Shown here piece after piece: positions 1 to 64,000 of a stretch of DNA of 64,000 nucleotides. Source of the DNA: Trichocoleus sp. FACHB-46. GTDB taxonomy: Bacteria; Cyanobacteriota; Cyanobacteriia; FACHB-46. The notes beneath the pieces were generated by a model. That model had not been told where the DNA came from. It worked only from the letters and a program-made list of their open reading frames with translations, and did not search any database. The stretch spans positions 744,001-808,000 of the forward strand of contig NZ_JACJOD010000006.1 in assembly GCF_014695385.1 (NCBI RefSeq), written 5' to 3'. Every line of letters begins with the position of its first letter. Position 1 is the stretch's first letter. The translations under genes and the position numbers were made by a program.

Positions 1-159
1 AAGATTGTATGTCAGCTGCGTTTAATCTTGAATCTTGAGCGAGAGACTTACAATTGTGGCAACCCTCGTCATCAATGAGTGGCAGTTTTTGCTGTGTTTC
101 CCGGTGTGGCTTTGAGTCTACGGGATGCTACTGCTGAATCGATCCACAAGAGTTTTCCT

Positions 160-1005
160 ATGCCTCAGGTTAATATTTACAAAACTTTCATCGCTGCTGG
201 CCTAATGATCGGTTTGTTTGGCTGGATGGAAAGCAGCTTCCAGTCAGCCTCAGCACTGCAATTTAGAGCCACTGGTCGCAAACTACCAGGTCGGCGAGTC
301 GGGGCGGGGACCAGAGCATTTGTGTCACCTCGTTTAGAAGCTCCTGGAACGCGCGGACCTGCACCCGCGCCTAGGTTGCCAGGCCGACGGCAAGGAGCAG
401 GCTCACGAGGGAATGAAACAGGCGAATGCTTGCCAGCGAATTCTGGCCCGTTAGTAGCTTTGCTACCCGCTACCAATTTGGGTTTGACGACCGCAGCTTA
501 TCCCCAATTTTTCTGGTCTCTGCCAGCGAGCAATGCGTCTTTAGCAGAGTTTGCTCTTTATGACGTAGATGCCAAGCGAGTGAACCGCAACTTGATATAC
601 AAAACCACCTTTAGCATTACGGGTGAAGCAGGAATTGCCAGCCTCAGCTTACCAAAAGATGTAAATCTGCCTCCTTTAAAGTCGGGGCAAAACTATCGCT
701 GGTCTGTATCTCTCATTTGCAATCCGGGCGATCGCACCCAAGATGTAACAGTGAATGGCTGGGTACAGCGTGTGACTCCTAGCTCAACTGTGAGCCAACA
801 ATTAAAGCAGGCCGACCCTCGCGATCGCCCTGCTGTCTATGCCCAAAATGGCATTTGGTTTAATACGATTGAAACCCTGGTAGACCAACGTTGTGCCCGT
901 CCTAAGGATGCTGCTTTAGCTGGTAGTTGGAGCGAGCTAATGAAGTCGGTGGAACTGGAGGTGATCGCCAATCGACCACTCATCTGTGTAAAGGATGAGG
1001 GATGA
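160..1005 (+). CDS. DUF928-family secreted protein
   Basis: Member of the cyanobacterial DUF928 family, whose role is unknown. From the ATG at 160 the product is 281 residues and starts with a signal-like hydrophobic stretch (about residues 8-22). An in-frame GTG at 79 would add 27 residues ahead of that signal, so I prefer 160. The family signature Pro-Gly-Arg-Arg-x-Gly-Ala-Gly-(Thr/Ser)-Arg occurs twice, near residues 43 and 73, about 30 residues apart; as I recall, relatives carry it once. After it come a Cys-Leu-Pro-Ala segment, an LVALLP strand and a FWSLP motif typical of the family. It is the only plus-strand gene here and faces rtcB convergently. Localisation to the periplasm or surface is inferred from the signal only. 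Confidence 0.8.
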   Translation: MPQVNIYKTFIAAGLMIGLFGWMESSFQSASALQFRATGRKLPGRRVGAGTRAFVSPRLEAPGTRGPAPAPRLPGRRQGAGSRGNETGECLPANSGPLVALLPATNLGLTTAAYPQFFWSLPASNASLAEFALYDVDAKRVNRNLIYKTTFSITGEAGIASLSLPKDVNLPPLKSGQNYRWSVSLICNPGDRTQDVTVNGWVQRVTPSSTVSQQLKQADPRDRPAVYAQNGIWFNTIETLVDQRCARPKDAALAGSWSELMKSVELEVIANRPLICVKDEG

Positions 1006-1056
1006 ACGCGCTCCTGATCGGGTTAGAGAGGGCGATCGCTCCCTCATAATCTGGGT

Positions 1057-2238
1057 TTAGCCTTTGACGCAAACCACTTGCTTCAGCGTGGCTACAACTT
1101 CAACCAAGTCTGACTGGTTAGCCATGACTTGCTCGATAGATTTGTAAGCGGCGGGAATTTCATCTAGCACGCCTGCGTCTTTGCGGCACTCGACGCCATC
1201 CGTTTGCTGGATTAGGTCATCCAAGGAAAACTGTAACTTGGCTTTATTGCGAGACATGGTGCGTCCTGCACCGTGGCTGCAAGAGCAGTAGCTTTCGGCA
1301 TTGCCCTTGCCTTTGACAATGAAGGACTTGGCTCCCATAGAACCTGGAATAATGCCGTAGTCCTCACTGCGGGCGCGCACAGCTCCCTTGCGAGTGACGT
1401 AGACTTCTTCGCCGAAGTGCAATTCTTTTTCGGCATAGTTGTGGTGGCAATTCACGGATAGCAGCGCCTTAGTGGGTTTGCCACCAGCTAAATGCTTTTC
1501 CACCACTCGCTTGAACCGTGCCATCATCACATCTCGGTTGAAGCGAGCGTAACCTTGAGCCCACTGCAAATCGTGCCAATAAGCGGCAAACTCAGGTGTA
1601 CCAGCGATAAAGTAGGCCAAATCAGGATCAGGCAAGCGATTGTCTGCTAGTTTGGCGAGTTCCTTCGCACTACCGATGTGGTTTTGGGCCAGCATGTTGC
1701 CGATGTTGCGAGAGCCAGAATGCAGCATCAGCCATACTTGCTCCTCAGCATCCACACAAACTTCCAGAAAGTGATTACCGCCACCGAGAGAACCCATTTG
1801 CTTCATGGCTTTGGTTTCTAGGCGTTGTACCCCAGAATGCAAGTCTTTGAACTCACGCCAGCCTTGCCAGTTGAGCACGGTTTTGTCGGTTTCTTTGTTT
1901 TCATGAAAGCCAACCGGAATTGCAGCTTCAATGTCTAGCCGAATTTGCTTAAGTTTGCCTTCTAGCTGGCTGGCAGTAAAGGGAGTTTTGATGGCACACA
2001 TACCACAGCCGACATCTACTCCCACTGCCGCTGGCACGATCGCCTCTTTAGTTGCAACCACAGACCCCACTAAGGCTCCTTTGCCCAAATGCACATCAGG
2101 CATCAGAGCAACATGCTTAAACACAAATGGCAAAGACGCCACGTTCTTAGCCATTTTGGTTTCATCGGCTCCGAGGGAATGGTTAGCCCAAGACAAAACA
2201 GGCTTAGGGGTAGAAATTTCTAATTTTTCGTAAGGCAT
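1057..2238 (-). CDS. rtcB: RNA-splicing ligase RtcB
   Basis: Joins RNA ends carrying 2',3'-cyclic phosphate or 3'-phosphate to 5'-hydroxyl ends using GTP and manganese; acts in tRNA splicing or RNA repair. The 393-residue product matches the usual bacterial length (about 400). Visible motifs in order are the metal-binding DVGCGM near residue 77, HSGSRNIG, NCHHNY, and SHGAGR with the histidine at about 322 that corresponds to the guanylylated histidine of the family. No archease or rtcA gene lies next to it. The start follows an AGGAGG ribosome site that sits in a small hairpin, and the promoter overlaps a 9-bp inverted repeat (see separate entries), so expression is probably regulated. It shares its strand with the downstream-numbered NurA gene but has its own promoter region. 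Confidence 0.96.
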   Translation of the reverse strand: MPYEKLEISTPKPVLSWANHSLGADETKMAKNVASLPFVFKHVALMPDVHLGKGALVGSVVATKEAIVPAAVGVDVGCGMCAIKTPFTASQLEGKLKQIRLDIEAAIPVGFHENKETDKTVLNWQGWREFKDLHSGVQRLETKAMKQMGSLGGGNHFLEVCVDAEEQVWLMLHSGSRNIGNMLAQNHIGSAKELAKLADNRLPDPDLAYFIAGTPEFAAYWHDLQWAQGYARFNRDVMMARFKRVVEKHLAGGKPTKALLSVNCHHNYAEKELHFGEEVYVTRKGAVRARSEDYGIIPGSMGAKSFIVKGKGNAESYCSCSHGAGRTMSRNKAKLQFSLDDLIQQTDGVECRKDAGVLDEIPAAYKSIEQVMANQSDLVEVVATLKQVVCVKG

Positions 2239-2242
2239 AAAC

Positions 2243-2262
2243 GTTTGCCTCCTGAAGCAAAC
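2243..2262 (-). promoter_or_regulatory. Hairpin holding the rtcB ribosome-binding site
   Basis: Read on the minus strand, GTTTGC and GCAAAC form a 6-bp stem around a loop that contains most of the rtcB Shine-Dalgarno AGGAGG; the hairpin ends 4 nt before the ATG. This could limit ribosome access. The pairing is seen in the sequence; a regulatory effect is inference. Confidence 0.4.
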
Positions 2263-2292
2263 AGGGCTAACTCCCGAAGCAATGCTGGAGTA

Positions 2293-2332
2293 TCTGTATT
2301 ATTTATACTACAAATGTAATACAGAATGTCAA
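2293..2332 (-). promoter_or_regulatory. Predicted rtcB promoter with overlapping inverted repeat
   Basis: On the minus strand a perfect -35 TTGACA (2327-2332) precedes a -10-like TAGTAT (2305-2310) with a 16-bp spacer; TATAAA at 2302-2307 is an alternative at 19 bp. A perfect 9-bp inverted repeat, TCTGTATTA at 2293-2301 and TAATACAGA at 2317-2325, straddles the -10 region, as expected of a repressor operator. The regulator is not identifiable from the window. Confidence 0.5.
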
Positions 2333-2415
2333 GTATTGGAGAATGGCACTCTGTAATTCCTGAATCTTCTCGCTTTAAAGATGGGTGACTAGAGATGAGT
2401 GGCGATCGCGCTGTT

Positions 2416-3582
2416 TCAACGACGGCGGGCTTTACTCACCATCTTGCGAGATAAGCGCAGATTCAATTCTTCCTTTTCTGCCCAGTCTTGGAAAATTCGG
2501 TAAAAGATATGGCGATCTTCTGCTTGTAGTACAGCGGTTTGGTCAGCAGTTTCGATCACATAAGGGTAGCCGTTGCCAATGACGACTTCACCCCGTACCC
2601 AGTCCAAAACGCGATCGACAATGCCTGCTTCGTACATCCAAACGGGCATTTCTAAGCGAGCGGGATAGCCATCGTGAGTGGTTTTGAGGTAGGTGAAAGC
2701 AATCTTGTCAGCATGGGCTTGATATTGACCCAAAATCCCCGATCGCTGACAGAGAAACAGGGGAGTGCGATCGCCCCAACTCATGAACTTGCTGAGCAAC
2801 TGGGCATCGTGAATTGCATTCGCTTCTGGTAACTTAAAGCCCTGCTGCAACATCACCGTCAAGTCGCGAGCGTAGGAAGTGTCGATGTAAGCGACCAGCG
2901 GCACTCGATAATCTTCGCTAGTTTGCAGCAGTTCCAGAAGGCAATCGACATAGAACGCGCGGGTGTCTGGGTCGAAGGCTTCGGCGAACGTCGCAATTAG
3001 AGAACCATCAAAAAAGACTAAACAGTCATTGCAGTTTTTGTGTTCCTGCATGTACTGGATCAGTCGCTGCGTCTCCATCTCAAACCGTCGCATATTCACG
3101 CGGCGATCGACAGGCTCTCCACTATGGTTTACCTTGAGTTCAGCCGGAGTCATTACATCCAGAGCTACATCCTTCTCGTAGGTGCCGCTGGGCAGATGTA
3201 AATTCTCGAACCAACCAATCTGCACAAGAGCAACTGGAATCGAAAAATCCTTAGTGGGAAAAATTTGGGAACCATCCACAGCAAAGGTGGCAATCCCAAT
3301 CAAGCGATCGCGCACCCAACTCAAACTTTGCTCTCGGTTCTGCCAGACCAAATTTGAAGGAATCACCCAATTCAGAAAATTCCCTACAGGTTCGAGTGGT
3401 CTAGCTCCTACTGCGCGAGCAGCGCCTAACATCTGCTCAAGTTCTACTGCTGTTTTCTGAGACGCCTCTGCTAGAGCAGCACGATACTTTTGTAAGGCAT
3501 GCAAGGCTGTTTGGTCGAAGGTTTTGAAGTCAGCTTGCTTGGCTTGCAGGAGGGCAAGGACTTGAGCAGATTTGAGAGCCAT
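2416..3582 (-). CDS. NurA-domain nuclease
   Basis: Contains a NurA domain (DNA double-strand-break repair nuclease family; in archaea NurA works with the HerA helicase on DNA ends). The 388-residue protein has an N-terminal helical part (about 1-90), then the metal-binding strand motif AVDGSQI near residue 100, a second acidic motif FFDGSL near residue 195, and a C-terminal region with further acidic and aromatic residues, in the order expected for NurA. No herA-like ATPase lies beside it. It follows rtcB on the same strand, 178 bp apart; a functional link is not supported. Cyanobacterial versions are common and mostly uncharacterised, so nuclease activity is assigned from the family only. 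Confidence 0.8.
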   Translation of the reverse strand: MALKSAQVLALLQAKQADFKTFDQTALHALQKYRAALAEASQKTAVELEQMLGAARAVGARPLEPVGNFLNWVIPSNLVWQNREQSLSWVRDRLIGIATFAVDGSQIFPTKDFSIPVALVQIGWFENLHLPSGTYEKDVALDVMTPAELKVNHSGEPVDRRVNMRRFEMETQRLIQYMQEHKNCNDCLVFFDGSLIATFAEAFDPDTRAFYVDCLLELLQTSEDYRVPLVAYIDTSYARDLTVMLQQGFKLPEANAIHDAQLLSKFMSWGDRTPLFLCQRSGILGQYQAHADKIAFTYLKTTHDGYPARLEMPVWMYEAGIVDRVLDWVRGEVVIGNGYPYVIETADQTAVLQAEDRHIFYRIFQDWAEKEELNLRLSRKMVSKARRR

Positions 3583-3635
3583 GATTGTCAGTCAGTAAGA
3601 TCAGAGATAGGCCACAGAAAGAGTAGGAAGTTGGG

Positions 3636-4394
3636 TTACTGAGTAATCAATTCGCTTAATTCACTTAGGTTGCGAATCGATCGTGGTTGGGGGGCAGGCG
3701 TAAGCATGGCAGGTGAAGGGGAGGGGTAACTACGAATTGGAACTGACTTATCACTACGGTTTAACCAAATGCCTTGCAGCCCAACGGCTTGCGCTGCTTC
3801 ATAGTCCTCTTGATAACTGTCGCCAATATGCCAAGCGGCGATCGCATCACAGTGATGTTTTTCCAAACCCGCCGCAAAAATAGCGGGGCTAGGTTTAGCA
3901 GCACCCACCTCCGTAGAGATGGTAATTGAGGTAAAAAATTTTGCTAGGCCGAGTGCGCCTAATACAGAATACAACCGAGAGTCAAAATTAGACAGTATCC
4001 CCAACTCAATCTCTTGCGATCGCCATTCTTCTAGAATCAGCGGCACTTCTGGATACACAAACCACGGGCTAGGCGTCTCAAAGTAGGCATAAAGTTCCTT
4101 AAAAAAGGTGGCAAAATCTGAGAATTGTTGCAGAACGCCAGCTTGGGCAAAGGTTTCTTGGGCGATCGCCTGCCACCATTCAAACTCTAAAACTGGAATT
4201 TCACTCGGCTCGACATTCGGAAAAGCCGCTGGCTCACTCCGTCGAAAACTCTGACCAAAGGCGAGATTCAAATCAGCCTCAGATACTTCTACACCAAATT
4301 GCCGGGCGAGTTGGCTGTAAATAGCCCCAACACTCCCCTGGATGCCAAATAAAGTCCCCACGGCATCCAAAAAAATTACTCTAGGTCGCTCCAT
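3636..4394 (-). CDS. HAD-superfamily hydrolase (REG-2/HDHD3-like)
   Basis: Predicted phosphatase of the haloacid dehalogenase superfamily, subfamily IA. Motif I reads FLDAVGTLF: the nucleophile Asp is present, but the usual second Asp is Val, as in REG-2/HDHD3-type members. Motif II is LSNFDSR, motif III the Lys of AAKPSPAIF, and motif IV HIGDSYQEDYEAA. The helical cap lies between motifs I and II. I use the ATG at 4394 (252 residues); a TTG at 4403 would add three residues. No strong ribosome site is visible at either. The substrate cannot be predicted; loss of the second Asp suggests altered general acid chemistry. The gene sits between the NurA gene and a pentapeptide-repeat gene on the same strand. 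Confidence 0.85.
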   Translation of the reverse strand: MERPRVIFLDAVGTLFGIQGSVGAIYSQLARQFGVEVSEADLNLAFGQSFRRSEPAAFPNVEPSEIPVLEFEWWQAIAQETFAQAGVLQQFSDFATFFKELYAYFETPSPWFVYPEVPLILEEWRSQEIELGILSNFDSRLYSVLGALGLAKFFTSITISTEVGAAKPSPAIFAAGLEKHHCDAIAAWHIGDSYQEDYEAAQAVGLQGIWLNRSDKSVPIRSYPSPSPAMLTPAPQPRSIRNLSELSELITQ

Positions 4395-4462
4395 CACAGG
4401 CAAATTAGGGTGTTAGTAACCAATACGCTGCTGACGACCTTAACGCATTGGTTTTACATTCA

Positions 4463-5314
4463 TCAACTATGAATGGTGTTGTTGGGCATGATCGCGCCCC
4501 GCAAATCCGTACCCATCAGGTTAGCGGTACTCAAATCTGTTTCACTGAGGTTCGTGCCACGTAGGTTAGCGCCACTGAGCACTGCTCCCGTCAAATTGGT
4601 TTTGATCAGCTTGGCCATGGCAAGATCGGCTTTGCTGAGATTCACCTCAGTTAGATCCGCATGTCCTAAATCAGCCCTGCCCAAGTCTGCACCCCGCAGC
4701 TTAGCTCCTCTCAAATTCGCTCCCCACAGGTTAGCACTGCTCAAGATGGCTTCGCTTAAAATTGCATCTGCTAAGTTAGCACCCGACAGCACTGCTCCGT
4801 TTAAGTTAGCGCCACTCAAGTTTGCGCAACTCAAATCACCACTGACGGTAGCACCACAAAGATAGGCACCTCTGAGGTTGGCACCGCTGAGGTCAATTTC
4901 CTGCAAGAGTGCTTCACACAAGTTGGCCCCCCAAAGATTCGCCTCATTGAGATTGGCCCCATTCAAGTTGACACCATTTAAGTTGGCTTTACTCAAAATT
5001 GCCTTGCTCAAGTTGCAGCCGCTCAGGTTAGCCCGATTGAGTAAGGCCCAGCGGAGATTAGCGCTACTGAGGTTAGCGCGACTTAAATTAATTCCTTGCA
5101 GGTTGGCACCGCTTAAGTCAACCTCATCTAAATTCGCCCCGCTCAGATCTGACTGGGTCAGGTTAAGCCCTTGCAGATTGGCCCCACTCAAATCTGATTT
5201 GCTAAAGTTAATGCCGCTAAGGCTGGCCTTGCTTAAATTAATACCCCACAGGTCGGTTTTGCTAAAATCCCGTTCCCCTGCCGCATAACGCCTCAGAAGC
5301 TCAGCAGCATTCAT
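4463..5314 (-). CDS. Pentapeptide-repeat protein
   Basis: A 283-residue protein that is almost entirely A(N/D)Lxx pentapeptides, which fold as a right-handed quadrilateral beta-helix. An N-terminal segment (MNAAELLRRYAAGERDF) precedes the repeats; this lead-in is common in cyanobacterial members. There is no signal peptide or membrane segment, so it is probably cytosolic or thylakoid-associated. The product may mimic DNA or serve as a scaffold, but nothing specific can be assigned. A GAGAGG ribosome site lies about 10 nt before the ATG. The complementary strand has long open frames only because of the repetitive GC-biased codons; these are shadows. Confidence 0.92.
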   Translation of the reverse strand: MNAAELLRRYAAGERDFSKTDLWGINLSKASLSGINFSKSDLSGANLQGLNLTQSDLSGANLDEVDLSGANLQGINLSRANLSSANLRWALLNRANLSGCNLSKAILSKANLNGVNLNGANLNEANLWGANLCEALLQEIDLSGANLRGAYLCGATVSGDLSCANLSGANLNGAVLSGANLADAILSEAILSSANLWGANLRGAKLRGADLGRADLGHADLTEVNLSKADLAMAKLIKTNLTGAVLSGANLRGTNLSETDLSTANLMGTDLRGAIMPNNTIHS

Positions 5315-5515
5315 ATTCGTCTACCTCTCGATACCGTTAGCCATTAAATTCAGCTGGGGCGCTTCAGCAAAAGACCCTGTGTGGGTCAGGGAAACAATTC
5401 CTGATTCTGATATTGGCCAGGGAGCACGCCTGATACTAGTCCTAATGTTCCCAAGCTATAGGACAATTTGCTATCCGTGCGATCTCGCAATAGCAGGCAC
5501 CTTGGGTTGAACTAC

Positions 5516-6715
5516 CTATGAGGATGGGGTTAACCACTCCAAAATTGGACTCGCGATCCAGTTCATGCCCACTTTCAACTGGTGCTCTAGGGTGGGTAAA
5601 CGGTAGAGGTAAGCTAAGCGACGAGCTAGATGAGCGAAACTTCCTTCTAGTTTAAGGCCCATGCCAGTGAAGGTGGCGTTGTCAGTTCCTAGGGTCATCA
5701 CTTCGCCTAACTGCTGGTACCGGAAGGGTAGAAGTGGTCGTCCGGTAATCGAGGCCCAAAGGTTCCAACTAGTATAATCAGCTTGCTGAAAAGCAGCTTG
5801 AGCCGTGGAAGGAACTTGCTTGCCCTCGGCATCTCGACAATCGGCTAAATCACCCAGAGCAAATATGTTGGCATGATCGACCACTTGCAGCGTCGGAGTT
5901 GTGACAAGCTGGCCCCGCTGATTTTGCTTCAGAGGTAGAGATCGCACGACAGGATTAATGCGAGTGCCGACCGTCCACAACACCAACTCGACGGGAAGGG
6001 TATCAACTTGCCCTTTGTACTCCAGCGAAATTGTTTCTGGTCCCAATGACTCGACTTTGGTATCTAAATCTAACCAAACGCCTCGTTCTTCCAAAGCTTT
6101 CTGAGCAGCTTCTCGGTTGAACTCTGGCGAAGTTCGGAGAATTTGATCGGCTTGTTCTACAAGGCGCAACCGACCGCGATCGCCTAAACGATCAGCCAGT
6201 TTGCAAGCCAATTCCACGCCGCTATAGCCTGCCCCCACGATCGCGATCCGAATCCTATCGGCTTCTGAGGTTTCTAGGAGGCGTAATCTTTCTTCGAGTG
6301 TGTAAGCATCTGCGAGGGCGCGAAATGGCAAGGCATACTCACCGGCACCAGGTACTAGATCTAAGGGAGTTTCACCGCCTAACGCTACGACTAGATAGTC
6401 ATAGCTAAGGGTTGGGCCGTCTTGTAGTTGCACCTGCTGCGCTTGTGTATCGATCTCAGCGATCGCGTTTTGGCAGAAGCGAATGTCTGTGTTAGCGAGC
6501 AGCTCGGTAAAGGGGGGGGCAATTTCCCAGGTTTGCAGTTCCCCTGTCACGAGTTCGTAGAGGAGGGGGGAAAACAAGAAGCGATCGCGCTGGTCTACCA
6601 GAACAATTTCAGGCTTTTCCAGCTTCGTCCAAGGCAACTGACTGAGCTTGAGGGCGGTGTAAAGCCCCCCAAAGCCGCCACCGAGAATACAAATACGGGT
6701 TGGTTGTTGGGTCAT
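5516..6715 (-). CDS. Type 2 NAD(P)H dehydrogenase (NdbB-like)
   Basis: FAD-dependent NAD(P)H:quinone oxidoreductase of the NDH-2 family, a non-proton-pumping enzyme at the membrane surface. The N-terminal Rossmann motif ILGGGFGGLYTALKL binds FAD, a second one at about residue 155 (IAIVGAGYSGVELA) binds NAD(P)H, and FALGDLAD near residue 280 completes the FAD site. At 399 residues it matches the Synechocystis NdbB type (slr1743), which has been linked to demethylphylloquinone reduction in vitamin K1 synthesis rather than bulk respiration. That sub-assignment is from memory of the opening sequence and is tentative. It is transcribed divergently from the ADC-like gene. Confidence 0.85.
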   Translation of the reverse strand: MTQQPTRICILGGGFGGLYTALKLSQLPWTKLEKPEIVLVDQRDRFLFSPLLYELVTGELQTWEIAPPFTELLANTDIRFCQNAIAEIDTQAQQVQLQDGPTLSYDYLVVALGGETPLDLVPGAGEYALPFRALADAYTLEERLRLLETSEADRIRIAIVGAGYSGVELACKLADRLGDRGRLRLVEQADQILRTSPEFNREAAQKALEERGVWLDLDTKVESLGPETISLEYKGQVDTLPVELVLWTVGTRINPVVRSLPLKQNQRGQLVTTPTLQVVDHANIFALGDLADCRDAEGKQVPSTAQAAFQQADYTSWNLWASITGRPLLPFRYQQLGEVMTLGTDNATFTGMGLKLEGSFAHLARRLAYLYRLPTLEHQLKVGMNWIASPILEWLTPSS

Positions 6716-6868
6716 AGCTGGGAGCGCAGACGATTCTAGCAGAGCAACTTTCTACAGGATAGCAAGCCCAGCCTCTCAAGTAAGTCTGACGCGAGAGAGA
6801 GTGATTTGCCCACGGGAATTTTTACAGTGTGATTGGTTTGCCCCTATTCACCTCAGGAGAATAACGCT

Positions 6869-7510
6869 GTGCCTTATCCCTCTGCGCCTTGGACACTGCG
6901 AGGCCACGCTTTGCAGACATTACATTTAGTAGATAGTGCTTCTGTGCGATCGCTGCTGCCGTCGGGTTTAGAAGTGCTGGAGCCCTGGCCTGGCAAAGCA
7001 ATTGCTAGTGTGTATCTCAGTGCTTATCAGGCGGGGTCAGTCTTGGAGTACAACGAATTGATTGTGGCGACGCTGATCCGTCAGGCTGGCAATATTGGCG
7101 GCTGGGTGACCCATATTTATGTCGATCACCCGGATTCGGTTGCAGGAGGTCGAGAAATTTGGGGATTGCCTAAAGAACTAGCAGAGTTTACTTGGGAGGC
7201 GGGGCAAACCCAGCAAGTCATGGTGCGCCAAGGCGATCGCCTACTTTGCTCATTACGTTATGACCCCCCCTTCTCTCTCTGGCGGCAACCTTTTTCGGCT
7301 ACTAGTTTTAGCCTGTTGGACTCAGCTTTACTCTCTTTTGGAGCCCATTTAGACACACGTTTGGGTGTGGTCAAAGGCCATTTGGAAGTCCCTGCAAATA
7401 GCCCGCTGGCCCAGATTTATTTCGGACAACCTTGGCTCACAGTGAGTCATGCAGAAATGGAATTGCGAGTGGATGCGCCCCAAAAACGGGTGGCTAACTT
7501 TACCAAGTGA
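6869..7510 (+). CDS. Acetoacetate decarboxylase-like protein
   Basis: Belongs to the acetoacetate decarboxylase (ADC) fold family. Supporting segments are the N-terminal PYPSAPWTLRG, the YNELIV strand near residue 55, and GGREIWGLPKELAEF near residue 95, where ADC proteins carry their conserved glycine-rich turn and lysine. I choose the GTG at 6869 because an AGGAGA ribosome site lies 8 nt upstream; an in-frame TTG at 6833 lacks one. The product is 213 residues. Cyanobacterial homologues are widespread but have no proven substrate, so a genuine decarboxylase is not assured. Its last 11 bp overlap the 3' end of the convergent phospholipase-D-like gene. Confidence 0.75.
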   Translation: MPYPSAPWTLRGHALQTLHLVDSASVRSLLPSGLEVLEPWPGKAIASVYLSAYQAGSVLEYNELIVATLIRQAGNIGGWVTHIYVDHPDSVAGGREIWGLPKELAEFTWEAGQTQQVMVRQGDRLLCSLRYDPPFSLWRQPFSATSFSLLDSALLSFGAHLDTRLGVVKGHLEVPANSPLAQIYFGQPWLTVSHAEMELRVDAPQKRVANFTK

Positions 7511-9269
7511 CGTAAGGCTCTAAGCGATCGAGGAGTTTGGGGCCAACCCCAGACACGCGATCGAGATCGGCAAGCGAAGTAAAAGGTTTTTGCTGACGAG
7601 CTTGAATAATGCGCTGGGCCAGCGTAGGACCGACACCGGGCAACGTTTCTAGGTCTTGCAGACTAGCAGTATTGAGGTTTACCACTGAGTTGGGTGTGGT
7701 CTGGGGTTGCGAGGTTGTAGTGGCTGATGGAGTGGGCGATCGCTGGCTTTTGAGCTTTGAGGTTGGCTTAGGCTGAGTCTGACTTGACTGGCACTGTTTC
7801 GCTTGGGCAGCCATTTTGCGTTGTACTGCTGGAGGCACCCCCAAGATGGCATTGGTATATAGCCGCTCAAATTCTCGCTCGTAGTGAGCCGCAACCATTG
7901 GGCTTTCAACCACGACTAATGTTTCGTCATTGCCTGTATTGGCAGCATCAGTCCAGTTATGAGACCCCGTAATCACAGTGGCTTGATCAACAACGCCAAA
8001 CTTGTTGTGCAATAAATCTCCAGGTGGGAGGCGTGGTGCCCCCACTTTACTAATAGGGTTTTGCCAGGGATGGTTGTTGGATTCGGTTCGGCACTTGTCT
8101 TTGAGTTCAACGCCCAGCATGTCTAAGGCTTCGCTATAGGAACGGTAGGCAAAACTAGGATCGATGACAGCCTGTACCTGTACGCCTCGTTCATGATTAG
8201 TTTCTAAGACATTCGATAAACGCTGCTCGGAAAATACAAACAACGCCAAATTCACCGATCGCTGAGCTGCACCCAAGGTTTTGCCAATGAGTCCGCTCCC
8301 ACTTTGACTCCAGGGACGGGAGGGACTGGTAGGCGAGAACTGCACTGTAACTGATGTGCTGCCAAGCACAACTGTTTGGGGAGAACGATAGGGCTTTTGT
8401 AGGCCAAACTTGCTATCGGACTTGCCCCCAGGACCATCGCCCCACATAGTGTTGAACTCTTGGGTGAATAAGCTAGCTAATTCGGCGCTGGGAATCCGCA
8501 ACATGTTGTTAGCGTTGCCTTGACTGGCAGGGCGAGAGAAATCGCCATGAATATCACTAGTAGTGAAATTGGCCGAAGTGATGATTAGGCGTTGTCCATC
8601 CACCACGACAAATTTATGGTGCATCAAGTCACTGCCAGCAGAGCCGTTGGCGGTGTCATCAATCCAAGGCACCTGCGCTTGCCGCAACATGACTAAAGTG
8701 TCGCCTTGATTAATTTCTTCTGGGGTGAGTTTGCCGTCTTGGTCGAGGTCTGCGAGCTTTTGGTATTCCTCATAGCGGCTGCGCTCTCGTTCGGGCAGCT
8801 TCTCTAGTTCAGCTTCGGTGATCGCGCTCCAAGGTTGGCTATAGGTGTTTTCTAAAATCACCCGTACCTTCACGCCTGCTTTTTGGCGATCGATCAAGGC
8901 TTGGGCAATCTTGGGCAACCGCAGCTCTTGAACGGCAACATCTACGGTAGATTGCGCTGAGGCGATCGCGTCAATAATTTGCTGCTCTAGGTTATCGCCA
9001 GGGCGAGTTTGCTGGCGGTAAGGCTCGGTGTATTTGGCAGCAGGTTCGTGATTGAAGTAAGCCTGAACTAACGGATCTTGGGGCAGTGGTGCAGGTGCAG
9101 ATTGCTGTGGCTGAGACTGCACTTGTTGGCAAGCACTCAGGCTCAAAACCAGCAACAGGCTCAAGCAAAAACGCGATCGCAGGGAAACCGGAAAAAGCAA
9201 AATAGCGCTCCTGACGGCAATGAGGGATGCATGTCTAGAGGTTGCCCTAGCCCATAGCATCATTACCAT
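7500..9269 (-). CDS. Phospholipase-D-like lipoprotein with EF-hand and ComEA-type tail
   Basis: Predicted exported phosphodiesterase or nuclease. A signal peptide ends in a lipobox (LSLSAC, Cys at about 47), so the protein is probably lipid-anchored. Two HKD motifs define the PLD fold: HHKFVVVD near residue 214, followed by TSANFT, and HNKFGVVD near residue 420, followed by GSHNWTD. Between the signal and the first HKD, at about 173-184, the loop DLDQDGKLTPEE is a canonical calcium-binding EF-hand. A Pro/Ser/Thr/Gln linker leads to a C-terminal helix-hairpin-helix pair (VNLNTASLQDLETLPGVG, then GVGPKLLDRL) like ComEA, suggesting DNA binding. The combination suggests calcium-dependent handling of extracellular DNA, which is inference. 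It shares an operon-like arrangement with the small gene 6 bp upstream. Confidence 0.88.
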   Translation of the reverse strand: MVMMLWARATSRHASLIAVRSAILLFPVSLRSRFCLSLLLVLSLSACQQVQSQPQQSAPAPLPQDPLVQAYFNHEPAAKYTEPYRQQTRPGDNLEQQIIDAIASAQSTVDVAVQELRLPKIAQALIDRQKAGVKVRVILENTYSQPWSAITEAELEKLPERERSRYEEYQKLADLDQDGKLTPEEINQGDTLVMLRQAQVPWIDDTANGSAGSDLMHHKFVVVDGQRLIITSANFTTSDIHGDFSRPASQGNANNMLRIPSAELASLFTQEFNTMWGDGPGGKSDSKFGLQKPYRSPQTVVLGSTSVTVQFSPTSPSRPWSQSGSGLIGKTLGAAQRSVNLALFVFSEQRLSNVLETNHERGVQVQAVIDPSFAYRSYSEALDMLGVELKDKCRTESNNHPWQNPISKVGAPRLPPGDLLHNKFGVVDQATVITGSHNWTDAANTGNDETLVVVESPMVAAHYEREFERLYTNAILGVPPAVQRKMAAQAKQCQSSQTQPKPTSKLKSQRSPTPSATTTSQPQTTPNSVVNLNTASLQDLETLPGVGPTLAQRIIQARQQKPFTSLADLDRVSGVGPKLLDRLEPYVTW

Positions 9270-9275
9270 TAGCCG

Positions 9276-9485
9276 CTAATGAGGTTTCTTCGCGGCTTCC
9301 TGTAACGTCATAATGGCGTCTTCCAGCTCACTGGCTACTCGTTCGTGATTGCCTGCGTTCAGCCAGCGCACTGCTTCATAAAGCTGAAAAATTGCTTTAA
9401 CGGTAGAGTCTTGCCTCCGCTCCATGTCTTCCAGTTTTAGTAGCAAATTTTGTACACGGATTTCTAGGATCGCGTTGGTTTCCAT
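9276..9485 (-). CDS. Small conserved-looking hypothetical protein
   Basis: A 69-residue, strongly helical and acidic protein without a signal or membrane segment (METNAILEIRVQ start, heptad-like Leu spacing in the first half). Its stop lies 6 bp before the start of the PLD-like lipoprotein gene, so the two are probably co-transcribed. I do not recognise a family; length, helicity and placement suggest a small coiled-coil or adaptor protein. The overlapping frames on either strand look like shadows. Confidence 0.6.
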   Translation of the reverse strand: METNAILEIRVQNLLLKLEDMERRQDSTVKAIFQLYEAVRWLNAGNHERVASELEDAIMTLQEAAKKPH

Positions 9486-9560
9486 TATCTCGGCTCCACC
9501 TGCAACTTGAGTGGTAATGTCTCGAAATCAATCGTCTTAGTCTCAGACAAGAATCAAAAA

Positions 9561-9589
9561 TAACCCCTAGCACTTTCTGTGAGGGGTTA
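9561..9589 (-). terminator. Intrinsic terminator of the ChaB-like gene
   Basis: TAACCCCT pairs perfectly with AGGGGTTA (8 bp, 13-nt loop). On the minus strand the stem is followed by TTTTTGATT, fitting termination of the gene ending at 9664. Confidence 0.7.
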
Positions 9590-9663
9590 AGGTAATCTGG
9601 CATACTGGAATGAGTTTAACTACGCTTTTTGTAGTCACTCCAGAGCCGCAATTGCCACACTTG

Positions 9664-9933
9664 TTAGTTACCGCTGACGACCGTTGACTTGTATCTGTGT
9701 TCGTCCTCGGGCTTGCGCTGCCACTTACCGTCGCTGCCTTGAATGTAATCATGCTTGACTGTGGTCCAAGCGACATTCATCGCTCCCTCTTGAGACAGAC
9801 CATCAGATTGAGCACTTCGCATTGCAGCTTGGAAGATCTTTTGGGCTGATTCGGGGAGTTGCTGAGCTTCTTGAGGTAGGTTTTGCTCTTGCTGTTGTTC
9901 TGGTGCCATTTGCTTAATAAGCTCCGTTTTCAT
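9664..9933 (-). CDS. ChaB-family protein
   Basis: A 90-residue protein of the ChaB family, a small helical domain first noted beside the E. coli ChaA cation antiporter; the biochemical role is unclear. The family core is visible as ESAQKIFQAAMRSAQSDG, then AWTTVKHDYIQGSDGKWQ near residues 55-72. I start at the ATG at 9933 (MKTELIK); a frame extending to 9963 has weaker support. A glutamine-rich segment precedes the domain. No transporter gene is adjacent. A terminator hairpin follows the gene. Confidence 0.8.
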   Translation of the reverse strand: MKTELIKQMAPEQQQEQNLPQEAQQLPESAQKIFQAAMRSAQSDGLSQEGAMNVAWTTVKHDYIQGSDGKWQRKPEDEHRYKSTVVSGN

Positions 9934-10193
9934 ACTGAGACTTGCGATCATCCTATGCAGCAATAGTTGGAAGTTCCTCAGCCTAGAAGCGAATTAGATA
10001 CGCTGGTTCGTTCTACCCCAAGGGGCAGCTAACTTTAATTCTTTCTGTCGTTAGGGATACAATTAATTGCTTCAAAGGGCTCCCAATCCTAAACCAAAGG
10101 CGGGACATCTTGACTGGATCGGTACGCTTGGGATTGAAAGGTATGCTGGAAGAAAGCAATGCCTTAATTTAAAGCTTTAGAACGCGACTACTC

Positions 10194-11363
10194 ATGCAAA
10201 TCTATCTGGATTACAGTGCGACAACTCCCCCTCGTGCCGAAGCGATCGCTGCCATGCAGCAGGCTTTGACGGTGCAGTGGGGCAATCCTTCTAGCTTGCA
10301 TGAGTGGGGTAGTCGGGCCGCGACCTTGGTAGAACGGGCCCGCATTCAAGTGGCTAGCTTGCTCAATGCTCCGCCTGAAGCGATCGTGTTTACGTCGGGC
10401 GGTACCGAATCGGATAACTTGGCAATTCTGGGAGTGGTGCGGCAGTACACCACACCTCAACATGTGATTATTTCTAGCGTGGAGCACTCGGCGATCGCAG
10501 AGCCTGTGCGCTTATTGGAGCAGTGGGGATGGGAAGTAACTCGCTTACCTGTGGATGCTCAGGGGCGGGTAAATCCTCAGGATTTACGCCATGCCTTGCA
10601 AAGTAATACGGTTTTAGTTTCAGTGATCTACGGGCAGAGCGAAATTGGTACCTTGCAGCCCATCCAGGTGCTCGGTGAAATTGCTCGTAATCATGGCGCA
10701 TTGTTTCATACTGATGCCGTGCAGGTCGCAGGCCGTTTGCAGCTAGATGTGCAGCAGCTTCCGGTAGATTTACTCTCGTTGTCCAGCCACAAGCTGTATG
10801 GACCGCAAGGATCTGGGGCTTTGTATGTGCGAACTGGAGTGGAGTTGGTGCCGCTGATCGGTGGTGGTGGGCAAGAGTTTAAGCTGCGTTCTGGGACTCA
10901 GGCCGTACCTGCGATCGCAGGGTTTGGCATAGCGGCAGAACAAGCGATCGCGGAACTAGCCACCGAAACGCCCCGCTTGATGCGGCTGCGCGATCGCTTG
11001 TTCGATCAATTACTAGCGATTCCAGGCGTAACTGTCACGGGCGATCGCTGGAATCGCTTACCGCACCATGTCAGCGTTTGTCTTCAGGCTACCGATAGCG
11101 AAACCCTAAATGGCAAAACCTTGGTGCGCCAAATGAATCTGGCGGGGATTGCGATTAGTGCAGGTTCTGCCTGTCATAGTGGCAAAACAACTCCCAGTCC
11201 GATTTTGCTGGCAATGGGATATAGCGATCGCTTGGCGAAAGGCGGCATCCGGTTCACGTTAGGCCGAGAGACTACAGTGGCAGATATTGATTGGACAGCC
11301 ACCGTGTTCCAGCAGGTTCTAGAGCGACTTATGCCCGTACAATTAGTAGGGAGCCGCTCCTAG
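10194..11363 (+). CDS. Cysteine desulfurase (NifS/IscS family)
   Basis: PLP enzyme that takes sulfur from L-cysteine for Fe-S clusters and other thio-cofactors. The 389-residue protein starts with YLDYSATTPP, and has TSGGTESDN near residue 67, HTDAVQ (PLP-ring Asp) near 178, SSHKLYG with the PLP lysine K200, and the mobile loop SAGSACHSG with the sulfur-carrying C327. The order and length fit a class I (NifS/IscS-like) enzyme. No iscU or nif genes adjoin it, so it is probably a general housekeeping copy. The loop has His after the Cys where many have Thr or Ser. The DUF1995 gene follows on the same strand after 53 bp. Confidence 0.93.
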   Translation: MQIYLDYSATTPPRAEAIAAMQQALTVQWGNPSSLHEWGSRAATLVERARIQVASLLNAPPEAIVFTSGGTESDNLAILGVVRQYTTPQHVIISSVEHSAIAEPVRLLEQWGWEVTRLPVDAQGRVNPQDLRHALQSNTVLVSVIYGQSEIGTLQPIQVLGEIARNHGALFHTDAVQVAGRLQLDVQQLPVDLLSLSSHKLYGPQGSGALYVRTGVELVPLIGGGGQEFKLRSGTQAVPAIAGFGIAAEQAIAELATETPRLMRLRDRLFDQLLAIPGVTVTGDRWNRLPHHVSVCLQATDSETLNGKTLVRQMNLAGIAISAGSACHSGKTTPSPILLAMGYSDRLAKGGIRFTLGRETTVADIDWTATVFQQVLERLMPVQLVGSRS

Positions 11364-11416
11364 CAGGCTAGTGATCTTCCTCGGCACCCATAAGCCCTCA
11401 AGAACCTGACTGAACA

Positions 11417-12130
11417 ATGGCTGAACTTCCCAAAAACCTTGAAGACGCGATCGAGCAAGCCAAAACTGCAACCCAGGCAGCCCTAGACGCCGGTGTTTGC
11501 CGGATCCAGGTGGAACTCAATTTCCCCGAACTCAAACCTATGCCGATCGCCGAGCAGTTTTTGAGTATTTTTGAAGATTTGGGAGCCAACTTCAAAGTTT
11601 TTTTTCCCGATGCTGGTGCGGCGGCTCTGGCACGGCGGGACTGGGGAGAGAAACCTTTTGAGATTCGAGGGATTGGTGAGCTGAAGGGCAAGATGCTACC
11701 AGAAGATCAAGCCTTTCTCATGGTTGCCCCGACTTCTGTAGAAGTGGCTGAGGTGCAAAAAATGGCTGATGAAGCCGGAGAACGCCCCTTTATTCTCTTA
11801 AATCCGGTTCTGGAAGACATTGCCACAGTTGGCTTAGGCTATGCGGGGCGGCAGCTACGCACTCGGTTCCTTAGCACTTTCGAGGTTTGTTATTATCTCC
11901 GCCCTTTGGAAAATGGAGCCTTGCTGCGTTGCTATCCCGGCCCTTGGCAGGTTTGGCTAGAATTAGAGGACGACTACAAACTAATTGCCGAAGTTGACAC
12001 CAAGCCCGCTGGCGACGAAATCGACCGAATTTTAGCCCAATCTACTGGAAATCCTGAAGATCCTACCCCAGCTCCTAAAACAGGCTTTATGACGGAACTT
12101 CAGCGTTTTCTCAGAGCCTTAACGCAGTAA
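11417..12130 (+). CDS. DUF1995 protein (LPA3-like)
   Basis: A 237-residue DUF1995 protein, a family of cyanobacteria and plastids; the plant member LPA3 helps assemble photosystem II. Seen here: an N-terminal helix of LPKNLEDAIEQAK type, a Rossmann-like beta-alpha series with FFPDAGAAALARRDW, FLMVAPTSVEVAEV and a RPFILLNPVLED segment, then a C-terminal RCYPGPWQVW motif with a charged tail. There is no signal or membrane span. It lies 53 bp after the cysteine desulfurase gene and may share its transcript. A photosystem assembly role is inferred from family only. Confidence 0.8.
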   Translation: MAELPKNLEDAIEQAKTATQAALDAGVCRIQVELNFPELKPMPIAEQFLSIFEDLGANFKVFFPDAGAAALARRDWGEKPFEIRGIGELKGKMLPEDQAFLMVAPTSVEVAEVQKMADEAGERPFILLNPVLEDIATVGLGYAGRQLRTRFLSTFEVCYYLRPLENGALLRCYPGPWQVWLELEDDYKLIAEVDTKPAGDEIDRILAQSTGNPEDPTPAPKTGFMTELQRFLRALTQ

Positions 12131-12315
12131 CGCTGGCCTTAGGAGAGGTACCATTGGATACAATTACGGTGCGATCGCCAAGGTGAGTCAGGGCATACTA
12201 TAAGAAGAGTTCAGTGCTTCCCATAGCTCCTCTTTTGCAATCTCAATTTATTGCAAATTGCAGCTATTTAGGCTAGCTCTGAAGCCTTGCTCAAGTTTTT
12301 GCATGAGAGGACCGG

Positions 12316-13074
12316 ATGAGCGAATCTACCCGCCGTCGCATTTTCATCGGGGATGTGCATGGTCATTATGATGGCTTGATGATTTTGCTGGAGGCGATCG
12401 CTCCTGATGGGGACGACCAAGTTTATTTCCTGGGCGACCTGATTGACCGAGGCCCTCGCAGCGCCCAAGTCGTTGACTTTGTCCAGAAAAGTAACTTCCA
12501 CTGCTTGCTCGGAAATCATGAGCAACTGATGATTGATGCCTTTCCCAAGGGCCGAGCTTTTGGCCCAGGCTTGCAAGCTTGGCTGTATAGCGGTGGCCAA
12601 GCGACGGTAGCCAGCTATAAGAATATGGACTTGCTGGCCGAGCACTTGGAATGGATCAAGACGCTACCAATGTATATGGACTTGGGAGATGTTTGGTTGG
12701 TGCATGCGGGCGTGCATCCAGAGATGCCCATTGAAGACCAAAGCTCTCATGAATTTTGCTGGATTCGAGAAGAATTTCACAGCATTGCCAAGCCTTATTT
12801 CCCAAACAAATTGATTGTGACGGGGCATACAATCACTTTCACGCTGCCAGGAGTATCACCTGGGGAAGTGGCTCAGGGAAAAGGATGGCTGGATATTGAT
12901 ACGGGAGCCTATCACCAAAAGAGCGGCTGGCTCACCGGAGTAGATATTACCAATCGTCGGGTTTATCAGGTCAATGTTTGGCACCAAGAAGTCCGAACCT
13001 TGCCTTTAGATGAAGCGATCGCTCAAGTGGAACCTTCCCAAATTATTGCTCGCCACCAAATGCTTCGTTCTTAG
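12316..13074 (+). CDS. Calcineurin-like metallophosphatase (PPP family)
   Basis: Metal-dependent phosphoesterase of the PPP/ApaH type: GDVHGH near residue 13, GDLIDRGP near 43 and GNHEQ near 70 form the dinuclear metal site, with later histidines in VHAGVHPE and VTGHT. At 252 residues it resembles bacterial serine/threonine phosphatases and diadenosine tetraphosphatases; the substrate cannot be settled from sequence. The start is supported by a GAGAGG ribosome site ending 7 nt before the ATG. It stands alone between DUF1995 and the convergent M48 protease gene. Confidence 0.88.
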   Translation: MSESTRRRIFIGDVHGHYDGLMILLEAIAPDGDDQVYFLGDLIDRGPRSAQVVDFVQKSNFHCLLGNHEQLMIDAFPKGRAFGPGLQAWLYSGGQATVASYKNMDLLAEHLEWIKTLPMYMDLGDVWLVHAGVHPEMPIEDQSSHEFCWIREEFHSIAKPYFPNKLIVTGHTITFTLPGVSPGEVAQGKGWLDIDTGAYHQKSGWLTGVDITNRRVYQVNVWHQEVRTLPLDEAIAQVEPSQIIARHQMLRS

Positions 13075-13077
13075 GAA

Positions 13078-13122
13078 TTGCGTTGAGACGCAACCCTAGC
13101 CCCTTCCCTGCTAGGGAAGGGG
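13078..13122. terminator. Double hairpin between convergent genes
   Basis: Two hairpins lie between the phosphatase and protease stops: TTGCGT/ACGCAA (13078-13093), and a perfect 10-bp stem CCCCTTCCCT/AGGGAAGGGG with a 3-nt loop (13100-13122). The second resembles a GC-rich dispersed repeat seen between cyanobacterial genes. Neither has a clear U-tract; it may act as a bidirectional terminator or insulate the two transcripts. Confidence 0.5.
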
Positions 13123-13130
13123 AGACAAAT

Positions 13131-14003
13131 TCAAGAACGACTTAGCAAAGGCTGAATCTTGGCTTTGTATGCTGCACTATCTAAGCCATTTCCAGGGTTA
13201 GTATTGCTGCCACTAGTGCTGGTGGAGTTGATACTGCGCTTGAGCGCCTCGATGCGGTCTTTGGTGTTAGGGTGAGTGCTCAGGAATGTAGGAAGTGAGC
13301 CGCCTTTAAGCAGCTTCTCCATAAAAGCAACCATTGCTGATGGAGCATAACCTGCCCTGCTTAAAATTCGTAGGCCTCTTTCGTCAGCCTCAAATTCATC
13401 CTGGCGACTATTGGGGCGTCTGAGGGCCAGTTCTACACCGATCCCCGCTAAGGTACTGCGATCGAGCCCTGCTGCTGTAGCCACACCACGGGCGATCGCC
13501 GTTTGGCGCATTTGCTGCAAGAGATGACGGCCTTCCACATGACCCGTTTCATGGCCTAAGACGCTCGCCAGTTGAGCTTCATTATCGGCAATTTTCATCA
13601 AACCTGTGGTGACATAGACGTAACCACCTGCTGTGGCAAAGGCGTTGACACGGTTATCTTCTACCACTTGAAATGTATAGGGGATCCGGGGGCGATCGCT
13701 TTTAGCCGCCAGTTGCTGACCAATTTGATCAACATACTCATTGATGGAGCGGTTGCGGTATAGCCGAAATTCACTGTTTATAAGTTGCTGATTGATTTGA
13801 CGACCGATCGCTACTTCTTCGCGATCAGATACTTTCGAGAGTTGAATAATTTGTACTCCCCGGAAGATCAAGTCAGCCCAAGGTAAGGCTGGGCTAGGGC
13901 TGGGAGAACCTACTACCAGTCCAATGGCGATCGCCAAAGAGATAAAAGGATAGAGCCAACGGCGGACAGAACGACGAGACAAAGTAGAAAAGCGGTTAAG
14001 CAT
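13131..14003 (-). CDS. M48-family zinc metalloprotease
   Basis: Membrane-anchored or exported zinc protease. After an N-terminal hydrophobic segment (about residues 17-40) the catalytic motif LGHETGHVEGRH (HExxH) appears near residue 150, and the third ligand lies in EFEADERGL about 55 residues later. The length and the STHPNTKDRIEAL C-terminus match periplasmic BepA/LoiP-type M48 proteases involved in envelope quality control. The ATG at 14003 (MLNRFS) is the likely start; an upstream in-frame start at 14030 would put nine residues ahead of the signal. It is transcribed divergently from the DUF4330 gene. Confidence 0.9.
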   Translation of the reverse strand: MLNRFSTLSRRSVRRWLYPFISLAIAIGLVVGSPSPSPALPWADLIFRGVQIIQLSKVSDREEVAIGRQINQQLINSEFRLYRNRSINEYVDQIGQQLAAKSDRPRIPYTFQVVEDNRVNAFATAGGYVYVTTGLMKIADNEAQLASVLGHETGHVEGRHLLQQMRQTAIARGVATAAGLDRSTLAGIGVELALRRPNSRQDEFEADERGLRILSRAGYAPSAMVAFMEKLLKGGSLPTFLSTHPNTKDRIEALKRSINSTSTSGSNTNPGNGLDSAAYKAKIQPLLSRS

Positions 14004-14387
14004 GATCACTGATGTGCGAGGAGAACGCAAAAAAGCTGAACTTTAAGGGAACTAGAAGTGGCGGACCTAGTCTGAGAGGTTTGTATGCGCTAGAACCTCA
14101 TCTGTCCTCATAGATGATTCTAGACGTACAGCCCAGACTCAAAGTTGCCACATCGAAAGCAACAAATTTCTTTGCGAGAGTTACAGGAAACGGTTGAAAC
14201 AGTTGCTCGTTGCTCCCTAAAAATTGCGCCTTGCCCAGTGCCATTAACACCGCCATCTGCCTAAATCTTTGGCGTGCAAGTTATGGTAATCTGACCAGAG
14301 TTGCGGCAGCTTTCTGAAGGATTGTCAGAGCCAATTCCCAATCATTTCTTTTATTCGTTTCTTAAGATATCAGCAAGGTAAGCTTGT
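14004..14387. other. Intergenic region, divergent promoters expected
   Basis: A 384-bp gap between the divergent M48 and DUF4330 genes. It must hold promoters for both, but I cannot pick -35/-10 pairs with confidence. No RNA gene or convincing hairpin seen. Confidence 0.4.
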
Positions 14388-14918
14388 ATGGCTATTTTGG
14401 ACTCTCAAGGTCGTCTATTCGGCAAAGTTAGCATTCTCGACGTGGGAGCCGCCCTCGTGATCTTGCTGGTGATCATAGGCGTCTTTTTGGTACCTGGGAC
14501 AGGAACGGTAGCTCAGATCAACAACGCAACCAAACCAATCGAGGTTGACTTAATTGCCAAGGGTTTGAGTGTCAGCAATCCCCAAAGATTTATCCAAGAC
14601 TTTCAAAGTGCCAAGAAGACCAGCCTGGTGATCCGCAATCAGCCATACGGTGAGGTGGATCTCAAGTCGGTTCAAGTGCTACCTCGCAATGTTCTGATTA
14701 CCCAACCAGACGGCTCTGTTAAAGTGATCCCTGACCCTCGCTCAGAGCTGTCTTACAGCACCGATTTGCTGATTACGGTTGGTGGTAGAGCCCAAGTTAA
14801 CAAGGATGGTCCTGTTTTGGGAAATAGCAAGATCAAGATTGGCAGTGTTGTGCAGCTACAAGGTACTTTGTACGACTTCAATGCCAGTGTGGTTGACATC
14901 AGACTGAACGACAAGTAG
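14388..14918 (+). CDS. DUF4330 membrane-anchored protein
   Basis: A 176-residue DUF4330 protein, a cyanobacterial family without known function. It opens MAILDSQGRLFGKVSILDVG, then has one hydrophobic span (about residues 20-38), followed by an extracytoplasmic beta-rich domain. The domain ends in a beta-strand pattern (IRLNDK). Single-span topology with a periplasmic domain is inferred. Its stop codon abuts the stop of the convergent alpha/beta-hydrolase gene with no gap (TAG|CTA). Confidence 0.8.
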   Translation: MAILDSQGRLFGKVSILDVGAALVILLVIIGVFLVPGTGTVAQINNATKPIEVDLIAKGLSVSNPQRFIQDFQSAKKTSLVIRNQPYGEVDLKSVQVLPRNVLITQPDGSVKVIPDPRSELSYSTDLLITVGGRAQVNKDGPVLGNSKIKIGSVVQLQGTLYDFNASVVDIRLNDK

Positions 14919-15824
14919 CTATTTAAGGTCAGGATTCTGAAGAAATTGCCGAATTAACCCCACCGTAACGGCGGGTAGTTCTAGCTGTGGTGTCAAGCCC
15001 ACCTCGTCTAGCTGCTGGAACACCCGAATGGCTTGAGGATTCAAGTCTGCTAAGCGCCGACCAATTTCTGGTCCGGTAAATTGTGACTGGCGACCCCAAA
15101 CAATTGCGGTGGGAACAGTCAGTTGGGTGATGTATTGGGATAGATCGAAACACAAGTCGCCGCGCACGAAAGCCAGTGCTGCATATTCCGCATTCGCTTG
15201 GCTGGCGGATTCTAAGTAGGCTGCGACAATTTCTGGATAAACTCGCTCTGGGCGGGCAAATTGGCGTTGCTCTAAAAAGCTGCGAATCCCTCCACTCGTA
15301 GCAACTCCAGCGTTGTAAATTAAGCGATCGATGATGGGAGTGCTGACCAGTTGGGCAAAAAAGCTGCGGGTATAGTCTTCGCCAAAATCGGAAAGTCCAG
15401 CAGGGGTTGTTAGAATCAGCGACTTGAATAGTTCTGGGCGAGCGATCGCCACCCGAATCGTAAAAGCTGCCGTGAGTGACGAAGCAATGACAGTCGTGGG
15501 GCCAGAACAAGTTTGCTCCAAAAACTCAGTGATGGTGCTGAGATAGTCCTCAATTCGGTAGTTTCGAGCTGGATGCTCTGAACGACCCCAGCCAATCAGG
15601 TCTGGAGCCAAAATTTGGTAGTCGCTGGCAAAGGCTGGATAGACTTTGGACCACTCATAGGCGGAAGAACCACCGCCGAAGCCATGCAGGAATACTAATG
15701 TTTCGCGATCGCTAGATAGTTCTGCCTCGGCAGTGACCCAAGGTTCTGCTGCCGCAGTGTAGTAAACCATACGGCCTAGCTTGGTCAGAATGGATTGTTG
15801 GCGAAAGCCAGGGGGTAGAAACAT
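14919..15824 (-). CDS. Alpha/beta-hydrolase-fold protein with degenerate catalytic triad
   Basis: A 301-residue alpha/beta-hydrolase. The oxyanion segment FLHGFGGGSSAYEW and the DLIGWGRSEHP strand are typical. The nucleophile elbow, however, reads IASSLTAAF rather than GxSxG; the acid position after strand 6 reads WGRQSQF where WGxxD is usual; and the final motif GLTPQLELP lacks the histidine of the usual GHxPxxExP. A serine is still present at the elbow. The protein may be catalytically weak or use a different chemistry. I recall similar cyanobacterial and plastid proteins without a known substrate. No operon partner; convergent with DUF4330. Confidence 0.82.
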   Translation of the reverse strand: MFLPPGFRQQSILTKLGRMVYYTAAAEPWVTAEAELSSDRETLVFLHGFGGGSSAYEWSKVYPAFASDYQILAPDLIGWGRSEHPARNYRIEDYLSTITEFLEQTCSGPTTVIASSLTAAFTIRVAIARPELFKSLILTTPAGLSDFGEDYTRSFFAQLVSTPIIDRLIYNAGVATSGGIRSFLEQRQFARPERVYPEIVAAYLESASQANAEYAALAFVRGDLCFDLSQYITQLTVPTAIVWGRQSQFTGPEIGRRLADLNPQAIRVFQQLDEVGLTPQLELPAVTVGLIRQFLQNPDLK

Positions 15825-16484
15825 AACTCAATTAACCTCGTCTTAGAGATGATGTAAATATGAAGATTTTGTCAAGTGCCGACAAAGTTTGTTTATATTT
15901 GAGCAAATCTCGGCTCAGACTGCTACGAACCAGCGAAATAGCAGAACCGTACTTTGGGAAACAGCAGATCGGTTAAAGATGAGAGAAATTAAAAGACGTA
16001 AACATCCTTTACTCCTGGAATTTCTCGCTTTTCTGAGAAGATTGCGTTACATTTCTTAATAAGGGTGCTTCTAAGTTTCAGATCAGGGTGTGTGGCGTTT
16101 TCAGAAGACTGAATAAGTTGATTGGTCTGAACGCAAAAATCAAATAAGGTGCATTGTAAGAATTCGAGTTAGGGTCCAGCTACCAGAAACTGTAAATGTA
16201 AGCTGAGCCATCCTAATATCACTGGAACTTGAGTAAGCTAAGAGCTGCTTTAGGGGTGGATTTTCCGAAAACCTGAAAAATCTTCTAAGTATCTCTCAAG
16301 GTTTACCCAGTCGAGTGAAGTCGAAATAAGTATTTTTTGGGAACTTGATACCAGTGCGTCTGCTATCGTCCCGTGAACTTCGTCTTTTCGCTCTTAATCG
16401 GAGTGGCAGCTTGAGGCAGGTCTTGTTTTGACTTGTGCAGCATGCATCGCATCGTCCGATACATCAGGCAAGCCAAGAGGTGTT
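15825..16484. other. 660-bp AT-rich intergenic region
   Basis: Lies between the divergent hydrolase and secreted-protein genes. I find no open frame with coding character, no tRNA and no strong terminator hairpin. It is poor in GCGATCGC compared with its surroundings. It presumably holds promoters for both genes and perhaps a long 5' leader. Confidence 0.4.
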
Positions 16485-17090
16485 ATGGCAGAGTCATTGA
16501 GTCTTCGAACTGAAAAAAGTAATTCTGGTAGAAATTACCAACGGTTTAATTCTGACCTAGAAGCGACGCCCTTGGTGTCGGAGTTGCTGGATCGCCCCCC
16601 CGTGGCAGTGTCTCTGCCGATTCAGCCTTGGTCCGAATCAAGTTTGGCAGTGGCTCGCCCCTGGCAGGTACAGCTTGATTTGGAAAATTTAGCTTGCTTT
16701 GAAGTAGTCAACTATCAATTCCAGCATCAGGGAGTGATTTTTGACAACGCGATCGCCCTATGGCCTTCCAATCCCGCCTTTCCTCCCCGCTCTGGCACCA
16801 CTGTTTTAATGGGAGCACCCAAGACTGGTCTGATAGAAGCTAAATTTCTCCATCCGGTATCTTCTGTAAGTGGGTTTGTCACGAGTCCTCGCTGCACGGT
16901 CTTGTCAGCCTACGACCACAATGATCAACTGATTGCTGTGGCGGAACTAACAGAAGGTAATTTAGCGAATTCTAACTCTAGTCTTCCGGCAAACGCTGAA
17001 CTATTTTTGACTGCTAGTAATATTTATCGGGTTGTTTTCTCTACATTCGGCAGTCACCTGACTTTAGATGACATTAGTTTTAGCCGCTGA
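16485..17090 (+). CDS. Hypothetical beta-sandwich protein
   Basis: A 201-residue protein of unknown function. The ATG at 16485 has an AGAGG ribosome site 4 nt upstream; the frame also opens at a TTG 57 bp earlier with no such site. The second half shows a beta-rich pattern ending in TLDDISFSR. That ending, together with the preceding strands (YRVVFSTFG), recalls a carbohydrate-binding-like jelly roll found at the end of many cyanobacterial extracellular proteins. There is no clear signal peptide, which is odd for that fold. It precedes the caspase-WD40 gene by 850 bp on the same strand; no link is shown. Confidence 0.55.
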   Translation: MAESLSLRTEKSNSGRNYQRFNSDLEATPLVSELLDRPPVAVSLPIQPWSESSLAVARPWQVQLDLENLACFEVVNYQFQHQGVIFDNAIALWPSNPAFPPRSGTTVLMGAPKTGLIEAKFLHPVSSVSGFVTSPRCTVLSAYDHNDQLIAVAELTEGNLANSNSSLPANAELFLTASNIYRVVFSTFGSHLTLDDISFSR

Positions 17091-17941
17091 ATGGTAACGA
17101 AAGGCGTAGTTATCCGAAATAGTACCAACGAATATCAGAAAAAATTTAAGTTTTGTAAAAGAACTGACAGACATTTTATTCAATTGATAACTGTTTTAAC
17201 TCTAGTTTTGTGATTTTAATTCACATTCTGTGTGATTCAGATCCTTGACTGAAGACTACGCAGGAAAACTTCTCTGGTCTCAGCTTGATAGACTGCGATC
17301 GCTACAGTTTCTATTTTCAGTATTTCTACGGGAGCCGTTTTTGGGTGAGGTTTTCCTCTCCACGAAGCCACTAGTTTGCCTCCGTAGTTTCACTCTAATA
17401 ACCAAAACTACCTATCTTTTCTAGGCGCAATTCAAACTGTAAGAAATTAGGGATTTCAGAGGATTGTGCTCTCTCATTTTTGGCTGCCAGCTTTTTTGAG
17501 TCAGGCTTCCTCTTTAACTTTAAGTAGTCTGAACTAGGGGTTATCACCCCCTTTTACAAGAACTGTATATTCCGATATTTTGACAGTATTGAAATTTAAT
17601 AAACGTCTCAAGCTAGTTTTAAGATGAATGAAAAACTGGAAATCTTAACTAGAGAACTCTTAAGTTTTGACTATTTGGTAGTGTTGGTTTTTTAACTGTA
17701 AGCCCTGTCAGAAAAACAACATTTCATTCTCTCTATTCAGTCAGCAATGCGCAAGCTTGCAAAAAGATTCAACTGAATTTTAGTTGCTTTTAGTTTGTTC
17801 TAGTAGTTAAAAACTCGAGATTAAATTTACAGATTTCCTGCGAATTTATATTTCAATTTCGCTAAGAAACTGCCCATTAAGTTGGGGAAGTTAAGCCAGT
17901 TTCTTACCTTTGTATCAAGGTGTTGCCAGGAATAGTAGATC
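17091..17941. other. 851-bp AT-rich region before the caspase-WD40 gene
   Basis: No coding frame of useful length on either strand and almost no HIP1 sites. It contains several T-rich runs but no hairpin that I would call. A long 5' leader or distal regulatory region for the following 5.3-kb gene is possible. Confidence 0.4.
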
Positions 17942-20900
17942 ATGTCACGGGATGCCTTAGTTGTTGGAATTAATGCGTATCAATCCTTGCCCAGCCTTAA
18001 TGCTCCAGCCCGAGATGCTGAGGCGATCGCTCAACAATTGCAAACCTATGGTGAATTCCGAGTTACCCGCTTACCAGAGATAGTGGCGACTGATAATGCG
18101 GCTGGTACAGTACAGACCAGAGTGGGTCTCAAAACTCAAGTAACCCTGCGAGAGCTAGAAGCAGCCTTGATTCGGCTCTTTAAGCCAAAAGGAAACAATA
18201 TCCCTCATACGGCGCTGTTTTACTTTTCTGGACATGGACTACAAAAAGATGCAGGGATTCAGGAAGGTTACTTAGCTTTAAGTGATTCCCAACCAGACGT
18301 AGGATTCTACGGTTTGTCTCTCTTTTGGCTGCGGCGACTACTTCAAGAAAGCCCCGTGCGCCAGCGCATCATTTGGTTAGACTGCTGTCACAGCGGTGAA
18401 CTGTTCAATATGATGGAAGCTGATCCCGGTGCCCATGCGGGTACTGATCGCTTGTTTATGGCAGCTTCGAGAGAATATGAAACAGCCTATGAGTCGTTAA
18501 ATAGTGCCTACAGTGTATTTACACAGGCTGTCCTAAATGGCCTTGATCCTAAAAGCAATGAAAACGGAGTTGTTACCAATTATTCGCTAACTCATTGGGT
18601 GAGTAGTGCGCTAAAAACAGAAGTCCAACAGCCTCTGTTTGAAAACTCTGGTAGCGAAATTATTCTGACTCGTTGCACCCAGCCCCCCTCAACCGTGCTG
18701 AGTGTCAAGTCTCAAACAATCTGCCCCTACCGAGGACTGGAATTTTTTGATGAATCCCATGCAGAGTATTTCTTTGGTCGGGAAGATTTAACCGATCAAC
18801 TGATTGACAAGCTACGGCATGGCAAGTTTGTCGCCGTAGTGGGGGCATCAGGTAGTGGTAAATCATCTTTGCTACGAGCGGGCTTAATTCATGAACTCCG
18901 CAAGGGCAATAAGTTTTCAGGTAGCGATCGCTGGCAAATTAAGCTGATTACCCCTGGGGATCATCCGCTCCGTAGCCTGGCTCACGCATTTATCGATCCG
19001 CAAGCGACAGGCCTAGAGCGGGCCGAACAGTTGCGCCGCGCTGAAGCATTTCTCAAAGATGGTGGTTCTGGTTTAGCTCAATTAGCTCAAGCAAGTGCGA
19101 TCGCCAGTCAAAAGACCACAGATGGGCAGAGCACTGCGGGATCGCGCTTAGTGCTGGTGATTGACCAATTTGAGGAAGTCTTTACCCTCTGTCAGGGACA
19201 GCAATCCGAACAAGAACGTTACCGATTTTTCAACTGTCTAGTCGGGGCATTACAGGAAGCGGGCCATTACCTCAGCATTGTGATCGGCTTAAGGGCCGAC
19301 TTTTTTGGCAAATGCTCGCTCTACAACCAACTCGCTCAAAAGATTGAACAAAATTTAGTGACCGTCACACCACTGACCTACGAGCAAATCAAGGCTACGA
19401 TTGTGCGTCCAGCCCAGAGAGTAGGGCTAGTTTGCGAACCTAACTTGATTTACACCATGTTGCTGGATGTGGTAGGCGCGCCGGGGGAGTTGCCGCTGCT
19501 TCAATATACGCTGCTAGAACTTTGGGAGCGGCGGCAGGAAAGCGAAAACGGAGAGCCACCTCGCTTGACCCTGAACGCCTACACCGAGTTAGGGGGCGTG
19601 CGAGGCACCTTACAAAAGCGAGCGACAGAAATCTTCTACAGTTTGGCTTCGGAAGAGCAGCGGGTAGCTCAGCGGATTTTTCTGGCTCTCACGCAATTGG
19701 GAGAAGGCACAGAAGATACCCGCCGCCGCATTCTAAAAGCAGAATTGGTCAGTCGCCGCTTTCCAGCTGCTTTAGTGGAAAAGGTTTTAGAGAAGTTAGT
19801 AGTTGCCAAGCTGGTCGTGACGAATCAAGTCCCTGCTAGTAGCTCTCGCGCTGATGAAACTGACACACCCGTAACGACGCTTCAGCCACCTATCTCGACT
19901 GCTCTACACTTTGCCCAAGCGAATCAAGACTTGTCTGGTTCGGTTTGGACTTGGAACTCAAGCACGTCGGCTAGTTCTATCAAGTCATCCTATGGCTTAG
20001 GAACTGGGAGAACGAATTTACCTTTGGATCTGGATTTGACCTCAGCTAACGCTTGGTCATCACCCGGTAGCTTGCTCCCCGCTCTCTATTATGAGACGGT
20101 CGATGTGGCTCACGAGGCGTTGATTCGTAATTGGTCTTTGTTGCGGAGCTGGCTCGACGAAAACCGCGAAATGCTGCGGCGACAGCGACGCATTGAACAG
20201 GCAACACGAGAATGGCAACGTGCTGAACAACCTCTAGAAGCAGAATATCTCCTTCGAGGCGGTCGTTTAGTTGATGCGGAAGACTTTTTACAGAATTATC
20301 CAGATGAGCTTTCAGCTTTGGCTCAGCAGTATGTAGCAGTCAGCCAAGAGGAGAGCCGCAAGGCCCACAAGGAGTCCAGGGTGCTGCAAATTGCCGTTCC
20401 CTGTGCATTGTTGGTAGCGTTAACGGTTTCGTTTAACCAATACCGCACTGCTGTGAGTAATCAAGCGGAGAAAGACTACCAAATCCAGGTGGCAACATCG
20501 CGGCAGCGAGCCGCGATCGCCCAAACTGTTTTGCAAGAATCAGGCGGAGATCCGACTACGGCACTGCTGATTAGCCGCTTAGCTGCGGAAGCAGGAAAAC
20601 CCACCTATGAGGCGGAAGCAAGCTTAAGAGCAGCTTTGCAAAAACTGCAATTGCAGGTTGAACTAAGAGGCCATCAAGGTGCTGTGCATCAAGTTGCCTT
20701 TAGCCCTAGCCAAAACCGACTTGCCACGGCAGGCGCAGACGGAACAATTCGCATTTGGTCCTTGCAATCTCAAACCACCGAACGAGTGCTGCAATGGGAT
20801 GCCCCAACTCCTGCTCGTTCCAAACAAGCTAAGCAGACTGAAGCTGCACCAGCTTCTCCCCCGTCAGCGATTACAGCGCTCGCTTTTAGTCCAGATGGCA

Positions 20901-23293
20901 AACAATTAGCAGCGATCGCTAAGGGAACTCGACAAGTCAAGATTTGGGCTGTTGAGTCTGGGGCTCCGGTTTTTCAGCTAGCGGGCTTTACGGGAGAAGC
21001 AGTCCAAATTGCCTTTAGCCCTCAAGGGCAATGGTTTGCGGCAGCGAGCGCTGATCACACGGTGCGAATTTGGCAACTAAAAACTGGGCAACTACAAGCC
21101 CAAGCAAGCCATCAAGGCCCGATTAACAGCATCCAGTTTAGTCTGAATGGGCGATCGCTCTTGACGGCCAGTACCGATGGTAAAGCTCGAATCTGGCAAG
21201 TTGCAACTGGGCGGATTCAGCAGGTGTTACAGCATCCAGGATCTGTAAACCAAGCTACCTTTAGTCGCAGTGGTCAATGGATTGCCACTGCCTGTGATGA
21301 TGGTCAAGCTCGCCTGTGGAATGCCCAAACTGGAAAACTTCAACAGCTTTTCTCTCATGCAGGTGAAACTACACGAAGCTTAGATCACGAAAATCCATCG
21401 CTAGGAAAGCCTTTGGTTAACCCGACTTCGGGGGCTACAGGTCAAAGCGATCGCTTGCTATATCACCGCTCCAAATTGCCCCATCAAACTAAGTCGGCTC
21501 CTATCATTCAGGTGATTTTCAGTCCAGACGAGAAGTTGATTGCTACGGCTGATCCCAGCCAGCGAGTCCGACTGTGGAGTCTGCGCTCTGGACAATTGTG
21601 GACGCAATTGAGCACTCCCAGAGATTTACCCACCATGATTCGCTACGCAGGACCAGAACCCATTGCCTTTAGTCCTGATGGAGATTACATCCTCACGACC
21701 ACCCGCAATCAGGTCGGCGATCGCAGCACAGCCTATACTGCTCACCTATGGGAGGTCTATACCGGACGCGAAGTGAGTGTGTTACGGGGGCATCAAGGCG
21801 CGATCGAGGCGGCTCAGTTTAGCCCCGACGGTGCCTATATTGCGACTGCGAGCGATGATAGCGTGGTGCGCTTGTGGGCCACGCAACCCGGTGGTGAACT
21901 CCCAACCTTGGCTATGGCAAAAGCGCCGATTCAATGGGCTACGTTTTTGCAACCTACTGGGTCGCGATCGCTCAAAAACAGCGCTTTGACGGCTCAATCA
22001 GCCCCAAAGGGGTTAGAAGTACTGCTATCCCTGCCTTCACGCTTAAATTCTCGCTTCACAAAAGCGGCTTTTTCAGCCAATTCCTCGTCTCCCTCGGATA
22101 GTACGGCTTCCAGTCCTGCATCGGTCGCTTCCAATCTACTGAGCCGCATGGTGACTGCTACTGCCGCTGGCAATCTGCAAGCTTGGCATCTCTCTGGGAA
22201 CCCAGTCACGGAGAACTTTTCTCAATCAAAGGCTGGTGGGCGGTTTGGGGTGTCAATCACTCAACAAGCAACTGAGGTCGATCTACAGTCAGTTGAGGCT
22301 ATGTTGAGCCACTCATCCAGTGGCAATCTCAGTGGTGTTGCCCTGAGTCCAGATGGTGCAACGCTAGCAGTCGCCAAGACTGATGGCTCGATGGAGATTT
22401 TGCAACTACAGGATGAGCAGAAGCCGAAATTGTTGCGACGATTGCAAAATATACGCGACGTTAAGGCGAAAGCGGTGACCAAGCCCGCGATCGCTACGCC
22501 GGTTGTTGTCCGCCAACTGAGTTTTAGCCCGGATGGCCAGAAACTACTAGGGCTAGGAGACGACTTGACGGTACGGCTTTGGCATGTAGCTTCAGGGCAA
22601 CCGTTACAGAGTTTGCACGGGCATCATGCCACAATTGAGCAGGCACACTTTAGCCCCAACAATCAGCAGGTGATCACAGCCAGTTGGGATCGAACCGCTC
22701 GGATTTGGGATGTGGCATCCGGGAAGTTAGTCCGCTTACTAGCGCATCAGGATGTCGTGAGCAGCGCCTTTTTTAGCCCAGACAGTCAACTTGTGGTAAC
22801 TGCAAGCTGGGATGGTGCCGCTAGAGTATTTGACCCAACGACCGGGGGGTTGCGGGTGGTCTTGGCTGGTCATCGGGGGCCTGTGCTGGATGCTGAGTTT
22901 AGTCCAAATGGGCGATCGCTGGTGACGGCTAGCGCAGATGGTACAGCTCGTCTCTGGGATGCCCAAACAGGTACCGAACAAGCGCAATTGCGGCCTTCTA
23001 GCCCTAGCCATGAATCGAATCGGGTACGCCGAGCTTTCTTTAGCCCTGATGGTCAATACATCGCCACTCTGGGTGACGATGGCAAAGTGCGTCTTTGGGC
23101 TGCGACTTGGGAGGTTCTGCTCAAGTTGGCCCGCGATCGCACCTTACGACAATTGACGACCGAAGAATGCATCCGCTACCTGCGCCTTGCGCCTAATGAT
23201 TGCCCAGCGTTACCCGCTCAAGGGGCAGAGGCTCAAGATGCTAAGGAGTCCTCTGTAATGGAGGCGATCGCAGTTCAGCAGCCTACAAATTAA
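17942..23293 (+). CDS. Caspase-like protease / STAND NTPase / WD40 fusion protein
   Basis: A 1783-residue multidomain protein. Residues 1-250 are a C14 caspase-like (orthocaspase) domain with the dyad H98 (FSGHGL) and C149 (DCCHSG). A linker motif CPYRGLEFF leads to a STAND-type ATPase: FFGRE, Walker A GASGSGKSS near 300 and Walker B VLVIDQFEEVF near 405. Next come a conserved VAHEALIRNWSLL region, a hydrophobic segment near 820 that may be a membrane span, and about 15 recognisable WD40 blades (905-1745). Blade 9 is degenerate and replaced by a Ser-rich stretch. By analogy with STAND proteins, WD40 sensing would drive nucleotide-dependent oligomerisation and protease activation, as in programmed cell death or phage defence; this is inference. 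Both caspase residues are intact. It appears to be a single-gene unit. Confidence 0.93.
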   Translation: MSRDALVVGINAYQSLPSLNAPARDAEAIAQQLQTYGEFRVTRLPEIVATDNAAGTVQTRVGLKTQVTLRELEAALIRLFKPKGNNIPHTALFYFSGHGLQKDAGIQEGYLALSDSQPDVGFYGLSLFWLRRLLQESPVRQRIIWLDCCHSGELFNMMEADPGAHAGTDRLFMAASREYETAYESLNSAYSVFTQAVLNGLDPKSNENGVVTNYSLTHWVSSALKTEVQQPLFENSGSEIILTRCTQPPSTVLSVKSQTICPYRGLEFFDESHAEYFFGREDLTDQLIDKLRHGKFVAVVGASGSGKSSLLRAGLIHELRKGNKFSGSDRWQIKLITPGDHPLRSLAHAFIDPQATGLERAEQLRRAEAFLKDGGSGLAQLAQASAIASQKTTDGQSTAGSRLVLVIDQFEEVFTLCQGQQSEQERYRFFNCLVGALQEAGHYLSIVIGLRADFFGKCSLYNQLAQKIEQNLVTVTPLTYEQIKATIVRPAQRVGLVCEPNLIYTMLLDVVGAPGELPLLQYTLLELWERRQESENGEPPRLTLNAYTELGGVRGTLQKRATEIFYSLASEEQRVAQRIFLALTQLGEGTEDTRRRILKAELVSRRFPAALVEKVLEKLVVAKLVVTNQVPASSSRADETDTPVTTLQPPISTALHFAQANQDLSGSVWTWNSSTSASSIKSSYGLGTGRTNLPLDLDLTSANAWSSPGSLLPALYYETVDVAHEALIRNWSLLRSWLDENREMLRRQRRIEQATREWQRAEQPLEAEYLLRGGRLVDAEDFLQNYPDELSALAQQYVAVSQEESRKAHKESRVLQIAVPCALLVALTVSFNQYRTAVSNQAEKDYQIQVATSRQRAAIAQTVLQESGGDPTTALLISRLAAEAGKPTYEAEASLRAALQKLQLQVELRGHQGAVHQVAFSPSQNRLATAGADGTIRIWSLQSQTTERVLQWDAPTPARSKQAKQTEAAPASPPSAITALAFSPDGKQLAAIAKGTRQVKIWAVESGAPVFQLAGFTGEAVQIAFSPQGQWFAAASADHTVRIWQLKTGQLQAQASHQGPINSIQFSLNGRSLLTASTDGKARIWQVATGRIQQVLQHPGSVNQATFSRSGQWIATACDDGQARLWNAQTGKLQQLFSHAGETTRSLDHENPSLGKPLVNPTSGATGQSDRLLYHRSKLPHQTKSAPIIQVIFSPDEKLIATADPSQRVRLWSLRSGQLWTQLSTPRDLPTMIRYAGPEPIAFSPDGDYILTTTRNQVGDRSTAYTAHLWEVYTGREVSVLRGHQGAIEAAQFSPDGAYIATASDDSVVRLWATQPGGELPTLAMAKAPIQWATFLQPTGSRSLKNSALTAQSAPKGLEVLLSLPSRLNSRFTKAAFSANSSSPSDSTASSPASVASNLLSRMVTATAAGNLQAWHLSGNPVTENFSQSKAGGRFGVSITQQATEVDLQSVEAMLSHSSSGNLSGVALSPDGATLAVAKTDGSMEILQLQDEQKPKLLRRLQNIRDVKAKAVTKPAIATPVVVRQLSFSPDGQKLLGLGDDLTVRLWHVASGQPLQSLHGHHATIEQAHFSPNNQQVITASWDRTARIWDVASGKLVRLLAHQDVVSSAFFSPDSQLVVTASWDGAARVFDPTTGGLRVVLAGHRGPVLDAEFSPNGRSLVTASADGTARLWDAQTGTEQAQLRPSSPSHESNRVRRAFFSPDGQYIATLGDDGKVRLWAATWEVLLKLARDRTLRQLTTEECIRYLRLAPNDCPALPAQGAEAQDAKESSVMEAIAVQQPTN

Positions 23294-23478
23294 ATTGGGT
23301 GTTTCACTTACTATTAAGGCTCAGGCATTCCAGTAGCAAATTGAGTATCCTAGTAGTAAAAATTAGGATCACAATAGATCTGAATTTTTGATTTAATTTG
23401 AAGTTTGAATGCCTCAATCGTGGATTGATCAAACTTCATGCTTCAATTTTGCGTATGGCGGGTAGATAGGTAGGGAAC

Positions 23479-24288
23479 GTGGCACAGGCTTCATCTCGGC
23501 GGCGGCAACTCATCAACGAAGTGCAGGCATCTCTGCCAGAGTTTCCAGTTGCAGCATTGAAGCAACTGTTCTGGCTAAGTTCTGGAGATCAAGGGTCTAG
23601 AACTTGGTTCTGGGGCATGGCAGTCATGACAGTGCTGCTAATTTGGCACTGGAAGCTACTGTTTGCTCTGGGGATCGGTATTCTGATTCTGTTGCTGACT
23701 CATTCATTGCAGGCAGGAACCTGGCAGATCCCTTGGGCAGACTTGCGCCGCCACTTAAAAGGAACTAAGCAGCGCTTTGGCTTAGCAGTAGCCAGTGGAG
23801 CGATCGCAGCCCTCAGTACCTATATTTCCCTGGTAATTTGGAGTGAGGCTGAGAGCTTTTGGAGCGCTACAGGAGCTATTCTTCAGGGTTTTGGCACATT
23901 AGCTGTGCTCGTCCTATTCATTGGGCATCTTTTGGAGCATCAGGATGAACAGCCGACCGCCCGTTTTGATCAACTCGTGCGCGATTTAACGCATGCGGAT
24001 GCCTTAAAGCGCCTGATTGCCGTCCATCAGCTCACTCAAGCCGTGACTGTTCCAACTGCCGATCGTGGTCAGCGGCGCTCAGTGGTGGATTATCTTCGGT
24101 TGCTGCTGACCCAAGAGTCAGAACCCGTAGTTCGTAACGCTGTGCTTCAAAGTCTACAATCTTTAGAAAAGGCCCATCGAATCACCCAAGCTCAACTGCC
24201 TCCGGCTTCTGCGCCAGTGGTGAAGTATACAGCAACGCGAGTGCGGCGGCCTGTGGCTACAGTACCCCTGGCTAAAGTAAAGTTGTAG
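23479..24288 (+). CDS. Hypothetical membrane protein with HEAT-like C-terminus
   Basis: A 269-residue protein starting with GTG. It has hydrophobic spans at about 49-80, 100-120 and 130-155. The C-terminal cytoplasmic part (about 165-260) has helical pairs such as ALKRLIAVHQLTQAV and EPVVRNAVLQSLQSLEKA that look like HEAT/ARM repeats. I do not recognise a named family. It follows the caspase-WD40 gene by 185 bp on the same strand and could be its partner, but no shared transcript is evident. Confidence 0.65.
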   Translation: MAQASSRRRQLINEVQASLPEFPVAALKQLFWLSSGDQGSRTWFWGMAVMTVLLIWHWKLLFALGIGILILLLTHSLQAGTWQIPWADLRRHLKGTKQRFGLAVASGAIAALSTYISLVIWSEAESFWSATGAILQGFGTLAVLVLFIGHLLEHQDEQPTARFDQLVRDLTHADALKRLIAVHQLTQAVTVPTADRGQRRSVVDYLRLLLTQESEPVVRNAVLQSLQSLEKAHRITQAQLPPASAPVVKYTATRVRRPVATVPLAKVKL

Positions 24289-24539
24289 TGAGTTTGTGTT
24301 AGCTCAGATTTAACTTATAATAGAGAAGGAAAATAGTAAGCCAATCTCAGTACTGGCTATTCACCCATCCCTTGGCTCACAGATTTGACGATCGCGATCG
24401 CCAATTTTGATTTGGGGTGTTAGATTCGAATAGAATTACTCCGCCTCTTGACAGCGATTGCACATTGAGTACTTGAGGTCGTGAGTAAGCTCAACGAGGG
24501 ATAGCTGAGTGAGCATCAGATAGGTTAAGGGCATTAAGT

Positions 24540-25001
24540 ATGCAAAATGAAGTGACAGTCTCGAAACCCATCCGCTCCCTAGACGATGCCTTAAACCGTT
24601 GCCAGGTTTTGGGGATGCGTCTGAGTCGTCAGCGTCGGTTCATTTTGGAGTTGCTGTGGCAAGCTCATGAGCACTTGTCAGCCAGAGAAATTTATGACCG
24701 CCTGAATCGTCAGGGTAAGGCGATCGGCCATACCTCGGTGTACCAAAATCTAGAAGCTCTCTCCGCGCAAGGCATTATTGAATGTATTGAGCGATCGGAC
24801 GGCCGTCTCTACGGCAATATCAGCGATTCTCACAGCCATGTAAATTGCCTTGACACGAACCAGATTTTAGATATTCATATTGAATTGCCGGAAGACATTA
24901 TTCGGCAGATTGAAGCGCAAGTCGGAGTCAAAATCACCGATTATCGGATTGACTTTTTTGGCTACCGGGGCGCTGAAGTGGCAGCAACGCAAGCGTCGTA
25001 A
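24540..25001 (+). CDS. Fur-family transcriptional regulator (FurC/PerR-like)
   Basis: Metal-responsive repressor of the Fur superfamily, 153 residues. The winged helix is visible at about 20-85: RLSRQRRFILELLW, then LSAREIYDRL and HTSVYQNLEAL as recognition helix. The dimerisation part has DSHSHVNCLDTNQILDI instead of the usual His-rich HHH..C..C arrangement, and neither of the paired CxxC motifs that bind structural zinc in Fur/PerR is present. From memory this resembles FurC, the PerR-type peroxide regulator of Anabaena; the assignment is tentative. It stands alone, so its targets are not shown by context. Confidence 0.85.
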   Translation: MQNEVTVSKPIRSLDDALNRCQVLGMRLSRQRRFILELLWQAHEHLSAREIYDRLNRQGKAIGHTSVYQNLEALSAQGIIECIERSDGRLYGNISDSHSHVNCLDTNQILDIHIELPEDIIRQIEAQVGVKITDYRIDFFGYRGAEVAATQAS

Positions 25002-25757
25002 GCCTAGCAATCTTTTAGAAGTGCTGCAATTCAGCCCTTCGTCCAATCGAAGTCATTTTATTGCTGGATGAGTCACTACACTTTGGTAGGTTTGGCTTCA
25101 TTTCCGAGTAGCTATGCGATCGCTATGTTTTATTTAGGGATCACTCAAGCGCTTAGTTCCGAAGGTTTCAACAGAGTAGTTGGCGATCGCTCAGCCACAA
25201 CTGTGACCCTACCACGGCAGGAAGCTGGATCGTCCTAGCTAAGTTTGTCTTAGCCACTGTTGAGTAATCAGTGCGCCTCTCACAACCTACTCGGATGGCT
25301 ATAGATAAATTAATGATTCGATTTTGGTCACTGTGAGTTTGCAGTGCTTAAAGTTAGAGTTGATAAAGCCTGTTGGATGACCTTCCTACAGCTCGCTCAC
25401 CTTCAGGGCAGGAAAGCGCTAAAGTTCGTGTATCGTAATATTTCTATGGCTTGTTAGAGTTTTGACTGCAATGATCCGGATACCTGCTATACAACTAGGG
25501 TATTGGATTAGGCCAGTCTTGACCGTCATTCTCCGCTCCTCACCAGCACTCTATCCTCGCCCCAGGCACCAATTGCACCTCTAGCAATCGTTAATGTTTA
25601 CTTTGCAAACGTTAACTCTCCAATTTCGGTCGGGCTAACTAAGCTGTACCTGTGAGTAGGGCTGCAAGTCTTTCTGACAGACACAACTCCTTTAAATTTG
25701 GGGAGAGGTCGATGGGTGCCATATGGGTTTCTCTAGGTAATCGCAACAGCCGCAATT
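25002..25757. other. 756-bp intergenic region
   Basis: Between the Fur-type gene and the TPR-like gene. Short open frames here (for example 25652-25837) lack coding character and run into the next gene in another frame. No tRNA, array or clear hairpin seen. Confidence 0.4.
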
Positions 25758-27929
25758 ATGGCGAGAAGACAATTCTACCGATTTCGTATTCATGCTGGGA
25801 ACCAGTTTCGACCTTGGCAACTGGGGCGACAATCTAACCCACCGCCAAAAACTGAGTTGGCAGAAATTTTGGCTGAGCCAACTGAGGAGCCAGGGAATGG
25901 CACAGTCTCAAACAATGCTGAACGGGAAGCGATCGCTCAGTCGGCTACTTTTGCCGATAGACCCAATGGCACCCAAAAGGTAACCAAGGATGAGGCCGTT
26001 CAGCCAGCCGCTAATCTAGCTGATCCTCAGGGGCCAGAGGCCATACCTACAGATTCACCATTGCTAGAACCGCGCCGTAAGCGTGGCTGGAGCTGGTCAT
26101 TAGTTTGGCTGAGCGTGGTGCTGGTCTGTGGCGGTACTGGAGCAATGGCGTTGGTTTGGCTGACCATGCTGCCACCACCGCCCAATTGCCAGCAAATCTC
26201 ACCTTTAGCCGCTGATGCAGAACGGCTGTACTGTGCCCAACAAGCAGCTCAGTCCGGTGAACTCAAGCAACTGATTGCCAGCGTGGAGTTGGTGAAACAT
26301 TGGTCTACTGAGCATCCCTTGTATAGCAGTGCTCAAAGTTCTTTAGCTGAGTGGTCGCGCGGGCTGTTAGCGATCGCCAATCAAAAGATTGGGCAGAATC
26401 AGTTGGAAGCTGCTGTAGAGATCGCCCAAAAAATTCCACCCAGCAGTCCTCTCTATCAGGACGCACAAGCAGAGATCTCCGCTTGGCAGCAAGATTGGAA
26501 CCAAGGCGAAAAGATTTATGGCCAAGCACAAGCCGCGATCAAAGCTCAGAAATGGCAAGAAGCTTGGAAGCAATCTCAAGCATTGGCAGGGCTAACCAAC
26601 GAGCATTGGCGGCAACGGGTGACAGCCCTCCGGCAGCAAATTGCGGTAGAGCGGTTGGCGTGGCAGCAATTGCAACGGGCTGAGAACTTGGCCCAAGCCA
26701 ATACGCCAGAAGATTTATCAGCGGCGATCGCTTTATTGCCGAAGATCACGCCTAAAACTCATGCCAAAACCATTGCAGAGACGAAAAAAGTCACCTGGAG
26801 CAAGGATTTACTGAAATTAGCGGCGGCTCAACTGAAACAACAACAGTGGGAGTCTGCGATCGCGATCGCTGAGAAAGTGCCTCCTGGGGTTTCGGTCCTG
26901 GCTGAAGCTCAAGACCTGATTCGCTTAAGTCGGGCTTACCAAGCGGCGGCGCTCGGCAAAGTTCCAGGCAAACCTTTACATGAACAGCTCTGGAGCTTAG
27001 TCACAGCGCTAGAAGTCTTACGCCAAATCGAGCCAGGCCGACCTTTATATAAAACGGCGCAAGCCCAGAGAGAGCGTTGGGAAATGCAGCGCCAAGACTT
27101 AGTCAATTTGCAATTTGCCCATACCTTAGCCAACTTGGGACAAGTTCCGGCTTTACGCTTAGCGATTGACCAAGCGAAGTTGGTTGTGCCAGGTCGTCCT
27201 CAGCGACTGCAAGCGCAGACCTGGATTGCTCACTGGCAAAAAGAAATTCAACGGGTGGAAGATCGGCCTTATCTAGCGCAGGCTCAACAGTTAGCCAAGG
27301 TGGGGACGGTGAGCAGCTTACGGCAGGCGATCGCGGCGGCTAGTCAAATTGCTCAGGGTCGGGCTCTCCGAATTGATGCCCAAACCGCGATCGCGACTTG
27401 GAAGCGCCAGATCCAGGTAGTCGAAGACCAACCATTCTTAGACCAAGCTCGGACCTTGGCGAATCAAGGTAACTTAGGCAAAGCGATTGAAGTGGCAGGA
27501 CAAATTCGCTCAGGTCGGGCTTTGTATCAGGAGGCTCAGGACGCGATTTATGATTGGGCGGCACAAATTCAAATTGCAGAAGATCGCCCTATTCTAAACG
27601 AAGCATATGGTTTGGCGAGCCAAGGGAACTTGAGTCAAGCCATTAATGTAGCAGCCCAAATTAGTTATGGCCGAGCGCTCTATGGAGAAGCTCAAGGCGC
27701 GATCGCGAATTGGTCTGCCGAGCGGGATGCAATTTTAGCGGCCCGTGAAGCCGAAGCTCGACAAGCTGCCCAAGACCAGCAAGCCGCCCCCGCAGAAACG
27801 CCTGCAGAAACGCCTGCAGAGGCTCCAGCGACCGATGACCCTGAGCCTGAGGCTGATCCCTCAGGGGCAGCAGAACCAACTTATTCAGGAGAGCCAGAAC
27901 CGCCAACGGACTCAGCGCCCAGTGAATAA
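25758..27929 (+). CDS. Membrane-anchored helical-repeat protein
   Basis: A 723-residue protein with an acidic Pro/Thr-rich N-terminal tail, one membrane span at about 113-137 (WSWSLVWLSVVLVCGGTGAM), and a long extracytoplasmic helical array. The array has repeated units of the pattern 'EDRPYLAQAQQLA..G..SLRQAIAAASQI..GRALR.DAQ..IA.W' (four related copies at about 495-660), as in TPR-like solenoids. The C-terminus is low complexity (PAETPAETPAEAPA, from a 12-bp tandem repeat). Cyanobacterial relatives are often labelled 'chromosome segregation ATPase', but no Walker motif is visible, so I reject that label. It precedes the receiver-DUF3685 gene by 156 bp on the same strand, suggesting a shared process. 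Confidence 0.7.
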   Translation: MARRQFYRFRIHAGNQFRPWQLGRQSNPPPKTELAEILAEPTEEPGNGTVSNNAEREAIAQSATFADRPNGTQKVTKDEAVQPAANLADPQGPEAIPTDSPLLEPRRKRGWSWSLVWLSVVLVCGGTGAMALVWLTMLPPPPNCQQISPLAADAERLYCAQQAAQSGELKQLIASVELVKHWSTEHPLYSSAQSSLAEWSRGLLAIANQKIGQNQLEAAVEIAQKIPPSSPLYQDAQAEISAWQQDWNQGEKIYGQAQAAIKAQKWQEAWKQSQALAGLTNEHWRQRVTALRQQIAVERLAWQQLQRAENLAQANTPEDLSAAIALLPKITPKTHAKTIAETKKVTWSKDLLKLAAAQLKQQQWESAIAIAEKVPPGVSVLAEAQDLIRLSRAYQAAALGKVPGKPLHEQLWSLVTALEVLRQIEPGRPLYKTAQAQRERWEMQRQDLVNLQFAHTLANLGQVPALRLAIDQAKLVVPGRPQRLQAQTWIAHWQKEIQRVEDRPYLAQAQQLAKVGTVSSLRQAIAAASQIAQGRALRIDAQTAIATWKRQIQVVEDQPFLDQARTLANQGNLGKAIEVAGQIRSGRALYQEAQDAIYDWAAQIQIAEDRPILNEAYGLASQGNLSQAINVAAQISYGRALYGEAQGAIANWSAERDAILAAREAEARQAAQDQQAAPAETPAETPAEAPATDDPEPEADPSGAAEPTYSGEPEPPTDSAPSE

Positions 27930-28085
27930 AGCTAGGTAATTAAGCGAATTCAGAAGGCTTAAGTATGCTAGCGTCAATCTTGGATTCGACCTGAGCTGCA
28001 ACTTGAAGCAGTTAGCAACCTGAATCATTGCTAGGCTCAGGGAAACTTGATTGCCAGTTATGGAACATTGGGCACTCGAAGCGCA

Positions 28086-29951
28086 ATGACAGAACCGCTA
28101 GTAAAGCTGCTATTAATTGATGATGACTTGGTATTCCGGCTAGGATTGCGAACTTGGCTGGAGCAGTTTCCTGACATGCAAGTCGTTGGGGAAGCCGAGA
28201 CAGAAGCCGCTGCGTTACAGATTTTGGCAGCTTCTCCCGCAACGCTGATCATTCTGAATTTAGATTTGGGCAGGGCAGTTTCAACCTGGACAAGCCGGGA
28301 TCAGGCGGTGGGGCTACAACTGTGTCAGTTACTGAAGCGGCAATATCCCCAAATTCCGATTTTGCTCTTGAGTGCATCCCCACTTCCAGAAGCGATCGCG
28401 GCTGCCCGTCAAGCAGGAGCGGAGGGATATTGCGCCAAAGGCACCAGAGCTACAGAGCTATTAACTGCCATTCGGCAGGTGGCTACGGGGCAAAGTTATT
28501 GGTCTGCAAACGCTCCTCGGACGATCGCTCCATCGACTCAGGTAGGTGCAGCTTTGCCAGTCAGCGATCGCCCTCTTGTCGTCTCCCAGCGCCATCCATT
28601 GCTTGCCTTGTGGCAAAAGCAACGACTCTCAGGCTTACAGCAAATTGATGCTGCTTTAGCAGCGATTACGGCTCAACTACGACAACCAGGGTTGCCAGTC
28701 CTCGATCGCGCTGTGTTGGCGGGTCGGTGGCGAGAACTGCGGGCAGCTCGCTGGGTGGTGAATCAATTGTTAGCTCCGCCTGAGCCTGATGCAGAAGCAC
28801 TGCGCGATCGCTCGTCCACCCTTTCAGACATCAGTCGATGGGAGGAAAGCGGCTGGGAAGAGAGTGCATGGGAAGAGAGCGATCGCCGCATCTCAGCTTC
28901 CGAGCCTAGCTTGCGCATATCTACAGGCTCAGAACTGGTGGCTAGCGTCCCTATAACTTCGCCAGAGCTAGCAGCGCGGCCTTTACAATCTCGCCTATTT
29001 GACCGGACAGTGAGTAAGTTGCAATCTCCCCTGCAAAATCTCACCAACACGCCTCTGGAAATTGATATTCTGCGCGAAGAAAAAAAGCGAGAACTGCTCT
29101 ACATTATTTTGCGTAAATTAGAAGAAACGCTGGATGAGTTGCGATTTGCGCAAGTTCAACCCGCTCAGTTTTTGGAAAAACAACCTGCTGTGATTCGGGA
29201 TTTGTGGGTCGCAACTACCACAGATTTTTTTGGTAAATACTATACGTTGCAGTTGGGAGCGATGAACTTAGAAGTCGTGAAAGTTTTGCTGCAAGATACC
29301 CCAACTGTAGAGAGCGAAATTCTCAATAAAACTCCCCTTAGCTGGGATCTGTTTGCTTACCTCTTATTTCAAATCCCCCTCGTTGTAGACAATGTACCTT
29401 ATGCTGCTCATACCCCAGAGGCGATCGAGCGAGCAGAATGTTTATTGCAAAACCTACTGCTGCAAGTGGCCAACGCTGTTATCCAACCTCTACTTAATCA
29501 CTTTGCCGATGTGGAAGTGATTAAGCAAACCTTTTACGATCGCCGTCTCATTTCTACTCGTGAAATTGAGCGATTTAGAAACAGTTTGTCTTGGAAATAT
29601 CGGCTTGAACGTTATGTAGGTGAGCCCAAAGCGATTTTTGAAAGTCAATATGAATTATTGGTTTTAGATAGTCGAGGCATTGCCAAAACCTCAATTTATT
29701 CTCCTCGTAACCAAGAACTGAGAGAATTAGCGGGGCTGCAACTCGCCGTTACTTTGGTATTAGAAACTCGGGATGCGATCGCACCTCGGTTTCGCTCAGC
29801 GATCGCGTTTTTGGGCAGTGGCTTCGTTTATGTCCTAACTGAAGTGCTGGGGCGAGGCATTGGGTTAATCGGGCGCGGCATTTTGCAGGGGATTGGCAGT
29901 GCTTGGCAAGACACCAAGATTGGTAAAAACGGAGAACGTCCTAAACAGTAA
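28086..29951 (+). CDS. Receiver-domain protein with Ycf55/DUF3685 domain
   Basis: A 621-residue two-part protein. Residues 1-130 form a receiver domain: the acidic triad starts at IDDD (D12-D14), and the later Thr/Ser (LLSASP) and Lys (YCAKGT) positions are present. The phospho-acceptor position at the end of strand 3 reads ILNLDLG, with N58 where Asp is expected, so it may be a pseudo-receiver. After a Ser/Glu-rich linker, residues 320-600 match DUF3685, the family of the red-algal plastid protein Ycf55, of unknown function; a GxGxG-rich amphipathic end (GRGIGLIGRGILQGIG) follows. I use the ATG at 28086 rather than a TTG at 28047. Stops of this gene and the convergent PEBP gene are 10 bp apart. 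Confidence 0.82.
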   Translation: MTEPLVKLLLIDDDLVFRLGLRTWLEQFPDMQVVGEAETEAAALQILAASPATLIILNLDLGRAVSTWTSRDQAVGLQLCQLLKRQYPQIPILLLSASPLPEAIAAARQAGAEGYCAKGTRATELLTAIRQVATGQSYWSANAPRTIAPSTQVGAALPVSDRPLVVSQRHPLLALWQKQRLSGLQQIDAALAAITAQLRQPGLPVLDRAVLAGRWRELRAARWVVNQLLAPPEPDAEALRDRSSTLSDISRWEESGWEESAWEESDRRISASEPSLRISTGSELVASVPITSPELAARPLQSRLFDRTVSKLQSPLQNLTNTPLEIDILREEKKRELLYIILRKLEETLDELRFAQVQPAQFLEKQPAVIRDLWVATTTDFFGKYYTLQLGAMNLEVVKVLLQDTPTVESEILNKTPLSWDLFAYLLFQIPLVVDNVPYAAHTPEAIERAECLLQNLLLQVANAVIQPLLNHFADVEVIKQTFYDRRLISTREIERFRNSLSWKYRLERYVGEPKAIFESQYELLVLDSRGIAKTSIYSPRNQELRELAGLQLAVTLVLETRDAIAPRFRSAIAFLGSGFVYVLTEVLGRGIGLIGRGILQGIGSAWQDTKIGKNGERPKQ

Positions 29952-29961
29952 CTTCAGGATT

Positions 29962-30429
29962 TCAGCGGCGTTTAGCGTAGCGACCCACTAATTCTGCTGC
30001 CGCTAAGATATGTCCGTTCATTGCTGCTTCCAATTGCGCTTTGGTCGCACCTGATTGCAAAGATAAGGTGCGATCGAGTGCGTAGAGTTTGAAGACATAG
30101 TGGTGGGTGCCATTGGGAGGACAAGGACCACCGTACCCTAGATTGCCAAAGTCATTTTTACCGTGGGTGCCGCCTTTTAGGAGCGTGGCTTGGGGAGCGA
30201 TGCCTTCAGGTAGGTGGAGCGTTTCCGGCGGCAAGTCGTAAACCACCCAATGTACAAAAATGCCGACCGGGGCATCCGGGTCATCTACAATCAGCGCCAA
30301 GCTTTCCGTTTCGGCTGGGGGTGCGTCCCAACTTAAAGGTGGCGAAATATTGGCCCCATCGCAGGTGTACTGAGATGGAATTAAACTGTCAGCCTCAAAC
30401 GCAGAACTTTCAAGTTTCATGGTTTTCAT
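29962..30429 (-). CDS. YbhB/YbcL-type PEBP protein
   Basis: Phosphatidylethanolamine-binding-protein (Raf kinase inhibitor-like) family, bacterial YbhB/YbcL branch, 155 residues. Family motifs seen: SQYTCDGANISPPLSW near residue 18, LIVDDPDAPVG near 46 with FVHWVVYDLPP, and GYGGPCPPNGTHHYVFKLYALD near 98, which build the anion-binding pocket. No signal peptide. Function in bacteria is not defined. It has no operon partner; convergent with the DUF3685 gene and upstream in the same direction as metH's end. Confidence 0.92.
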   Translation of the reverse strand: MKTMKLESSAFEADSLIPSQYTCDGANISPPLSWDAPPAETESLALIVDDPDAPVGIFVHWVVYDLPPETLHLPEGIAPQATLLKGGTHGKNDFGNLGYGGPCPPNGTHHYVFKLYALDRTLSLQSGATKAQLEAAMNGHILAAAELVGRYAKRR

Positions 30430-30530
30430 CCAGTGCCTTTTCCTGGATGATAATCGCGATCGCTAAAGCGGCTGATAGAAGATAAAAAGCTTTGCGATCG
30501 CGTTTGCTGGTGCCGACCTAGACGCTGAGT

Positions 30531-33500
30531 TTAAGCGCTAAAGTATTTTGCTTCTGGGTGATAGGCAATCATGGCCGTGGTGGATTGCTCTGGGTAGAGT
30601 TGTTCGCTTTCGTCCATGTGTAAGTGGATGCGATCGCTGCCTAACAAGTCCAGCAATTTGTATTGGTCTTGCATGTTGGGGCAGGCGGGGTAGCCGAAGC
30701 TGTACCGAGAACCGCGATAGCGCTGCGCCAAGATATCCCGAATGCTCTCCGGGTCTTCATTGCCAAACCCCAGTTCGCGACGAATCCGGGCATGAAGCCA
30801 CTCGGCCAGAGCTTCCGCCATCTGCACCGCTAACCCGTGGAAGTATAGGTAGTCGGTGTAGTTATGGGCCTCAAACAGTTTTTTGGCGTATTCCGTGGCA
30901 ATCTCGCCCATTGTCACCGCTTGCATGGGGAACACATCAATCTGGCCTAACTCCTTGGGAGCAAAGAAGTCAGCAATACAGAAGCGACGAAGCGATCGCT
31001 GACGAGGGAATTTGAAAGTCGCGATCGGATCTCCCAAAGATGAACCATTCGTGGCTACAGCAGGATTATAGAGATAAAGAGAATTTCCTTCTGCCTGACA
31101 AGGGAAATATCCGTAGATTGCTTGAGGATGTAACAGCTTCTCCCCAACAATCTTCTGTTTCCACTGCTCCAGAACTGGATATACCTTCTCTTGTAAGAAG
31201 GCATCATACTCTTCCCGCGATTGCTCTCTGGGCTTACGGAACTGCCACTGTCCCGCGATCAGTGCTTGCAGATCGAGATATCCAAATAACTCCTCTACAG
31301 GGATATCTTCAGATTGCAAAACTTGGGTGCCCCAGAAAGGAGGGGTGGGTCGAGGGATATCGATCGCGATCGCTTCTGAGCGCTGGGTGTTTTCGGTGAG
31401 GGGTGAGGAGTCAGGGGTGAGGAGTGATCCAGATTCATTACTGGCGATCGCGTTATCTCCTTGAGAGCTGAATTCTTGTTCCAACTCCTCTCTCTTCTCT
31501 TCTCTCCCCTCACCTAAAAATCCCACGCGATCGTCCCATTCACCTGCATGTTTGGCAGGCATGAGTTTGTCCATGAAATGTAGATCGGAGAAAGCATCTT
31601 TGCCGTAGATTACCTGGCCTTTGTAAGCGCGACGGCAATCTTCATTCACAAACTTCGGGGTGAGTGCTGCGCCACCAAGAATCACTGGAACCGTAATTCC
31701 TCGCTCGTTAAATATCTCCAAGTTCTCTTTCATGAACGCAGTAGACTTCACCAGTAGACCGCTCATGGCGATACAGTCAGCCTGATGTTTCTCGTAGGCT
31801 TCAATGATGTTGTCTACAGGTTGCTTAATACCGATGTTAACGACTTTGTAGCCGTTGTTGGTGAGGATAATATCTACCAAGTTCTTGCCAATATCATGCA
31901 CATCTCCTTTTACTGTGGCGATCACCACCGTTCCTTTGGCCTGCCCAGATTCTTCCTTCTCCATAAAGGGTTCTAAATGGGCAACTGCGGCTTTCATAGT
32001 TTCTGCTGACTGCAACACGAAGGGAAGCTGCATTTGCCCAGAGCCAAACAGTTCCCCGACGACTTTCATGCCATCAAGCAAGAATGTGTTGACGATCTCT
32101 AAGGGGGGATACTTCTCCAGTGCTTTGGTGAGTTGTTCTTCTAAGCCGATTCTTTCACCGTCGATGATGTGGCGCTTCAAGCGTTCTTCGACTGGGAGTT
32201 TGTCATCTTCCGAGCGATCGCGTTTGGTGGTCTTACCTTCAAACAGCGTAGTGAGTTCGCCTAGTGGATCATAAACACAGACATCTCCTTCAAATTGCCG
32301 CTCATCATAAATCAGCTTGCGGCACACTTCTTGGTGTTCTGGCTCGATCTTCGCCAATGGCAGAATCTTGTTGGGGCTCACGATCGCCGCATCCATGCCT
32401 GCCTCCATCGCCTCATGCAAGAACATGGAGTTCAGCACAACGCGGGCCGCAGGATTGAGGCCAAAGGAGACATTGGAGACACCCAAGATCATGTGGCAAC
32501 CAGGCAACTCAGCCCGAATCCGGCGAATTGCTTCAATCGTGGCTTTGCCGTTGGCTCGATCTTCCTCAATCCCGGTTGAAATCGGCAAGGCGAGGGGGTC
32601 AAAGAAGATCTCGTGAGCAGGAATGCCGTATTCCACAGCGGCTCGGTAGGCACGCTGGGCGATCGCAAATTTTCTCTCGGCGGTGCGGGCCATCCCCTCT
32701 TCATCGATGGTGCCGACAACCACACCCGCCCCATATTCCTTCGCCAGTTCCAGCACTTTGTAGAATCGATCTTCACCGTCTTCATAGTTGGTGGAGTTCA
32801 GCAAGCACTTCCCGCCCGCGACTTTCAGCCCTGCCTCCATCTTTTCCCACTCAGTAGAGTCGAGCATCAGCGGCAGCGTCACGTTGGTTACGAGGCGCGA
32901 CACCAGTTCCCGCATATCCCGCACGCCGTCGCGTCCCACATAATCGACGTTGACATCGAGGATATGAGCACCTTCCCGCACCTGAGCTTTGGCTAGCGAC
33001 ACCAACCCATCCCAATCTTCGGCATTGAGCAAGTCGCGGCACTTCTTAGAACCGCTGGCGTTGAGGCGTTCTCCGACAATCAAGAAAGAATTGTCTTGCT
33101 CATAGGGTTGAGCGCTGTAAATCGAGGACGCTGAAGGCACGTAATGGATCGGTGCCCGACCCGTAGCCTCAGTGGAGGGCCGCACCTCGCGAGTCTTAGG
33201 CGTGAGAGTTTGAGCGACCTCGGCCAACTGCTGAATATGGTCAGGCCGAGTCCCGCAACAACCACCAATCACCTGCACACCCCAATCTTCGATAAACCGC
33301 AGCAGCGACATCCGCAGTTCCATTGGGGTTAGCTTGTAGTGAGCGTGACCGCCAATGTTTTCGGGCAGACCTGCGTTGGGGATACAGGAGACCACAAACG
33401 GTGAATATTCACACAAATACTTGATGTGTTCGGCCATGCGATCAGGGCCAGTGGCGCAGTTGAGGCCCAGAATATCGATCGGGTATGGCTCCAGGATCGA

Positions 33501-34139
33501 CAATACGGCACTAATATCAGAACCAACCAGCATCGTGCCCTGGACTTCCATCGTCACCGATACCATCAACGCGCGGCGATCTCCCTTCTTCTGGAACACC
33601 GACTCTACCGCATTCAGGGCTGCCTTAATTTGCAGCACGTCTTGGCAGGTTTCGATAATGAACAAATCCACCCCACCATCAAACAAGCCTTCCGCTTGTT
33701 CGGCAAAAGCGGCTTTTAGAGTATCGTAGTCGATGTTGCCCAGCGTCGGCAGTTTGGTCCCTGGCCCCATTGAACCCGCCACAAATCGGGGTTTTTCGGG
33801 GGTGGAAAACTCAGCCGCTACACTTTTTGCCAGCTCAGCCGCAGCTTTGTTGAGGTAATAAGCCTTGTCCGCCAAGTCGTACTCAGCCAAGACAAACGAG
33901 CTAGCGCCAAATGTATCAGTTTCAATTACATCGGCTCCCGCAATCAGGAAGTCGCGATGCACTTTGGCGACGGCTTCTGGCTTGGTATGGATTAGATACT
34001 CGTTACACCCTTCGTACTCCGGGCCACCAAAGTCTTCAGCAGTTAGGTTCTGGGTTTGCAGCGAGGTACCCATTGCCCCATCAAACACAAGAACAGGGCG
34101 ATCGGGACTGTGAAGACGCGCGAGGAAGGGGCTAGTCAT
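30531..34139 (-). CDS. metH: Cobalamin-dependent methionine synthase
   Basis: Transfers a methyl group from 5-methyltetrahydrofolate through cobalamin to homocysteine. All four modules are present in the 1202-residue product: homocysteine domain with [10 protein letters not shown] at the start and zinc-binding GGCCGT near 305; pterin-binding domain from about 350 ([20 protein letters not shown]); cobalamin cap and Rossmann module with DVHDIGKN near 745 supplying the cobalt-ligating His; and the SAM-dependent reactivation domain from about 960 ([26 protein letters not shown]). The linker before the reactivation domain (about 873-925) is low complexity and encoded by short tandem repeats. No cobalamin or SAM riboswitch is recognisable in the 116 bp upstream. 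Confidence 0.97.
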
Positions 34140-34255
34140 AGCAATACTGAGCGAGGTTCTTAAATAATCATGATCCAGTAAGCTCTAGATTACCAATCCT
34201 GCTCGGTATCTGGGGAGTTTTTATAAATTGAGGGCGCGATCGCTAATCTGAATAA

Positions 34256-34477
34256 CTAAGCTTTTTGACGCTCAGCAATTTGGATGAGTAACCGTAACGC
34301 TTCATTGACCGCTTTAGCCGTTGGGAATGCTTGAGCTACATCAGGATCTAGCAATACCAAATTAGTTCCTGCCTGATAGCGCTCTGCATATTTGCCTCGT
34401 ACACCTCCCTGAAGCTGAGAAAAATCGTATTCAGAGCGCCATTCATCTTCTGGTTCGTGATCAGTTTCCTTCTTCAT
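34256..34477 (-). CDS. Antitoxin-like protein, partner of a BrnT-type toxin
   Basis: A 73-residue acidic protein (start MKKETDHEPEDEW) of a type often encoded directly after BrnT toxins in cyanobacteria; the core is EYDFSQLQGGVRGKYAERYQ followed by a short LVLLDPDVAQAFPTAKAVNEAL stretch. Its ATG overlaps the last 17 bp of the BrnT reading frame, the arrangement expected of a coupled toxin-antitoxin pair. The toxin copy is truncated, so this antitoxin is now probably an orphan. No DNA-binding motif is certain. Confidence 0.7.
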   Translation of the reverse strand: MKKETDHEPEDEWRSEYDFSQLQGGVRGKYAERYQAGTNLVLLDPDVAQAFPTAKAVNEALRLLIQIAERQKA

Positions 34478-34643
34478 AAAATCTCTGCTCTTGGCGTGTC
34501 GCGATTCGGGCGCTAATAATACGGGTGCGATCGCCTCGATCGGTATGAGCTACAACCAGCAATCGGCCCAATTGAGATAACCTGATAGTAACGTATCGGC
34601 TCTCTCCAGTTATTGCATCCCCAAAACTTAGGTAAGGCGATCG
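34461..34643 (-). pseudogene. N-terminally truncated BrnT-type toxin
   Basis: Reading the minus strand from 34643 to the TGA at 34461-34463 gives about 60 codons without an ATG at the front. The frame contains FGDAITGESRYV, LGRLLVVAHTDRGDRTR and IISARIATRQEQRFYEEG, the C-terminal two thirds of BrnT, a RelE-like ribonuclease toxin. The N-terminal strands are missing; an in-frame TAG lies just upstream and a dispersed repeat begins 22 bp further. I conclude the toxin was broken, perhaps by the rearrangement that brought the neighbouring surface-protein gene. Confidence 0.8.
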
Positions 34644-34664
34644 CTAATCTGAAAAAGTATTGGA

Positions 34665-34701
34665 GCGATTGCGCTTGACCAAAACTTGAAGGAGCGATCG
34701 C
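34665..34701. repeat. 37-bp direct repeat, left copy
   Basis: Pattern GCGAT(T/C)GCGCTTGACC, then AA, a variable triplet, TTGAAGG(A/G)GCGATCGC. It matches 36603-36639 at 32 of 37 positions and carries HIP1-like octamers at both ends. Together the two copies bracket the bluetail surface-protein gene. Confidence 0.7.
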
Positions 34702-34711
34702 AATTCTCTGT

Positions 34712-34734
34712 AAAAAAGGGGGCATTTTGCCCCC
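34712..34734 (-). terminator. Terminator of the bluetail surface-protein gene
   Basis: GGGGGCA/TGCCCCC forms a 7-bp stem with a 3-nt loop, followed on the minus strand by six T residues. A second hairpin with a T-run (AGGAG/CTCCT, 34758-34780) lies between it and the stop codon of the gene at 34788. Confidence 0.75.
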
Positions 34735-34787
34735 AGATGCAGTCAAAAAATTGAGAGAGGAGCTAGTTACTCCTTTTTTTACGTAGT

Positions 34788-36410
34788 TTAGACAACAATC
34801 AGATTGTTCAAGTTACCGCTATATCCTGTAATCTCAACAATTGAATCTTGAGCGGCTGAAAATCCTGCATTGCCGTCGTTAAACGCTATAAAAGTGCGCT
34901 GAGTGACAGATCCTTTACCACCACTCTCGATTAGATCAAATGCCACTGCACTATTGCTACCAAATCGGTCTTGCGTTAAAAGCCCTTGCATCGCTTTTTC
35001 TTGCAGAGAATAGACTTGGCCGACGTAGGTAACAGCTCCTGTAATGACGTTAGTAGGTGCGTCAATCAGGTCTGTATTCCATCCATAATAATCAAGATCA
35101 AGATCTGTAATGCGATCAAACTTTGTGAGCTGAGAATCACCGAGCGTTTCGAAGACAAAGGTGTCTGACTGGTTATAGTACCAAGTGGATGAATTGTTTC
35201 CGCCAGTTAGGATATCTGCATCCGCTCCTCCTATGAGCCGATCTGCGCCATCACCGCCGTCTAGTTTGTCACTGCCTGCTCCGGCAAAGATTTCGTCATT
35301 TCCGCCAAATCCCCGCAGGATATCACTGCCACCCAAGCCATAAATATATTCACCCTGATCGCTACCAGAGATAGTGTCTGGCCTACTACCACCATTTAAG
35401 ACCTGTTTGACTTCTAGATAAACCCAACCAATGCTAGTCGCGCCTAGGCTGTCACTGACGGTGTAGCTAAAACTTGCACCTGCAACGCCAGCGTTGGGAG
35501 TAAAGGAGATGTTGCCTGTATTTGGATCGATTTGAACTGTGCCGCTGAAGGCATCACTGACACCTGTGATAGTCAGAGGGTTATCTCCGTCAGGATCGAA
35601 GTCATTCGCCAATAACTCAGTGCTATTGATAGTGCTGGTTGTATCTCCACGCACTACTTTAAAGTCAGATCCTGTAACAGGTGAAGAATTCAGGACATTC
35701 ACAAATGCAGTGGCAGTGTCACTACCGCCAGCACCATCAGTTATAGCGTAGTCAAAGGATGCGGTTCCAACAAATCCTGAGCTTGGAGTAAATACGATAT
35801 AGCCATTTTGGTCGAGTTGAACAGTGCCATTGGTGGCGTTACTCACTTCTGTAACAGAGAGGGGATTTCCGTCAATATCGGAATCATTCCAAAGCAATTC
35901 CCCAGAAAAGAAGAATCTTGACTGATCGTGAGTAATAGAGAAATAGTCATCATTAGCAGTTGGTGGCTCGTTGAAGTTGGGACCAACTCCAATCGAGAGT
36001 GTATAGCTACCCGTAGAACCAGACGTACCGCTGCTTTCAATGTTGGGGTCGTAGCTAAAGTTTGAATAACCGCTTACACCCACATAATAAGTTCCAGCAC
36101 TGGGAACAATGAATCTAATAAAGGAGTCAAGACCATCAAAGTCATCATTGCGAGCTATTTCATTACCGTTGGCATCAAATAAGCGCAGGGCTGAATCTAG
36201 GAAAGATCCTAAATTTCTTGCATCAATGTCGAGTGTGATTCGATCTCCAGCATTGGCAACCTCAAACTTGAAGAAATCTACATCTTGCCCACTGTAAGAG
36301 TTGTCGCCAATGACACCACTATCAATGAAGTTTCCAGAAGCAATCAGACCCGTGTCAACTGCCGTAGCAAGTGTGTCATTCAATAGAAGATTCGTTTCAG
36401 TAGCAACCAT
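34788..36410 (-). CDS. Surface protein: PPC, Ig-like, RTX and bluetail domains
   Basis: A 540-residue predicted secreted or surface protein. In order: a pre-peptidase C-terminal (PPC) beta-sandwich (about 20-145, with QDVDFFKFEV and GTYYVGVSG); two cadherin/VCBS-type Ig repeats (150-340, each with a NDxDxDGxPL-like calcium signature); RTX nonapeptides GGxGxDxLxG (350-410) that bind calcium; and a C-terminal domain ending in AFNDGNAGF..DSIVEITGYSG, typical of the cyanobacterial 'bluetail' putative surface family. There is no classical signal peptide, consistent with type I secretion. The gene lies between 37-bp direct repeats and next to broken genes, suggesting it moved in. Confidence 0.85.
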   Translation of the reverse strand: MVATETNLLLNDTLATAVDTGLIASGNFIDSGVIGDNSYSGQDVDFFKFEVANAGDRITLDIDARNLGSFLDSALRLFDANGNEIARNDDFDGLDSFIRFIVPSAGTYYVGVSGYSNFSYDPNIESSGTSGSTGSYTLSIGVGPNFNEPPTANDDYFSITHDQSRFFFSGELLWNDSDIDGNPLSVTEVSNATNGTVQLDQNGYIVFTPSSGFVGTASFDYAITDGAGGSDTATAFVNVLNSSPVTGSDFKVVRGDTTSTINSTELLANDFDPDGDNPLTITGVSDAFSGTVQIDPNTGNISFTPNAGVAGASFSYTVSDSLGATSIGWVYLEVKQVLNGGSRPDTISGSDQGEYIYGLGGSDILRGFGGNDEIFAGAGSDKLDGGDGADRLIGGADADILTGGNNSSTWYYNQSDTFVFETLGDSQLTKFDRITDLDLDYYGWNTDLIDAPTNVITGAVTYVGQVYSLQEKAMQGLLTQDRFGSNSAVAFDLIESGGKGSVTQRTFIAFNDGNAGFSAAQDSIVEITGYSGNLNNLIVV

Positions 36411-36602
36411 TCAAGTCCCTTCAATTAAAACTCAATGTCTGGAATGTCTTATGACTATCCCCTGGGGAATACAAAATCAAAATAGACAATTCCAGATAGC
36501 GTTGCTCTAATTTTTTTGCAAGAAAAGAACCAAGCCCAACAGAAATAGTTCTCTTTGCCTAAATTGATTGCAGTTTGGGTCAGAAGGTATGTAGATAAAA
36601 AT

Positions 36603-36639
36603 GCGATCGCGCTTGACCAATGTTTGAAGGGGCGATCGC
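36603..36639. repeat. 37-bp direct repeat, right copy
   Basis: Partner of 34665-34701 in the same orientation. It ends 2 bp before the stop codon of the frameshifted minus-strand gene. Confidence 0.7.
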
Positions 36640-36640
36640 T

Positions 36641-37074
36641 TTATGTTTTGTCGTCTTTTACCCATCTAGGAAGCTGAAGTTCAAACTCCAACACTTTTTT
36701 GAAGTCATGAATGATCGATCGCATACTCTCAATACTGGTGATGAGGGTCTGTTGTCCTTTTTTCCAGTCTGTGCGATCGACGGTGCCAATGACGAGGTAA
36801 TCATTACCAATCAAATTTGGTTTGCCCTGTTGCATACACATTGCTGCTAATAGTTCCTCCAATTCATCTTGATGAAGAATTAGTAGCTCGCAGGAAGGGC
36901 AATAACGACAGGTCTTATTGAGTATGAGAGGTTGTATTGGTTCTAAGAACACGAAGAGGGGAAACTTCGTAGTTTGGTTTTAGCCTCGCATTTGGGGCAG
37001 GAAGTAAACCGTGCATCTTTGTAAGGATTCAAGAAAAATTTGTGGCGAGGTGTTTGCTTGCCGAAATGTTTCAT
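36641..37074 (-). pseudogene. Frameshifted hypothetical gene with paired zinc-ribbon-like cysteines
   Basis: An ATG at 37072-37074, with a perfect GGGGAGG ribosome site 3 nt upstream, opens a frame (MKHFGKQTPRHKFFLNPYKD, then TSCPKCEAKTKLRSFP) that stops soon after a GGGG run at 36958-36961. The next frame continues at the same point with a plausible family continuation (VFLEPIQPLILNKTCRYCPS, then CELLILHQDELEELL and GNDYLVIGTVDR) to 36641. One extra base in the run would restore a protein of about 144 residues with two CxxC pairs (CPKC, CRYC). I recall cyanobacterial homologues of that layout. It is either a true frameshift pseudogene or a sequencing error. Function unknown. Confidence 0.7.
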
Positions 37075-37216
37075 TTTCCTCCCCTGTTCAGCATTTTAAC
37101 GTTAGGCTAGCCGATCGCGATCGCCTGATGCCGTTTTTGATGTTTTTTAACTGAACTTACTGGTTACTCCGGTTTAAGCTGACGTTATAGGGAGTTATGT
37201 CACGAGAGAGTGCCTT

Positions 37217-37438
37217 ATGTCTGACACAAAAACTCTACCTCGCCTCAGCGAAGCGCAGGTTCATCAACTTGCGACCAAGCAGAGTTTTGAACGGGGCGAT
37301 CGCTATTACCGCGATGGTGCAATGATCAATCCAACACTTCAAGGATTGGAATTGCGGGCGGATTGTCAAGGTTCAGGGCTCTATGTTCTCTGGGTGCACG
37401 TAGATAACATAGCCAAAGCTACTGCCAAAGGCACCTAA
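37217..37438 (+). pseudogene. N-terminal fragment of a SWIM zinc-finger protein
   Basis: The 73-residue frame begins LPRLSEAQVHQLATKQSFER, then GDRYYRDGAMINPTLQG, the conserved start of SWIM zinc-finger proteins (L..A.I..LA...SF.RG..YY..GAV). The expected CxCxnCxH zinc motif is absent and the tail (DNIAKATAKGT) does not fit, so it is a truncated remnant. A HIP1-based terminator follows. Confidence 0.6.
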
Positions 37439-37464
37439 TACCAATATTGAACTAGATAGTCCAG

Positions 37465-37507
37465 AGCGATCGCCCTTGTATTCCAATTGCAAAGGCGATC
37501 GCTTTTT
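37465..37507 (+). terminator. Terminator built from two HIP1 octamers
   Basis: AGCGATCGCC (37465-37474) pairs over 10 bp with GGCGATCGCT (37494-37503), followed on the plus strand by CTTTTTG. Each arm contains a palindromic GCGATCGC, so the arms could also pair with themselves. Confidence 0.65.
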
Positions 37508-37538
37508 GTAGTTTTATGGCCTGAACATCATTATCTAG

Positions 37539-39188
37539 TTAGGCAGACATCACCCAACTCTGGAGATTAGAACTGAATTGAGTGAGGTCTACGTTTTTCA
37601 CAATGGCAACAGTTTGGGCAGAACTAGTCTGGAACAGAATATCTGCGCCTTGAGGAATCGCTACACTAATGCTGCTACCAGAAGTCACAATCGAGTCGGT
37701 GCCAATCTGGAAATCTGTAATGACGTGAGGAGTGCCAGGGATGACGGACTCGTTAATCCAGAACTGGTCTCGGCCTGCTCCTCCTGTCATGGTGCTGCCT
37801 CTACTGCCACCAAATAACAAGTCATCACCATCACCACCCAACAGTTGGTCTGCGCCACCGAGTGCGCCTACTCTGCCCTCTGACTTACCATGCTGCATGT
37901 AGTGAGCAAATCCACTTGTGAAAACTCCCTGAGCCACTGCTGCTGCAATGTCTGCGTTGCTTCCGAGATAGTAGCTCTCGCTGTAGAAACTGCTGGGATT
38001 ACGGCCTTCTTTGTGACCGTGCTGACTGAAGTGGTCAAATCCACTGGCGAAGGCTCCTTGAGCTACCGCTGCCGCGACATCTGAGTTGGTAGAGAGGTAG
38101 TATCTCTCATTAAACAGTAAGTCGTCGCTACGACCCTCAAATTGTCCATGATTTAGGAAGTGTTCTAATCCGCTGCTGAAGATACCCTGAGCTACCGCTA
38201 CTGCCACATCCGGATTCTCACCCAGGTAGATTGTTTCATCGAAGGAGTGACTAGCGGCTCGACCTTCATACAGACCGTGGTTCACAAAGTGAACGAGACC
38301 ACTGCTAAAAACACCCTGATCAACCGCAGCAGCCACATCTGGGTTCTGCTCTAAGTAGAGTGCTTCATCATAGAACTCGCTGGGGTTGCGTCCCTCATAG
38401 AGACCGTGTTGAGTAAAATGGTGAAAACCGTTGCGAAATACGCCTTGACCCACTGCTGCTGCGACATCTGAATTCTGCTCTAGATAGAAGGATTCATCAA
38501 ACAACTGGGTGAGGATGCCTCCATCAGGTGCTCCAGTAAAACGAGCTTGCTGAGCTAGGGTAAAAGTACCATCAGATGCATCCTCAGCGATGAGGGTATC
38601 ATTCCCTGCTCCTCCAGAGAGGATGTTGCTGCCGCGATTGCCAATGATGATGTTATCGAGGGTATTGCCTGTGCCATTCGTGTTTTGATGACCTGTGAGA
38701 GTCAAGTTTTCTAAGTTAGGACCCAAAGTCCAAGCAACACTCGATCGCACAGAATCTACACTGACTGGAATATCACCACCGAAGTCTTCCGATCGAATAG
38801 AATCACCAAGGCTATCAACAATAAAAATATTATTACCTGTGCCACCGCCACCATATAGGAAATCATCTCCATTTCCACCATTGAAGACAAAGGTGCTCCC
38901 ATCCGTTGGCCCTAAATTATAAGTCACAATAGAGTCATTACCTGCCCCACCAAACAGGAAACCACCGCCGTCAGAAGCTTCTATAATGTCATCTCCCTCA
39001 CCTCCATCCACAATATTGAAACCTTCGTAGGCATATAGAAAATCGCTGCCTGTACCGCCGAGGAGGAGGTTGTCACCAGCTCCATATATTTCATCATCTC
39101 CGCCTTGCCCATCTAAAATATCAAAAGAATCCTTATTTCCGGAATCATTCAAATAGTTGTTCTGCTCATCGCCAGCAATGTAAGCCAT
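37539..39188 (-). CDS. RTX-type calcium-binding repeat protein, copy 1
   Basis: A predicted type-I-secreted surface protein of 549 residues, starting at ATG 39188 (MAYIAGDEQNNYLNDSG) with AAGGA 8 nt upstream. Residues 1-120 contain RTX-like calcium motifs (GQGGDDEIYG, GGEGDDIIE). A beta-roll with LENLTLTG and GGAGNDTLIAE follows. Then come five repeats of about 43 residues with the core (Y/F)YL..N.DVAAAV.QG.F.SGF.HF.QHG..EGR, and a second RTX block (GGDGDDLLFGG), closing with a strand-rich tail. Each 43-residue unit resembles a repeat in other bacterial RTX surface proteins. It is a tandem paralogue of the gene at 39422-41068. Role in adhesion or sheath is inference. Confidence 0.85.
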   Translation of the reverse strand: MAYIAGDEQNNYLNDSGNKDSFDILDGQGGDDEIYGAGDNLLLGGTGSDFLYAYEGFNIVDGGEGDDIIEASDGGGFLFGGAGNDSIVTYNLGPTDGSTFVFNGGNGDDFLYGGGGTGNNIFIVDSLGDSIRSEDFGGDIPVSVDSVRSSVAWTLGPNLENLTLTGHQNTNGTGNTLDNIIIGNRGSNILSGGAGNDTLIAEDASDGTFTLAQQARFTGAPDGGILTQLFDESFYLEQNSDVAAAVGQGVFRNGFHHFTQHGLYEGRNPSEFYDEALYLEQNPDVAAAVDQGVFSSGLVHFVNHGLYEGRAASHSFDETIYLGENPDVAVAVAQGIFSSGLEHFLNHGQFEGRSDDLLFNERYYLSTNSDVAAAVAQGAFASGFDHFSQHGHKEGRNPSSFYSESYYLGSNADIAAAVAQGVFTSGFAHYMQHGKSEGRVGALGGADQLLGGDGDDLLFGGSRGSTMTGGAGRDQFWINESVIPGTPHVITDFQIGTDSIVTSGSSISVAIPQGADILFQTSSAQTVAIVKNVDLTQFSSNLQSWVMSA

Positions 39189-39421
39189 GTTAGATGTCCT
39201 TGAAATTTGTGAGTGTTGAATCTTGTCGGCAAGGCAATTCCTACGGTCTGGTATTACAGTAGAAAGCCTCAAAATTTGTGCTGATATCTATGGGGCAGAG
39301 ATATCAGAAGCTATCTGAATGCAACATATAGAAGGCTTGGAAAACTCTTTGAGGGGTCGCAGTACGATCAAGCTGACAGGTATCTGGCGAGAAACTAGGC
39401 TGGTTATACGGACTAGGCTGG

Positions 39422-41068
39422 TTACGCAGAAACTAGCCAGTTGTTGGGATTAGAACTGAATTGACCAAAATCTACGTTTTTTACAATGGCAACAGTTTGA
39501 GCAGAACTAGTCTGGAACAGAATATCTGCGCCTTGAGGAATCGCTACACTAATGCTGCTACCAGAAGTCACAATCGAGTCGGTGCCAATCTGGAAATCTG
39601 TAATGACGTGAGGAGTGCCAGGGATGACAGACTCGTTAATCCAGAACTGATCTCGACCTGCTCCACCCGTCATGGTGCTGCCTCTACTGCCACCAAATAA
39701 CAAGTCATCACCATCACCACCTAACAGTTGGTCTGCGCCACCGAGTGCGCCTACTCTGCCCTCTGACTTGCCATACTGCATGTAGTGAGCAAATCCACTT
39801 GTGAAAACTCCCTGAGTCACTGCTGTTGCGACATCTGAGTTGCTTTCTAGATAGTAGCTTTCACTATAGAAAGTGCTGGGGTTGCGGCCTTCTCGATGGC
39901 CATGCTGAGTAAAGTGATCAAAGCCAGTTTGAAAGGCACCCGCAGCGACTGCCGCCGCAACATCTGAGTTGGTAGATAGGTAGTATCTCTCGCTGAACAG
40001 CAAGTCATCACTACGACCCTCAAACTGTCCATGAGCCAAAAAATGCTCTAAGCCGCTGCTGATGACACCCTGAGCTACAGCCACAGCTACATCTGGATTC
40101 TCACCCAGATAGATTGTTTCATCGAAGGAGTGACTAGCGACTCGACCTTCATACAGACCGTGGTTCACAAAATGAACGAGACCACTGCTAAAAACACCCT
40201 GATCAACCGCAGCAGCCACATCTGGGTTCTGCTCTAAGTAGAGTGCTTCATCATAGAACTCGCTGGGGTTGCGTCCCTCATAGAGACCGTGTTGAGTAAA
40301 ATGGTGAAAACCGTTGCGAAATACGCCTTGACCCACTGCTGCTGCGACATCTGGATTCTGCTCCAGATAGAAGGATTCATCAAACAGCTGAGTGAGGATG
40401 CCTCCATCAGGTGCTCCAGTGAAACGAGCTTGCTGAGCGAGGGTGAGAATACCTTCAGAGGTAGACTCAGCGATGAGGGTATCATTCCCTGCTCCTCCAG
40501 AGAGGATGTTGCTGCCGCGATTGCCAATGATGATGTTATCGAGGGTATTCCCTGTACCATTCGTGTTTTGATGGCCTGTGAGAGTCAAATTTTCTAAGTC
40601 AGGACCCAAAGTCCAAGCAACACTCGATCGCACAGTAGACACACTTGGTATTTGATTGTTGTAGTCCCACTCTCGAACACCATCGCCAACGCTATCGACG
40701 ATGTAGATATGATTGCCTACACCACCATACATGAAGTCGTCTCCAACCCCACCATTGAGGACGAAGCTGACACCACTCGTATCCGTTACTGATGGAGCAT
40801 CAGCCAGAATAAAGTCGTCGCCTGCGCCACCAAACAGAAAACCGCTCCCGCCATAAATTTCTATGTTGTCATTTCCTTCACCTCCATCTACGATATTGAA
40901 ACCGTCAGAGGGATATATGAGATCGTTGCCTGCGCCGCCGAAGATGAGGTTATCGCCAGCTGTATATATCTCATCATTTCCACCTTGTCCATCCAAAATA
41001 TCAAAGGAATCTTCACTTCCGGAATCATTCAAATAGTTATCCTGTTCGTCGCCAGCAATGTAAGCCAT
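39422..41068 (-). CDS. RTX-type calcium-binding repeat protein, copy 2
   Basis: Tandem paralogue of the preceding gene: same start (MAYIAGDEQDNYLNDSG), same architecture with five 43-residue repeats, 548 residues. Copies are nearly identical in the repeat start (about 40250-40500 against 38370-38620) and C-terminal RTX block, and diverge most in the first 200 residues. The start is the ATG at 41068, with the same AAGGACATCTAAC leader as copy 1. The 5' flanks are also similar for about 150 bp, so the duplication included the promoter. Separate promoters are likely because 233 bp of non-coding DNA separates the genes. Confidence 0.85.
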   Translation of the reverse strand: MAYIAGDEQDNYLNDSGSEDSFDILDGQGGNDEIYTAGDNLIFGGAGNDLIYPSDGFNIVDGGEGNDNIEIYGGSGFLFGGAGDDFILADAPSVTDTSGVSFVLNGGVGDDFMYGGVGNHIYIVDSVGDGVREWDYNNQIPSVSTVRSSVAWTLGPDLENLTLTGHQNTNGTGNTLDNIIIGNRGSNILSGGAGNDTLIAESTSEGILTLAQQARFTGAPDGGILTQLFDESFYLEQNPDVAAAVGQGVFRNGFHHFTQHGLYEGRNPSEFYDEALYLEQNPDVAAAVDQGVFSSGLVHFVNHGLYEGRVASHSFDETIYLGENPDVAVAVAQGVISSGLEHFLAHGQFEGRSDDLLFSERYYLSTNSDVAAAVAAGAFQTGFDHFTQHGHREGRNPSTFYSESYYLESNSDVATAVTQGVFTSGFAHYMQYGKSEGRVGALGGADQLLGGDGDDLLFGGSRGSTMTGGAGRDQFWINESVIPGTPHVITDFQIGTDSIVTSGSSISVAIPQGADILFQTSSAQTVAIVKNVDFGQFSSNPNNWLVSA

Positions 41069-41823
41069 GTTAGATGTCCTTGAAATTTGTGAAGTTGTGA
41101 GTGTTGAATCTTGTCGACAAGGCAACTCCAACTGCCTGCGATCGCGGTAGGGAGCCTCGGATTTAGATCTGGTATTTTTGGGGTGTAGATACCAGATGCT
41201 ATCTGAATGCAGAATGTAGAAGATTTGGAAAGCGTTTAAGAGAGACGATCGCTTCTGTAAGAGAATCTAAGAGACTAGAAAAACATGGATTACATTACTA
41301 CCGCAGCTGCTATCTGGAGCGTTGTCTACCGTTAACCGAATAGCCGTCGTCGCTGTTACCAAAAATGATGTCATGCTTGATTCCTCCTAGATGCAGCGGG
41401 TGTCTATGTATCACCTTGTAGAATTAATGGTAAATTTTGTAACCTTATTTCAGCTTCCTCCAGTAGATTCACCCAGAAGCAGGATTTGGTAGATTTGCGG
41501 AGGATTTTTCTCCCAGCTCCCTCAAACCTAGTGATTGTCCTATATTGAGCTGCTCTTTAGGTGGCTGCAACCCAAATTTACTGGGTAGGGCGATCGCATC
41601 CAGACGAGCAACACTAGACTCTAACCGACATTAGACAAGCGGCAAACTGGAGGCTGGAGGCGTTAAGTTCAGCGGATTTTTCATCTTCCATCGTCATTAA
41701 TTCACGCTCTTTAGATGATCACAGTACGATCAAGCTGAGGGGTATTAAAGGCTTGGGTTTTGAAACTTGGTGGATAAAAGCTAAGCTACCTCTCTGTATC
41801 AGCTTGCAACTTCTTTGGGTTCT
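41069..41823. other. 755-bp region between RTX copy 2 and the CBS-GGDEF gene
   Basis: Contains duplicated RTX-gene upstream sequence (near 41195-41240, matching 39305-39350), the small frame above, and a repeated motif AGTACGATCAAGCTGA near 41720 that also occurs near 39362. The two copies of this motif show the second RTX flank is about 490 bp longer than the first. No RNA gene seen. Confidence 0.45.
41267..41374 (-). CDS. Possible 35-residue peptide with a strong ribosome site
   Basis: An ATG at 41374 follows AGGAGG with 8-nt spacing and opens 35 codons ending at TAG (41267-41269), MTSFLVTATTAIRLTVDNAP at the start. A different frame of the same stretch reads DIIFGNSDDGYSVNG, which looks like a decayed RTX motif. 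Either a real small gene or debris of a third RTX gene; I cannot tell which. Confidence 0.25.
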   Translation of the reverse strand: MTSFLVTATTAIRLTVDNAPDSSCGSNVIHVFLVS

Positions 41824-43815
41824 ATGTTTTTCCCTTCTGCACTCTGGCTTAGTTCAGCGATCGCTCATGATCACTTGAGTGTTTCGCCTGACCTACCTAT
41901 GACTGAAGTTGTCAAGCTGATGAGCCAAGCTCATAAAAGCTATGTGTTAGTCGTAGATGCAGATCAGCTAGTTGGCATTTTTACTGAACGAGATGTGGTG
42001 AGACTGACAGCAGCCAAAACTTCCTGGTTAGAGGTGGCGATCGCTACGGTGATGACAACTCCTGTCATCACATTACAGGAATCTGAAGCTACGGATGTTT
42101 TGGTTCTGTTATCGCGCTTATGGAGATATCGGATTCGTCATTTGCCAATCTTAGATCAGCGAGAACGCATTATCGGTGTCGTGACTCGCCAAAGTATCCG
42201 CGAAGCCCTCAAGCCCGCAGCGCTACTCAAGGCGCGGCAGATTCATGAAGTCATGGTTAGCCCCGTGGTGGCTGCCCCCATCACGACCTCTGTGCTGCAA
42301 CTCAGCCAACTCATGCACCAGCATCAGATTAGTTGCGTGGTTCTGGTACAGCCTGAGGCGACAAATCCAGCGATCGCAAAGCCAATTGGCATCTTGACGG
42401 AGCGGGATGTAGTGCGGTTACAGGCGCAAAATTTAGACTTGGCCCAAACCTCCGTAGTGGCAGTAATAAATCGGCCATTGCATGCCATCCAACCGCAAGC
42501 TTCTCTTTGGAGCGCCCACGAGCAGATGCAACAGCATCAAATCCGGCGATTAGTAGTAGTAGGAGAAGCGGGGGAGCTGCTAGGTTTGGTAACTCAAAGT
42601 AGCATCCTGCAATCGCTCGATCCGTTGGAGTTACATCCAACATTAGATGCGCTGCAACAGGAGGTAGAGGCTCGGACGCAAGAAATGCAGCAGACCAACG
42701 AGAAATTGCAGCGAGAAATTGTGGAACGGGTGAAAGTAGAACAAACGCTGCAAAGTCAAATTGCCAAAGAACAATTGATGAGTGCGATCGCCAATCACAT
42801 GCGGCAGTCGTTGCATCTAGACACCATCTTGAACACAACCGTGGAGGAAGTGAGGCAGTTTCTGCAAGTCGATCGGGTGCTGATTTACCGCTTTGAATCG
42901 AATGGCAACAGTACCGTTGCTGTAGAGTCGGTAGCAACCGATCGGATGTCGATCGTGGGGAAGATGATGGAGGCTGCTTACTTTACCAAGCGTTGCCGCC
43001 AGTCTTATCAGATGGGGCAGATGCAAGCGATCGCCGACGTGACCCAAGCCAACTTGCCATCGCGTTACCTGCATTTGCTGGCTCTGCTTCAAGCTCGTGC
43101 AGCTTTAACTGTGCCCATTCTTCGAGGCGACGAACTTTGGGGGCTACTCAGTGCCTATCAATGTGGCCAACCGCGACAGTGGCAACCCTTAGAAATTGAG
43201 CTGCTGCAACAGTTATCGACTCAGGTCGGCATTGCGATTCAACAAGCCCAGCTTTACCAACAACTAGAAGTGGCGAACCAAGAGCTACGGCGGTTAGCAA
43301 ATTCGGACGGGTTAACTGAGTTAGCCAACCGTCGCTCTTTTGACGAATATTTAGATAAAGAGTGGCGACGCGCCTTGCGACACCGGACGCCCCTAGCGCT
43401 GATCATGGGCGATGTTGATTTCTTTAAACGCTATAACGATTGTTATGGGCATCTCAGGGGCGATCGCTGTTTGCAACAAGTGGCGGCGGTGCTGCGTCAA
43501 ACAGCAAAGCGACCAGCAGACCTAGCGGCTCGCTATGGGGGTGAGGAGTTTGCCATTCTACTACCCAATACAGAAGATCGAGGTGCGACCTTGGTGGCCA
43601 CAGAAATTCAAACCCGGATTCAGACTTTGCGAATTCCTCATGCTCAGTCCTCGATTGCGGATTATGTCACCTTGAGTTTGGGGATTGCTTGCTTAGTTCC
43701 TCGAACTGGCATTGCTCCCACGTTCTTAATTGCCGCTGCTGACAAAGCTCTATATCAAGCAAAAATGGCAGGACGCGATCGCTACTTGATCTATCAGGAG
43801 TCAGCTCAAGGCTGA
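41824..43815 (+). CDS. Diguanylate cyclase with CBS pairs and GAF domain
   Basis: Cyclic-di-GMP synthase of 663 residues from the ATG at 41824. Two CBS (Bateman) pairs, about residues 10-270, carry repeated GIFTERDVVRL motifs and probably bind an adenine nucleotide. A coiled coil (about 275-315) leads to a GAF domain (320-485) in the phytochrome-like style (LDTILNTTVEEVRQFLQVDR) but without a clear chromophore Cys. The C-terminal GGDEF domain has the active motif GGEEF (572-576) and, five residues before it, the inhibitory site R563-x-x-D566, so product feedback is likely. Stands alone, transcribed away from the RTX genes. Confidence 0.93.
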   Translation: MFFPSALWLSSAIAHDHLSVSPDLPMTEVVKLMSQAHKSYVLVVDADQLVGIFTERDVVRLTAAKTSWLEVAIATVMTTPVITLQESEATDVLVLLSRLWRYRIRHLPILDQRERIIGVVTRQSIREALKPAALLKARQIHEVMVSPVVAAPITTSVLQLSQLMHQHQISCVVLVQPEATNPAIAKPIGILTERDVVRLQAQNLDLAQTSVVAVINRPLHAIQPQASLWSAHEQMQQHQIRRLVVVGEAGELLGLVTQSSILQSLDPLELHPTLDALQQEVEARTQEMQQTNEKLQREIVERVKVEQTLQSQIAKEQLMSAIANHMRQSLHLDTILNTTVEEVRQFLQVDRVLIYRFESNGNSTVAVESVATDRMSIVGKMMEAAYFTKRCRQSYQMGQMQAIADVTQANLPSRYLHLLALLQARAALTVPILRGDELWGLLSAYQCGQPRQWQPLEIELLQQLSTQVGIAIQQAQLYQQLEVANQELRRLANSDGLTELANRRSFDEYLDKEWRRALRHRTPLALIMGDVDFFKRYNDCYGHLRGDRCLQQVAAVLRQTAKRPADLAARYGGEEFAILLPNTEDRGATLVATEIQTRIQTLRIPHAQSSIADYVTLSLGIACLVPRTGIAPTFLIAAADKALYQAKMAGRDRYLIYQESAQG

Positions 43816-43887
43816 AGTTTCTAATTTATTGGCATTTCTGCATCGAATCTGTCAAAGTAATTCTCAAAGTGCTGTTGCTCCAAGCCC

Positions 43888-44838
43888 ATGCTATCAGCTC
43901 GTTTTTTCCGCTTTTTTCAGCACCTAAACTGGAAAACGATTAAAGAAGTCATTGACTCTGCTGGTAAGCAGCGGCTACCAGGGCTCTCCGCAGAAATGGC
44001 TTACAACGCCATGTTGGGGCTGTTTCCGGCAATTTTGGCTGTTTTGACGGCGATTGGGCTATTTGAATCCCTGCAAGGAACGCTGCAAAGGCTAGCGTCT
44101 CAACTCAGTCAAGTCGCCCCTGAGGAAGTCCAGATTCTTATTCAAAACTTTGTCAGAGGCATCAGCCAAACCCGGAATCGTAGTTTGTTTTCCCTCAGTT
44201 TCATTGCAGCAATTTGGGCATCTTCCGGCGCGTTGAGTGCGGCAATGACGGCTTTTGACCACATCCAGCAAGTTCCACCAGAGCAAACTCGTCCGTTTTG
44301 GAAAGCTAAATTGGTTTCTGTCGCACTTACGGTCGGCACGATTTTGCTGTTACTGATGGCATCGTTTCTGATGTTTATTAGTGACTTGATCGTCAAGCAT
44401 GTAGCCAGCCAAAGCGGTTTTTTAGGATCAGGGTTGCTGTCAACTTGGCGGCTACTGAGTTGGCCCTTGGCTCTGGGAATTGTCTCAGCAGCGTTTGCCT
44501 TTATTTATCGCTATGGTCCTAGCCAATGGAAGATTGGCACGCCCATTATGCCGGGAGCAGTACTGGCAGCAGTATTTTGGGCGATTCTCTCAAGTTTGTT
44601 TCGATATTATGTCTCCCATTTTGGCGACTTTAACCGAGCTTATGGTGCCATTGGTGCGGTGATTGTCTTGTTGCTCTGGCTTTACCTCAGCTCCTTGGTG
44701 CTCCTGATTGGCAACCAGTTAAATGTCACGGTGGGTGCAGCCATGCGGCAACAACACCGACAAAACGTGATTCAGGCAATCAAGCTATCGCGCTCGTTGC
44801 AGCCCAGCGACAATCCCACTACCGATAGTCAGAAATAA
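43888..44838 (+). CDS. YihY/BrkB-family membrane protein
   Basis: Inner-membrane protein of the YihY/virulence factor BrkB family (once mislabelled RNase BN). The 316-residue product has six predicted spans, the family motif LPGLSAEMAYNAMLGLFPAI at about 28-48, a central amphipathic region and GAIGAVIVLLLWLYLSSLVLLIG near 255-275. Transport substrate unknown. Its 3' end overlaps 54 bp of the convergent small membrane-protein gene. It begins 72 bp after the GGDEF gene on the same strand. Confidence 0.88.
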   Translation: MLSARFFRFFQHLNWKTIKEVIDSAGKQRLPGLSAEMAYNAMLGLFPAILAVLTAIGLFESLQGTLQRLASQLSQVAPEEVQILIQNFVRGISQTRNRSLFSLSFIAAIWASSGALSAAMTAFDHIQQVPPEQTRPFWKAKLVSVALTVGTILLLLMASFLMFISDLIVKHVASQSGFLGSGLLSTWRLLSWPLALGIVSAAFAFIYRYGPSQWKIGTPIMPGAVLAAVFWAILSSLFRYYVSHFGDFNRAYGAIGAVIVLLLWLYLSSLVLLIGNQLNVTVGAAMRQQHRQNVIQAIKLSRSLQPSDNPTTDSQK

Positions 44839-44976
44839 GAGAAACCAGAGGATGGCGCTGGAAAGAAACGATAAAACCCCAAACCCCCTCAAAATCCAAA
44901 TCACCGTGGTAATGCCCAAGCAAATGAAAAAAAACTTGGTAGTAGGGTGAGAAAATTTCCGAGAGAAGTTATGCAT
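44785..44976 (-). CDS. Small membrane protein antisense to the brkB-like 3' end
   Basis: A 63-residue protein with two hydrophobic segments (about 14-30 and 34-58) separated by RGFGVLSF. The hydrophobic pattern with charged ends (KFSHPTTK, QRAR) resembles small cyanobacterial membrane proteins I recall but cannot name. It ends inside the coding end of the BrkB-like gene on the other strand. The GAG-like ribosome site is weak, so confidence is moderate. Confidence 0.5.
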   Translation of the reverse strand: MHNFSRKFSHPTTKFFFICLGITTVIWILRGFGVLSFLSSAILWFLLFLTIGSGIVAGLQRAR

Positions 44977-45288
44977 TGCTCTTTACGTCCTCAACTCAGC
45001 AAAACGCTGTCAGCGATCGCCCTCATTGTGGCATGAGAAATAGAGCGAGTTAAACCAGTAGGGGCGGCTGAGAAATGTTTAATTAAGTAGAAATTGGTTT
45101 ACAGATTCTTACAAAATTTTGCGGAATCTTTATTTAGAATCAACCCCTTTTCCTGGAGATCTAGGTAAGGTGGTGAATAAATCAAGTAGAACCTCGGTGG
45201 CCAAAATTTCCTAATGCCTGAAAAGGCAAGGTTTTAATCTAGGCTGGTTAGGCGTTTCTATTGGCTTATCAGGAGTTCCTGAGTCTAC
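44977..45288. other. 312-bp intergenic region
   Basis: Between the small membrane protein and the SRPBCC gene (divergent). AT-rich in the middle. No RNA gene or convincing hairpin; presumably promoters for both. Confidence 0.35.
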
Positions 45289-45855
45289 ATGACTGCTGAC
45301 CTATTTAATGACGATTGTCTGGCATCGATCCCCAACCGCAGTCAGAGCGAACATGAAGCTCTGCTACGAGGCGAGATTCTACTGAGTACAAGAGCCTATT
45401 CTGCTTGGGGAGGGGCGGTTACAGCTTCGATGTATTTGCCCCTGTCGCGATCGCTGGCTTGGCAGCAGCTAACCGACTACCCCCGTTGGGTACAGTACTT
45501 TCCTGATCTGGTGCGCAGTGAAGTGCTGCAACGAGGCGATAGTCTAGGGTCAGGGGGAAAACGGCTTTACCAGGTGGCAAACAAGGCATTTCTCTTTTTT
45601 ACTGCTCAAGTTGAGGTTTACCTGCGGGTAGTAGAGACTGTGCATCAAAAAATTCAGTTTCGCCAAGAGCAAGGCAGCTTTACTGATTTTGCCGCTGAAT
45701 TGACTCTGCAAGATTATCGCACAGGAACGCTTCTGGCCTACTCGGTGCAAGCCACCCCTGCGATTCCGGTGCCGACGCTGTTTGTGCAACAAGCAATCCA
45801 GCTAGATTTGCCAACTAACATGCGGCAGATGCGCCAAGTGCTTTGTGTTAAGTAG
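45289..45855 (+). CDS. SRPBCC (START-like) family protein
   Basis: A 188-residue protein with the helix-grip SRPBCC fold, the superfamily of polyketide cyclases and lipid-binding START domains. Typical strand-helix sequence: AVTASMYLPLSRSLAWQQLTDY, then PRWVQYFPDLVRSEVL, followed by the antiparallel strands EVYLRVVETVHQKIQF and a long C-terminal helix. The usual W..(F/Y)P pattern is present at PRWVQYFPD. A small hydrophobic ligand is likely but unknown. It precedes the secreted-protein gene by 61 bp on the same strand; linkage not proven. Confidence 0.8.
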   Translation: MTADLFNDDCLASIPNRSQSEHEALLRGEILLSTRAYSAWGGAVTASMYLPLSRSLAWQQLTDYPRWVQYFPDLVRSEVLQRGDSLGSGGKRLYQVANKAFLFFTAQVEVYLRVVETVHQKIQFRQEQGSFTDFAAELTLQDYRTGTLLAYSVQATPAIPVPTLFVQQAIQLDLPTNMRQMRQVLCVK

Positions 45856-45916
45856 ATTGAAACTTGGCTTGAGCTAGATTGTGATTGATTGTCCACCCTC
45901 ATTGACTGAGGTTTTT

Positions 45917-46720
45917 ATGACTGCTTGCTTCCAGCTTCAACCGCGCCCTCAAGATGATGCTTTAGCTCCAAAACATGCTCGTTTGGCTCGTCGGAGCAAA
46001 ATTGGTTGGACAAAAGTGGCGATCGCGGCTTTGAGTTCGGTGATGTCGGTCGGTTTGATGGATGCTGCGACAGCGGCAACACCTGCTTCTTTGGCTGACT
46101 CTCCCGCAGCCCAGAAACTCAATAAGATGTTTTCCCCCAAGATCCAGCAAATCCTTAACTCTTGCGCTCAGCAGGGTAGCGTTAACTTGAGCGCGGGCGC
46201 TGACAAAGATGGCTCGGTCATTTGCGCCAATGGGACTCGGAACTCCTCGGTGCAGTTTAATGAATATGTCAGTACGGTGTCCGATTTTCTCTCAGCTAGT
46301 TTCTTAGTCGGGGTGCGTGCCGCTCTACAATCTTATCCAGGGGCGCAAATGGATATGGTAACCAGTTACCTAGCCACCCCAGATGGCAAAGCTTCCTTGC
46401 AAGATGCGCTGACTAATGCCATTACCACCAGTGGCCTAGTGCCGCAAAGTTCTCAGAAGTCTGTCAGTTTTCTAGTGAATCGGGTGATGCAGCGATCGCT
46501 ACCGATTTTACAAAACACAAATAAATTCAGTAACTTGTTGGGCAGTACAGAGCAGTACCGCAAGGTGGCGAATAACTTCTGCAAACCCCCTGGCATGACG
46601 GTAGAGAAAGCTAGAACCTTAGTTCCGCAACTAGATGCGGTGCAAATCTACGCCATCTGTGTGCAGGAATCCGGCTTATCTGATGAAGTCCAAAAGGAGA
46701 TCCAACAGCCAAACAAGTAG
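45917..46720 (+). CDS. Hypothetical secreted protein
   Basis: Not recognised. From the ATG at 45917 (a TGAGG site 6 nt upstream) the product has 267 residues. A hydrophobic segment at about 30-52 (VAIAALSSVMSVGLMDAATA) ends in Ala-x-Ala sites, suggesting an N-terminal signal or anchor preceded by a 25-residue positive region. The mature part has four Cys residues in pairs likely to bridge (NSCAQQG, VICANGT, NNFCKPPG, AICVQESG), fitting an oxidising extracytoplasmic location. Beyond this no motif is visible. Confidence 0.6.
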   Translation: MTACFQLQPRPQDDALAPKHARLARRSKIGWTKVAIAALSSVMSVGLMDAATAATPASLADSPAAQKLNKMFSPKIQQILNSCAQQGSVNLSAGADKDGSVICANGTRNSSVQFNEYVSTVSDFLSASFLVGVRAALQSYPGAQMDMVTSYLATPDGKASLQDALTNAITTSGLVPQSSQKSVSFLVNRVMQRSLPILQNTNKFSNLLGSTEQYRKVANNFCKPPGMTVEKARTLVPQLDAVQIYAICVQESGLSDEVQKEIQQPNK

Positions 46721-46779
46721 CCATGCAAGAAGAACGGCGGGCGTAATTGCCCAGCTTTGATGCAGTCTGTTAGGAGATG

Positions 46780-47103
46780 TTAGGCGGGCGATCGCGCTGT
46801 TGCTGGCTCTACAGGAGTTTCAGGTGCGATCGCCTCTACGTCTGCTTGCACAATGCGTAAAATTCGAGCAATGTAGACCGCTCGCTGTTGCTCCCGTTCT
46901 GCGGCAGCTTGGGGATCTGGCTGGTAAGCGTCAATTTCTGCGTGGGATAGTAAGCCTTTCGCTTGGGCGAGGCGTTCTACTGTGTCAAGGCGATCGCGTA
47001 ATACAGACACCTCTTCGGCGAGGGCAAGGACCATTGCCAGCAATTTATCGGTTTCTGGATTCTCGAAGTAAAGGGGTCGTTTGCCTTTGGCGATGGCCAT
47101 CAC
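46780..47103 (-). CDS. Hypothetical helical protein
   Basis: A 107-residue protein without recognised domains. It is helical with heptad-like Leu/Val (ALAEEVSVLRDRLDTVERLAQ near residues 27-47), suggesting a short coiled coil, and a Pro/Thr tail. An in-frame ATG three bases later could also be the start. It lies 102 bp after the methyltransferase on the same strand. Confidence 0.55.
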   Translation of the reverse strand: MMAIAKGKRPLYFENPETDKLLAMVLALAEEVSVLRDRLDTVERLAQAKGLLSHAEIDAYQPDPQAAAEREQQRAVYIARILRIVQADVEAIAPETPVEPATARSPA

Positions 47104-47169
47104 TGCTCCTAGGCGATTGCGCCTTGGTTATACTTGAGAGATCTATAGCAATCCAGAGCAATCCGAAAT

Positions 47170-47199
47170 GGGTTGTGAAAAGTGCATTTCTCACAACCC
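47170..47199. other. Inverted repeat between two minus-strand genes
   Basis: GGGTTGTGA (47170-47178) and TCACAACCC (47191-47199) are a perfect 9-bp dyad with a 12-nt spacer. It has no U-tract. Either an operator for the downstream helical-protein gene or an RNA structure after the methyltransferase gene. Confidence 0.4.
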
Positions 47200-47205
47200 T
47201 CAACC

Positions 47206-48378
47206 TTATAAATCATTCTGGATAGGACTGCTATCTTTATGGGCAGCTAAGAGAAACCAGTTGCCCCGACTGCCAAAGCCTCCATCTTTTAACTGGTCTG
47301 TTTTTAATTCCATTGCTGCCACCGTTTGAGTGATGTTTTCAGCAGCAAAGCCAGCTTGTAGAGTGAGTGCTTCTAAGTCTAGCTGGCGCATCGCTCCCCA
47401 CCAAGGTTCATTGTTATTTTGAGTTTCCCAGTCAAACATAAAGGCGCTGAAGGGGTCCATGTTGCGGTAGAGCGGCGCTTCCGCATGTACCATTAATCCA
47501 CCTGGCTTGAGCAGGCGATTGCATTCACGCAGGATATTGGCGATCGCGTGGGGCGGAGCTTCGTGCAAAAGGATATGAGAAACGATGAGATCAAAGGAGG
47601 CATCAAGAAAATCTGTATGTTCAGCGTTCTGTTGGGAAAAATGCACCCGCTTCCCTAATGCTTCAGCCCGTGCATGAGCATAGCGCAGCGTAGGAGCAGC
47701 GACATCAATGGCCTGTACTTCTGCATCTGGATAGGCATCTACATAAGGCAGGGTGCTATGCCCGACCGAACATCCTAAGTCTAAAATCTTCTCCGGTTGC
47801 CAATCAGGATATTGCAGCTTGAGATAGTTTTGAATGACTGCTTGGCCCATGGCATCATTCAACGGGCCAAGCCGACCCATCGCATAGAGATAGACACCGC
47901 GATCGTAGGTGACCCCTGCTGCAATATCCTCGTCGCGATATTCACTGTGATAACCCCCTGGCATACAGTGGATATCCACCGCTGTATGATAAACCGGAAC
48001 TTCTAACGTGGGATTCAGAGTTAACGAGCCGATCGCCTGAGTCTGGAGTTGTTGCGATCGCGCCATCAGTTCTGGAAGTTGTCGCTCAACACTGAGGTTG
48101 ACGGATTCCCACAGCATCTCCTGAGCGGTACGCCGTAATGCTCCCCACATACAGTAGTAGGATTCTTGCTGCATTAATTGGCGAATTTCATGCTGCGTTT
48201 CGGGCGATCGCTGGTGTTCTTGATCAAATTTCGGTTTGAGTCGTTGCTCATAAATGGTACGGTTGTTCGGTGAGATCTGTGTCGCAATGTGTTGTTTCAG
48301 ACTATGGACAAATTGTTGACGAGCCAACTCATCATGGGTGGGTTGCGGTAGCATCGCATGTTGTACTTGCTCATCCAT
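47206..48378 (-). CDS. Class I SAM-dependent methyltransferase
   Basis: A 390-residue methyltransferase. The ATG at 48378 has an AGGAGG ribosome site 7 nt upstream; an upstream TTG frame extends to 48399 without one. SAM-binding motif I is KILDLGCSVGHST near residue 190, followed by AIDVAAPTLRYAH, FDLIVSHILLHE and RLLKPGGLMVHAE. A roughly 180-residue N-terminal helical part precedes the catalytic domain and is unlike stand-alone UbiE-type enzymes. Substrate unknown. It lies just left of the integrated element. Confidence 0.85.
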   Translation of the reverse strand: MDEQVQHAMLPQPTHDELARQQFVHSLKQHIATQISPNNRTIYEQRLKPKFDQEHQRSPETQHEIRQLMQQESYYCMWGALRRTAQEMLWESVNLSVERQLPELMARSQQLQTQAIGSLTLNPTLEVPVYHTAVDIHCMPGGYHSEYRDEDIAAGVTYDRGVYLYAMGRLGPLNDAMGQAVIQNYLKLQYPDWQPEKILDLGCSVGHSTLPYVDAYPDAEVQAIDVAAPTLRYAHARAEALGKRVHFSQQNAEHTDFLDASFDLIVSHILLHEAPPHAIANILRECNRLLKPGGLMVHAEAPLYRNMDPFSAFMFDWETQNNNEPWWGAMRQLDLEALTLQAGFAAENITQTVAAMELKTDQLKDGGFGSRGNWFLLAAHKDSSPIQNDL

Positions 48379-48603
48379 GACGGCACCTCCTAGCTCCAAA
48401 ACTTTTGATTCATGAGCCTACGTGGTGTAGATCCAATCACCTTCGAGGCAGAGGCTCACCCACTAATCTAGCGACTGGATCTGCATCTGCCGCGATCGCG
48501 TTGTAAAAATTTGTACGCTGGGGAGCAAGATGGTTTGAGTTTCAATGGAGTGCTAGACACGCTTTTGGGCGTGGCCGATATTTAGTGCAGTAACTACTAA
48601 AAC

Positions 48604-48637
48604 AAAGCCCTCTGAAAGTTTAGTTTCAGAGGGCTTT
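48604..48637 (-). terminator. Original terminator of the tRNA-Phe transcript, now displaced
   Basis: A perfect 14-bp hairpin, AAAGCCCTCTGAAA against TTTCAGAGGGCTTT, with a 6-nt loop and T-runs on both sides. It lies just beyond the left 48-bp repeat, where the sequence downstream of an uninterrupted tRNA-Phe gene would be. The intact tRNA is now 5.1 kb away at the other end of the element. Confidence 0.7.
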
Positions 48638-48650
48638 TAGTTTCATCCGG

Positions 48651-48698
48651 TATGCCAGGAACGAGACTTGAACTCGTGACACGAGGATTTTCAGTCCT
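48651..48698. repeat. Left attachment-site repeat (tRNA-Phe 3' fragment)
   Basis: 48 bp identical to 53745-53792, comprising the acceptor 3' strand, T-arm, variable loop and the 3' anticodon arm of tRNA-Phe. The sequence beyond 48698 cannot complete a tRNA. Confidence 0.9.
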
Positions 48699-48741
48699 AG
48701 AATCTATAACTTCTGAAATTCTTGCTATGTAAGGGTTATAG

Positions 48742-48791
48742 GTTTATCGCGGTTTTATCTCAATTCAATTTATCGCAGTTTTATCGCAGTT
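48742..48791. repeat. TTATCGCAG iterons, left end
   Basis: Copies of TTATCGC(A/G)G: one at 48744, a degenerate TTTTATC, then two intact copies at about 48770-48789. The same motif clusters at 53632-53676 at the other end. They are probably integrase arm-binding sites. Confidence 0.6.
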
Positions 48792-48848
48792 ATGCTAGGT
48801 TTTGCTTGGTGGTACAGCTAATTCAAGCCACTGAGAGCAGAGGATAAA

Positions 48849-50042
48849 ATGCGACCAATCAACCCCAAAAACAACAATGGCAGCATCAAGCTTGAGTTTA
48901 GTTATGCGGGTAAGCGGCACTCGTTAGCACCTGGGGGTAAGTTTGACGATCCGATCGCATTGGGTAACGCGCAAAGAATCGCAGCTCAGATTTACAACGA
49001 TTGCCTTACTGGTAACTTCGATCCAACGCTATCGAAATACAAGCCAGCTACAGCACCGAACTTTAAAGGGAGAAGCGTTCAGGCAGTACAAGAAGATCTA
49101 GAAGCTGCTAGGGAAGCGTTGAAACTACGCTGTATCTCTTTAGGGTTATGGGATAAATACGTCGATTACAAACGTCCTAGTGTCTCCCCTAGTACGATCG
49201 CGAAGGATTACCAAAAGGTCAAAAACTATCTGCTTAAAGCTCCCAAGATGGGAGGTGCCAAGGAATTAATAAATTCCACAGATTTTCGCGACTGGCTCCT
49301 TAAGCAAACAACGCCAGCAGCAACTAAGAAGGTTATCACTCAAGTTTCAGCCTGCTGTGATTGGGCGATCGATGAAAAACTATTGAGAGAAAATCCCTTC
49401 TTGGGAATGGCAAAGAAAATCAAGCTGCCTAAATCAGCTAAAGCAAAGAAGCCAGAAGCATTTACGAGGGAGGAACAAGTCAGAATTATTGAAGCGTTCA
49501 AAACCAATCAATTTCGCTCTAAAGCTGATAGGTTTGGTCACTCCTGCTACGCTCCCTATGTAGAGTTCCTATTCGCTAGCGGTTGTAGACCATCTGAGGT
49601 ATTACCCTTGCAGTGGAAGCACATAAACCCCGATCTGAAGGTAATTAGGTTTACTCAAGCATTAGTAGAGGGTGAAGGCGGGCGGGTGTTGAAAGATGGG
49701 TTGAAGACGCAATCTGAAAGAGTGGTACCAACAAGTAAACGTATTCAAGCGTTATTGGAATCGATCAAGCCTGAAAACTGCAAGCCTGAACAGCTAGTTT
49801 TTCCTGCAATTGAAGGCGGTTATATTGATCATCACAACTTTTGCAATCGCCAGTGGAAGGCTGTTTTAGAAGGGCTGAAGATACCATACAGAAAGCCTTA
49901 TTCGACTAGACACTCTCTAATTACTGATGCCTTAGACTTAGGTATGGATGCTAAGGACGTATCTGCGTTAGTTGGTAATTCAGCAAAAATGATTTATGAG
50001 CATTATGCATCTCAGAAAAAAGGAATAACCCTACCTGAGTAG
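48849..50042 (+). CDS. Tyrosine-type site-specific integrase
   Basis: A 397-residue phage-type integrase. The N-terminus (1-65; GSIKLEFSYAGKRHSL) is an arm-binding domain of the DUF3596 type, followed by a SAM-like core-binding domain (about 90-190) and the catalytic domain. Catalytic residues: R247 in GCRPSEV, the TRHS box (R354, H355), and the nucleophile Tyr, most likely Y383 in MIYEHYA. It lies 150 bp inside the left repeat and reads into the element; iterons lie in its upstream region. It probably excises and inserts the element at tRNA-Phe. Confidence 0.93.
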   Translation: MRPINPKNNNGSIKLEFSYAGKRHSLAPGGKFDDPIALGNAQRIAAQIYNDCLTGNFDPTLSKYKPATAPNFKGRSVQAVQEDLEAAREALKLRCISLGLWDKYVDYKRPSVSPSTIAKDYQKVKNYLLKAPKMGGAKELINSTDFRDWLLKQTTPAATKKVITQVSACCDWAIDEKLLRENPFLGMAKKIKLPKSAKAKKPEAFTREEQVRIIEAFKTNQFRSKADRFGHSCYAPYVEFLFASGCRPSEVLPLQWKHINPDLKVIRFTQALVEGEGGRVLKDGLKTQSERVVPTSKRIQALLESIKPENCKPEQLVFPAIEGGYIDHHNFCNRQWKAVLEGLKIPYRKPYSTRHSLITDALDLGMDAKDVSALVGNSAKMIYEHYASQKKGITLPE

Positions 50043-50095
50043 AGCCAACCGTCGATAACGCCCTAAGTTGTCAAAGAATCAATTTTCCCGACCAT

Positions 50096-50230
50096 GGGGT
50101 TAGTCATTTATAGAAGTAAGTTAAACTTCTGAAGTTAAACTAGGTTGGAAATATGGGTAAAGGGTCATAAATCAGCTATGACCCTTTTGTTTTGAAACAG
50201 GTTAGATAACTCCACCTTATTGATTTGTCG
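50096..50230 (+). ncRNA. Twin structured element, copy A
   Basis: One of two diverged ~135-nt copies (other at 50330-50467). Shared order: GGGGTTA, CATTTAT, an AACTTC-T-GAAGTT dyad, a terminator-like hairpin (11-bp stem from 50159 to 50187 with loop AATCAGC, then TTTTGTTTT), and a tail with ACCTTATT..T.TGTCG. It lies 54 bp after the integrase stop. Whether it is a separate RNA or the integrase 3' end is open. Confidence 0.5.
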
Positions 50231-50329
50231 AGCGTAGTGCTTGAAAACGTCCGATCGGTTTTGTCTATTTAAAGCGTGCTGAACTTAAGTTACCGGGTGG
50301 AGTCGGTTCAGAAATTCTGCATGAGACGT

Positions 50330-50467
50330 GGGGTTAAGGCATTTATCAAACTAAGTTGAACTTCAGAAGTTAATCTTACTTACATAAATGCTTACAGGGT
50401 AGCCAATCACCAGCTACCCTTTTTTGTGTCAATACAGACTAGGTAGTTCTACCTTATTAATCTGTCG
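50330..50467 (+). ncRNA. Twin structured element, copy B
   Basis: Second copy. Its hairpin AGGGTAGC/GCTACCCT (50396-50420) has a loop containing AATCA, as in copy A, and is followed by TTTTTT. The stem bases differ from copy A on both sides in a compensating way, supporting a conserved RNA structure. It ends 10 bp before the stop of the KfrA-like gene on the other strand. Confidence 0.5.
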
Positions 50468-50477
50468 TGCCTTCTTA

Positions 50478-50942
50478 TTAAGGATTCGGAGCTAAATGAG
50501 AGACGATCGATTGAATATTGGGCTTTTCCTTAACAGCTTCCAGGAAAGCGGCTTTTAATTGCTCGTATTTCTTGTCTCGTTCTTCAAGCCTTGCTTTGAG
50601 GTCAGTAATTAGCAACATTGCTTCCTCCAGTTCTTTCCCTTGTTTATCTAGCGCTTCATCTTGCGATCGCACTCTGTCATCATTGAATCTGTTCTCTGCA
50701 ACTAATAAGGCTACATTCCAAAGATTTTCAGCCATCTCTCTGATTGGCTCTGGCAAAGGCTCTCTACGATTTTCGGCCCTTGCTATTTCCTCCTTGTAGT
50801 CCTCCCTAAACTCCTTCATATACTTAGTGACAGTGGTAAAAGAACATTTGGTAGCCTTCTGTACCAAGTCAACTGTGGGCCTCTTATTTTCACTTAGGAT
50901 CATGAGGGCTGCCCCATAGATTTTCTCTTTCGCTCCAGCCAT
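50478..50942 (-). CDS. KfrA-like DNA-binding coiled-coil protein
   Basis: A 154-residue protein with an N-terminal KfrA-type helix-turn-helix (about 1-60: IYGAALMILSENKRPTVDLV, then CSFTTVTKYMKEFRED) and a C-terminal coiled coil (about 95-140, KELEEAMLLITDLKARLEER). In plasmid biology KfrA proteins bind their own promoter and aid stability or segregation. Upstream lies a tight cluster of TGTAGT/ACTACA boxes, presumably its operator, so autoregulation is likely. It is the only minus-strand gene in the element that I consider certain. Shorter than plasmid KfrA (over 300 residues). Confidence 0.78.
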   Translation of the reverse strand: MAGAKEKIYGAALMILSENKRPTVDLVQKATKCSFTTVTKYMKEFREDYKEEIARAENRREPLPEPIREMAENLWNVALLVAENRFNDDRVRSQDEALDKQGKELEEAMLLITDLKARLEERDKKYEQLKAAFLEAVKEKPNIQSIVSHLAPNP

Positions 50943-50950
50943 AATAGAAG

Positions 50951-51030
50951 TGTAGTAAATATGTACTACTACACCTTACTACAGATTGCCTGGGCTATGT
51001 AGTGAGGTGTAGTCTTTACTTTTTACTACA
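50951..51030 (-). promoter_or_regulatory. Cluster of six TGTAGT/ACTACA boxes
   Basis: TGTAGT at 50951, 50998 and 51008, and ACTACA at 50968, 50978 and 51025. Six sites in 80 bp directly ahead of the KfrA-like start (50942) look like an operator array for autoregulation. Confidence 0.6.
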
Positions 51031-51117
51031 CTTGTACAGGTGCCCTAAAAGCCTATAAGTTTTTCAATTTTAAGACGTGTAGAAGTTCTAAGAAGAATGG
51101 GCATAACAGCTTCAGCG

Positions 51118-51294
51118 GTTGTATTCTGCGTAAAGCCTATAGGTTTCCCACTTTTGCTATCTGCTTTAAATGCGATTAATTCAGGCTCTCCATTTGTATC
51201 GCTCGCGCCTAGCCAAGGTGCAGTACGTGTCTTAGCAGTTGCATTCACGCACAAACCTAAAGGTTTCTGGCTTTTGCTGTACTCTATGAATGAA
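51118..51294. repeat. Two 57-bp units with 120-bp period in the element
   Basis: 51118-51174 and 51238-51294 are similar (CCTA.AGGTTTC...CTTTTGCT core, roughly 40 of 57 matches). Frames are open on both strands: the minus frame (51045-51254, and open further upstream) repeats SKSxKP(L/I)G(L/F)xxNxTA; the plus frame 51097-51300 repeats KPxGFxLLL. I cannot decide which strand, if any, is coding. Confidence 0.45.
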
Positions 51295-51397
51295 GCCTGA
51301 TAATTGAGTCTTTAGATAGCAGTAGAATGGAAACTCCTAGGACTATTCTTTCGCTGTAATGATTTGTCTAGGAAGCCATTGAGATAAACCTTGACCT

Positions 51398-52501
51398 ATG
51401 TCTCTGCAAGAAGAAATCGATAAAACAAGAAAAGAAATTCGAACAGATGGTTATTTGATGTCTGTTGGGGAATGGATTAGTCTTTACGAAAAAAATGAAA
51501 TTGATATTCATCCAGAGTTTCAAAGATTCTTTCGTTGGACAGAACATCAAAAATCAACTTTTATAGAATCAATCCTTCTTGGCATACCAATCCCACCAAT
51601 TTTTGTAAGTCAGAGAGATGATGGTATTTGGGATGTTGTAGATGGTCTCCAGAGGCTATCTACAATATATGAACTTGTTGGTATTTTTAAAGATGCAGAA
51701 GACGTACAAAGACCCCCTCTTGCTCTTCAGAAGACAAAGTATTTACCATCATTGGAAGGGAAGAAATGGGATGATCAAGAACACCCAAACAATTCTTTTA
51801 CCCAAGCACAGCGCTTATTGATTAAGAGGGCAAAAATCGCAGTTAGTATTATTGAAAAAGAAAGTGATGAAATGGCAAAATATGAGCTATTTCAGAGACT
51901 TAATACTGGAGGTTCAGCTGCTACACCTCAAGAAGTCAGAAATTGCATTCTTGTGATGTTGAATAGAGATCTACAACACTGGATGCGCGCACTGGCAGAT
52001 TATGAACCTTTTCAAAACTGTATTGCTTTAACCGATAGGCTCTATATTGAACAATATGATATGGAATTACTATTGCGATTTATTTCTCTATTTGATACCG
52101 ATAAAAAGGATCTTAAAGGCTTAGGTGATGTCGGGGCTTTCTTGACAGATAAGATGATTGAAATAGCTCAAAACGGGGATATAGACTATGAGTATTTAGA
52201 AAGAGCATTCAAAACGACTTTTGATGTTCTCAATGAAGCTATAGGTGATGATAGTTTCAAGAGATATATACCTGATCAAGATAGATTTATGGGTGGATTC
52301 CTATTATCTTCCTATGAAGTGGTCGCTCTAGGAATCGGATACCATCATAGAAACTTACCTCCTATTGAAGAAATACCTACTCGCATAAAAAGTGTTTGGT
52401 CATCTAAGTCTTACAAGAATTGGTCTGGCGGAGGTACGAACGCTGCAAGACGTTTACCTCGTCTTATCCCTTTTGGTAGAGAAATATTCGCCCCTTCATG
52501 A
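51398..52501 (+). CDS. DUF262-family protein
   Basis: A 367-residue DUF262 protein, ParB/sulfiredoxin-like superfamily, the type found as GmrS/GmrD in type IV restriction and in other defence modules. Residues D82-G-L-Q-R86 form the DGQQR-type motif and F165-x-x-x-N169 (FQRLNTGG) the second. The N-terminus (MSVGEWISLYEKNEIDIHPEFQRFFRWTE) is the typical lead-in. It is shorter than GmrSD fusions and lacks the HNH domain. Its stop codon overlaps the ATG of the HEPN gene (ATGA), so the two are translated together. No HIP1 octamer and an AT-rich composition mark it as foreign. Confidence 0.88.
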   Translation: MSLQEEIDKTRKEIRTDGYLMSVGEWISLYEKNEIDIHPEFQRFFRWTEHQKSTFIESILLGIPIPPIFVSQRDDGIWDVVDGLQRLSTIYELVGIFKDAEDVQRPPLALQKTKYLPSLEGKKWDDQEHPNNSFTQAQRLLIKRAKIAVSIIEKESDEMAKYELFQRLNTGGSAATPQEVRNCILVMLNRDLQHWMRALADYEPFQNCIALTDRLYIEQYDMELLLRFISLFDTDKKDLKGLGDVGAFLTDKMIEIAQNGDIDYEYLERAFKTTFDVLNEAIGDDSFKRYIPDQDRFMGGFLLSSYEVVALGIGYHHRNLPPIEEIPTRIKSVWSSKSYKNWSGGGTNAARRLPRLIPFGREIFAPS

Positions 52502-53154
52502 GTCTTCGAACTGCTGAACAATTAAGCGATAGACTTTCGACTGAATTGGCATGGCGGAAAAAGGAACTTTCTGAATTCAAGTCGTTGGTCGAAGCAAAAA
52601 GCACTTCACTTCAAAGGCATACTGTCTTAATTCGAAGTGGGATAGTAATTCTTTATGCTCATTGGGAAGGTTTCGTTAAGTCAGCATCAAACTATTATTT
52701 AGAGTTTGTTGCTATGCAGAAGCTTCGTTATGAGCAACTTTCTAGTAACTTTTTAGCTTTAGCCATGAAAACTAAGCTTAATGAAGCAAGGGAAACAAAT
52801 AAAGCATCGTTATATATACCTGTGTGTGATTTTTTTGTTGGCAACCTCCACCAACGATGCTCTTTGCCCTATAAAGATGTTATTTCTACCGGTTCTAATC
52901 TTTCATCGGAAATCATGAAGGAAATAACACACATTCTTGGATTGGATTTTTCACCTTACTCTACTAAATCTGTACTGATTGATACCAAGCTTTTAGGAGC
53001 ACGAAATAGCATTGCACACGGCAATTATGGGTCAATTGATAGAGAAGAATATATAGAACTACATACAGAAGTTATAGGTATGCTTAATGATTTTCGTAAC
53101 CAGATAGAAGTTGCTGCTATTAATAAAGACTTTATGCGAACTAAAAAAAACTAA
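52498..53154 (+). CDS. HEPN-domain ribonuclease-like protein (MAE_28990 type)
   Basis: A 218-residue all-helical protein with the HEPN ribonuclease motif R169-NSIA-H174 (RX4H) in GARNSIAHGNYG. The N-terminus (LSTELAWRKKELSEFKSLVE) and the LYAHWEGFVK segment near 53-62 match the MAE_28990/MAE_18760 HEPN family. HEPN proteins are RNases of toxin and abortive-infection systems. Its start overlaps the DUF262 stop (ATGA), indicating co-translation. Together they form a two-gene module with a probable RNA-cleaving effector and a DUF262 regulator or sensor. Active-site residues appear intact. A terminator follows at 53170. Confidence 0.85.
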   Translation: MSLRTAEQLSDRLSTELAWRKKELSEFKSLVEAKSTSLQRHTVLIRSGIVILYAHWEGFVKSASNYYLEFVAMQKLRYEQLSSNFLALAMKTKLNEARETNKASLYIPVCDFFVGNLHQRCSLPYKDVISTGSNLSSEIMKEITHILGLDFSPYSTKSVLIDTKLLGARNSIAHGNYGSIDREEYIELHTEVIGMLNDFRNQIEVAAINKDFMRTKKN

Positions 53155-53169
53155 ATCAATCGCCTTGTT

Positions 53170-53203
53170 ACCTTCAGATTTAATTGAATCAGGAAGGTTT
53201 TTT
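53170..53203 (+). terminator. Terminator of the DUF262-HEPN transcript
   Basis: CCTTC and GATT pair with AATC and GAAGG around a TAATTG loop, followed by TTTTTT. It begins 15 bp after the HEPN stop. Confidence 0.75.
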
Positions 53204-53746
53204 AATTGCTTATTTATCTTAAGTTTTTGCTTACTCTCAGTTTTTATTTCTTGTTTTACTTCGTATTCATTTCTTTTGCGATCGCTCTAGAAACCTTTCA
53301 CTCAAAAATGGCGATGCTAGACCAGATGGCTCAGATAGTACAAATAAACTATCTTGGCTATGGACTCGCTATGGACGGTGGTTATTCCCTTTCAACCCAA
53401 TATTGCTTGAAAAGTAAAACGCGTTCCGTAGGTAAATTGCAATCCTGCCCTAGCAAGCTTTATTTGCTTCTTGAGCACACTTCATGAGCTTTAAGCAGAC
53501 TATATGCCCCAATTAAGCTCAAAGGCGCTAGAGGTCGAAAACAAGGGTTTGAGTTTGTTCTTACAGTCCAGCCTGAGAGGTTAGGTGCCTCTATAGTTTA
53601 TAAGTACTATCGAATAAGGGCTTTAGGGGAACTGCGATAAACACTTATCGCAGTTTTATCGCAGATATCGCAGATAAAAAATTGAGTCCTAGTGTTTCCA
53701 ATTAGAAAAACGACTTAGGACTCACGCTAGATATAGAGTTTTGATA
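53204..53746. other. Right flank of the element
   Basis: A frame at 53206-53487 starts hydrophobic (MLIYLKFLLTLSFYFLF) but overlaps the terminator, lacks a ribosome site and turns low quality; I do not call it a gene. The remainder holds iterons at 53632-53676, and nothing else I can support. Confidence 0.4.
53632..53676. repeat. TTATCGCAG iterons, right end
   Basis: An inverted copy (CTGCGATAA at 53632-53640), two direct TTATCGCAG copies, and an ATATCGCAG copy. Counterpart of 48742-48791. Confidence 0.6.
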
Positions 53747-53819
<73 letters not shown>

Positions 53820-53848
53820 GAGGGGCGCTTTGTTTTCGGCGCTTTATT

Positions 53849-53877
53849 AAATTAACAAATCTATCTAACTGTGGCAA
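53849..53877 (-). promoter_or_regulatory. Predicted tRNA-Phe promoter
   Basis: On the minus strand: -35 TTGCCA (53872-53877), 17-bp spacer, -10 TAATTT (53849-53854). Transcription would start about 22 nt before the tRNA. Confidence 0.6.
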
Positions 53878-53909
53878 GAGGTAAAGTCAAAAATTTTCGG
53901 ATAAGCTCC

Positions 53910-54395
53910 TCAAGGGATTTGTTGAGCGGGTGAGCGAGTCACCTGGAGTTGGAAAGAGCCGCCTGTAGTTTGCCCAAAATTTTGTACTCGGATTGTATAG
54001 CGATCGCTCTGGGGAATTGTAACCGCAAGAGCAGCGTTGGTCGTGCCATCTTCAGCATCATCGTTCTCAGCCAGTGTAGAGCCATCGGGTGAAATCACAG
54101 CCAGCATGGGGTCGAAGGTTTCTGAAGTCACGGTGATGGTAATTTGCTCTCTCGCCTTACAGGTGATCACATAATCTCTGGCAAAACCCCCTTGCCCTGT
54201 AGGAATATCCCGGTTGGAGAGTTGATCCGAGATAGAGCGATTGAACTGCAAGGCTGGCGGTTTATAGAGCTGACTCCGGGCCTCAACGGCAACGGGAGCG
54301 AAAGTACTAGCGAGGACTGCCGAGGCCAGGGATAGGATAAATTTATGCCAGCAAGCAGCAGGACGATTCAACACAAAGAAGTTTAGCGATCGCAT
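53910..54395 (-). CDS. Secreted PPC-like beta-sandwich protein
   Basis: A 161-residue protein from ATG 54395 (MRSLNFFVL). A hydrophobic signal segment at about 20-40 ends in VAVEA. The rest resembles a single pre-peptidase C-terminal domain (ITITVTSETFDPMLAVISPDG, then AENDDAEDGTTNAAL and DRYTIRVQNFG). A longer start at 54425 is possible. It lies 34 bp after the LivF-like stop on the same strand and may be on the same transcript. Function unknown; a small secreted binding domain is likely. Confidence 0.75.
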   Translation of the reverse strand: MRSLNFFVLNRPAACWHKFILSLASAVLASTFAPVAVEARSQLYKPPALQFNRSISDQLSNRDIPTGQGGFARDYVITCKAREQITITVTSETFDPMLAVISPDGSTLAENDDAEDGTTNAALAVTIPQSDRYTIRVQNFGQTTGGSFQLQVTRSPAQQIP

Positions 54396-54429
54396 GAGAC
54401 AGAGATGAGAGTAAAGAAAAAGCAACGAG

Positions 54430-55188
54430 TTAACCTAAGTAAGCTTGCTTGACGCGATCATCTTGCAGCAGGTCTTGAGCAGGTCCGATGAGGGTGATTT
54501 GGCCTGCTTCTAACACATAGCCGCGATCGGCAGCTTGCAGGGCGAGGTGGGCGTTTTGCTCCACGAGCAGAATTGTGACACCAGTATTACGCAGATTCTT
54601 GATGATATTGAAGATTTCCCGCACGATCGCCGGGGCTAAGCCCAAACTGGGTTCATCTAACAGTAATAACTTGGGGCGGCTCATCAAAGCGCGGGCGATC
54701 GCTAGCATTTGTTGCTCCCCACCACTGAGGGTGCCTGCGAGTTGGTAGCGCCGTTCTGCCAAGCGGGGAAAGAGCTGAAATTGCTGCTCGATGTCTTGCT
54801 TGACGGCAGCGGCATGGGAGCGGACATAAGCCCCTAGCTCCAAGTTGTCGAGAATAGTTTGCTTGGCTAAAACTCGGCGGCCTTCGGGGGAGTGAGCCAT
54901 GCCTAGGGCCACTACTTCATGCGCTTTACGACGGGTAATGTCGCGTCCAGCGTAGACAATTTGGCCGTGGCGTGGATTCAAGATGCGAGAGATGGTGCGG
55001 AGTGTGGTAGTTTTGCCCGCACCGTTCGCGCCGATCAGCGTCACTACTTCGCCCTGATTCACCACTAAGTTGATTTCTTGCAGGGCTTGAATGCCGCCAT
55101 AGTTGACGCTGAGACCGCGCACCTCTAGCAGGGGCAAGTCAGTTGCAGGATGCCTTAGCGGTTCCATTTGCTCTTGGGTTGTACTCAT
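54430..55188 (-). CDS. livF: Branched-chain/neutral amino acid ABC transporter ATPase (LivF type)
   Basis: ATP-hydrolysing subunit of a hydrophobic amino acid (HAAT) ABC importer, 252 residues. Walker A GANGAGKTT near 52, signature LSGGEQQML near 152 and Walker B LLLLDEPSLGL near 172 are intact; the sequence is closest to the LivF type (short, ending in AYLG). It overlaps the LivG start by 4 bp (ATGA) and is the last transporter gene of the set. The cyanobacterial Nat-I permease is a possible function; I cannot separate it from Liv on sequence alone. Confidence 0.92.
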   Translation of the reverse strand: MSTTQEQMEPLRHPATDLPLLEVRGLSVNYGGIQALQEINLVVNQGEVVTLIGANGAGKTTTLRTISRILNPRHGQIVYAGRDITRRKAHEVVALGMAHSPEGRRVLAKQTILDNLELGAYVRSHAAAVKQDIEQQFQLFPRLAERRYQLAGTLSGGEQQMLAIARALMSRPKLLLLDEPSLGLAPAIVREIFNIIKNLRNTGVTILLVEQNAHLALQAADRGYVLEAGQITLIGPAQDLLQDDRVKQAYLG

Positions 55189-55994
55189 ACATCGCCCCCT
55201 AAGTAAGCTTCGATCACAGCAGGGTTAACTTTCACCTCAGCAGGCTGACCGAGGGCAATCAGTTTGCCAAAATTGAGTACTGCAATGCGATCGCACAGCC
55301 CCATCACCAAGGGCACGTGATGTTCGATCAGCAGTACCGTCAAGTTAAATTGGGTGCGAATATCGCGGATAAACTCACTCAATTGTTGTTTTTCGTTGGG
55401 GTTCATGCCTGCCGCAGGTTCATCCAGGAGCAGAACTTGCGGTTCCAAGGCTAAGGCCCGGGCAATTTCCAGGCGGCGTTGGTCTCCGTAGGGAAAGTTG
55501 CAAGCTTTTTCCGTAGCGCGATCGCTCAACCCTACCAGTTTGAGGAGTTCTAAAGATTTTGCTTGGGTTTGGCGTTCCTCTTGGGGAGCAGGCGGCAAGC
55601 CAAACACACCCGTAAACAGGCCACTTTTGGTATGAATGTGCTGCGCGATCATGACGTTTTCTAGCGCCGACAAGTCAGCAAACAGACGAATATTCTGGAA
55701 CGTTCGAGCAATGCCCTTGGCCGCAATTCGGTGCGGTCGTTGCCGTGAGATGTCAGCACCTTGATGGAGCAACTGGCCGCTAGAGGGGGGAATCAGCCCC
55801 GTGATCAAGTTGAATAAGGTGGTTTTGCCTGCGCCATTTGGACCAATCAAGCCAAAGATCTCACCCGGATGAACGGTAAAAGAAACTGTATCTACCGCAC
55901 ACAGCCCTCCAAAACGGCGAGTCAACGCCTTGGCTTCCAAGAGAGGCTGACGCGGTACAGCAGAGCTACTTTCCAGAACAGGCGATTCGGTCAT
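55185..55994 (-). CDS. livG: Branched-chain/neutral amino acid ABC transporter ATPase (LivG type)
   Basis: Second ATPase of the same importer, 269 residues, with Walker [10 protein letters not shown] near residue 53, the LivG-type insert at [16 protein letters not shown], Walker [14 protein letters not shown] near 184, and a C-terminal switch [12 protein letters not shown]. The ABC signature reads [11 protein letters not shown], the degenerate LivG form of LSGGQ. Coupled to LivF by a 4-bp overlap. A 112-bp gap separates it from the LivM gene. Confidence 0.92.
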
Positions 55995-56106
55995 GGGTGC
56001 AGGCTAAGATTGGAGAAACTGGTATAGACGCACTCTAAATCATTTATGGTGGTGCTGGAAATGGCAGGTTGAACAGGGCTGCGATCGCCCTAACGCCTGC
56101 ATAAAA

Positions 56107-57069
56107 TCACTTCCGCGCTCCCGTTGGCATCATCTTTTTAGTGCGATCGCGCCGTTTGAACAAATCGGGTGTGACTAAACCCTGAGGAAAAAAGATCGTG
56201 CCGATGACGATCAGCAAGCCGAAGATAATCAAGCGACCGTCTCGCAAGAAGCTAGCCAACCAGAGCGGGAGATTCGGTGTATCCGCGATCGCCCGCAGCA
56301 CTTCCGGTAAAGCGGTGAAGACCATGCCCCCTAAGACAGGCCCAGCCACGGTTCTAGAACCACCAATCAAGACAAACGTGAGATAAATAATGCTGGCATC
56401 AAAGGTGCCTTGCCGAGCATTCCAGGTATTGATGAAGTGGGCACTCACCGCGCCGACGACCCCTGCGAGAATGGCTCCCAGCGTAAAGGCTAAGACTTTG
56501 TAGTATGTGGGATTAATCCCCATCGCATCGGCTGCGAGTTCATCTTCCCGGATGGCAATTAGAGCGCGACCAATGCGGATGTTCTCCAGACGGTAGACAA
56601 AGAACATACTCAGGAGCAGCAGCGGCACCACAATCCACAGATATCCCAGTGGGGTCTGAAACGGTTGCGGGATGCCAAAGATCCCGACTGCACCTCCGGT
56701 AATTTCTAGGTTGAGAGCAAGGACACGCAAAATTTCTACGAAGGCAATGGTAGCGATCGCCAGATAGATGCCGCGTAACCGTAGAGCTGGCACACCAACC
56801 AAGACTCCGAGCGCTCCAGACACCGCTCCCGCAATCACCATTTCTAGTAACAACAACGGGATAGAAAAGGTAGCACCCGTAGAAGGGAACACCTTGGTAG
56901 ACAAGATCGCCGCAATATATCCCCCTAAAGCATAGAACCCAGGACTGGCAAGAGATAGCTGCCCTGCCATTAGTGGTAAATAGAGAGACAGCCCCAACAT
57001 CGCCCCCAGCAACATAGAGACAATCAGGAAGCCGTAGGTTGCCAGAAAGTCAGAACCATAATTAGACAT
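56107..57069 (-). CDS. livM: Branched-chain/neutral amino acid ABC transporter permease (LivM type)
   Basis: A 320-residue membrane permease with about nine spans. The coupling motif AIREDELAADAMGINPTYYK near 192-211 faces the ATPase. Internal segments GLSLYLPLMAGQLSLASPGF and PALRLRGIYLAIATIAF are family hallmarks. It begins 2 bp after the LivH stop, so the two are co-transcribed. Confidence 0.92.
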   Translation of the reverse strand: MSNYGSDFLATYGFLIVSMLLGAMLGLSLYLPLMAGQLSLASPGFYALGGYIAAILSTKVFPSTGATFSIPLLLLEMVIAGAVSGALGVLVGVPALRLRGIYLAIATIAFVEILRVLALNLEITGGAVGIFGIPQPFQTPLGYLWIVVPLLLLSMFFVYRLENIRIGRALIAIREDELAADAMGINPTYYKVLAFTLGAILAGVVGAVSAHFINTWNARQGTFDASIIYLTFVLIGGSRTVAGPVLGGMVFTALPEVLRAIADTPNLPLWLASFLRDGRLIIFGLLIVIGTIFFPQGLVTPDLFKRRDRTKKMMPTGARK

Positions 57070-57071
57070 GA

Positions 57072-58025
57072 TTAAACCTTTTGCACGAAGGTACGACCCA
57101 ACAGACCTTGCGGTCGCACCAATAGCATCAGAAATAGAATGCCAAAGGCGGCTGCATCTTTGTAAGCCGAGTAGTCAGAGGGGACAAACGCTTCCACTAA
57201 GCCAATAACTACCCCCCCTAACACAGCTCCAGGGATACTGCCTAATCCACCCAGCACAATCACTGCTAATCCTTTGAGGCCAAAGCCAATACCAAAGTAA
57301 GGCCCCGCAATCCCGACGCTAGAGCCAACTAACGTTCCTGCCAAACCACCTAGAAAGCTACTGACGAAAAAGGTCAAGACAATAAAGCGATCGGTATTGA
57401 TGCCGAGCAGACTGGCAGTTGTGGGGTCTTCTGCCACAGCTTTCATCGCTTTGCCGAACTTAGTGCGGTTAATCAAAAAGGTTAAAATCCCCAAGATCAC
57501 CACAGAAACAGCAAAAATGATCACCTGTACGGTGCGAATCATGATCGGTTGGGCGACAGTGCCAAAGTTAATGGCTGCTGGCAAATCGCCATAGGTATTA
57601 TTGGGGAAGGTATAAATCTCTGCCCCCACTAGATACTGAATCAAGTTCACAATCACCACTGCCACACCCAAGCTGGAAACCACGGTGAGTAGCGGATCAG
57701 CGCGGCGTTGGCGCAACGGTTGAAAGGCAATTCGCTCGACAGCTACACCGACCAAACCTGCTAAACCACTGCCCAATACCAAGGCTAAAGCAAACGGCAG
57801 TTGCACCGGGAGAGAGGCATTCGCTAGCAAGCCGTTAAAACCAAACGCTCCGCCCATGAGCGTGTAGGTGAAGTAAGCTCCGAGGGTGAAAATAGCACCG
57901 TGGGCAAAGTTAATAATGCCTAAGATCGAGAAGACCAGGGTATAGCCCAAAGCAAAAATGGCATAAACACTGCCGATCGATAAGCCATTCAAGAACTGCT
58001 GAAAAAACAGAGTAAAACTCATCAA
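57072..58025 (-). CDS. livH: Branched-chain/neutral amino acid ABC transporter permease (LivH type)
   Basis: A 317-residue permease. FLNGLSIGSVYAIFALGYTL at the start and INFAHGAIFTLGAYF are the usual LivH opening; KAMKAVAEDPTTASLLGIN near 192 is the ATPase-coupling loop, and GLGSIPGAVLGGVVIGL near 265 the last conserved block. It lies 18 bp after the solute-binding protein gene. With LivM it forms the channel. Confidence 0.93.
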   Translation of the reverse strand: MMSFTLFFQQFLNGLSIGSVYAIFALGYTLVFSILGIINFAHGAIFTLGAYFTYTLMGGAFGFNGLLANASLPVQLPFALALVLGSGLAGLVGVAVERIAFQPLRQRRADPLLTVVSSLGVAVVIVNLIQYLVGAEIYTFPNNTYGDLPAAINFGTVAQPIMIRTVQVIIFAVSVVILGILTFLINRTKFGKAMKAVAEDPTTASLLGINTDRFIVLTFFVSSFLGGLAGTLVGSSVGIAGPYFGIGFGLKGLAVIVLGGLGSIPGAVLGGVVIGLVEAFVPSDYSAYKDAAAFGILFLMLLVRPQGLLGRTFVQKV

Positions 58026-58043
58026 TTTCTCTGCGAGCTAAGC

Positions 58044-59267
58044 CTACTTGAGAAACACAAACTTGCCACTATCACGATCGCCTTCCATTTTGATTTGGGC
58101 GACATAGAACTCCTTCTGCACCACTTCACCCTCTGGAGTGAACGCAATCTCGCCTAAGGGAGTCGCATATTGCCCCCGCAAAATCTCCTGATTTAACGCC
58201 GTCCGCAGCTCAGCGATCGCTCCTGGATTGGGTTTAGCTTTGTCTCCCATTTTTTGTAAGGCTTCGACAAAAACCTGCACTCCTGCGAAAGCTTGAGCGC
58301 TGAATTGAGGTGGCTCCTTCTTGTATTGAGCTTGATAAGCCTTGCGGAAAGCTGCATTCACTTCACCAGGATGCTCTGGGCTATACGCTTGAGCAATTAA
58401 AATGCCATCACAGAGCGCCTTGCAAACCGGAAAGATATTAGAGGTGTTCAGGCCATTGCCGCCAATAATTGCACCTTTGTAACCTAGTTCCCGCAGCTGC
58501 CGCACCAAGTTACCGCCATCGGCAGCCAACCCAGAAATAATTACCAATTCCGGTTTGAGATTGAGTGTATTTGTGACTTGGGTTTGAAAGTCGGTGTCTG
58601 TTGTTTGAAACTTCTGGACTGTAATCAGATCGAGGTTTTGGTCTTTTACCGTCTGCTGAAAGGTTTCAGTTTCCGATTTACTAAAGGCATCGTTTTGAGC
58701 GTAAAAAACCGCTACTTTCTTGATGCCAGGATTCAGTTTTAGCGCCGCTTTGACTGCGTTTGGAGCTACCACCGCCACCGGAGCGGAAACTCTGGCAACG
58801 TAGTCTCCAATCTGCGGCACACCTTTCGCAGTATTAGAAGGGCCAAGGACAGGAACCTTCGCTCGGTCTGCGACTGGATCGGCTCCAAAGGCTTGCTGAG
58901 ACAAAGTTGGCCCAACAATGCCGACTACTTTGTCTCTAGTAATCAAAGTTTGAAACGCATTAATCGCTCCTGCTTCATCTCCAGCGGTGTCCTGAAACAC
59001 GAGTTTGATTGGGGTGCCGTTGATACCACCTTTTTCATTGAAATATTTCTCGGCAATCTTGGCTCCTGCCACTTGCTCTTGCCCTAACAAAGCCACGTTG
59101 CTAGTTTGGGCTACGGCAATGCCAATGGAAATCGGTGTACCTGTACTGGATGTGGTGGTATTAGTTGTATTGTTGGTGGCTGTGTTGTTGGAATTGGGAC
59201 TACAAGCTCCCAGAAATAAAGCTCCAGTAACTAATAGAGAAGATGTATAAGCGGAAAACTTTTTCAT
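58044..59267 (-). CDS. livJ: Amino acid ABC transporter solute-binding lipoprotein (LivJ type)
   Basis: A 407-residue periplasmic binding protein with lipoprotein signal (SLLVTGALFLGAC) followed by an Asn/Thr-rich linker. The type I fold is seen from ISIGIAVAQTSNVALLG, with GINGTPIKLVFQDTAGD and VVGIVGPTLSQQAFG as family signatures. It is the first gene of the importer (order: binding protein, H, M, G, F, with the small PPC gene last). Ligand is probably a hydrophobic amino acid, not urea, as UrtA looks different in my memory. The 372 bp upstream have no convincing NtcA site (GTAN8TAC). Confidence 0.9.
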   Translation of the reverse strand: MKKFSAYTSSLLVTGALFLGACSPNSNNTATNNTTNTTTSSTGTPISIGIAVAQTSNVALLGQEQVAGAKIAEKYFNEKGGINGTPIKLVFQDTAGDEAGAINAFQTLITRDKVVGIVGPTLSQQAFGADPVADRAKVPVLGPSNTAKGVPQIGDYVARVSAPVAVVAPNAVKAALKLNPGIKKVAVFYAQNDAFSKSETETFQQTVKDQNLDLITVQKFQTTDTDFQTQVTNTLNLKPELVIISGLAADGGNLVRQLRELGYKGAIIGGNGLNTSNIFPVCKALCDGILIAQAYSPEHPGEVNAAFRKAYQAQYKKEPPQFSAQAFAGVQVFVEALQKMGDKAKPNPGAIAELRTALNQEILRGQYATPLGEIAFTPEGEVVQKEFYVAQIKMEGDRDSGKFVFLK

Positions 59268-59640
59268 GGCTGGACGGCGTGGGAATTTAGCGCTGATGCA
59301 AGAGCCAGTTGGGTAAATTGCTTAATTGCAGGCTCAGTATGGACCCAAAGGGTTGGTAATTTCTTTATCATCCCATGAGCGTGTGATCAAGCGGTATCGA
59401 CCTAGATGCTCGACGAAAACCTCACCACATCCTACTCTGCCAACCGAAACTTGCTTGACTCTGCATTCGCGATCGCCCAGGTGCAGCCGCTTAAATTAAT
59501 CTGAAAAGAATTAGAATTATTTTTATAAATTAAACCGTGCTTGGTAAAATCTTTGAAATTATCAATTACTTATTAGTTAAGGATTAATTTTAGACAGTGA
59601 TTCAGAAGAATTTCAACGCTAAAGTCTAGCTGAGGTCTAG
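59268..59640. other. 373-bp intergenic region, divergent genes
   Basis: Between livJ and the 123-residue gene. AT-rich on the right half; probable promoters for both, none of them clear. No hairpin or RNA gene seen. Confidence 0.35.
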
Positions 59641-60012
59641 ATGAATATTTCGGAACAACTCAGCCATCAACGAGTTAAACATATCGTCAATAGTTATCAA
59701 TTGCATCTTGAGCCAAGCGACTTAATTGATGACTTTGAAGATTACTTAGCAGATCTCCTACGAGTTTATCCAGCCGCTCTGATTGAATTAGCGCTGGTGG
59801 AGACGTTAGTAGACAATTGGTTAACTGTCCCTCTCGTTAGAGGATTTCAATTCCTATTGCAGGCGCATCAGAAGCTTAAGACTTGGGAACAACAGCCCAT
59901 TGTGAGCACGATTACACCAGAGCAATTTCAACAAATTGCTGGCCTAGATCCTAGCCCAATCTTTGGCCCCACTCGGCCCACACGGATGCAACCTACTGTA
60001 CATCCTTCTTAA
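59641..60012 (+). CDS. Small conserved-type hypothetical protein
   Basis: A 123-residue protein with a helical N-terminal two thirds and a Pro-rich tail (GPTRPTRMQPTVHPS). The pattern NISEQLSHQRVKHIVNSYQL and FEDYLADLLRVYPAALIELALVE looks conserved among cyanobacteria, but I do not recognise a domain. No signal peptide. Convergent with comF, 32 bp apart. Confidence 0.6.
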   Translation: MNISEQLSHQRVKHIVNSYQLHLEPSDLIDDFEDYLADLLRVYPAALIELALVETLVDNWLTVPLVRGFQFLLQAHQKLKTWEQQPIVSTITPEQFQQIAGLDPSPIFGPTRPTRMQPTVHPS

Positions 60013-60044
60013 AGCACCTTAAATTCACAAATCTCATACGCGGC

Positions 60045-60743
60045 TTAGTATTGCGCCTGAGCGATCGCGATGATGCCACAAACCTTAATTCCTTGCGATC
60101 GCAGGATTTGGGCGGCTGACTGTACTGTTGCTCCAGTCGTGTAAATGTCATCGAGTAGCAACACCGGGCGATCGCGCGTGCCTCGCCATACAGATTGATT
60201 CAGCGCAAAAGCCGCTGCCAAGTTCTGCTCTCGAGCGACTTGGGACAAACCAAATTGAGCTTCTGTGGCTCGAATTCGCACTAAACCTTGCCGCTGCAAG
60301 GGCAAACCTGTTTGCTCACAAAAGCTCTGGGCTAAGAGTTCGGCTTGGTTATACCCACGTTGTTTTAGTTTGGCGGTGTGGAGTGGAATGGGCACCACGA
60401 TGGGTAAGGGTGCCGCCGAGGTTGGATGAACGAGATGTTTTGGCCCTTGCTTGAGCCAAGCTTGCCCTAACCATTGCCCTAGAGGCTGCGCGACTTGGGG
60501 TTGGTAGTCATACTTCAAGCCCGCTAGCACCCGTTTGAGCGTGCCGCCATATTTGCCCCAAGCAAACACCGGGAGTTGCCCCTGCCACTGCGCCGCTGGA
60601 GCTGGCAAAGCAGAGCGTTGGAGCTGGCGATCGCAGTCGAGGCAAAAGGTGGCGGCAGTCGATCGCTGACACAACGGGCAAGGAGACTCCAGGAGTACAT
60701 TCAGCCAAGCTTTCAACGGATGAGTCCAGTGGCGCATCAACAA
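60045..60743 (-). CDS. ComF-family phosphoribosyltransferase-like protein
   Basis: A 232-residue ComF-type protein. The N-terminal zinc-finger cysteines are in CPLCQRST and FCLDCD near residues 20-35. The type I phosphoribosyltransferase fold follows, with the PRPP-binding loop VLLLDDIYTTGATVQS near 195. KQRGYNQAELLAQSF is a hallmark of the family. In naturally competent bacteria ComF helps DNA uptake. It lies far from the ComEA-like PLD gene; both hint at competence but do not prove it. Confidence 0.92.
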   Translation of the reverse strand: MLMRHWTHPLKAWLNVLLESPCPLCQRSTAATFCLDCDRQLQRSALPAPAAQWQGQLPVFAWGKYGGTLKRVLAGLKYDYQPQVAQPLGQWLGQAWLKQGPKHLVHPTSAAPLPIVVPIPLHTAKLKQRGYNQAELLAQSFCEQTGLPLQRQGLVRIRATEAQFGLSQVAREQNLAAAFALNQSVWRGTRDRPVLLLDDIYTTGATVQSAAQILRSQGIKVCGIIAIAQAQY

Positions 60744-61048
60744 ACCCAGTGCAGTTATGGAGTAGATCAGTTTGTTCAGTTCTCTCTAGCCAGTTTGCTC
60801 TGTTCAGTTCGTAGAGAAACCTTGCTTCCTTAGACTACACAGCTCGTCTCAAGATCTATCTGTAGACAGAGCGGGATCAAGTGGAAAAGGTTCTTGGAGT
60901 CGTTGCTGAATTTAGCTCAATCAGTCTTGATAGAAAGGCTATGTCCTTAAACCCAGAATTGGGTTTTGGGCACCCTGCTCTGTGCTGGGTATGCAGGTCT
61001 GTTGACGCTGATCTATTTGATTGATCTATTTAGAGTGAAGGCTGGTTG
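60744..61048. other. 305-bp intergenic region
   Basis: Between comF and the sensor kinase, divergent. I see nothing beyond possible promoters. Confidence 0.35.
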
Positions 61049-64000
61049 ATGACGGTGAGGTACACGGCTCTACAACATTACGGTATCGCTGTATTTACAG
61101 TGGCGATCGCCTTGGTCCTCACCTGCTTACTGCAACCCTTACTGAGTCATACCCCAGCCCTACTATTTTTTATTGCGATTGTTATCAACACTTGGTACAG
61201 CGGTGTAGGCCCAGGGTTTGCGGCTGGTTTTCTCTCAGCCTTGGCCTTTGAGTTTTTCATCAATCTCCCCTTGTTCCAGTTCAACTTTACTGAAACAGAT
61301 CTGCTGCGCCTTGGTGCTGGGATTGCCGCAGTGGTGGTGACAAACTTGCTCCACCACAGGCTTTGGGTGGCAAAGCGACAAGCTCATTTGCGAGGTCTGA
61401 AGCTCTGGGAAAGCCGAGAACAACTCAGTTTGGCGATCGAAGCCGCCCAAATGGGCAATTGGGATTGGGACATCCGTACAGGTAAAGTTAGCTGGTCACG
61501 CCAACAAGAGCGATTATTTGGCCTGCCCGAGGACTCCTTTCCGGGTACCGTGAGCGCCTTTTTAGCTTGTGTGCACCCAGACGATCGCGATCGCCTCGCC
61601 CAATCTTTTAAGGTAGCGCAAGCCTCTAGAGCCGACTATAGCGAAGAGTTTCGGATTATTTGGCCCGATGGCACGCTGCATTGGATCGTCAGTCGGGGGC
61701 GGTTTCTGCAAAATGAGATTAGTCAACCGATCCGAATGTTCGGGACCGTTCTAGATATTACCGAACGTAAGCAAGCAGAGGAGGTGCTGCGCCAATCTCA
61801 CGACGAATTGGAACGGTTGGTGGAAGAACGCACTTTAGCGCTCACCCAAGCCAATGTGATTTTGCACCAGGAGATTGCAGAACGCCAGCAGGCCCAGGAA
61901 GCTTTGTATCGGCGAGAGCAAGAATCGAAAGCCCTCTTGGATAACACCCCGGATGTAATTATTCGCTGCGATCGCGCCTTTCGCTATGTCTATGTCAATC
62001 CAGCCGTAGAGCGCATCACCGGATTCCCTGCCGCTTTCTTCTTGGGCCACACGAGTCAAGAACATGGTTTGCCAGAGTCATTCTGTCAAGCTTGGGACAG
62101 CAGCATGGAGCAAATGTTTGCCACAGGAAAAGAGCAGACAGTGGAATTTAAAGCTCCTAGCCTGCAAGGATGGCGCACTTATCAATCACGGGTGGTACCC
62201 GAGTTGGATGCTGAAGGAAACGTTCAATATGCCTTGATCGTCAGCCGCGACATCACCGCCCTCAAGCAAGCGGAAGCCGAACGGGTGCAGTTGATCCAAG
62301 CCCAAGCTGCACGGGCGGAAGCGGAAGCCGCCCAACAACGCGCCGCTTTTTTAGCTCAAGTGAGTGCTCAACTCGCGACTTCCTTGGAGTCTGAAATGGC
62401 CTTGCAAGCGCTCGCTCAGGTTATCGTGCCCAACTTGGCAGACTACTGCCTGATTTATGTCCGAGATGAAAGTTCAGACCTAATTCGTCGCGTGGCTGCG
62501 GCTCATGTTGATCCGACGCAGACAGAGCAATTACTAGCCTTCAATCAAAACTATCCTCTGCATCTGCAAGCCCAGGTGCCCGTAGCTGAGGCGATCCGGA
62601 CCGGAAAAGCGTTTTGTCAGGCGGAGATAGCGGAGACATTTTTCCGGGAATTTCCCACCAGTTCTGGCCATATCACTGCGATCGAAAATTTGGCCACGCG
62701 GTCTTTTACGATTCAGCCGCTCCGGGGTAGCGATCGCATTTTGGGCGCTATTTTGCTGGCTACGACTGTCTCCGATCGGCGATATGGACCCGACGAAAGA
62801 GTGTTGGTGGAAGAAGTCGCGCACCGAGCTGCGATCGCGCTGGACAACGTGCGGTTATACCAGAAAGCGCAGCAAGCCAGAGCCGCGAGTGAAGCTGCCC
62901 GCCGCACCGCCGAAGCCGCCAATCGCATGAAAGATGAGTTTTTGGCTACCCTGTCCCACGAACTTCGCACTCCCCTCAATTCGATTTTGGGCTGGTCTCG
63001 CTTACTCACGCAGCGTCAGATGGATGCCGCTACCACCACACGCGCCTTAGAAACCATTGAGCGCAACGCTAAGTTGCAAGCCCAACTCATAGAAGACATT
63101 CTGGATGTTTCGCGGATTATTCGGGGCCAGCTGCGGCTTAATCTCTGCCCTACCGATTTAGTGACAGTGATTCAAGCGGCGATCGATGCGGCGCGCCCAG
63201 CGGCTGAAGCTAAGTCACTCCAAGTCACCTGTGCTTGTACTTCTCCCCGGTATCGAGTAACGGTTGATCCAGACCGGATTCAGCAAGTGGTATGGAATTT
63301 GCTCTCCAATGCCGTCAAGTTTACGCCGTCTGGAGGGCGAGTCGAGGTGCAGATGGAGCAAGTCCAAGCGCTGGGCAACTCCAACCTAGATTGCAATGGA
63401 TCCCTGGGTGAGGCTCAAGTAGAAATTCGGGTCAGTGATACAGGCTTAGGCGTGGCACCGGAATTTCTGCCCCATGTCTTTGAGCGCTTCCGCCAAGCTG
63501 ACAGCACCACGACGCGATCGCAAGGCGGGTTAGGGCTTGGTTTGGCGATCGTGCGTCACTTAGTTGAGTTGCATGGAGGCACAGTCCAAGCCACAAGTCC
63601 GGGGGAAGGGCAAGGCGCTACTTTTAGCGTGCGGCTCCCGCTGGTTACCAGGCCAGAACCCACTCAAATACCCAGTGCTCAGGAGTTGGGTGCCGTGGCT
63701 ACAGACCCAGGGCCAACCCTAGAGGGGATGCAGGTTTTGTTGGTGGATGATGAAGTAGATATTAGAGAGTTATTCACGGTTGTTTTAGAAGCCCAAGGCG
63801 CTAAAGTCACTGCCGTGGCTGCGGTCGCGGAAGCCCTGGCTGTACTGCAACATTGCCAACCCGATGTGCTCGTCAGTGATATTGCGATGCCAGAGCGGGA
63901 CGGCCATGAGTTGATTCAACAGGTGCGGGCCGATGCCAGGATTTGTCATATTCCGGCGATCGCCTTAACAGCCTACGCTGGTGAAGCAGAACAACAACGC
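61049..64000 (+). CDS. Hybrid sensor histidine kinase, 3' end outside the window
   Basis: The reading frame from ATG 61049 runs open to the right edge (984 codons). Three or four membrane spans in the first 110 residues resemble a DUF4118/KdpD-like input (VINTWYSGVGPGFAAGFLSA). Two PAS domains (about 130-245 and 290-410), a GAF domain (420-600), then HisKA with H637 in the H-box (LATLSHELRTPLNSILGW), HATPase with NLLSNAVKF, DTGLGV and GGLGLGLAI, and a C-terminal receiver with DDE near 900 and phospho-acceptor D944 (VLVSDIAMP). The end of the receiver, and any further domains, are missing. Coiled coils link PAS, GAF and kinase. Confidence 0.93.
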   Translation, partial: MTVRYTALQHYGIAVFTVAIALVLTCLLQPLLSHTPALLFFIAIVINTWYSGVGPGFAAGFLSALAFEFFINLPLFQFNFTETDLLRLGAGIAAVVVTNLLHHRLWVAKRQAHLRGLKLWESREQLSLAIEAAQMGNWDWDIRTGKVSWSRQQERLFGLPEDSFPGTVSAFLACVHPDDRDRLAQSFKVAQASRADYSEEFRIIWPDGTLHWIVSRGRFLQNEISQPIRMFGTVLDITERKQAEEVLRQSHDELERLVEERTLALTQANVILHQEIAERQQAQEALYRREQESKALLDNTPDVIIRCDRAFRYVYVNPAVERITGFPAAFFLGHTSQEHGLPESFCQAWDSSMEQMFATGKEQTVEFKAPSLQGWRTYQSRVVPELDAEGNVQYALIVSRDITALKQAEAERVQLIQAQAARAEAEAAQQRAAFLAQVSAQLATSLESEMALQALAQVIVPNLADYCLIYVRDESSDLIRRVAAAHVDPTQTEQLLAFNQNYPLHLQAQVPVAEAIRTGKAFCQAEIAETFFREFPTSSGHITAIENLATRSFTIQPLRGSDRILGAILLATTVSDRRYGPDERVLVEEVAHRAAIALDNVRLYQKAQQARAASEAARRTAEAANRMKDEFLATLSHELRTPLNSILGWSRLLTQRQMDAATTTRALETIERNAKLQAQLIEDILDVSRIIRGQLRLNLCPTDLVTVIQAAIDAARPAAEAKSLQVTCACTSPRYRVTVDPDRIQQVVWNLLSNAVKFTPSGGRVEVQMEQVQALGNSNLDCNGSLGEAQVEIRVSDTGLGVAPEFLPHVFERFRQADSTTTRSQGGLGLGLAIVRHLVELHGGTVQATSPGEGQGATFSVRLPLVTRPEPTQIPSAQELGAVATDPGPTLEGMQVLLVDDEVDIRELFTVVLEAQGAKVTAVAAVAEALAVLQHCQPDVLVSDIAMPERDGHELIQQVRADARICHIPAIALTAYAGEAEQQR

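Follow-up and report, generated by a model that had tools for sequence, protein, structure and literature searches.

The space between the convergent integrase and kfrA-like genes of a small integrative element in Trichocoleus sp. FACHB-46 holds an intergenic module of about 140 bp that has been duplicated and has since diverged, with a hairpin of the intrinsic-terminator type in each copy. Such hairpins are rare in the window—the whole 64-kb stretch of DNA that we analyzed—and both lie just past the integrase gene. The simplest and most likely reading is that an intergenic module carrying a terminator, along with a dyad of unassigned use, was duplicated. We consider it somewhat better than an even bet that, in this duplicated and diverged module, each hairpin terminates transcription from the integrase before it enters the kfrA-like gene.

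What kind of element harbors these twins? It is a complete element of 5.1 kb (48651-53792), integrated in a tRNA-Phe gene and bounded by two identical 48-bp att repeats on the − strand. The repeat near the integrase (48651-48698) includes a 3′ fragment of tRNA-Phe, and the other (53745-53792) overlaps the intact tRNA-Phe gene called at 53747-53819. The G+C content of the element is about 0.35-0.44, as compared with about 0.48-0.56 in the flanks. The tyrosine integrase (397 aa) is encoded on the + strand at 48849-50042, and a 154-aa protein with a KfrA_N domain is encoded convergently on the − strand at 50478-50942. The other genes of the element encode a GmrSD_N protein, which matches the defense models NsnA and PD-T4-2_A (PADLOC), and a HEPN_MAE_28990 protein; this pair is likely the defense cargo. 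Three further sets of repeats lie in the element. Short direct repeats, TTTATCGCAG, occur near both of its ends (48744-48793 and 53645-53676) and are likely to be bound by the integrase as arm-type sites. Repeats of the GTGTAGTA type, in both orientations, lie upstream of the kfrA-like gene (50945-51036), where they probably constitute its autoregulatory operator. Imperfect repeats of the form AAAGCCTATARGTTT..TTTT are found at 51045-51275, the third of them (at about 51253) being weaker; read on the − strand, they give a repeated peptide motif, KPIGF, and this segment is possibly a gene for a small repeat protein.

The first-pass annotation of this DNA had described two copies of one element with a shared block order, placed between the integrase and the KfrA-like gene, and both the alignment and the gene map bear this out. 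The copies (50095-50232 and 50329-50469, + strand) are in direct orientation, with a start-to-start spacing of about 235 bp. A local alignment of 50095-50230 with 50329-50467 has 99 identical columns of 139 (about 70%) and a score of 109, whereas the maximum among 300 dinucleotide-shuffled pairs was 31. Both copies have the same series of blocks: GGGGTT, CATTTAT, AACTTC-W-GAAGTT, a hairpin plus T-run, and ACCTTATT..TGTCG. The similarity spans TGGGGTT to about TGTCGNGC and then ends sharply; on both sides, alignment scores of the flanks are no better than those of shuffles. Thus, the twins are discrete modules rather than what can still be recognized of a longer duplication.

Both twin hairpins have the features of an intrinsic terminator—a stable GC-containing stem, a short loop, and a T-run directly 3′ of the stem on the coding strand. 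In copy 1 (50159-50187) the hairpin is AAAGGGTCATA-AATCAGC-TATGACCCTTT followed by T-rich TTTTGTTTT, and in copy 2 (50396-50420) it is AGGGTAGC-CAATCACCA-GCTACCCT followed by TTTTTTGTG. A stringent scan of the 64-kb window (perfect stem of at least 7 pairs, loop size 3-10, T-rich tail) returned only three sites on the + strand, where random sequence gives zero or one: the two twin hairpins and a site at 48604-48637, just outside the element. The twin hairpins lie 117 and 354 nt past the integrase stop codon, and the next gene is convergent. Their T-run is present only on the + side; the − strand shows an A-run ahead of the stem. In their GC-rich stems of 8-11 pairs, loops of 7-9, 3′ T-runs, and placement after one gene and ahead of a convergent one, the twins resemble Rho-independent terminators in general; unlike plain terminators, they form part of a longer module that occurs twice and has a conserved palindrome upstream of the hairpin and a conserved stretch downstream. 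Rho is absent from cyanobacteria, and in the species studied a minority of transcription units end at canonical intrinsic terminators (PMC13289151).

Is the structure of the hairpin itself under selection? On the + strand, the four outer pairs of the stem are identical in both copies, while each of the four inner pairs has other bases on both sides of the stem. Pairing survives in three of these (CG/AT, AT/GC, and TA/CG), and the loop keeps AATCA in both copies. To this extent the covariation proposed in the first-pass annotation stands; the fourth inner pair is lost on the + strand, having changed from A-T to C.A. Read on the − strand, where the hairpin would be part of the kfrA-like gene's 3′ UTR, the stem keeps 10 pairs in both copies with four double changes, thanks to G-U pairing. 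The hairpin stands out among all the helices possible in both copies: its score was reached by 1 of 500 column shuffles on the + strand and by none of 500 on the − strand. Because shuffles rarely or never reach this score for two-sided change, selection probably acts on the hairpin structure, or did so until recently; the rarity of terminator-like sites in the window supports the same claim. The runner-up helix, which pairs TGGGGTT with AACTCCA/AGTTCTA, has 7 pairs and three one-sided changes. As 21 of 500 shuffles gave a second-best helix of that score, it is suggestive only. Convincing covariation is confined to the terminator stem in the two copies at hand, and covariation between two copies can argue for selection on a hairpin but cannot separate a regulatory RNA from a terminator.

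We propose the following history. An intergenic module of about 140 bp in the tRNA-Phe-integrated element would have been duplicated and would then have diverged. The GC-rich hairpin and T-run of each copy would end + strand transcription coming from the integrase before it could cross the convergent kfrA-like gene in antisense. Since a terminator requires pairing and no particular sequence, double changes in the stem are what one would expect. Terminator-like hairpins after the integrase thus explain the compensatory changes without invoking a functional RNA, and the covariation would reflect selection on the terminator.

How widespread is the module? A blastn search found no further copy in the host genome, in 388 genomes of its class, or among plasmids or phages. 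The best match elsewhere (83% over 52 bases, in L004) is short and in an unrelated place, and we judged it to be due to chance. The first-pass annotation had proposed searching genomes with a covariance model of both copies; such a model (R1) recovered no homologue from the 388-genome class sample or from related integrase loci, although the genome searches scored only the best few candidates per genome and might have overlooked highly divergent copies. DNA patterns were also run against IMG/VR, and the two with matches, when scored by the covariance model, gave at best 21.8 bits (E 0.2), which is at chance level. Related integrases are themselves common, occurring in 188 of the 388 sampled genomes (about half), and they adjoin tRNA-Phe, -Gly, and -Arg genes. 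Among the 20 related integrase loci examined, 19 have a tRNA gene within the stretch; the twin module and relatives of the KfrA gene are absent from all 20. The repeats that follow related integrases proved to be a CRISPR-like array, low-complexity sequence, or a further repeat family. In a congeneric genome (L040 / L115), an integrase of 46% identity adjoins tRNA-Arg, and a CRISPR-like array with the repeat GTTTCCAACTAATCCGATTTTGGTTAATCGGTAAAG lies about 1.1 kb downstream.

Several features sit uneasily with two + strand terminators. The conservation of the dyad (75%) and of the tail past the T-run (72%) is left unexplained, as is the need for two terminators, and the hairpin is slightly better supported on the − strand, which one would not expect of a + strand terminator. 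Could the twins then be small RNAs of the element, as first suggested? Each copy would be transcribed from its own + strand promoter near the GGGGTT block and end at the hairpin, yielding two siblings of about 90 nt that act on the element or the host. Bacterial tandem sibling RNAs are likewise two diverged neighboring copies with terminator-like 3′ ends, and the compensatory changes, the conserved AATCA loop, and folds better than those of shuffles (z = −2.2 and −2.8) point the same way. Most of the fold signal, however, comes from the terminator hairpin, the 5′ part with the dyad takes a different fold in each copy, and a conserved tail of about 36 nt (50197-50232 and 50434-50469) lies past the T-run, beyond the reach of a terminated RNA. 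A consensus scan of the + strand of 49900-51400, including the surroundings of 50096 and 50330, returned no sigma-70-like promoter, and nothing in Rfam came near gathering scores for the twins, although a new small RNA need not strictly match a family. With no promoter or homologue found, and with a conserved part that outruns the terminator, the twins differ from known sibling RNAs; we regard tandem small RNAs of the element as possible but unlikely. The failure to find homologues is one half of what the first-pass annotation itself named as grounds for refuting it, and none of this evidence makes the hairpins a new class of small RNA. A type I toxin of the Sib/Ibs kind was also considered and set aside, as no small frame has a start common to both copies. 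It is more doubtful still that a new family of structured RNAs, or of structured DNA sites, exists in small cyanobacterial elements integrated at tRNA genes and that the twins are the first of it to be seen. Its members would have a head formed by the palindrome, then the covarying hairpin, and finally a tail able to pair with the head by way of G-U-tolerant changes (TGGGGTT with AACTCCA/AGTTCTA).

The dyad and the tail invite two other explanations. The imperfect dyad lies at 50105-50155 in copy 1 (core AACTTCTGAAGTT at 50124-50136) and at 50339-50391 in copy 2 (53 nt, 79% self-complementary; core AACTTCAGAAGTT at 50359-50371). Its core, AACTTC-W-GAAGTT, does not covary, being invariant except for the central base, and the outer arms, CATTTAT..ATAAATG, pair fully in copy 2 only. 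Conserved in sequence while its RNA fold differs between copies, the dyad is more readily seen as a putative protein-binding site than as an RNA hairpin. Dyad and tail might accordingly be DNA sites that serve to maintain, excise, replicate, or transfer the element—an operator, a centromere-like site, or a packaging/transfer site—which the terminator merely adjoins. The repeated half-sites AAGTT/AACTT and the sharp module borders agree with this, as does a core that occurs twice in the 6.56-Mb genome, both times in the twins, where a base-count estimate expects roughly one occurrence. Yet related integrase loci have no such module. The TTTATCGCAG repeats, the likely integrase arm sites, are absent from the twins, and the operator-like GTGTAGTA-type sites cluster at 50950-51031, with none in the twins. 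In plasmid RA3, five repeats of 9 bp that lie across the kfrA promoter make up the KfrA operator (PMC7783346); the twins, too, are repeated DNA near a KfrA-type gene, but they lie behind it and do not have the GTGTAGTA repeats found in front. We hold such a DNA module to be rather improbable, a little more so than sibling RNAs. By eye, the twins have no terminal inverted repeats or target duplications, and there are no other copies, so an IS or MITE was rejected; an integron attC was also rejected, since the GTTRRRY-like boxes seen by eye in the dyad come with no integron integrase or cassette array. As for the tail, it may be what cargo exchange left twice of a duplicated coding 3′ end and its 3′ flank. 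Of its 11 differences between copies, 8 are transitions, the last six fall in one codon phase (P = 0.016), and a − strand frame, despite synonymous changes, gives ARQINKVEL in each copy. But the 39-aa frame has no relative with a convincing E-value in the 388 genomes, phages, or plasmids, the copies share no start codon, and copy 2 stops early. The pattern can be read either way, as G-U pairing with the GGGGTT block could also give it, and we think a coding remnant quite unlikely.

The duplicated terminator-bearing module thus remains our preferred reading, with a dyad that may bind a protein. If the head and tail blocks of the module are functional, they would offer a handle on how the few genes of very small cyanobacterial integrative elements, in which no transfer or replication genes are obvious, are insulated and controlled.
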